23,495 nt of DNA. It comes from an uncultured Succinatimonas sp. (GTDB lineage: Bacteria > Pseudomonadota > Gammaproteobacteria > Enterobacterales > Succinivibrionaceae). Position 1 is the first letter of the stretch, and each line of letters begins with the position of its first letter. The DNA is taken from the NCBI GenBank assembly GCA_900548485.1, contig URKL01000002.1, forward strand, positions 1 through 23,495, in the 5' to 3' direction. Positions 1-23,495 of the stretch are shown here, piece by piece. The notes under the pieces are model-generated. The model worked only from the letters and a program-made list of their open reading frames with translations, had not been told where the DNA came from and ran no database searches. Position numbers and translations under genes: made by a program.

Positions 1-5
1 GATAG

Positions 6-1028
6 TTGTCCATAATGCCGGAAGCAAGAATAAATTCCTTAAAGAAAGCACGTCGTGCAGACTTCGATCCTAAGGGCAAGTCTGACAATGAGGTTATGCG
101 TTTCTGCCAGGCCTTCATGCTCCAGTTATATCGTTACATTGGCCCGACCATTGACGTTCCGGCTGGTGATATCGGTACTGGTGGCCGTGAGATCGGTTAC
201 ATGTACGGTGCTTACAAGCGTTTAACTACCCGTTATGAGGGTATCTTAACCGGTAAGGGCTTAACCTACGGTGGTTCCTTAGCTCGTACTGAGGCTACTG
301 GCTATGGTGTTGTTTACTTCACTGATGCTATGTTAAAGGATAGAGGCGACAGCTTAAAGGGCAAGAAGTGCGCTGTTTCAGGTGCTGGTAACGTTGCTAT
401 TTACTGCTGTGAGAAGCTCTATGAATTAGGTGCTACCCCGGTAACCGTTTCTGACTCTCGTGGTACCATTTACGATCCTAACGGCATTAAACTCGATGTC
501 TTAAAACAGGTTAAGGAAGTTGAGCGTGCCTCTCTTACTCGTTATGCTGAGTTAGTTGCTACTGCCCAGTACACTCCAGTTGAGCAGTATCCTGAAGGCA
601 AGCATCAAGTTTGGACTTACCCAGTTGACGCAGCCTTCCCTTGCGCTACCCAGAACGAGGTATTTGAGGAAGACGCTAAGACCTTATTAGCAAATGGCTG
701 TAAGGTTGTTGCTGAGGGTGCCAACATGCCTTCTACCTTAGGCGCTATCAACCAGTTCTTAAAGGCTGGTATCTGCTATGGTCCGGCTAAGGCTGCAAAC
801 GCAGGTGGTGTTGCTACTTCTCAGTTAGAGATGGAGCAAAATGCTGGTATGACCGCTTGGACCTTCGAAGAGGTTGACAGCAAGTTACACACCATCATGA
901 CCAACCTCTACAACAATGCCGCTTCTACCGCTCGTGAGTTTGGCGTTGAGGGTAACTTAGTATTAGGTTCTAACATCGCCGGCTTCCGTAAGGTTGCTGA
1001 TGCTATGATCGCTCAAGGCGTAATCTAA
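6..1028 (+). pseudogene. gdhA: NAD(P)-dependent glutamate dehydrogenase, 5' end broken
   Basis: C-terminal three quarters of a hexameric glutamate dehydrogenase, which interconverts glutamate with 2-oxoglutarate plus ammonia. Family landmarks begin at DFDPKGKSDNEVMRF (about nt 60) and continue through VPAGDIGTGGREIGYMYG, whose Asp is the catalytic acid, and the dinucleotide-binding loop SGAGNV (about residue 125 counted from nt 6). The stop is at 1026-1028. Upstream of DFDP the family should read a glycine-rich PMGG.KGG stretch carrying the catalytic lysine. Here it reads KKARRA, the sequence further upstream does not resemble the family, and a TAG stop lies in frame at 3-5. About 110 N-terminal residues are therefore missing. 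The only in-frame starts (TTG at 6, ATG at 15) have no ribosome binding site. This is either a truncated pseudogene or a chimeric junction near a contig end. Codon use (GGT, CGT, AAG, GAG) is that of a highly expressed gene. Confidence 0.85.
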
Positions 1029-1050
1029 TTAGCTAAAAATTAGACCGTCT

Positions 1051-1088
1051 ATCCCCTAATAAGTAATTATTAGGGGATTTTGTTTTTT
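1051..1088 (+). terminator. Rho-independent terminator after gdhA
   Basis: A perfect 12-bp stem ATCCCCTAATAA / TTATTAGGGGAT (1051-1062 and 1067-1078) with loop GTAA, followed by a T-rich run to 1088. It lies 22 bp after the gdhA stop and insulates the heme operon from upstream transcription. Confidence 0.9.
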
Positions 1089-1225
1089 AAGGACTTTTAG
1101 AAACTCTAGAAATAAAATTTTTCTCCCTATTTTTTGCCTCACTTTATGAGTGCACACTGATAAAATTTATCAATTTCTTAAATAGACAATCCCTATATCA
1201 AATTCTCATAAAAGGCTTATTTATG

Positions 1226-1241
1226 GTTAGCATAAGCTAAC
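1226..1241. promoter_or_regulatory. Upstream operator copy (16-bp palindrome)
   Basis: GTTAGCATAAGCTAAC, with arms GTTAGC/GCTAAC around ATAA. An identical copy lies at 1336-1351, 110 bp centre to centre. This copy sits about 95 bp upstream of the inferred transcription start, where it could serve as an auxiliary site for a looping repressor or as an activator site. The regulator is not identified in the window. Confidence 0.65.
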
Positions 1242-1292
1242 TTAAGCAAAAAAGAAAACAGTATTCCTCTCTTTATTTGTTAATGTCTTGCC

Positions 1293-1321
1293 TTGACAGT
1301 ATTTTCCTAAATCTTTATATT
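1293..1321 (+). promoter_or_regulatory. Sigma-70 promoter of the heme operon
   Basis: TTGACA (1293-1298), a 17-bp spacer, then TATATT (1316-1321). The -35 is a perfect consensus and the -10 has one mismatch. Transcription would start near 1328, about 60 nt before the preferred hutW start. The downstream palindrome at 1336-1351 would then lie at roughly +8 to +23, a typical repressor position. Confidence 0.7.
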
Positions 1322-1335
1322 TCTCCCTCGCCATT

Positions 1336-1351
1336 GTTAGCATAAGCTAAC
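1336..1351. promoter_or_regulatory. Promoter-proximal operator copy (16-bp palindrome)
   Basis: A second exact copy of GTTAGCATAAGCTAAC, just downstream of the predicted -10. I found no third full copy in the window. It does not resemble the Fur box (GATAATGATAATCATTATC), so a different, perhaps heme- or iron-responsive, regulator is inferred. Confidence 0.7.
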
Positions 1352-1387
1352 TACAAATTTTTAAAAGTTTTTGCGAGGATGAGAATT

Positions 1388-2932
1388 ATGCCTATCTCCA
1401 CTAATGCTGAGTTTTTTTTGCCCTTAATTGCCAAGCATAGTAATGACAAAGATGAGGTTAATTTTCATGCCTTAATGGACGAATTACGTGCCTCAAGCTT
1501 TAGCACCTTAATGAAGACTCAAGGGATCAATGCCATGGCCTCAATGGCAAAAGGTATGCCCAAGCATATTGTTGATAAGATGTTAAAAAAACATAATGAA
1601 AATGATGTTTTAGATACTGATTTTAAGGCTCAAATATCCTCTGATCCCATGGCGGAGGCCTTTGTTGAAAAGAGTTTCGCCCACTCAGGTGGAGGAGCTA
1701 CAATGGTTCCTCCTCCTATAAATCCCTTAGCAAGCGATCTTTTAAGTTATGTAAAACGTACCACTTCAAGCGCAGCCTATATCAATGTACCCTTCTGTCA
1801 AACTCGTTGTGCCTTTTGTATGTTCTATATCGCTCCATACAAAAAAGAAGAGTCTCAGCGTTATACAGATGCTGTAATTAAGGAAATGCAATTATGGGCC
1901 GATCGCCCTGCGCAAAATTCAGCTCCAATTCAGGCTTTATATTTAGGAGGTGGTACTCCTACCGCCTTAGAAGCTTCTGACTTAAAACGCATTATAGAAA
2001 AGGCTCGTGAATATTTACCCTTAGCTAATGATGTGGAACTTACTGTTGAAGGACGTCTTTCTTATTTTGACGATCATAAAATGGAAGCCTGTCTTGAAGC
2101 TGGTGCCAATCGATTTTCCCTAGGTGTACAGACCTTTGATACAGAAATTCGTCAAGCTCTAGGTCGTATAAGCCCAAAAGACTCTCTTATCTCTCGTTTA
2201 GAAAAATTGTGCTCTTATAATGAAGCTGCTGTAGTAATCGATCTTATCTTTGGACTTCCAGGCCAAACAAATCAAAATTTTAAAACAGATCTAGAGATTG
2301 TTTCTTCCTTACCAATTCATGGCGTCGATCTCTATCAACTCATCATGCTTGAAAACTCTCCGCTTGAAAAAATAAAACGTACAGGTCGCGATTTAAAATT
2401 ACCCACAAAAGAACAAAGAGCTCGTCTTTATGAACAAGGATGCAAATTCTTACAAGAACATCATTGGCATCAACTTTCTGTAAGTCATTTTGCTCGTACT
2501 CCAAGAGAGCGCAATATCTACAATGTCTTGGCAAAATCTGATGCTGATACCTTAGCTTTTGGACCTGGTGCTGGTGGCAAAATTCAAGGCGTAAGTTTTG
2601 TAAATGGTCGTGATTATGAAGACTATTTTAAAAAGCTCAAAGACTCTCAAAAACCTGTTGCCATGATCTTCATGCCTCCTAAAAACTGGCGTCTTTATAA
2701 AAATTTAGGCGAGATGTTAGAACTTGGTTTTATCGACCGTTATGTCATAAAAAAGAAATATAACCTTGATATTTTAAAGCTCGCCAATGAAGTCTTTATG
2801 CAATGGCAAGAAGCAGGTCTTTTAAATATCACCGATCGCTATATAAATCTCACTCAAGCAGGCCTTTTTTGGTCTGTAACAATGTCGCAACTTCTCCAAA
2901 ATTACTTAATAAAAAATCAAAACCACTTATAA
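1388..2932 (+). CDS. hutW: HutW/ChuW/HmuW-type radical SAM heme-degrading enzyme
   Basis: A HemW-like radical SAM protein of the HutW/ChuW group. These enzymes open the heme ring without oxygen, using S-adenosylmethionine, to release iron and a linear tetrapyrrole (anaerobilin in E. coli O157). The 4Fe-4S motif is CQTRCAFC (Cys137, Cys141, Cys144 from this start), followed by the SAM-binding GGGTPT motif. The family's usual N-terminal segment (DP..EAF....HSGGG) starts only near residue 85, so roughly 85 helical residues are added in front. Start choice: ATG 1388 has GAGGA at 1375-1379 with an 8-nt spacer, while the in-frame ATG at 1379 overlaps that site and has none of its own. It is the first gene of the operon and its iron-tetrapyrrole context separates it from HemW. 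The total of 514 residues exceeds the usual 450-460. Confidence 0.85.
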   Translation: MPISTNAEFFLPLIAKHSNDKDEVNFHALMDELRASSFSTLMKTQGINAMASMAKGMPKHIVDKMLKKHNENDVLDTDFKAQISSDPMAEAFVEKSFAHSGGGATMVPPPINPLASDLLSYVKRTTSSAAYINVPFCQTRCAFCMFYIAPYKKEESQRYTDAVIKEMQLWADRPAQNSAPIQALYLGGGTPTALEASDLKRIIEKAREYLPLANDVELTVEGRLSYFDDHKMEACLEAGANRFSLGVQTFDTEIRQALGRISPKDSLISRLEKLCSYNEAAVVIDLIFGLPGQTNQNFKTDLEIVSSLPIHGVDLYQLIMLENSPLEKIKRTGRDLKLPTKEQRARLYEQGCKFLQEHHWHQLSVSHFARTPRERNIYNVLAKSDADTLAFGPGAGGKIQGVSFVNGRDYEDYFKKLKDSQKPVAMIFMPPKNWRLYKNLGEMLELGFIDRYVIKKKYNLDILKLANEVFMQWQEAGLLNITDRYINLTQAGLFWSVTMSQLLQNYLIKNQNHL

Positions 2933-2971
2933 GAACACCTAACCAACACACTTTTATAAGGAAAAAATTTT

Positions 2972-5023
2972 ATGAAAAAGAACAAAATCTTTTTGGCCGT
3001 AGCTACCTTATTAAGTAGCAGTTCTGTGGTTTTAGCAGAAAATCTAAAAACAGCAGATATTGAAGTTACAGCAACTTTAGTTGAGCGAGATCTTAGTGAT
3101 GTCCCCATGAGTGTCGGTGTTGTCTCTGAAAAAGACATTAAAACTAGCGGAGCACAGACAATAGGCGATCTTTTAAAAGACATTCCTGGTGTGAATTTAA
3201 ATAATGATGGTTCTCAAGGTTTAATCCGTGTCGGTATTCGTGGCGAAAATGCTTTTAGAACCTTAGTCTTAATTGACGGACAAAAGATCTCAGAGCATAA
3301 ATCCATGTCTGGAGCACCTTTACTTATAGATCCAAGTACTGTTGAACGAATTGAGGTCATAAAAGGTCCGGCTTCTGTACAATATGGCGCTGATGCTTTA
3401 GGTGGTGTTATCAATATCATCACTAAGAAAAACTCTGATAAGCCCTTAGGTTTAGATCTCTCCTTAAGTTATGACAGTAAAGCTACCGCAGGCTTTAGCA
3501 CTAATGCCTCTGTCTATGGCTCTAATAATGGCTTTAATTTTAGACTTTCAGGATCTTTTGCAAATGGTGGCGATCTAAAAACTGCACAAGGGCATGTTCC
3601 CAATACAGGCTATCAAAATAGATCAGGATCGGCTTTCTTATCATATGATTTAAATGCTGATACCACTATAGGTCTTATCGCTGATGTCTATAATGCCGAC
3701 ATCCATTCAGGTTTAGATAATCTAGGCTCTTATAAGGATTTTGCAGTTGATATTCCAACTTGGGATCGTCGCAAAGTTGGTATTTTTGCTGAGTTTTTAA
3801 ATCTAAATGACTATTTATCCCGTCTACGCCTTGATGCTTTTTACCAATACAATAATAAAGTCATGTATAACTTAGTCGATATGAGTCCGACTATGAAGAT
3901 GCAAAGCAATGCTGATAATCATATTGAAACACTTGGTCTTAGTGCTCAAGCTGATTGGCAATTAGGTGACTATAATTATTTAATCTCAGGTTTAGGTGCA
4001 AGTTTTGATAATTTATATGCCAAAAACCTCGTTGAAGTTAATGTAAAACAAGGTTTTATGCAGGTGCAACAGCAATCTCAATCAAACTTAAATGGCTACC
4101 AAAATACCTATTATGCCTTTTTAAGTAATGAGACAATATTGCCATCTGACTTTACCGTAAATTACGGAGTACGCTATACATTAGTAGAATCTGCACTACA
4201 AAATTATCAGGAATCTGCTACTACTATTACAAATTTCGGTAATAAATTCTCATCAAGCTCAAGCCCTTATGCTCATCATACCGATAGCCGTCCGGTCTTT
4301 AACATAGGCACAGTGTGGAAAGGTATTGAGGATTTAAGTTTACGCTTAAACTATTCACAAGGCTTCAGATCTCCTATTCTTCAAGAAAGATATACTAACT
4401 CCTCCATGGGTGGTATCACTACATTAGCTAATAGCAATCTTGATCCTGAAACTTCACATAATTTTGAATTAGGTGCACGTTATAACAAAGCTGGTTTTGA
4501 TCTTGATACTGCATTGTACTTTAGCAAAATTAAAGATTACATCAGCACCCAATATCTAAATTCATATACAGCCCAATATAAAAATATTGCTAAAGCTCAG
4601 AGCTTTGGTGCTGAGGTAATTGGTTCATATACCTTTGATAATGGCTTTAAACCCTATGCTAGTATGAATTTTTTACGTCGTAAGTTTGAAACTCCCACTA
4701 GCAGTACCTACTACACCGATACTCCAGCTTTTACCTATCGCTTAGGTTTAGCTTATGACCATGATTATGGCAATTACAGCCTAAATAGCGATCTTTACTT
4801 GCGCGGAGCTACTGAGCGTAAAGCTTTAGCAAGCGATGATAGCCTCTTAAGCTATTCAGGATTCACCACTGCTAATGCACAGATGCTTTTAAGTTTTGGT
4901 AAAGATCGTGCCTATTCAGTAAATTTCCAAGTCCTAAATATTCTCAATAAAGAATACAGAGTAACTAACGCCTTATCAGAACCAGGTCGTCACTTTGTAA
5001 TCACCGCTAACGCCTCATTCTAA
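2972..5023 (+). CDS. TonB-dependent outer-membrane receptor, probably for heme
   Basis: A 683-residue outer-membrane receptor. The signal peptide MKKNKIFLAVATLL...VVLA is probably cut after Ala22. A TonB box (DIEVTAT, residues 29-35) and a plug domain (about 45-150, with IGDLLKDIPGV, LVLIDGQ and RIEVIKGPASVQYGADALGG) follow, then a 22-strand-type barrel ending in Phe. The pair FRSP (465-468) and NSNLDPE (487-493) resembles the FRAP/NPNL signature of heme receptors, but no histidine lies between them, although classical receptors such as ShuA have an axial His there. It would move heme or a related porphyrin into the periplasm using ExbB-ExbD-TonB encoded downstream. The ribosome binding site is TAAGGA at 2957-2962. 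A siderophore or cobalamin ligand is not excluded by sequence; heme is inferred from the operon. Confidence 0.85.
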   Translation: MKKNKIFLAVATLLSSSSVVLAENLKTADIEVTATLVERDLSDVPMSVGVVSEKDIKTSGAQTIGDLLKDIPGVNLNNDGSQGLIRVGIRGENAFRTLVLIDGQKISEHKSMSGAPLLIDPSTVERIEVIKGPASVQYGADALGGVINIITKKNSDKPLGLDLSLSYDSKATAGFSTNASVYGSNNGFNFRLSGSFANGGDLKTAQGHVPNTGYQNRSGSAFLSYDLNADTTIGLIADVYNADIHSGLDNLGSYKDFAVDIPTWDRRKVGIFAEFLNLNDYLSRLRLDAFYQYNNKVMYNLVDMSPTMKMQSNADNHIETLGLSAQADWQLGDYNYLISGLGASFDNLYAKNLVEVNVKQGFMQVQQQSQSNLNGYQNTYYAFLSNETILPSDFTVNYGVRYTLVESALQNYQESATTITNFGNKFSSSSSPYAHHTDSRPVFNIGTVWKGIEDLSLRLNYSQGFRSPILQERYTNSSMGGITTLANSNLDPETSHNFELGARYNKAGFDLDTALYFSKIKDYISTQYLNSYTAQYKNIAKAQSFGAEVIGSYTFDNGFKPYASMNFLRRKFETPTSSTYYTDTPAFTYRLGLAYDHDYGNYSLNSDLYLRGATERKALASDDSLLSYSGFTTANAQMLLSFGKDRAYSVNFQVLNILNKEYRVTNALSEPGRHFVITANASF

Positions 5024-5027
5024 TTTA

Positions 5028-5050
5028 AAAAGGCCTCAACGAGGCCTTTT
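5028..5050 (+). terminator. Intercistronic hairpin between receptor and ECF genes
   Basis: A perfect 10-bp stem AAAAGGCCTC / GAGGCCTTTT with loop AAC, starting 5 nt after the receptor stop. Its T-run is only the 3' arm itself, so it looks like a partial terminator or mRNA-stabilising hairpin that would lower expression of the downstream transporter genes relative to hutW and the receptor. Confidence 0.65.
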
Positions 5051-5084
5051 ATAAGCGTTATTAGCCTTTATAGAGGATTTTAAC

Positions 5085-5621
5085 TTGAAAAAACAATATT
5101 TTAATTGTCGCGATCTTGTAACTTTAGGGGTATTTGCAGCCGCCTCTAAAATTATTACACTGATTATTGCCCTAGCCGGAGGTGGTCCTAACCCCATCTC
5201 AATCTTGATTAAAAATATGGTCTTTACCACGCTTTTAATCATTCTTATCTACAAAATCAGAAAAAGCGGCACCTTAAGTTTATTTTGTTTAGTCTCAGCT
5301 TTTATAAGTTTTTTACTCTTAGGAGCTGGCTTTACTTCCATTCCTTTGAGTTTGCTCTCAGCTGTGCTTGTCGAATTTATAGTATTGCTATGTGGTGGTT
5401 TAAAACGTAGCTATGCCCCTATTCTGGCGGTAGCTCTTTATGATTTTGTCTCACGCATTGCCTCACTCTCAATGTCCTATCTATTTATGCGTGAAATGCC
5501 CCAAATGCTCTTTATGGTAATTACTATCATTTCTTTTGGCTATTTAGGTGCTCTTATAGGTCTTTATACAGGTTTTATCTCAGCTAAGGAGTTACGCCAT
5601 GCAGGCCTTATCAATCAATAA
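5085..5621 (+). CDS. ECF transporter substrate-binding (S) component, MptS/Trep_Strep-like
   Basis: A small, very hydrophobic protein (178 residues) with about six membrane segments and charged loops, the size and topology of an energy-coupling-factor S component. It resembles the MptS/Trep_Strep group more than the named vitamin binders. S components capture the substrate in the inner membrane and dock on EcfT-EcfA. The start codon is TTG at 5085, supported by AGAGGA at 5072-5077 with a 7-nt spacer; the next in-frame Met is about 44 residues in, after the first membrane segment. Its gene overlaps ecfT by 23 bp. Substrate is inferred, not seen: position between a heme-type receptor and hutX points to heme or a tetrapyrrole. 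ECF heme importers (LhaSTA of Staphylococcus lugdunensis) are known in Gram-positives. Confidence 0.75.
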   Translation: MKKQYFNCRDLVTLGVFAAASKIITLIIALAGGGPNPISILIKNMVFTTLLIILIYKIRKSGTLSLFCLVSAFISFLLLGAGFTSIPLSLLSAVLVEFIVLLCGGLKRSYAPILAVALYDFVSRIASLSMSYLFMREMPQMLFMVITIISFGYLGALIGLYTGFISAKELRHAGLINQ

Positions 5622-6375
5622 AAACTCAAGCTTTTTACATAGTTTTGATGTCAGATCTAAGATCAGTGTTTCCATAGTATGCGCAATTGTAGCTTTATTT
5701 ATCTCAAGTCCCCAAGCCTTAACCATCTTATGGTCTTTAAGTTTTAGCTATGTACTTATTTTAAATAGACCTAAAGTCCTTTTAGGAAGCTATCTATTTA
5801 TGGCTGTAATGATGACAATTTCTTTAATTTGCGTACATTTTTTAGGCATTTTATATCCTAATCTTGCACAAGACAGTCTAAGTTTAGATAAGGCTTTAAT
5901 CCCATTTTTGCGCGGGGCTGCGGCTATGAATGCCATATTGCCATTAGCGCTTACGCTTAATATGCATAAGTTTTTAAGTACCTTACAATCTTTGCATTTG
6001 CCTTTGATAATCTATCTGCCTTCAGCTGTCATGATTAGATTTATCCCCTCATTTATTTCAGATATCAAACAGATACATGAAGCTTTAAAGCTTAAAGGTT
6101 TTCAATTAAGACCTAAAAATATTTTCAAAAATCCGCGGCTTTTTATTCGTTTAACCTTTATTCCACTGATCTTTTTGACCTTAAGAACTGCAGACGATTT
6201 AGCCTTAGCTGCTGAACTTAAAGGTGTAGGCCTGAATAACTACACCGTTTATAAAAAACATACCTTAAAAAAGCGGGATTATGTTTTGATCTTTATTGCC
6301 CTAAGTACTGCTTTTCTCGTGCTTTATATCGAAAAAATTAGCGGTGGTACCTTTATTGGAGGTATTCACGGATGA
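5599..6375 (+). CDS. ecfT: ECF transporter T component (transmembrane coupling protein)
   Basis: An EcfT/CbiQ-family membrane protein of 258 residues with an N-terminal membrane block (about 20-125) and the cytoplasmic coupling helices expected to touch the ATPases. The coupling motifs appear as EALKLKGFQ and AAELKGVGL, versions of the family's A-R-G signature. A final membrane segment lies near the C-terminus (VLIFIALSTAFLVLYI). It converts ATP hydrolysis into movement of the S component. The ribosome binding site AAGGAG (5586-5591) lies inside the upstream gene, and the stop overlaps the start of the ATPase gene by 4 bp, so S, T and A are probably translationally coupled and made together. 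Confidence 0.85.
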   Translation: MQALSINKNSSFLHSFDVRSKISVSIVCAIVALFISSPQALTILWSLSFSYVLILNRPKVLLGSYLFMAVMMTISLICVHFLGILYPNLAQDSLSLDKALIPFLRGAAAMNAILPLALTLNMHKFLSTLQSLHLPLIIYLPSAVMIRFIPSFISDIKQIHEALKLKGFQLRPKNIFKNPRLFIRLTFIPLIFLTLRTADDLALAAELKGVGLNNYTVYKKHTLKKRDYVLIFIALSTAFLVLYIEKISGGTFIGGIHG

Positions 6376-7763
6376 TCGAATTAAAAAATGTCAGCTACAG
6401 CTATCCACATGGACAAAAATATTCTGTAGAGGCTCTAAATTTTAAGATTCATGACGGTGAAATCGCTTTAATCACCGGACGTAGCGGTTGTGGTAAATCT
6501 ACATTAGTAAGACTTTGTAACGGTCTATGCCCTCATTACTATGGTGGTAGTTTGCATGGAGAAATTTTAATTGATAATGAAAACTTAAGCTCTTTAGGAG
6601 AAATAAGCCAAATATCTTCGCATCTAGGTTCTCTATTTCAAGATCCTGAGCGTAACTTTTTTGCTTTAAATGTAGAAGAAGAATTAGCCTTTGCTTTGCA
6701 ATGGCAAAATCTTGATCCCAAAACTATTTTAGAACGTCTTGAAGAAGTAATTGCGCGTTTTAAACTTGAGTCTATAAGGGAACATAGCATCAATTCTCTC
6801 TCTGAAGGACAAAAACAAAAGTTAGGTCTAGCTACACAAATTGCCCTTGGAGTTAAAAACCTCGTTTTAGATGAACCTACTGCTAATCTTGATGTAAAGA
6901 GTACTCAAGAACTTACACTAATTTTACAAAAATTAGCCTCAGAAGGTTTTTGTATCTTAATCGTTGATCATCGCCTGCATTATCTACAAGCTCTAAAGCC
7001 TCAAGTTTTAGTTATGGATGAAGGTAGAATCATAAAACAAGGAACTTATGAGATTTTAAAAAATGATCAATTACAAGCACAAGTTCCCCTACGAGCTCTT
7101 ACACTCAACCAAAATCTCTTAAATTACAAAGAAAAAAATATCTTAAATAAAAATGTAATTTTAAAAGGAGAAAAACTTGGTTTTAGCTATAAAGATGGCG
7201 AAACAATCTTCAAAGACTTTGATTTTGAATTAAAAGCCGGCATAACGCTTTTATTAGGAGAAAACGGCCTAGGTAAGACTACTTTATGTAGGCTTATATT
7301 TGGTCTTGAAAAACTACAACAAGGCAAATTTTGCTTTAAAGATCCTCATAGTATATGTGCGATGGTTCTACAAAATACGGACTATCAGCTCCATATGCGT
7401 AGTGTTTATGAAGAACTCTCTACAAGCCTCATTCTTGCCGGTAAACAAGTTGACGATAAGTTAATTTTTAAATATTTAGATGAATTCAATTTAAAAGGCT
7501 TAGATAAATATCATCCGCAATCCCTATCAGGAGGCCAAAAACAACGCCTTGTTTTAGCCTGCGCTTTAATCAAAAATCCTATGCTTTTAATTTTAGACGA
7601 GCCTACAAGCGGACTTGATAAAGCCAATCTCTTGGCCTTAAAAAAACTTTTAAAAACTTTTGTAGAAAATCCCCACAAAGCGGTACTGATTATCACTCAC
7701 GATCCAGAGCTTTTAGATGAAAGTTATCAAATTTTAAATCTCAATCAGGAAAAAATAAAATGA
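6372..7763 (+). CDS. ecfA: ECF transporter ATPase, two fused nucleotide-binding domains
   Basis: A single 463-residue chain with two complete ABC ATPase domains, doing the job of the usual EcfA-EcfA' pair. The first half has Walker A GRSGCGKST, Q-loop LFQDPE, signature LSEGQ, Walker B LVLDEPTANLD and switch VDHR. The second half has Walker A GENGLGKTT, Q-loop VLQN, signature LSGGQ, Walker B LILDEPTSGLD and switch ITHD. All catalytic elements look intact. LFQDPERNFFA is the EcfA-type Q-loop region. The ATG overlaps the ecfT stop (ATGA) and has GGAGG 9 nt upstream. The module is dedicated, with its own S component, rather than a shared vitamin-type module. The fused arrangement also occurs in several other ECF systems. 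Confidence 0.9.
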   Translation: MIELKNVSYSYPHGQKYSVEALNFKIHDGEIALITGRSGCGKSTLVRLCNGLCPHYYGGSLHGEILIDNENLSSLGEISQISSHLGSLFQDPERNFFALNVEEELAFALQWQNLDPKTILERLEEVIARFKLESIREHSINSLSEGQKQKLGLATQIALGVKNLVLDEPTANLDVKSTQELTLILQKLASEGFCILIVDHRLHYLQALKPQVLVMDEGRIIKQGTYEILKNDQLQAQVPLRALTLNQNLLNYKEKNILNKNVILKGEKLGFSYKDGETIFKDFDFELKAGITLLLGENGLGKTTLCRLIFGLEKLQQGKFCFKDPHSICAMVLQNTDYQLHMRSVYEELSTSLILAGKQVDDKLIFKYLDEFNLKGLDKYHPQSLSGGQKQRLVLACALIKNPMLLILDEPTSGLDKANLLALKKLLKTFVENPHKAVLIITHDPELLDESYQILNLNQEKIK

Positions 7764-8263
7764 ATAATTTAGAACAGCAAATCTTAGATATCATCGCTAG
7801 TGGTAAAGCTATGGGCTTAAGCTTTATTGCTAAAACTCTACAAGTTTCCGATAAAGAAGCTATAGAGGCTCTTCCTGCACATATGGCTTTAGTAGTTGAT
7901 AAGGATAAATTTCAAAAAATTTGGAATTTTATGACCTTACAGGAACATCTAACCTTTATAACTCAAGTGAAAAATAGCTTTATCGAAATTAAAACTCAAA
8001 TACTAGCTGGTAAAAATGCACATGGCTATTTTAATTTAATCGGAGATGCTCCTTTAAATGGACATTTAAAGCTTGAAGATATAGCAGAAATTGCACTTCT
8101 ATCTGTACCATTTATGCACCTTGAAAGTCATCAAATCGCCTTTTTAGATGATAAAGGTCAAATTCTTTACTCCTTTTATCTAGGACGTAAGCAACATAAA
8201 CTTATTCCCTCTCAAGTAGATGCCTTTAAAAAATTATGGGAGGAATTGTCATGCGCTCATTAA
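7760..8263 (+). CDS. hutX: HutX/ChuX-type cytosolic heme carrier protein
   Basis: A 167-residue member of the HutX/ChuX heme utilisation carrier family. Recognisable family blocks in order are an N-terminal helical, winged-helix-like part (LSFIAKTLQVSDKEAIEALP), KIWNFMTLQEHLTFI, GYFNLIGDAPLNGHL, VPFMHLESHQIAFLDDKGQI and FYLGRKQHKLIPSQVDAF. In Vibrio and E. coli these proteins bind heme in the cytosol and deliver it to downstream enzymes. Here it would hand imported heme to HutW. It starts at an ATGA overlap with the ATPase gene, with AGGA upstream, and its end overlaps the flavodoxin gene. This gene, with hutW, is the strongest evidence that the operon handles heme rather than a siderophore or vitamin. 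Confidence 0.85.
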   Translation: MNNLEQQILDIIASGKAMGLSFIAKTLQVSDKEAIEALPAHMALVVDKDKFQKIWNFMTLQEHLTFITQVKNSFIEIKTQILAGKNAHGYFNLIGDAPLNGHLKLEDIAEIALLSVPFMHLESHQIAFLDDKGQILYSFYLGRKQHKLIPSQVDAFKKLWEELSCAH

Positions 8264-8763
8264 TTGCCGTAAGTTCCGAAAGTGGAAATACCTATAAATT
8301 AGCCCGTTATATACAAAAAGGTATCGGAAAATCTACTTTAGTTCACCTTCAAAAAGAAGAAGTTTTAGCTGATGATTATGATTTTATCCTTATTGGTTTC
8401 TATGTCGACAAAGGTAAGGTCGATTCTAAAGCCTTAAATTTTATGCATAAGCTTAAACACCATAAAGTAGCCTTATTTGCAACCTTAGGAGGAAATCCAC
8501 AAAGCTCTGAGGCGCAAAAAGTAATGACTTCTGCCACAGCACTTCTAGAACAACAAGACAATCATATTGTCGGCACTTTAATGCGTCAGGGGAAAATAGC
8601 TCCCGAGGTCTTAGCATCTATGTATAAGCTCATGCCACACCTTAAAGAAGATAAAGAACATTTAGAAAGAATTGCCAGAGCATCTACCCACCCTGATGCA
8701 AACGACAAAATTATCAGCATGCTCACAGCAACCCATTGGCTTAAAAAAGTTCTAAGCTTATAG
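8251..8763 (+). CDS. Flavodoxin-family protein of the heme operon, HmuF/BilS-like role inferred
   Basis: A 170-residue flavodoxin fold protein. The FMN phosphate loop is SSESGNTYKLA at residues 8-18, with the second strand FILIGFYVDKGKVD and the third ALFATLGGNP. Start choice: ATG 8251 has GGGAGGA at 8238-8244 with a 6-nt spacer; an in-frame ATG at 8236 would have none. The gene overlaps hutX by 13 bp. A flavodoxin next to hutW and hutX fits the Fusobacterium hmu locus, where HmuF works with heme and reduces anaerobilin. It could alternatively supply electrons to the radical SAM cluster of HutW. No ChuY-type anaerobilin reductase is present in the operon, which supports the reductase idea, but sequence alone cannot choose between these roles. 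Confidence 0.7.
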   Translation: MRSLIAVSSESGNTYKLARYIQKGIGKSTLVHLQKEEVLADDYDFILIGFYVDKGKVDSKALNFMHKLKHHKVALFATLGGNPQSSEAQKVMTSATALLEQQDNHIVGTLMRQGKIAPEVLASMYKLMPHLKEDKEHLERIARASTHPDANDKIISMLTATHWLKKVLSL

Positions 8764-8771
8764 GAAAATTT

Positions 8772-9401
8772 ATGCAAAACATTAACTTTTTTGATATTTA
8801 CAAACTCATAGGACCTTGTGGTGTAGTAATAGCCATTTTAGCTGTAATCGCCATTTTTATTTGCTTAAAAAATCTTATCTATACCACTTGGTCATGGCAT
8901 ACTTTTCAAAAAGATTTTTTAAATGTCAAAATCTTTGCTAACCGTTGTTTAAAAGACTATCAAGGCTCAAATCCATTTTTAAGTATCATCCATGATATTG
9001 TCGCTGATCATTCCAAACACTCAGACGATCTTCGCGCAGAAGTAGGTTATTTATTCAACCGCAATTTTAGAAGTGTTATAAATGGCATGTCTTGGATCAA
9101 AATGATCACCGTAATTTCCCCGCTCTTAGGACTATTAGGTACAGTAAGTGGCATGTTGATACTCTTTGATACTATCTCGCTTTCAACTGCCCAAAATCCT
9201 GAATTATTAGCTAAAGGCATCTATCAGGCTTTAATCACCACCGTCATGGGCTTAGTAGTCGCAGTACCTTCTTTAATTATCTACTACTATCTATCTTTAC
9301 GTATGCGTAATTTCTACATTGAAGTTATTGAGCATTCTTATCGCGCTGTAAAAATTTGTGCTGATGCTATACATCAAGGAGAGAGTCGTGAAATTAAATA
9401 G
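8772..9401 (+). CDS. exbB: ExbB, proton-channel subunit of the TonB energiser
   Basis: A MotA/TolQ/ExbB-family protein of 209 residues with an N-terminal membrane segment (about 14-34), a cytoplasmic region, then two membrane segments in the C-terminal half (WIKMITVISPLLGLLGTVSGM and ITTVMGLVVAVPSLIIYYY). GLLGTVSGM and the following T/A-rich segment are the family's conserved pore region. With ExbD it forms the inner-membrane proton channel that powers TonB. It follows the flavodoxin gene by 8 bp and overlaps exbD by 14 bp, so it is dedicated to this operon's receptor. Confidence 0.9.
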   Translation: MQNINFFDIYKLIGPCGVVIAILAVIAIFICLKNLIYTTWSWHTFQKDFLNVKIFANRCLKDYQGSNPFLSIIHDIVADHSKHSDDLRAEVGYLFNRNFRSVINGMSWIKMITVISPLLGLLGTVSGMLILFDTISLSTAQNPELLAKGIYQALITTVMGLVVAVPSLIIYYYLSLRMRNFYIEVIEHSYRAVKICADAIHQGESREIK

Positions 9402-9786
9402 CGAACCTGATTTTATGCAAGAAGAGGTGAGCTTAGATCTCACCCCACTTATCGATGTCATCTTTATGTTAGTGATTTTTTTTATTTTAACTATGTCTTT
9501 TTCTAAGCCAGTTTTAGACATAGTTTTACCAAAATCACAAAATGCGAGCGTAGCTACTCAAGATAAGATTATCACTATCAAAATTAGTGCTGATAATCTT
9601 TATTACTATGAAGAGAAAATTATAACCATTGAGGAAATATCTGCACTTTTAGATGTAAAAAACGATCACAATTTGAATCTTTATCCTGATAAAGACATTA
9701 AATTTCAAAGCTTCATTGATTTAGTTGATCTTGCACAAAAAAAGCGAGCAGGTCGCTTTGCGGTCACGGCAATAAAAGAGCCTTAA
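9388..9786 (+). CDS. exbD: ExbD, TonB energiser subunit
   Basis: A 132-residue ExbD/TolR-family protein with one membrane segment and a periplasmic domain. The conserved motif LDLTPLIDVIFMLVIFFI contains the proton-carrying Asp (residue 23 here). Start: GTG at 9388 has AAGGAGAG at 9376-9383, just inside the end of exbB; the in-frame ATG at 9358 would put ten extra polar residues in front of the family start and has no such site. It works with ExbB and TonB at the inner membrane. The stop is 4 bp before tonB. Confidence 0.88.
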   Translation: MKLNSEPDFMQEEVSLDLTPLIDVIFMLVIFFILTMSFSKPVLDIVLPKSQNASVATQDKIITIKISADNLYYYEEKIITIEEISALLDVKNDHNLNLYPDKDIKFQSFIDLVDLAQKKRAGRFAVTAIKEP

Positions 9787-9790
9787 AGAT

Positions 9791-10519
9791 ATGCTAAAAG
9801 ATCCTCTATCAAGCAAATCGTCATATATCTCCGCCCTAAGCACCCTGTTCTTAATTATAGGAATATCTTTGGTGTTTTTTAAAAATCAAACCACGATAAA
9901 AGAGATTAGTAGTTTTGAAACTAAACCTTATGAAAGTACCATTTTTAGTACGGTAAACTTTATCTCTAAAAATCAAATAGAAGAGATACAAACTCAAGAT
10001 AAAAATATAATTGAACCTAAAGTAGATGAGCCTTTGGTTCAAGAAAAAATAAAGGAGAACTTAAATCAAAACAAGATTGAACCTGCACCTAAAAAAAAGC
10101 CCCAAAAAAAATCTTTAAAAAAGCAAAATTATCAAAAAAAAGATTTAAATAATAATGAGATAAAAGCAAATAAAAACTATGGAGATAACAATAAAAATCT
10201 TAAAGTACAAAATACGAGTGTCGCTACTAAAGCTAATTACAATAAGGCTTTAAATGAACTTTTATCAAAGATAAACAAGATTAAAGCCTACCCATCTCGA
10301 GCTCGCAAATTAAAACTTGAAGGCCGCTGTGAACTTTTATTTAAAATAAATCAACAAGGCGAGGTTTTAAGTTATACCTTACATAAATCTACATCTAAAA
10401 ATCTTTTAGATGTAGCTTGTAGGCGTATAGGAAAACAATTATTGGGATTTAATTTAAGCCATTTTGGATCTAATCTTGAGGTAACCGTTCCCATTAACTT
10501 TAAACTTAAAAATCTCTAA
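9791..10519 (+). CDS. tonB: TonB, energy transducer to the outer-membrane receptor
   Basis: A 242-residue TonB: short cytoplasmic N-terminus, one membrane anchor (about 12-32, ISALSTLFLIIGISLVFF), a long Lys/Asn/Gln/Glu-rich periplasmic linker (about 60-140) in place of the usual Pro-rich EPK repeats, and a C-terminal TonB domain (about 150-242) with the family pattern AYPSRARKLKLEGRCELLF and a VPINF ending. The histidine normally found in the anchor (SxxxH) is absent; the equivalent stretch is SALST. Its upstream ribosome binding site is weak (AAAG), and coupling to exbD (4 bp gap) probably helps. Last gene of the operon; an IS200/IS605 remnant begins 1 bp after the stop. Confidence 0.85.
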   Translation: MLKDPLSSKSSYISALSTLFLIIGISLVFFKNQTTIKEISSFETKPYESTIFSTVNFISKNQIEEIQTQDKNIIEPKVDEPLVQEKIKENLNQNKIEPAPKKKPQKKSLKKQNYQKKDLNNNEIKANKNYGDNNKNLKVQNTSVATKANYNKALNELLSKINKIKAYPSRARKLKLEGRCELLFKINQQGEVLSYTLHKSTSKNLLDVACRRIGKQLLGFNLSHFGSNLEVTVPINFKLKNL

Positions 10520-10533
10520 GTTGACTTCTTCCG

Positions 10534-10557
10534 ATCTCCTTGTTAAAACAAGGGGAT
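10534..10557. repeat. Right-end hairpin of the IS200/IS605 remnant, may act as tonB terminator
   Basis: Arms ATCTCCTTGT and ACAAGGGGAT (one T-G wobble) with loop TAAA. Read on the minus strand it precedes the TCAA end by 10 nt, the layout of an IS605-family right end. On the plus strand it lies 14 bp after the tonB stop, but has only a short T-run, so any terminator role would be secondary. Confidence 0.65.
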
Positions 10558-10630
10558 TTATACTGCTTGCATTACTATCTAGCTTCAGTGCTTTTGTAGT
10601 GCTGATCTATATCGGAATTTCCGTCCTTAG

Positions 10631-10723
10631 CTAGCTGTGCATTCCCATCCTTAGGATATTTTTCACTACGTTTTCATCCACATTGGCTGCATATCCACAG
10701 TTTATACAGCAAAACACAAGAGA
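10631..10723 (-). pseudogene. tnpB 3' fragment (zinc-ribbon C-terminus)
   Basis: About 30 codons read on the minus strand. They contain CINCGYAANVDEN then VVKNILRMG before the stop, which matches the second half of the TnpB zinc ribbon and the following conserved D-x-N-x-x-x-NIL-x-x-G segment of the RNA-guided nuclease encoded by IS200/IS605 elements. Immediately upstream (10724-10726) is an in-frame stop inside the left-end hairpin, so everything before the second Cys pair has been deleted. No protein function is expected from it. Confidence 0.7.
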
Positions 10724-10791
10724 TTAGAAAATTTTCATTTTTCTAATCGGCACACTACATCCTCGCACTGAAGTACGAGGTTTTGTGTGCC
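10722..10791. repeat. Double hairpin of the left end of the IS remnant
   Basis: First hairpin: GATTAGAAAA / TTTTCTAATC (10722-10731, 10739-10748), a perfect 10-bp stem with a 7-nt loop. The second abuts it: outer stem GGCACAC / GTGTGCC (10749-10755, 10785-10791) enclosing CCTCG / CGAGG (10761-10765, 10776-10780). Imperfect palindromes like these are what the Y1 transposase TnpA recognises at IS200/IS605 ends. Confidence 0.65.
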
Positions 10792-10795
10792 CAAA

Positions 10796-11227
10796 ATTTG
10801 ATAAAGGCTTATATTTGCTTACAAGTTTTTTTATCTTTAGATTCCATAATCAAGAATAATATAACTTATTTATTTGTTACGCATAACATTTAAACGTTTG
10901 ATTTATTAAAAAAAATAATGTCATCTGATCTATTAAGTTGAAATATACCTCATCATTCAAGAAATAATGCGCATCTTGTATGTAATATATTTTTTAAATA
11001 TCTTATTGATTTACAACATAAATATTTTTTTATACATATCTAAATCACAAAATTTATTTAAGCAAAAAATATTTTAAAAAGATCCAAAACGAAGAAAATG
11101 AGCAGTAATTGCAGACATCTTATAATTTTATTTTTTGGTTTAATATCATTAGTCGCTTATGATTATTGCTAATCCTAAAGCACAGACTAAAAGTCTGATT
11201 ATTTATTTTTATTTTGGAGTTATTAAG
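10796..11227 (+). other. AT-rich intergenic region and leader of the dehydrogenase gene
   Basis: No credible gene is visible here. The stretch is extremely AT-rich. It holds the palindrome AAACGTTT at 10892-10899, a TATAAT at 11121-11126 without a convincing -35 at the right distance, and a small hairpin CAGACT-AAA-AGTCTG at 11183-11197 in the presumed 5' leader. The promoter of the dehydrogenase gene must lie in this region, but I cannot place it securely. Confidence 0.4.
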
Positions 11228-11986
11228 ATGATTCTTTCCGGTAAAACAGCTTTAATTTCCGGTGGTAGCCGTGGTATTGGTCGCGCCATTGCAGAATTAT
11301 TCTACAGCGAAGGTGCTAATCTCTATATTATGGCTCGTAACGCAGAGCAATTAGGTGTTGCTGCAAAAGAGATCGATGTAAAGAACGAGAACCGCGTTCA
11401 CGCTCTTCCTTGTGATGTTAGCTCTGAGACCTCTGTAAACGACGCTTTTGCTCGTATTAAGGCTGACGGTGCTATCGTTGACATCTTAGTAAACTGCGCT
11501 GGTGTTAACCTCCGTGGTCCTCTTGAGGAGATGCCGCTTGATACCTGGTCTAAGGTTATCGGTATTAACTTAACTGGTACCTACCTCTTAACTAAGGGTT
11601 GCTTTGAAGGCATGAAGCAGAAGGGTGGCGGTAAGATCATCAACATCGCTTCCTTAATGTCTGAGGTTGCTCGTCCTACCATCAGCCCGTACGTAGCTTC
11701 TAAGGGCGGCGTTAAGATGTTCACTAAGGCTATTGCTGTTGAGTGGGCTAAGTACAATATTCAGGCTAACTCCATCATCCCTGGCTACATTGAGACTGAG
11801 ATGAATACTCCGTTAATCGCTGATAAGGAGTTCAATGCCAAGATTATCTCTCGTACTCCTGCAGCTCGTTGGGGTAAGCCGGCTGAGGTTGCTCATGCAG
11901 CTCTGTTCTTTGCCTCTCAGGGCGCTGACTTCGTAACCGGTCAAGAGCTCGCTGTTGATGGCGGTATCTTAGCTGCTTTAATGTAA
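11228..11986 (+). CDS. SDR-family dehydrogenase, gluconate 5-dehydrogenase-like
   Basis: A classical short-chain dehydrogenase of 252 residues. The Rossmann cofactor loop SGGSRGIG is at residues 11-18, NCAG at 89-92, and the catalytic Ser142, Tyr155 and Lys159 lie in IASLMSEVARP and SPYVASKGG. The wording IINIASLMSEVAR, PYVASKGGVKM, IIPGYIETEMN and RTPAARWG is typical of gluconate 5-dehydrogenase/2-deoxygluconate 3-dehydrogenase enzymes, which reduce keto-gluconates with NAD(P)H, though exact substrates cannot be read from sequence. Start: ATG 11228 has GGAG at 11216-11219 and begins at the family's usual N-terminus; an ATG at 11159 in frame would add 23 unrelated residues. Codon use (CGT, GGT, GAG, AAG, AAC) is that of a highly expressed gene and contrasts with the neighbouring AT-rich genes. 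Confidence 0.85.
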   Translation: MILSGKTALISGGSRGIGRAIAELFYSEGANLYIMARNAEQLGVAAKEIDVKNENRVHALPCDVSSETSVNDAFARIKADGAIVDILVNCAGVNLRGPLEEMPLDTWSKVIGINLTGTYLLTKGCFEGMKQKGGGKIINIASLMSEVARPTISPYVASKGGVKMFTKAIAVEWAKYNIQANSIIPGYIETEMNTPLIADKEFNAKIISRTPAARWGKPAEVAHAALFFASQGADFVTGQELAVDGGILAALM

Positions 11987-12008
11987 TTTTGCATTAAAAT
12001 AGAATTCT

Positions 12009-12051
12009 AAAAAAAGGATGGCTTATACTATAAAACGCCATCCTTTTTTTT
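12009..12051. terminator. Bidirectional terminator between convergent genes
   Basis: Core stem GGATGGC / GCCATCC (12016-12022, 12037-12043) extended by A-run/T-run pairing on both sides. Both strands therefore end in a T-run after the stem. It serves the dehydrogenase gene on the plus strand and the lipoprotein flavodoxin on the minus strand. Confidence 0.88.
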
Positions 12052-12095
12052 GTAATGATGCTAATCTTCAATAAATCTAAAAATAATGTTTAGAA

Positions 12096-12656
12096 TTAAT
12101 TTACTTTATCTAAGAAAGTCTTAACCTTAATTTCATCATCATCTGCTGTAAAGCCTTGTCCAGTTTTCCATATTGCCTCAGGCACTAAAGCCTTTAAAAA
12201 CTCAGCACTATCTCCCATGCCGGTCATATGCGAGGTACAAAAAGGAATTACAGTCTTACCCTTTAAATTGTATTTCTCAACAAAGCTATAGACAACTTTA
12301 GGAGCTTTACCAAGCCAAATTGGATAGCCCAAATAAATAACCTGATATTTATCAAGATTTGGCAAAGGATTTGCAATGGCTGGTCGTGCATCAGCATTAT
12401 TTTGCTCTAAATATGCACGTGAATTTTTATTTTTAACATTTAAATCTTCTTGAGTGTAAGGAACCTCAGCTTCAATACGATAGATGTCGCTTAAAGTAAG
12501 TTTAGCTATATCATTTGCAAATGTCTGCGTCGTTCCTGAATAAGAAAAATATGCTACTAAAGATTTTTCTGTAGTCTGTGTGGAGCTAACACAGCCACTT
12601 AAAGCTACTAAAGAAGTTGAAATTAAAATAATTGTCGACAATAGCCATTTTTTCAT
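12096..12656 (-). CDS. Exported lipoprotein with flavodoxin domain
   Basis: A 186-residue protein: lipoprotein signal peptide with lipobox LSGC (modified Cys22, followed by Val, so no Asp inner-membrane retention signal), then a flavodoxin_4-type domain. The FMN loop is YFSYSGTTQTFA (about 36-47), followed by the ring-contacting segments YLGYPIWLGKAP and FCTSHMTGMGDSAEF. A flavodoxin anchored outside the cytoplasm would need an extracytoplasmic electron donor and FMN supply; related exported flavodoxins exist in gut anaerobes but I do not know a proven role. The ribosome binding site GAGGAG is 6 nt before the ATG and lies in a long hairpin with upstream sequence. It follows a glycosyltransferase gene on the same strand by 80 bp. 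Confidence 0.75.
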   Translation of the reverse strand: MKKWLLSTIILISTSLVALSGCVSSTQTTEKSLVAYFSYSGTTQTFANDIAKLTLSDIYRIEAEVPYTQEDLNVKNKNSRAYLEQNNADARPAIANPLPNLDKYQVIYLGYPIWLGKAPKVVYSFVEKYNLKGKTVIPFCTSHMTGMGDSAEFLKALVPEAIWKTGQGFTADDDEIKVKTFLDKVN

Positions 12657-12725
12657 AAAAAACTCCTCAAAAAGATTTAACCTCTTTAAGTTTAGGTTAA
12701 TAGCTTAATTTAAGTGGAGTTTTTT
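12657..12725 (-). promoter_or_regulatory. Long inverted repeat spanning the flavodoxin ribosome binding site
   Basis: Perfect 10-bp arms AAAAAACTCC (12657-12666) and GGAGTTTTTT (12716-12725), with a nested inverted repeat TTAACCT / AGGTTAA (12677-12683, 12694-12700). In a minus-strand transcript the 3' arm contains the GGAG of the lipoprotein-flavodoxin ribosome binding site. The 3' arm ends in a T-run just before the ATG, so it could also terminate read-through from the glycosyltransferase genes. Confidence 0.55.
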
Positions 12726-12736
12726 TAAGATATAGT

Positions 12737-13774
12737 CTACAAATTTTTTAATAATGCATCTACATGAGCACTAATAGTTAAATCCTTTAAAAGATACTGC
12801 GCATAGGGTTTTTCAAGTTGCACAGGATTTAAGACTAAATGCTCAATTAAGTTTTTGAGATCTTCTTCATCATCAGCTTTGAACTTTTGTAAAGCTGGTT
12901 GTGCTAAAACCTCACAACAACCAATATTTTCCGCTAAAACACACGCTCTTCCGCATAGTGTACTTTCAATACCAACTAAACCAAAAGGCTCATAAAGCGA
13001 AGCTAAGATGGAATAATCACAAGCTTTGTAAAGATTCTCAATGTCCTTGATATAACCTACATAAATAACATTATCTGCACTTTTATCTAATGGTCTCCCT
13101 GCAACCACTAATTGGCAATTGAGCTTTAGTTTTGAAAATACGCGCTCTAAAAGAGGATAACCTTTTCGATAATGAGAGGAGCTTGGAAATAAAAATAAGA
13201 TCTTATCCTCAGGTAAATTATAAAGCTTTCTAAAACGTCCTTTATCAGTCTCTTCACTCTCGGAAAATTTTTCATTTGAGGTAGGAGGATAGATAGTTTT
13301 GATCTTATCTTTATTGATACCATAAAGATTTTCAATCTCTGAGGCTATCAAATTAGAATGAGCAACACAGATTTTAGCATTTGAAAATTCGCTCTCTTCA
13401 AGTTTAAACCACAATCTATCAAAAAATTTAGCTTGTCCTTTAACCGCTTTTACAAAGCCCTTATGTGTACCACCACATAAAATCACATCACAAGCATCAT
13501 TACGACAACAACCTAAAGTTAAATCATAATGCTCTTTAGCAAAGGCCTTTTTTAAATAATTAGAAAAAAAGAAATCTCGCAATTTATGCGGCACAAATGC
13601 GCATTTATTAACCTTAACTTCAATAAATTTTAAGATCTCTAAACTCTTATCAAGTTTTTTAGTATAAACACAAATCTTATGTCCACGCTTTAATAATTCA
13701 CCAATTAAATCTAGCGTGTAACGCTCCATGCCACCTGAGGCCTGCAGGCCATTACAAGCTATAGCAATTCTCAT
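12737..13774 (-). CDS. Glycosyltransferase family 4 (GT-B, LPS core WaaG-like)
   Basis: A 345-residue GT-B fold retaining glycosyltransferase. The N-terminal acceptor domain starts MRIAIACNGLQASGGMERYTLDL, with the Gly-rich loop of the family. The C-terminal donor domain has FPSSSHYRKGYPLLERVF and the EX7E motif in EPFGLVGIE (Glu262, Glu270), which binds the nucleotide sugar. Unusually rich in Cys. It acts in the cytoplasm at the inner membrane, most likely adding a sugar to LPS core or another lipid-linked glycan; the exact sugar is not readable. AGGAG lies 6 nt before the ATG, and the gene follows the WaaE-like gene by 9 bp, forming a three-gene operon. Confidence 0.82.
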   Translation of the reverse strand: MRIAIACNGLQASGGMERYTLDLIGELLKRGHKICVYTKKLDKSLEILKFIEVKVNKCAFVPHKLRDFFFSNYLKKAFAKEHYDLTLGCCRNDACDVILCGGTHKGFVKAVKGQAKFFDRLWFKLEESEFSNAKICVAHSNLIASEIENLYGINKDKIKTIYPPTSNEKFSESEETDKGRFRKLYNLPEDKILFLFPSSSHYRKGYPLLERVFSKLKLNCQLVVAGRPLDKSADNVIYVGYIKDIENLYKACDYSILASLYEPFGLVGIESTLCGRACVLAENIGCCEVLAQPALQKFKADDEEDLKNLIEHLVLNPVQLEKPYAQYLLKDLTISAHVDALLKNL

Positions 13775-13783
13775 GAAGATCTC

Positions 13784-14548
13784 CTAAAGCTTTCCTGCAG
13801 TCTTATTTAAAGTATACAGGCGAATATATTTTTGTAAGGTATAAGAATAATGATTAAGACTTAGCATAAGTCCCATCTTGCCATCTAAAAAGCCTAAGTT
13901 TAAAAAATAAACCTTGATAAAAGCCCAGATAGGTTTTAATAAGACATCAAAGCAAAAATTAGCTTTACGCCCCTTATCAAATTGCTTTTGAGCTGCTAAA
14001 GCTGCATATTGATTGAGCTTGCGGTAATACTGATCCCAGGAAGTATAGGTATAGTGATATAAAGGGCTCTTTAACAACTTTTTCTTAAAATTATGTTTAA
14101 TTTGCGGATGAACATACCCCTCAACTGTTACTCCTTCATTCGGGAATAAACGGCTAACCTCATCTGGTCTTAAAACGCCATGGGTGGCATGATTGTAATG
14201 GAAGCGATTTTCTCTATGCACAAAATATGCATACTTTTCCCCACGCTCCACAGTCGCAATAATTTCCTCAGCTAAACTTAAAGAGCAACGCTCATCAGCA
14301 TCAATAAGAAATATCCAGCTCTTTGTTGCTTTACTAATAGCAAAAGTCTGCTGTGCGCCCCAATCACCTGCTAGAGCACGAGTATAAACCTTAGCACCAA
14401 AGCTTTTAGCAATCTCTACAGTCTTATCTTCACTGTTATCATCAACAACAATGATTTCCTCAGCAAAGGCACAACTCTCCAAACATTCCTTTAAATTGTG
14501 CTCCTCATTTCTAGCAATTAAGACAATCGACACTGGGACCTTACGCAT
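13784..14548 (-). CDS. Glycosyltransferase family 2, WaaE/KdtX-like
   Basis: A 254-residue GT-A protein. The N-terminus VSIVLIARNEEHNLKECLES, IIVVDDNSEDKT and the metal-binding DADER (FLIDADE) are the GT2 landmarks. The overall pattern, including GDWGAQ, RLFPNEG, VEGYVHPQI and a membrane-associated C-terminal region, fits WaaE/KdtX-type LPS core glucosyltransferases. It probably transfers glucose to a heptose of the core, by analogy. AAGGAG is 7 nt before the ATG, and the start overlaps the preceding gene by 8 bp. Confidence 0.82.
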   Translation of the reverse strand: MRKVPVSIVLIARNEEHNLKECLESCAFAEEIIVVDDNSEDKTVEIAKSFGAKVYTRALAGDWGAQQTFAISKATKSWIFLIDADERCSLSLAEEIIATVERGEKYAYFVHRENRFHYNHATHGVLRPDEVSRLFPNEGVTVEGYVHPQIKHNFKKKLLKSPLYHYTYTSWDQYYRKLNQYAALAAQKQFDKGRKANFCFDVLLKPIWAFIKVYFLNLGFLDGKMGLMLSLNHYSYTLQKYIRLYTLNKTAGKL

Positions 14549-15377
14549 CTGTCTGCTCCTTTTCCTTTATAAGTTCTTCTAAACCTAAAACAGCACGTAC
14601 AGTATTATCATGCAAACGCTCTTGTAAACGTTTAAAATTATCATCAGCTGTACCGCGATCGGCCTTTTCATGCCACAAATGTAAGACACCTGTGGCCAAA
14701 ATACCGCTTTTACGTTTAACGCCAATTTTCAAAAGTCTTACCGCTAAATCAGAGTCCTCATAACCCCAACCTTCATATAAGCCATCAAAGCCATTGACCT
14801 GCTTAAAATCACTCATCCATACCCCTAAATTACAGGTACGAACTTTTTTCCAGCTTTCTTGATTGTAAAAACGGAAGAAATTTATTGAGCTTAAATTTAT
14901 AAGAGGTAAAAGACGATTAACATGACGTTTTGTATATTCTAAAAACCAACGCCACGTGCTAAAGGTACCAATATCTAATTGTGTATCTTCAAGAGCAGAA
15001 GTCAACTCTTTATCTAAAAGACAACGATTACCCGCTACCATATAGCCCTTTTGAGCTAATTTATAATGATTTTCAAGGAAATTATGACGTGGAACACAGT
15101 CGCCATCTAAAAAGATTAGATAATCTCCACTAGCTCTCAAAGCTGCTAAATTACGACCTCTAGCAACTCGAAAACCTTCTGGCTTTTGCCAGTCGTGGAT
15201 AATTTTATAGAAAACTCGTTGTTGTAATTCTGCAATACAATCAAAGGTATCCTTACCACTACCATCATCGGCAATGATGACCTCAAAATCTTTATAAGTT
15301 TGTGCATTTAAGGCTTCAAGAACTAAGCTTAAAGCCTTAGGTCGATTAAAAGTGGTCAGAATTACACTGAATTTCAC
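14541..15377 (-). CDS. Glycosyltransferase family 2 with galactosyltransferase-type C-domain
   Basis: A 278-residue GT2 protein: FSVILTTFNRPKAL at the N-terminus, VIIADDGSGKDT, the donor/metal site FLDGDCVPR, and a C-terminal GWGYEDSDLAVRL motif of the galactosyltransferase_7-type domain. It probably builds part of the same surface glycan as the two following genes. The start is GTG at 15377; its GGAG and the start codon itself lie in a 15-bp interrupted hairpin. It is the first gene of the glycosyltransferase group and sits 86 bp downstream of dapB on the same strand. Confidence 0.8.
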   Translation of the reverse strand: MKFSVILTTFNRPKALSLVLEALNAQTYKDFEVIIADDGSGKDTFDCIAELQQRVFYKIIHDWQKPEGFRVARGRNLAALRASGDYLIFLDGDCVPRHNFLENHYKLAQKGYMVAGNRCLLDKELTSALEDTQLDIGTFSTWRWFLEYTKRHVNRLLPLINLSSINFFRFYNQESWKKVRTCNLGVWMSDFKQVNGFDGLYEGWGYEDSDLAVRLLKIGVKRKSGILATGVLHLWHEKADRGTADDNFKRLQERLHDNTVRAVLGLEELIKEKEQTDA

Positions 15378-15420
15378 GGCTTACTCCAAAGACAAGATAT
15401 ATCTTTGGAATTATAAGCCG
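15377..15420 (-). promoter_or_regulatory. Hairpin burying the ribosome binding site and start of the first glycosyltransferase
   Basis: Two perfect stacked stems: CGGCTTA / TAAGCCG (15377-15383, 15414-15420) and TCCAAAGA / TCTTTGGA (15385-15392, 15402-15409), 15 bp in total with a 1x4 internal loop and a 9-nt terminal loop. In the minus-strand mRNA the GGAG and the first base of the GTG start are paired. There is no T-run, so it is not a normal terminator. Confidence 0.6.
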
Positions 15421-15463
15421 AAACTAGATCTGCTATCAAACCAGAATCTAAAGTTTACTAAGA

Positions 15464-16240
15464 TTACAGCTTATTTAAGCCTAAAACCTCGCTCATAGAA
15501 TAAAGACCAGGGCCTTTACCTTCTAACCACAAAGCAGCTCTAAAGGCACCATGAGCAAAATTTTGACGAGAAGTAGCGATATGTTTTAATTCCAAACGCT
15601 CACCTTCTGAGCAGAACATACAATTATGTTCACCGACAATATCACCACCACGAATAGCAGAAAAACCAATGGTACCATATTGACGCTCACCAGTAATACC
15701 ATGACGTCCTGATACCATTACATCCTTAAGGCTAACATGACGACCTGCAGCAGCAGCCTCTCCTAAAGCAAGAGCTGTTCCTGAAGGAGCATCAACCTTA
15801 TAACGGTGATGAGCTTCTACAATTTCTAAATCAGCATCGCTCATGATAGCGGAGGCTTTTTTAACTAAATTTAAAAGTACATTAACGCCAATTGAGAAAT
15901 TAGCAGACCAAACAATCGGAATATGACGAGAATATTCTTTGATCTTGTCTTTTTGAGCATAGTCAAAACCAGTTGTACCTAAAATAACTGCACAACCATG
16001 CTCTTTTGCATACTCTAAAACACCTAAGGAGCATTGCGGGCGAGAAAAATCGATGAACATATCCGGGGCTTGAGAGAGTTGCTCTGGGGATGCAACTAAC
16101 TCAACATTACATCCTGCAGGCAAGGCTGTAGCGTTAGTGTCGATACCACATACTACCTTAGCGCCATCATTTCCCTGAGCACACTCATAAAGAGCATGGC
16201 CCATACGTCCACATAAACCGATAATGCCTATTTTAAGCAT
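15464..16240 (-). CDS. dapB: 4-hydroxy-tetrahydrodipicolinate reductase
   Basis: A 258-residue DapB, the NAD(P)H-dependent second dedicated step of the diaminopimelate/lysine pathway, feeding peptidoglycan and lysine synthesis in the cytosol. Visible landmarks are the nucleotide loop GLCGRMG (8-14), FIDFSRP, GTTGF (88-92), the catalytic HHRYKVDAPSGTA (144-156) with His144 and Lys148, and RGGDIVGEH in the C-terminal domain. Length matches the family. The ATG follows the GNAT gene by 2 bp, so the two are probably cotranscribed. A separated dapB, away from dnaJ/carAB, is not unusual. Confidence 0.95.
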   Translation of the reverse strand: MLKIGIIGLCGRMGHALYECAQGNDGAKVVCGIDTNATALPAGCNVELVASPEQLSQAPDMFIDFSRPQCSLGVLEYAKEHGCAVILGTTGFDYAQKDKIKEYSRHIPIVWSANFSIGVNVLLNLVKKASAIMSDADLEIVEAHHRYKVDAPSGTALALGEAAAAGRHVSLKDVMVSGRHGITGERQYGTIGFSAIRGGDIVGEHNCMFCSEGERLELKHIATSRQNFAHGAFRAALWLEGKGPGLYSMSEVLGLNKL

Positions 16241-16242
16241 GG

Positions 16243-16698
16243 CTATAACTCCTTTTTCATTTCAATGAGATGCGACAATTTTACACCGTGTGCTCTAAAA
16301 TGTAACGTCTGATAAAAGGCCTGTGCACCAAAATTAAGCACCTCAACCTCGACTTTTAAGCTTTTCCCTTGCAATTTTCGTACCAATAAGGAGGCTGCTC
16401 TTATTAAGCGCCGCCCTATGCCTTGTCGAAAATACTTAGGAGAGATATATAAACAACAAATTTCTCCTCTTTTTACCTGATGGTAAAAAGATAAAAAGCC
16501 TAAAATTTCGCCTTTTTTCTCGCAGAGAATGGTTTGATACTGATAAGATCTAATACGGTCTTGCCAGATCTTAGTAAACTCAGGTACGGTAAAATCTAAA
16601 GGCAAACGCCGATGTTCATAAGTAGCAGAGGCTAATTCTAAAATTGCAATGGCACGAGCATCTCTAACTTCAGCCCAACGCAAACGAGTCTCATCCAT
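16243..16698 (-). CDS. GNAT-family N-acetyltransferase
   Basis: A 151-residue GCN5-related acetyltransferase. RWAEVRDARAIAIL at the N-terminus, the beta-bulge strands GFLSFYHQVKRGEICCLYISPKY, the acetyl-CoA pyrophosphate loop RQGIGRRLI, and a C-terminal NFGAQAFYQTLHFR are typical. The substrate (amino acid, peptide or small amine) cannot be inferred. No clear ribosome binding site precedes the ATG, so expression may be low or the start uncertain. It precedes dapB by 2 bp. Confidence 0.8.
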   Translation of the reverse strand: MDETRLRWAEVRDARAIAILELASATYEHRRLPLDFTVPEFTKIWQDRIRSYQYQTILCEKKGEILGFLSFYHQVKRGEICCLYISPKYFRQGIGRRLIRAASLLVRKLQGKSLKVEVEVLNFGAQAFYQTLHFRAHGVKLSHLIEMKKEL

Positions 16699-16733
16699 AA
16701 ATTAACTAAGACAACCTGCAAAAATAAGCAAAA

Positions 16734-16767
16734 AAGAGTAAAAATATATGTAAAATATTATGCTCTT
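16734..16767 (-). terminator. Possible AT-rich terminator near the recN 3' side / GNAT promoter region
   Basis: Stem AAGAG / CTCTT with an inner AATAT / ATATT (16743-16747, 16755-16759); on the minus strand it is followed by a T-run. It lies downstream of recN and before the GNAT gene. The low GC content makes this tentative. Confidence 0.35.
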
Positions 16768-16814
16768 ATTTTACTTACTACAATCTAAACAATTAATATT
16801 TACGACTCATTATC

Positions 16815-18476
16815 TTAAGATTTTTGATCTAAGAGAGCTAAAGCACCTGCTAAAGTTGCCTCAGTAACTACATTACCACCCATCATACGACCTAACTCAT
16901 AAATACGTTCTTGACGATTTAAAAGTCTAACCTCAGAGTAAGTACTATCTTGAGTATTCTCTTTTACAACTAAGAAATGACTATCTGCACAAGCGGCAAC
17001 TTGAGGTAGATGTGTAATTACAATTACTTGAACCTGTTTTGAAAGTTCTTTTAATAAAGAGCCTACTGCTGAGGCTGTACGCCCTGAAATACCGGTATCA
17101 ACCTCATCAAAGATCAAAGTTGGAATCGAATTTTCAGAAGCTGTCAATTCCTCTAAGGCTAAAGCCAAACGCGACAATTCACCACCTGAGGCAACCATAC
17201 CTAGATTTTGTAATGCCTGTCCTCGATTAGCTGTGAATAAAAACGACACTTCATCGCGACCATTTTTACGTGGTCTTATTGTTTCATTACGAACAATTTG
17301 AACCTCAAATTGCCCCTCAGGCATCGATAATTTACGGATCTTTAAAGTTATAGCCTCTGACATCTTTACGGAAGCTAACTGCCTTTTTTCAGAGAGTTCT
17401 AAACTTAATTTTTCGTATTCATCGCGTAGAGCTTTAACTTCAATAGTTTTAGCCGCAATCAAATCCTTAAGCGCTAAAAACTGTTCTATATTCTCACTTA
17501 AGCTCTCTTCAACTGTATAAAGACGCTCAGGGGGGACGGAGAATTTACGAGCTAGTTCATGATAAAGAGACAATTCTTGCTCAGATTTTGATAAAAGTTC
17601 AGGAGAGACCTCAGTATTCACTCCCATCAAAGCAATTCTAGCTGCATCTAAAGATTTTAAAGCCTCAGTGAAATTATCAATCACCAAGCCCAAATTACCC
17701 TCTCTTGAACCTAAAGCTTTAAGATCATCTAATCTATGCGCCACAATATCTATGATATTGTGCTCATCATTATCTAATGAAGCGAGAGCAAGAGCGACAG
17801 CATCTGAACTTTTTAATAAACGCTGTAATTCATCATAGCGCTCAGAGACAGTCTCATACGAAACTTGAGATAAATTCAAATTACGTAAAAGCTCTAAATC
17901 ATGGCGCCAATTTTTATATTGTAATGCACCATCTTTTTGTTGTTGTGAAAGCTCAGATAGATAAGCACGCTCTTGATTGTAGCGAGAGAAAGCTTCATTT
18001 AATTTCTCTCTTAAAGAACCTAATTTACCTACCTCATCTACAAGTCTTAATTGATTATCTGCATCTAAAAGACTGATACTTGCATGCTGCCCATGTACTG
18101 CTACTAAAGATGAGGTTATTTGCTTTAATAAGCTCAGATTTACCGCATGAGAGTTAATATAGGCCTTAGATTTACCATCAACAAAAATCTGTCTGCTGAT
18201 AATAAGATTATCATCCTCGCAGTCGATACCACTTATCGCTAAAATCTTAACAATGCTCTCATCTATTTTTGAAAATACCGCCTCTAAAATAGCCTTAGAA
18301 GCGCCCTTCTTTACCATGGAGCTTTCAGCTCTCTGGCCACAAATTAAAGCTAAAGCATCTACAGTTAGCGATTTACCAGCGCCAGTCTCGCCAGTAATAC
18401 AGCTCATACCTTTATCAAAATCGAGAGTGTTTTTTTCACTTAAGGCAAAATCACGTACCGATAAAGACAGTAACAT
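16815..18476 (-). CDS. recN: DNA repair protein RecN
   Basis: A 553-residue SMC-like ATPase acting at DNA double-strand breaks. The Walker A motif is GETGAGKS (29-36), followed by a long coiled-coil middle (about 150-370) and the C-terminal ATP half with the signature ASGGELSRLALALE, Walker B TLIFDEVDTGISG and the switch VITHLPQVAA. The length matches RecN of proteobacteria. AAGGAG is 5 nt before the ATG, and nadK ends 9 bp upstream; nadK-recN is the usual gammaproteobacterial order. I saw no LexA-type box (CTGT-N8-ACAG) directly upstream, consistent with promotion from in front of nadK. Confidence 0.95.
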   Translation of the reverse strand: MLLSLSVRDFALSEKNTLDFDKGMSCITGETGAGKSLTVDALALICGQRAESSMVKKGASKAILEAVFSKIDESIVKILAISGIDCEDDNLIISRQIFVDGKSKAYINSHAVNLSLLKQITSSLVAVHGQHASISLLDADNQLRLVDEVGKLGSLREKLNEAFSRYNQERAYLSELSQQQKDGALQYKNWRHDLELLRNLNLSQVSYETVSERYDELQRLLKSSDAVALALASLDNDEHNIIDIVAHRLDDLKALGSREGNLGLVIDNFTEALKSLDAARIALMGVNTEVSPELLSKSEQELSLYHELARKFSVPPERLYTVEESLSENIEQFLALKDLIAAKTIEVKALRDEYEKLSLELSEKRQLASVKMSEAITLKIRKLSMPEGQFEVQIVRNETIRPRKNGRDEVSFLFTANRGQALQNLGMVASGGELSRLALALEELTASENSIPTLIFDEVDTGISGRTASAVGSLLKELSKQVQVIVITHLPQVAACADSHFLVVKENTQDSTYSEVRLLNRQERIYELGRMMGGNVVTEATLAGALALLDQKS

Positions 18477-18485
18477 TATTTCTCC

Positions 18486-19400
18486 TTAAACAAGGCTCTG
18501 ACCCCAGCCTAACTTCTGACGTAAGAGGCTGTAATAATCATAACCCTCAGGATGAATAAAGGTTAAAGGTACATGATGCTGATGAATGCTAACTGTACAC
18601 TTAGTATCAGCGCGCATTGTAACTTGACCGTCACAATTTATAGCGATAAGTTCAGCAATATTATCCGTGCATTCAAACTCAATCTTTATATTAGATTTGC
18701 CAGGAATAATGATTGGTGAGCAATTAAGTGACTGCGGGAACATCGGTACTAAAGCTAGAACATCTAAATGAGGCTCAATAATCGATCCCCCTGCTGAAAG
18801 AGAATAAGCAGTAGATCCTGTGGGAGTATTGATGATAATACCATCGCCTCTTAGGGTATACATATAGCGATTATCAATGCTTACCTTAAAGACCATCATA
18901 TGAGCCATCATTCCTGAATGGATTACGGTCTCATTAGTGGCCAAAGACTGCCCTATAAGTTCACCAACACCATCGTCATTATCACGAGTAACCCTTACAT
19001 CAAGCATTGTGCGTTGCTCAATGGAATAACGACCTTCTACAATTTTTTCTAAGCTCTCGCGTAAATCACTAGGACTTACATCCGTCAAAAGACCTAAATG
19101 GCCACGATTGACTCCAAGCATGGGAACCTTTAAATCAACTAATGTTCTAGCGGCTCCTAAAACAGAACCATCTCCACCGACAACAATGATTAAATCGCGA
19201 TCCCGCATTTGTCTGCGAGAAATTGCCGGAATCTCAGGGATATTGAAGCCAATAGAAGTATTAGCATCTAAGCAAACATCTACCCCGAGCTCCTTTAAAA
19301 TTGAGGCAATTTCACGAATAGCCCCTGATACCGGTCTTTTATATACTTTAGAGACGATAACCGCCGACTTCACCGGCTTTTGAAAGGACTGTAATGGCAC
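18486..19400 (-). CDS. nadK: NAD kinase
   Basis: A 304-residue NAD kinase that phosphorylates NAD to NADP in the cytosol. Key motifs are the nucleotide site VVGGDGSVL (GGDG at 75-78), GVNRGHLGLLTD, NETVIHSG (a NE/D substrate motif) and the conserved TPTGSTAYSLSAGG. The start is GTG at 19400 with AAGGAG 6 nt upstream. It is cotranscribed with recN (9-bp gap). The 91-bp region behind it, up to the LacI-family gene, carries AT-rich promoter-like sequence, but I cannot pick one promoter. Confidence 0.95.
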   Translation of the reverse strand: MPLQSFQKPVKSAVIVSKVYKRPVSGAIREIASILKELGVDVCLDANTSIGFNIPEIPAISRRQMRDRDLIIVVGGDGSVLGAARTLVDLKVPMLGVNRGHLGLLTDVSPSDLRESLEKIVEGRYSIEQRTMLDVRVTRDNDDGVGELIGQSLATNETVIHSGMMAHMMVFKVSIDNRYMYTLRGDGIIINTPTGSTAYSLSAGGSIIEPHLDVLALVPMFPQSLNCSPIIIPGKSNIKIEFECTDNIAELIAINCDGQVTMRADTKCTVSIHQHHVPLTFIHPEGYDYYSLLRQKLGWGQSLV

Positions 19401-19492
19401 TTAGGACTCCTTTGAAGTTCTTAATACAGGACCTAGCTTAAACATTTAGCTTAATCTATATAATACAACATTTAGAGCAAGCTCTTAGAACT

Positions 19493-20491
19493 TTAGTTAT
19501 AGGTCTGCTCTCCACAAGAGGCTCTTACAACTAATTTAGGTAAAAGCTCAATGCGAATTGGTGTCGGATCTTCATCTGAAAGTTCTTGTAAAAGTTGCGT
19601 TGCCGCTTTTTGACCTAAGACATATTTACGCTGATGGACCGTAGTTAAAGGCACACTTATCATAGCTGATTCTTCAATATCGTCATAACCTGCTAAATGT
19701 ACATCATTAGGAATATTAATATTATGACGTTGACAATAAGCAAAAATACCTAAAGCAACTGTATCATTTATGGCAATAATAGTATCAGGATTCTTAGCTA
19801 AAGCCTCAGGAGCAATGCGATAGCCCTCATCATAGGTTGAACTTATAGACATAACTTCAATAGCATTTTCAAGACCATGGCTTGCATAGGTATCAGTATA
19901 ACCGCGTAAACGATTTATAGTAGTCATCGCCTCTGGAGCCCCCATAACAGCTACAACCTTTTTAGAATTACAATTGGTAATTAGATGTTCAGCTAAATCA
20001 CAAGCGCCTTGATAATTATCATTACTTACTGTGGAGATTTTTTTGCTGATATGGTTATCAACACAAACAACACGAATACCTTTATCAAAGAAAATCTGTA
20101 AATCTTCTTCATTTGCAGTAACTGACAATAAAATTACGCCTTCAACTCGATAAGCACAAAGTTTTTCAAAATATTTGCGCTCAAGTTCGTTTTTACGATC
20201 ACAATCGCAGAGGAAAATTACATATCCAGCTTCATCTAAAACCTTAGTAACTCCCTTTGCGACCCATGCATAATAAGGGTTAGTAATATCTGGTACTACA
20301 AGTCCAATCATTCCTGAATGTCTGGTAATTAAACTTGCAGCTAATGGATTTTTGCTATAAGAGAGTTTCTGCGCTGCCGTGACAATTTTTTCACGCATAG
20401 CTGCAGATACACCTTTTTGGCCATTAAGAGCTCGTGAAACAGTTGCAGGATTAACACCACATAATTTTGCGATATCTTTAATATTGGCCAT
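19493..20491 (-). CDS. LacI-family transcriptional regulator
   Basis: A 332-residue LacI/GalR-family repressor. The N-terminal helix-turn-helix is ANIKDIAKLCGVNPATVSRALNG, followed by a hinge (NPLAASL) and a periplasmic-binding-protein-like effector domain (from about residue 60, GLVVPDITNPYYAWVAKGV; late motif LAGYDDIEESAMISVPLTTVHQ). Start: ATG 20491 has GGAG 8 nt upstream and begins at the canonical MANIKDIA; an ATG at 20509 is possible but has no site. The effector is probably a sugar or sugar acid, not readable. A LacI-type palindrome lies 83 bp upstream (20574-20585), suggesting autoregulation. No obvious target metabolic operon adjoins it. Confidence 0.88.
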   Translation of the reverse strand: MANIKDIAKLCGVNPATVSRALNGQKGVSAAMREKIVTAAQKLSYSKNPLAASLITRHSGMIGLVVPDITNPYYAWVAKGVTKVLDEAGYVIFLCDCDRKNELERKYFEKLCAYRVEGVILLSVTANEEDLQIFFDKGIRVVCVDNHISKKISTVSNDNYQGACDLAEHLITNCNSKKVVAVMGAPEAMTTINRLRGYTDTYASHGLENAIEVMSISSTYDEGYRIAPEALAKNPDTIIAINDTVALGIFAYCQRHNINIPNDVHLAGYDDIEESAMISVPLTTVHQRKYVLGQKAATQLLQELSDEDPTPIRIELLPKLVVRASCGEQTYN

Positions 20492-20573
20492 ATTTGTTAC
20501 TCCATACATACATTTAGAGAATATATTTTCCTACAAATTGAGTAAAAAAATATCTATATAGGTCAAACTTTAA

Positions 20574-20585
20574 GCAAACGTTTTC
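20574..20585. promoter_or_regulatory. LacI-type operator upstream of the LacI-family gene
   Basis: GCAAACGTTTTC, a 12-bp palindrome with one mismatch around the central CG. This is the AAACGTTT core found in many LacI-family operators (PurR, RbsR, Cra). It lies between the rbfA terminator and the regulator gene, where autoregulation would be expected. Confidence 0.5.
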
Positions 20586-20610
20586 AGGATATTTAAAAAA
20601 CAGGAATGGA

Positions 20611-20655
20611 AAAGAGAAAAAAACAAAGATCTCCTTAATTTATAAGGAGATCTTT
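20611..20655 (-). terminator. Terminator of the infB-rbfA operon
   Basis: A perfect 13-bp stem AAAGATCTCCTTA / TAAGGAGATCTTT (20625-20637, 20643-20655) with a 5-nt loop, followed on the minus strand by a T-rich run (20624 downward). It lies 5 bp after the rbfA stop. Confidence 0.92.
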
Positions 20656-20660
20656 TAGTA

Positions 20661-21017
20661 TTAATCGCGATGTAAGCCTTTGCGGATTAAAGCATCAAGT
20701 TTCATACTTGTGCTTGGCAAGTCGTCATAACGCAAATCTAAATTCGGCATATAGCGCAAATTCAGACGAGTGGCTAAGGATGAACGTAAAAAGCCCTTGG
20801 AGTTTTTAAGACCAGTCATGGCCTCCTTGATAGCCTGTTCGTCATCGGTTAAAAAGGAGATATAGATGCGTGCATTACGTAAATCAGGCGACACATCCAC
20901 TTCTGTAACCGTAGCGTTTTTTACGCGCGGGTCTTTGAGCTCATGTTGCAAAATATCTGCAACCTCGCGGCGGATAGCCGCCGCGACGCGCTCATTTCTT
21001 CCGTAACTTTTTGCCAT
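20661..21017 (-). CDS. rbfA: 30S ribosome-binding factor A
   Basis: A 118-residue KH-like ribosome maturation factor needed for 16S rRNA 5' end processing and cold adaptation. Family landmarks are GRNERVAAAIRREVADILQ at the N-terminus, LKDPRV, TEVDVSPDLRNARIYISFL and a C-terminal LRYMPNLDLRYDD. It begins 7 bp after the infB stop and is the last gene of the operon before a strong terminator. This is the standard bacterial infB-rbfA order. Confidence 0.95.
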   Translation of the reverse strand: MAKSYGRNERVAAAIRREVADILQHELKDPRVKNATVTEVDVSPDLRNARIYISFLTDDEQAIKEAMTGLKNSKGFLRSSLATRLNLRYMPNLDLRYDDLPSTSMKLDALIRKGLHRD

Positions 21018-21024
21018 AAAGCTC

Positions 21025-23495
21025 CTAATCTAAGGTACGAGCGACTTCGACGTTTTGGAAGACCTCGATCTGATCGCCTACGCGTACATCCTGATAGTTC
21101 TTTACACAGATACCGCATTCAGTACCCTGCTTAACCTCAGCTACATCATCCTTAAAGCGACGTAAGGAATCAAGTTCACCTTCGTAGATAACAACGTTAT
21201 CACGTAAAACGCGGATCGGAGCTGAGCGCTTAACCATACCCTCAGTAACCATACAGCCGGCAATAGAACCAAACTTCGGATGATGGAATACATCACGAAC
21301 TTCTGCCAAGCCAATGATCTCCTGACGTACGTCAGCCTTAAGCAAGCCAGACATAGCCTTCTTAACATCATCAATTAAGTCATAAATGACGCTGTAGTAG
21401 TGCAGATCAACACTCTCGCTTTCGATAATACGACGAGCAGGAGCATCAGCACGAACGTTAAAGCCGATGATAATAGCGTTAGAAGCTGTAGCTAAAGTTG
21501 CATCAGTTTCAGTAATACCACCAACACCAGAACCAACGATAGAGACCTTAACCTCTTCAGTACCAAGCTTCAAGAGAGCATCAGAGATAGCCTCAACAGA
21601 ACCCTGAGTATCAGCCTTAAGAACAACGTTAAGCTCAGAGGCAGTATCAACCTTGAACATATTCTCAAGCTTGTTCTTCTGCTGCTTGGCGATCTTGATC
21701 TCACGATACTTGCCTTGACGGAAGAGAGCAACTTCACGAGCTTTCTTCTCATCACGAACAACAGTCACCTCATCACCAGCTGTCGGCACGCCAGATAAGC
21801 CGTAAACCTCAACAGGGATTGACGGACCTGCTTCATCCATATTCTGGCCTTTTTCGTTACGCATGGCACGAACACGACCAAATTGCAGACCACAAAGGAT
21901 AACATCACCCTTCTTTAAGGTACCCTGACGAACTAAAACAGTAGCTACCGGACCTCTGCCCTTATCTAAGCGAGACTCAATAGTAACACCCTGAGCCATA
22001 CCCTCACGGACAGCAGTTAACTCCAACATCTCAGCTTGTAATAAGACAGCTTCAATTAAGTCATCAACGCCTTGACCAGTCTTAGCGGAAACCTCAACAA
22101 ACTGAGTTTCACCACCCATAGACTCAGGAATAACGCTATGCTGTACTAACTCATTGATAACACGATTAGGCTCTGCACCTGGTTTATCAATCTTATTGAT
22201 AGCAACAATAATCGGCACCTTGGCAGCCTTAGCGTGCTGAATAGCTTCTAATGTCTGAGGCATTACACCATCATCAGCAGCTACTACTAAGATTACGATA
22301 TCAGTAGCCTGAGCACCACGAGCACGCATTGCAGTAAAAGCTGCGTGACCTGGGGTATCTAAGAAGGTAACACCAGTACCACGGGTATTAACGTGATAAG
22401 CACCGATACGCTGAGTAATACCACCTGCTTCACCAGCTGCAACCTTAGACTTACGGATATAATCCAAAAGTGAAGTTTTACCATGGTCAACGTGACCCAT
22501 AATGGTAACAACCGGAGCACGTGGTTGAGTCTCAGCTTTAGACTTAAGATCGGAGATAATCTGTTCCTCAAGCTCATTTTCCTTACGTAAAATAACCTTG
22601 TGGCCCATTTCCTCAGCAACAACCTGAGCGGTTGCTTGGTCTAAAACCTGGTTGATGGAAACCATCTCGCCTAACTTCATTAAGGTCTTAATTACCTCAG
22701 AAGCCTTAACAGCCATCTTAGCTGCTAATTCAGCAACAGTAACAGTCTCACCGATCTCAACATCACGGTTTACAGGTACCTGCGGACGATTAAAGCCATG
22801 TTGCTGCTGATTTAATTTAGCAGCGCCTTTAATGCCACGACCATTACGGCCAGCCTTACCATTGCGATTATTAGAACGGCTATTCTGCTCAACTTCTTCA
22901 CGCTTTCTAGTACTCTGACGACGGTCTGTATTACCACGATCACGATGACGACCACGGCTTTCAGCTTCGCGCTCTTGTCTATCCTCAGCCTCACGTACGT
23001 ACTTAGACTTAGTATTGTCCTCATCATTTGCAGAACCTTCTTGTTCTTGTTCTGCCCAACGAGCTTCGTTTTCCTCAGCTAAACGACGAGCTTGCTCTGC
23101 TAATCTTGCAGCCTCAGCCTCAGCCTTTTGAGCTGCTAACTCTTCTTGCTTACGACGTAACTCTTCAGTGGCTTTGTCTTCAACCTTATGCTTTGCAAAC
23201 GCTACATTCTTACGCTTAGCATTTTCCTCAGCACGGCGCTGTTTCTCAGCTTCAGCCTGTCGAGCAGCCTCGGCACGGCGTTCCTCTTCTGCACGACGGG
23301 CAGCCTCAGCGCGGCGCTGCTCCTCGGCGCGTTTTTCTTCTTCCAAACGACGTTTTTCCTCTTCTAAGCGGCGCTTATCTTCTTCCTCACGCAGACGACG
23401 AGCCTCAATTTCTTGTGGATCAATAACGACCTTACGTTTGCGGCGAAAGGTAATGATGAAGCGAAGACCAAAGCGATAAGCATGGGAGCGAATGC
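21025..23495 (-). CDS. infB: Translation initiation factor IF-2 (5' end outside window)
   Basis: The last 822 codons of IF-2, the GTPase that places initiator tRNA on the 30S subunit. The reading frame is open to the window edge, so the N-terminus is cut off. From the 5' side: [18 protein letters not shown], alignable with the E. coli RKKRTFVKRDPQEAERL segment; a long Glu/Arg/Ala-rich helical stretch (about 23060-23400); a basic Arg/Asn-rich linker; the IF2_N-like segment; then the G domain, with G1 GHVDHGKT at 22474-22497, [12 protein letters not shown] and SAKTG; domains II and III; and the C-terminal tRNA-binding domain ending [10 protein letters not shown]. Codons are those of a highly expressed gene. 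A TTG at 23346 is not a real start. Confidence 0.96.

Follow-up and report, generated by a model that had tools for sequence, protein, structure and literature searches.

The window analysed here is a stretch of 23,495 nucleotides from an uncultured Succinatimonas sp. (assembly GCA_900548485.1, contig URKL01000002.1, positions 1 to 23,495, forward strand). Its plus strand carries ten genes between 1379 and 10519, encoding HutW, a TonB-dependent receptor, the S, T and fused A components of an ECF transporter, HutX, a flavodoxin, ExbB, ExbD and TonB. A preliminary description had proposed a ten-gene operon of this content, and each gene was recovered on the plus strand by profile matches. Packing is tight, with overlaps at the S/T, T/A, A/HutX and HutX/flavodoxin junctions. 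The span first given, 1226 to 10519, holds for the gene content, but 1226 marks an operator-like palindrome and not a gene start. The features are as follows.

1226..1241, no strand: operator-like palindrome GTTAGCATAAGCTAAC, copy 1, of motif GTTAGY-N4-RCTAAC
1293..1321, plus: candidate sigma-70 promoter, TTGACA-17-TATATT (11/12, a consensus match only)
1336..1351, no strand: operator-like palindrome, copy 2, same motif, identical to copy 1 and just 3' of the candidate promoter
1379..2932, plus: hutW, anaerobilin synthase family radical SAM enzyme (anaerobic heme opening), 517 aa (TIGR04107, 483.3 bits, cut-off 400)
2972..5023, plus: TonB-dependent outer-membrane receptor, 683 aa (PF00593 and PF07715, over cut-off)
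5028..5050, plus: intercistronic hairpin between the receptor gene and ecfS, predicted to be strong
5085..5621, plus: ecfS, S component (substrate-binding), 178 aa, TTG start (PF09605, 32.7 bits against 28.7)
5599..6375, plus: ecfT, transmembrane T component (PF02361, 66.2 bits)
6372..7763, plus: ecfA, two fused ABC ATPase domains, 463 aa (PF00005, two stretches)
7760..8263, plus: hutX, cytosolic heme carrier family (TIGR04108, 129 bits, cut-off 110)
8236..8763, plus: hmuF-like flavodoxin (PF12641, 118.8 bits)
8772..9401, plus: exbB (PF01618, 78 bits)
9358..9786, plus: exbD, whose true start codon may be further in (PF02472, 82.9 bits)
9791..10519, plus: tonB (TIGR01352, 35.2 bits, cut-off 27.1; PF03544, 44.2 bits)

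Gene products and candidate control elements of the operon

HutW contains the CxxxCxxC motif and classes as an anaerobilin synthase (ChuW/HutW). TIGR04107 was also the best model for all ten divergent HutW proteins checked, seven of which exceeded its cut-off; those falling short were two from Opitutales (384 against 400) and one partial sequence. In the PDB sequence search HutX matched chain 5exv, a Hemin-degrading HemS.ChuX domain protein (E 1.6e-26). The original call of a flavodoxin was borne out by PF12641 and can be refined to the HmuF/FldH kind, as the only PDB match at E 0.01 was FldH of Fusobacterium nucleatum (8g64, E 2e-14); the score against NF045594 (BilS) was 92.7 bits, under the cut-off of 155. 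Residues M129 and H152 are invariant in the flavodoxin alignment (44/44). H135 was considered as the counterpart of the FldH heme ligand and dropped for want of clear support from the alignment: in the rows displayed, many relatives have a histidine at or near FldH position 134 and some have none, and H135 of the window lies two columns off. HmuF/FldH of F. nucleatum is described as both carrying heme and reducing anaerobilin (PMC10404700), and by homology the flavodoxin here likely serves in heme trafficking and/or as an anaerobilin reductase.

The ECF genes encode a membrane S protein with a predicted S-component fold, a T component and ABC ATPases, and their adjacency in the window is that of a dedicated (group I) module. 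Six helices were predicted for EcfS, and its predicted fold is the one shared by ECF S components at large. Among the MptD/Trep_Strep models, PF09605 was matched at 32.7 bits, over its cut-off of 28.7, and TIGR02185 at 28.7 bits, far under 76.45, placing the protein on a divergent branch; at least two of the S relatives listed are named 'MptD family putative ECF transporter S component' at source. A firm grouping with a vitamin or metal family, which the preliminary description had regarded as damaging to its proposal, was not found: the only models matched were these two and, under cut-off, DUF3270, with none for cobalt, nickel or vitamins at the thresholds used. In PDB sequence searches, neither S itself nor its alignment gave a match. 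A GGG-x-NP motif and R136-E137, in or beside predicted loops, are invariant (60/60 rows). No histidine, cysteine or methionine is invariant in the alignment, whereas the spectra of LhaS, the heme S component of Staphylococcus lugdunensis, are described as suggesting histidine ligation (PMC7299338), a point against the heme reading. Among possible ligands, Y153 (helix 6) is conserved best (58/59), and further candidates are H172 near the C-terminus (51/59) and M135 (41/60). The best NCBIfam model for EcfA was TIGR04520 (259.7 bits, under the cut-off of 315).

The best NCBIfam models for the receptor were those of hemoglobin/heme receptors, TIGR01786 (212 bits) and TIGR01785 (200 bits), both under their cut-offs of 323.75 and 316.85, respectively; siderophore receptor models reached 141 bits and the B12 receptor model 126 bits. 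In the PDB sequence search the colicin I receptor was first (99.9 bits), the heme receptor PhuR scored 80.6 and BtuB chains were also matched. Residue 479, between the FRAP-like and NPNL-like boxes, is methionine (38) or histidine (15) in all 53 rows with a letter at that position.

The candidate promoter was the only one found at a threshold of 9/12, against a mean of 1.7 in shuffles. With at most one mismatch allowed, the operator motif was matched twice in the window against 0.30 expected from shuffles, in which two or more matches occurred in 5 of 100. The motif also precedes hutW in three relatives' loci (L001, L003, L004) and, with one mismatch, in genome G002. Four related Succinivibrionaceae genomes (G001 to G004) hold five FeoB genes over cut-off; for three of them an operator with at most one mismatch lies upstream, 320-545 bases from the FeoB match, a fourth (G001) has a two-mismatch site only and the fifth has no site. 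Exact copies of the motif occur at 15 genomic places in relatives, six of them belonging to the heme operon. Of the other nine, one is in front of feoA-feoB, another overlaps a ZIP transporter ORF at its start, and a third stands ahead of a small Cys-rich ORF that has a Fur-like gene after it; the remaining six had no metal gene recognisable by eye. Because the operator precedes both hutW and feoAB in relatives, iron control of the operon is suggested by motif sharing. Every copy in seven loci of other lineages had at least two mismatches, so the operator is claimed for Succinivibrionaceae only. Of the 59 loci, 35 were examined for a receptor-ecfS hairpin, and in 24 of these it exceeded mononucleotide shuffles in stability (z below -2); given the predicted strength of the hairpin in the window, transcription may not be even along the operon.

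Distribution and partners of the S component

S-T-A genes were sought next to hutW, as had been proposed at the outset, and were found there both in Succinivibrionaceae and in anaerobes outside that family. S relatives were found at 59 loci in at least four phyla, a count that leaves out 'Myxococcota' (NCBI), a naming effect on eight 'Deltaproteobacteria bacterium' bins. T and A were each found in 57 of the 59. Similar gene order occurs in other phyla at 38-63% S identity, which excludes chance grouping. The upstream contig reaches at least 4.5 kb at 46 of the S loci, and HutW was encoded within the fetched stretch in every one of these, including one (L025) where it lies 9.9 kb from S on the opposite strand, and in 52 of 59 loci overall; the seven without it have at most 2.4 kb upstream.

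Whole genomes gave the same picture. A strong S match was found in 4 of 56 genomes of the Succinatimonas family (that of G002), with HutW over cut-off in the same four. In the Desulfovibrio family (that of Desulfovibrio MES5, G008), 30 of 199 genomes carry S, 31 carry HutW and 30 carry both (Fisher p 9e-35, uncorrected for kinship), with S and HutW at most 10 kb apart on one contig in 28 of these 30. In one genome (G198), hutW and the receptor gene run up to a contig end; in another (G123), hutW truly lies ~29 kb from the S-T-A-HutX-flavodoxin genes. The sole genome with HutW only (G183) was uninformative as to another importer, as its contig ends within a receptor gene. Tree distances of the ECF proteins correlated with those of HutW at 0.898 (49 rows) and with those of the receptor at 0.832 (46 rows); none of 1000 permutations was as high in either case.

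Neither a FecCD permease nor a periplasmic binding protein, the parts of HmuTUV/HutBCD importers, was found among the ten proteins of the locus. FecCD was absent or below cut-off in 6 of 25 carrier genomes, and these six also lacked Peripla_BP_2 (the HmuT class); both were thus missing in six of the seven genomes checked for both. Some FecCD permease exceeded the cut-off in the other 19, so the ECF module need not be the sole route in carriers. As to an HmuTUV importer elsewhere in the genome, the other outcome named as adverse to the proposal, the relatives G001, G002 and G004 lacked both FecCD over cut-off and Peripla_BP_2, and G003 has one of each. The claim that an ECF module stands in place of an HmuTUV-type heme importer is well supported by these comparisons, with heme suggested by context.

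A proposed heme route and its alternatives

We consider it highly probable that the operon is a self-contained system for anaerobic scavenging of heme iron, with a TonB receptor, S as the binder, ECF import and breakdown by HutW and the flavodoxin. In this route, the receptor, energised by its own ExbB-ExbD-TonB, would move heme to the periplasm, where the membrane-embedded S component, taking the part of a soluble HmuT-type protein, would bind it directly; the dedicated EcfT, together with the fused EcfA, would then power it across the inner membrane. Cytosolic heme would then pass to HutX and the HmuF-like flavodoxin, HutW would open the ring with S-adenosylmethionine to release Fe2+, and the flavodoxin would reduce the HutW product. 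The basis of this reading is gene content, cross-phylum conservation, near-perfect co-occurrence of S and HutW within two genome sets, correlated trees, the predicted S fold and the absence of HmuTUV-class parts (6/7). Gene context points to heme as the ECF substrate, and we infer that the receptor hands heme to S directly, that HutX and the flavodoxin play the parts given above in this operon, and that iron repression acts via the paired operator.

More broadly, the operon probably represents a heme route free of periplasmic binding proteins, leading from the TonB receptor through the membrane S component into the cytosol, that has spread horizontally among at least four phyla of Gram-negative anaerobes. 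On this reading, HutW has S as its standing partner across the sampled Desulfovibrio family, the ECF route also accompanies HutW in Sutterellaceae, Mucispirillum and some Succinivibrionaceae, and S belongs to a wider PF09605 set of S components for iron-chelate import.

Heme might instead be imported mainly as a cofactor by an organism that cannot make it, with HutW and HmuF handling only the surplus. Ferrochelatase (PF00762) was found in G002 and not in G001, G003 or G004, for which completeness is not given; but HutW, the partner present most constantly, destroys heme, and the operator shared with feoAB in relatives points to iron. We regard this as rather unlikely; it is compatible with heme import and overlaps with the scavenging explanation.

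The main competing explanation, and a distinctly improbable one, is that the ECF module imports another iron chelate (a ferric siderophore, for example), sharing no more than operon and control with the heme degradation genes while heme enters otherwise. In S. lugdunensis, an ECF importer has been suggested to serve a metallophore-type NRPS cluster (PMC12709192). The closest other PF09605 proteins examined also lie in siderophore-like loci: L098 (by Pfam; L099 is alike by eye) combines an AraC regulator and a TonB receptor with ABC half-transporters and a methyltransferase, and L100-L102 (by Pfam) have AMP-ligase genes, joined in L100 by a condensation/carrier protein. The receptor, for its part, falls under every heme-model cut-off and has the colicin I receptor as its best PDB sequence match, but it scores lower still with siderophore models. 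Moreover, none of six weak S matches in the 56- and 199-genome sets has HutW over cut-off on its contig, five of the six (those with DNA fetched) show no GGGxNP motif by eye, and no siderophore synthesis genes were seen by eye in 14 heme-type loci, whereas HutW is a constant partner.

Import of a corrinoid, porphyrin or metal ion is very improbable: EcfT matches PF02361/CbiQ and the receptor plug resembles BtuB, but PF02361 spans T components generally, the B12 receptor model scores well below the heme models, S has no match among cobalt, nickel or vitamin models at the thresholds used, and HutW and HutX exceed the cut-offs of heme-specific models.

Comparison with known heme uptake systems

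The hutWXZ and chu systems use conventional periplasmic-binding-protein ABC importers. LhaSTA and SiaFGH are likened to the present ECF module by description; SiaFGH reportedly transports heme, a finding attributed to Chatterjee 2020. If the proposed route is true, it would explain how Bilophila, Sutterella, Parasutterella, Mucispirillum and similar gut anaerobes could acquire heme iron, assign a role to one group of proteins named 'MptD family putative ECF S components', and make hand-over of a greasy ligand from a receptor to a membrane-embedded S component directly testable.

Gram-negative heme uptake is described in the sources consulted as a receptor, a periplasmic binding protein and an HmuUV-type ABC importer (PMC10404700, PMC11442138). 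No Gram-negative ECF heme importer was among the matches listed from the open-licence PMC literature, and in recent reviews searched by term, ECF referred to sigma factors only. That ECF import of heme exists, as the preliminary description had stated, is established by the account of LhaSTA of Staphylococcus lugdunensis, an iron-regulated S-T-A importer in a heme operon whose S component binds heme; it is Gram-positive, without an outer-membrane receptor or TonB system, and is partnered by Isd proteins instead of HutW, HutX and HmuF (PMC7299338). SiaFGH of Streptococcus pyogenes, listed in an MtsR-regulon table as ECF S, T and A beside heme ABC transporter genes, is likewise Gram-positive and stands alongside a conventional heme ABC importer (PMC6593403). 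In Vibrio cholerae and E. coli O157:H7, HutW/ChuW and HutX/ChuX are described as handling intracellular heme, together with HutZ or ChuY where an HmuF-like protein is found here (PMC12670364, PMC10404700). Similarly, hmuTRUVWF of F. nucleatum is a Gram-negative anaerobic heme operon with a TonB receptor, an anaerobilin synthase and the HmuF flavodoxin, and related clusters include exbB, exbD and tonB, as here; it differs in having periplasmic HmuT and HmuUV, in whose place the present operon has ECF S-T-A, with HutX added (PMC10404700). Judged from gene content, what appears to be new is thus the occurrence in a Gram-negative heme operon of an ECF module, a transporter type tied to heme so far in Gram-positives.

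Gene content of the operon

The ten genes lie on the + strand and span 1379 to 10519 of the window. Family scans recovered the whole set claimed in the preliminary description, namely HutW, the TonB receptor, ECF S, T and A, HutX, a PF12641 flavodoxin, ExbB, ExbD and TonB; HutW and HutX passed equivalog cut-offs, and EcfA is a single chain with two ATPase domains. The S component falls narrowly over the PF09605 cut-off (32.7 vs 28.7 bits) and far under that of TIGR02185. Top NCBIfam models for the receptor were hemoglobin/heme receptors (212 and 200 bits), followed by siderophore (141) and B12 (126) models, with the receptor below the cut-off of each, heme models included. Its best PDB sequence match was the colicin I receptor (99.9 bits), and the next by distinct molecule was the heme receptor PhuR (80.6 bits). 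For the flavodoxin, the PDB sequence search gave a single solved protein, the Fusobacterium nucleatum FldH. Excerpts of PMC10404700 describe FldH as a paralog of HmuF, both proteins binding heme and FMN, and HmuF as delivering heme to HmuW and also reducing anaerobilin. The operon therefore covers the final steps of the pathway more fully than the preliminary description stated. Near the operon, a flavodoxin-like protein of 186 aa, bearing a lipoprotein-type signal, was noted by eye (12096-12656, - strand).

Spread of the locus and co-occurrence of S with HutW

An S profile built from a 28-sequence alignment was used to scan a collection of one genome per species (84,980 species), yielding 59 loci. 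The expected placement of S-T-A genes beside hutW in Succinivibrionaceae and other anaerobes was borne out over these loci. Where a source is named, it is for instance one of the Succinivibrionaceae, Sutterellaceae, Desulfovibrionaceae, several Desulfobacteria families, a Geobacter bin, Mucispirillum, SAR324 and Opitutales. With thresholds of our own setting and many short contigs, partners were counted as follows: T 57, A 57, receptor 53, HutW 52, flavodoxin 51, HutX 41, ExbB 40, ExbD 37 and TonB 30. HutW was present in all 46 loci with at least 4.5 kb of contig upstream; the 7 of 59 in which it was not found each have at most 2.4 kb. Its placement varies, being on the opposite strand 9.9 kb off in L025 and downstream in L037. 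For divergent HutWs, TIGR04107 was the best match in 10 of 10 and was over cut-off in seven, the others being two from Opitutales (384 of 400) and one partial protein. Nine divergent loci (L045-L049, L051, L053-L055) gave a flavodoxin match but no HutX match.

Several side observations accompany these loci. HutX and flavodoxin form one protein in a Mucispirillum-type locus (L006:12758-13975, family scan), and both queries match a single ORF in six others of this type (L007, L008, L009, L012, L014, L015). ORFs split into two or three occur in hutW (L036:6341-7765), the receptor gene (L031:1832-4051) and ecfA (L028:11286-12762), which may reflect either some broken copies or assembly errors. Small proteins resembling a pyridoxamine-oxidase-like split barrel were seen by eye near the operon at L051:13327-13785, which had no NCBIfam match, and L037:2045-2515. 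Many Sutterellaceae loci, and also one Geobacter bin, have an ABC-2 type exporter pair close to the operon, possibly exporting anaerobilin or surplus porphyrin, as in the following and similar cases:

L011:15631-17327, exporter pair (scan, below cut-offs)
L022:4498-6230, exporter pair (by eye)
L039:6106-7679, exporter pair (by eye)
L058:17938-19657, exporter pair (by eye)

Among 56 genomes of the Succinatimonas hippei family, strong S (E below 1e-70) occurred in four, and HutW over cut-off in exactly the same four; four more had weak S-profile matches only, without HutW over cut-off. The family of Desulfovibrio sp. MES5 was sampled with 199 genomes, of which 30 had S (E below 1e-50), 31 had HutW over cut-off and 30 had both (Fisher value 9e-35, kinship ignored). 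The two genes were <10 kb apart on one contig in 28 of the 30; in G123 they are ~29 kb apart, and in G198 they are on separate contigs, with hutW and the receptor gene reaching the contig end. The single genome with HutW and without S, G183, has a contig that stops within a receptor gene. Distances in the ECF tree correlated with those in the HutW tree at 0.898 (49 rows, the window plus the 48 loci in which each of the four proteins exceeded our thresholds) and with receptor distances at 0.832 (46 rows). Mucispirillum genes cluster with Desulfovibrionaceae in ECF and HutW trees (quick trees, long branches), a placement consistent with transfer between phyla, not proof of it.

Operator-like sites and a recurrent hairpin

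A candidate metal-repressor operator of the form GTTAGY-N4-RCTAAC occurs in Succinivibrionaceae as follows:

Window 1226-1241 and 1336-1351, two copies of GTTAGCATAAGCTAAC flanking a good promoter match (1293-1321)
L001, L003, L004, L066, L072, L074, L104, L106, L108 and L109 (loci of relatives), candidate operator

Before hutW the sites are exact in L001, L003 and L004 and carry one mismatch in S. hippei (G002). Exact whole-genome counts in the four Succinivibrionaceae carriers (G001-G004) were 4, 2, 3 and 6, where the reversed control gave 1, 0, 0 and 0. All three exact sites of G003 are within this operon. In G004, one exact and one one-mismatch site immediately precede feoA-feoB, and another exact site and the beginning of a ZIP transporter ORF overlap. 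Upstream of feoB, one-mismatch sites occur in G002 and G003 and a two-mismatch site in G001; a second feoB of G002 has no operator-form site. Mononucleotide shuffling predicts ~0.007 sites per 1.5 kb when one mismatch is allowed. An exact site in G001 precedes a small Cys-rich ORF followed by Fur-like and MntR-like genes (weak matches, both below cut-off), and no metal gene was recognised at six of the 15 exact sites. We infer that an iron-responsive repressor acts at these sites. MntR/DtxR-like regulator genes, below cut-offs, adjoin the operon at L030:13804-14391 and L058:17534-17938.

Between the receptor gene and ecfS, a hairpin with z below -2 vs mononucleotide shuffles was found in 24 of the 35 loci tested, out of the 59. 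Folding also gave it in the window (5028-5050) and four relatives; these five sequences are unlike one another, yet the position recurs. The hairpin may raise receptor yield over that of the transporter.

Substrate and relation to known importers

That the ECF substrate is a siderophore instead of heme must be considered. Other Gram-negative PF09605-type S-T-A sets lie near siderophore-like uptake or AMP-ligase/NRPS-type genes (L098, L099, L100, L101, L102): a weak S relative in L098, from the Desulfovibrio family, accompanies an AraC regulator, a TonB receptor, ABC half-transporters and a methyltransferase, and in three Succinatimonas-family genomes weak relatives adjoin AMP-ligase genes, L100 also having a condensation/carrier protein. 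PF09605 may therefore be an iron-chelate group. Against a siderophore here, HutW is the constant partner of S, HutX and flavodoxin genes are in the same loci, and the receptor is near heme models. The most probable explanation of the locus is heme import through the TonB receptor and the ECF transporter, then opening by HutW.

FecCD permease was over cut-off in 19 of 25 carrier genomes and not in G001, G002, G004, G005, G023 and G024 (G004 has one sub-cut-off match). A Peripla_BP_2 search covered seven of the 25, these six and the FecCD-positive G003; it found one such protein in G003 and none in the six. With both absent, the entire HmuTUV class seems to be missing from three of four Succinivibrionaceae carriers, one Bilophila and two Opitutales, genome completeness not being given. 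Ferrochelatase was not found in G001, G003 and G004, completeness again not given, and heme auxotrophy is possible there.

ECF heme import has been published for LhaSTA (excerpts of PMC7299338), and SiaFGH, adjoining heme ABC genes, is annotated as ECF (excerpts of PMC6593403). No Gram-negative ECF heme importer was among the literature matches listed, and in the portions of the reviews PMC12670364 and PMC11442138 reached by a term search, ECF referred to sigma factors only. The separate parts are already known, heme being the putative ligand of S, and their combination, wide spread and replacement of HmuTUV appear to be new.
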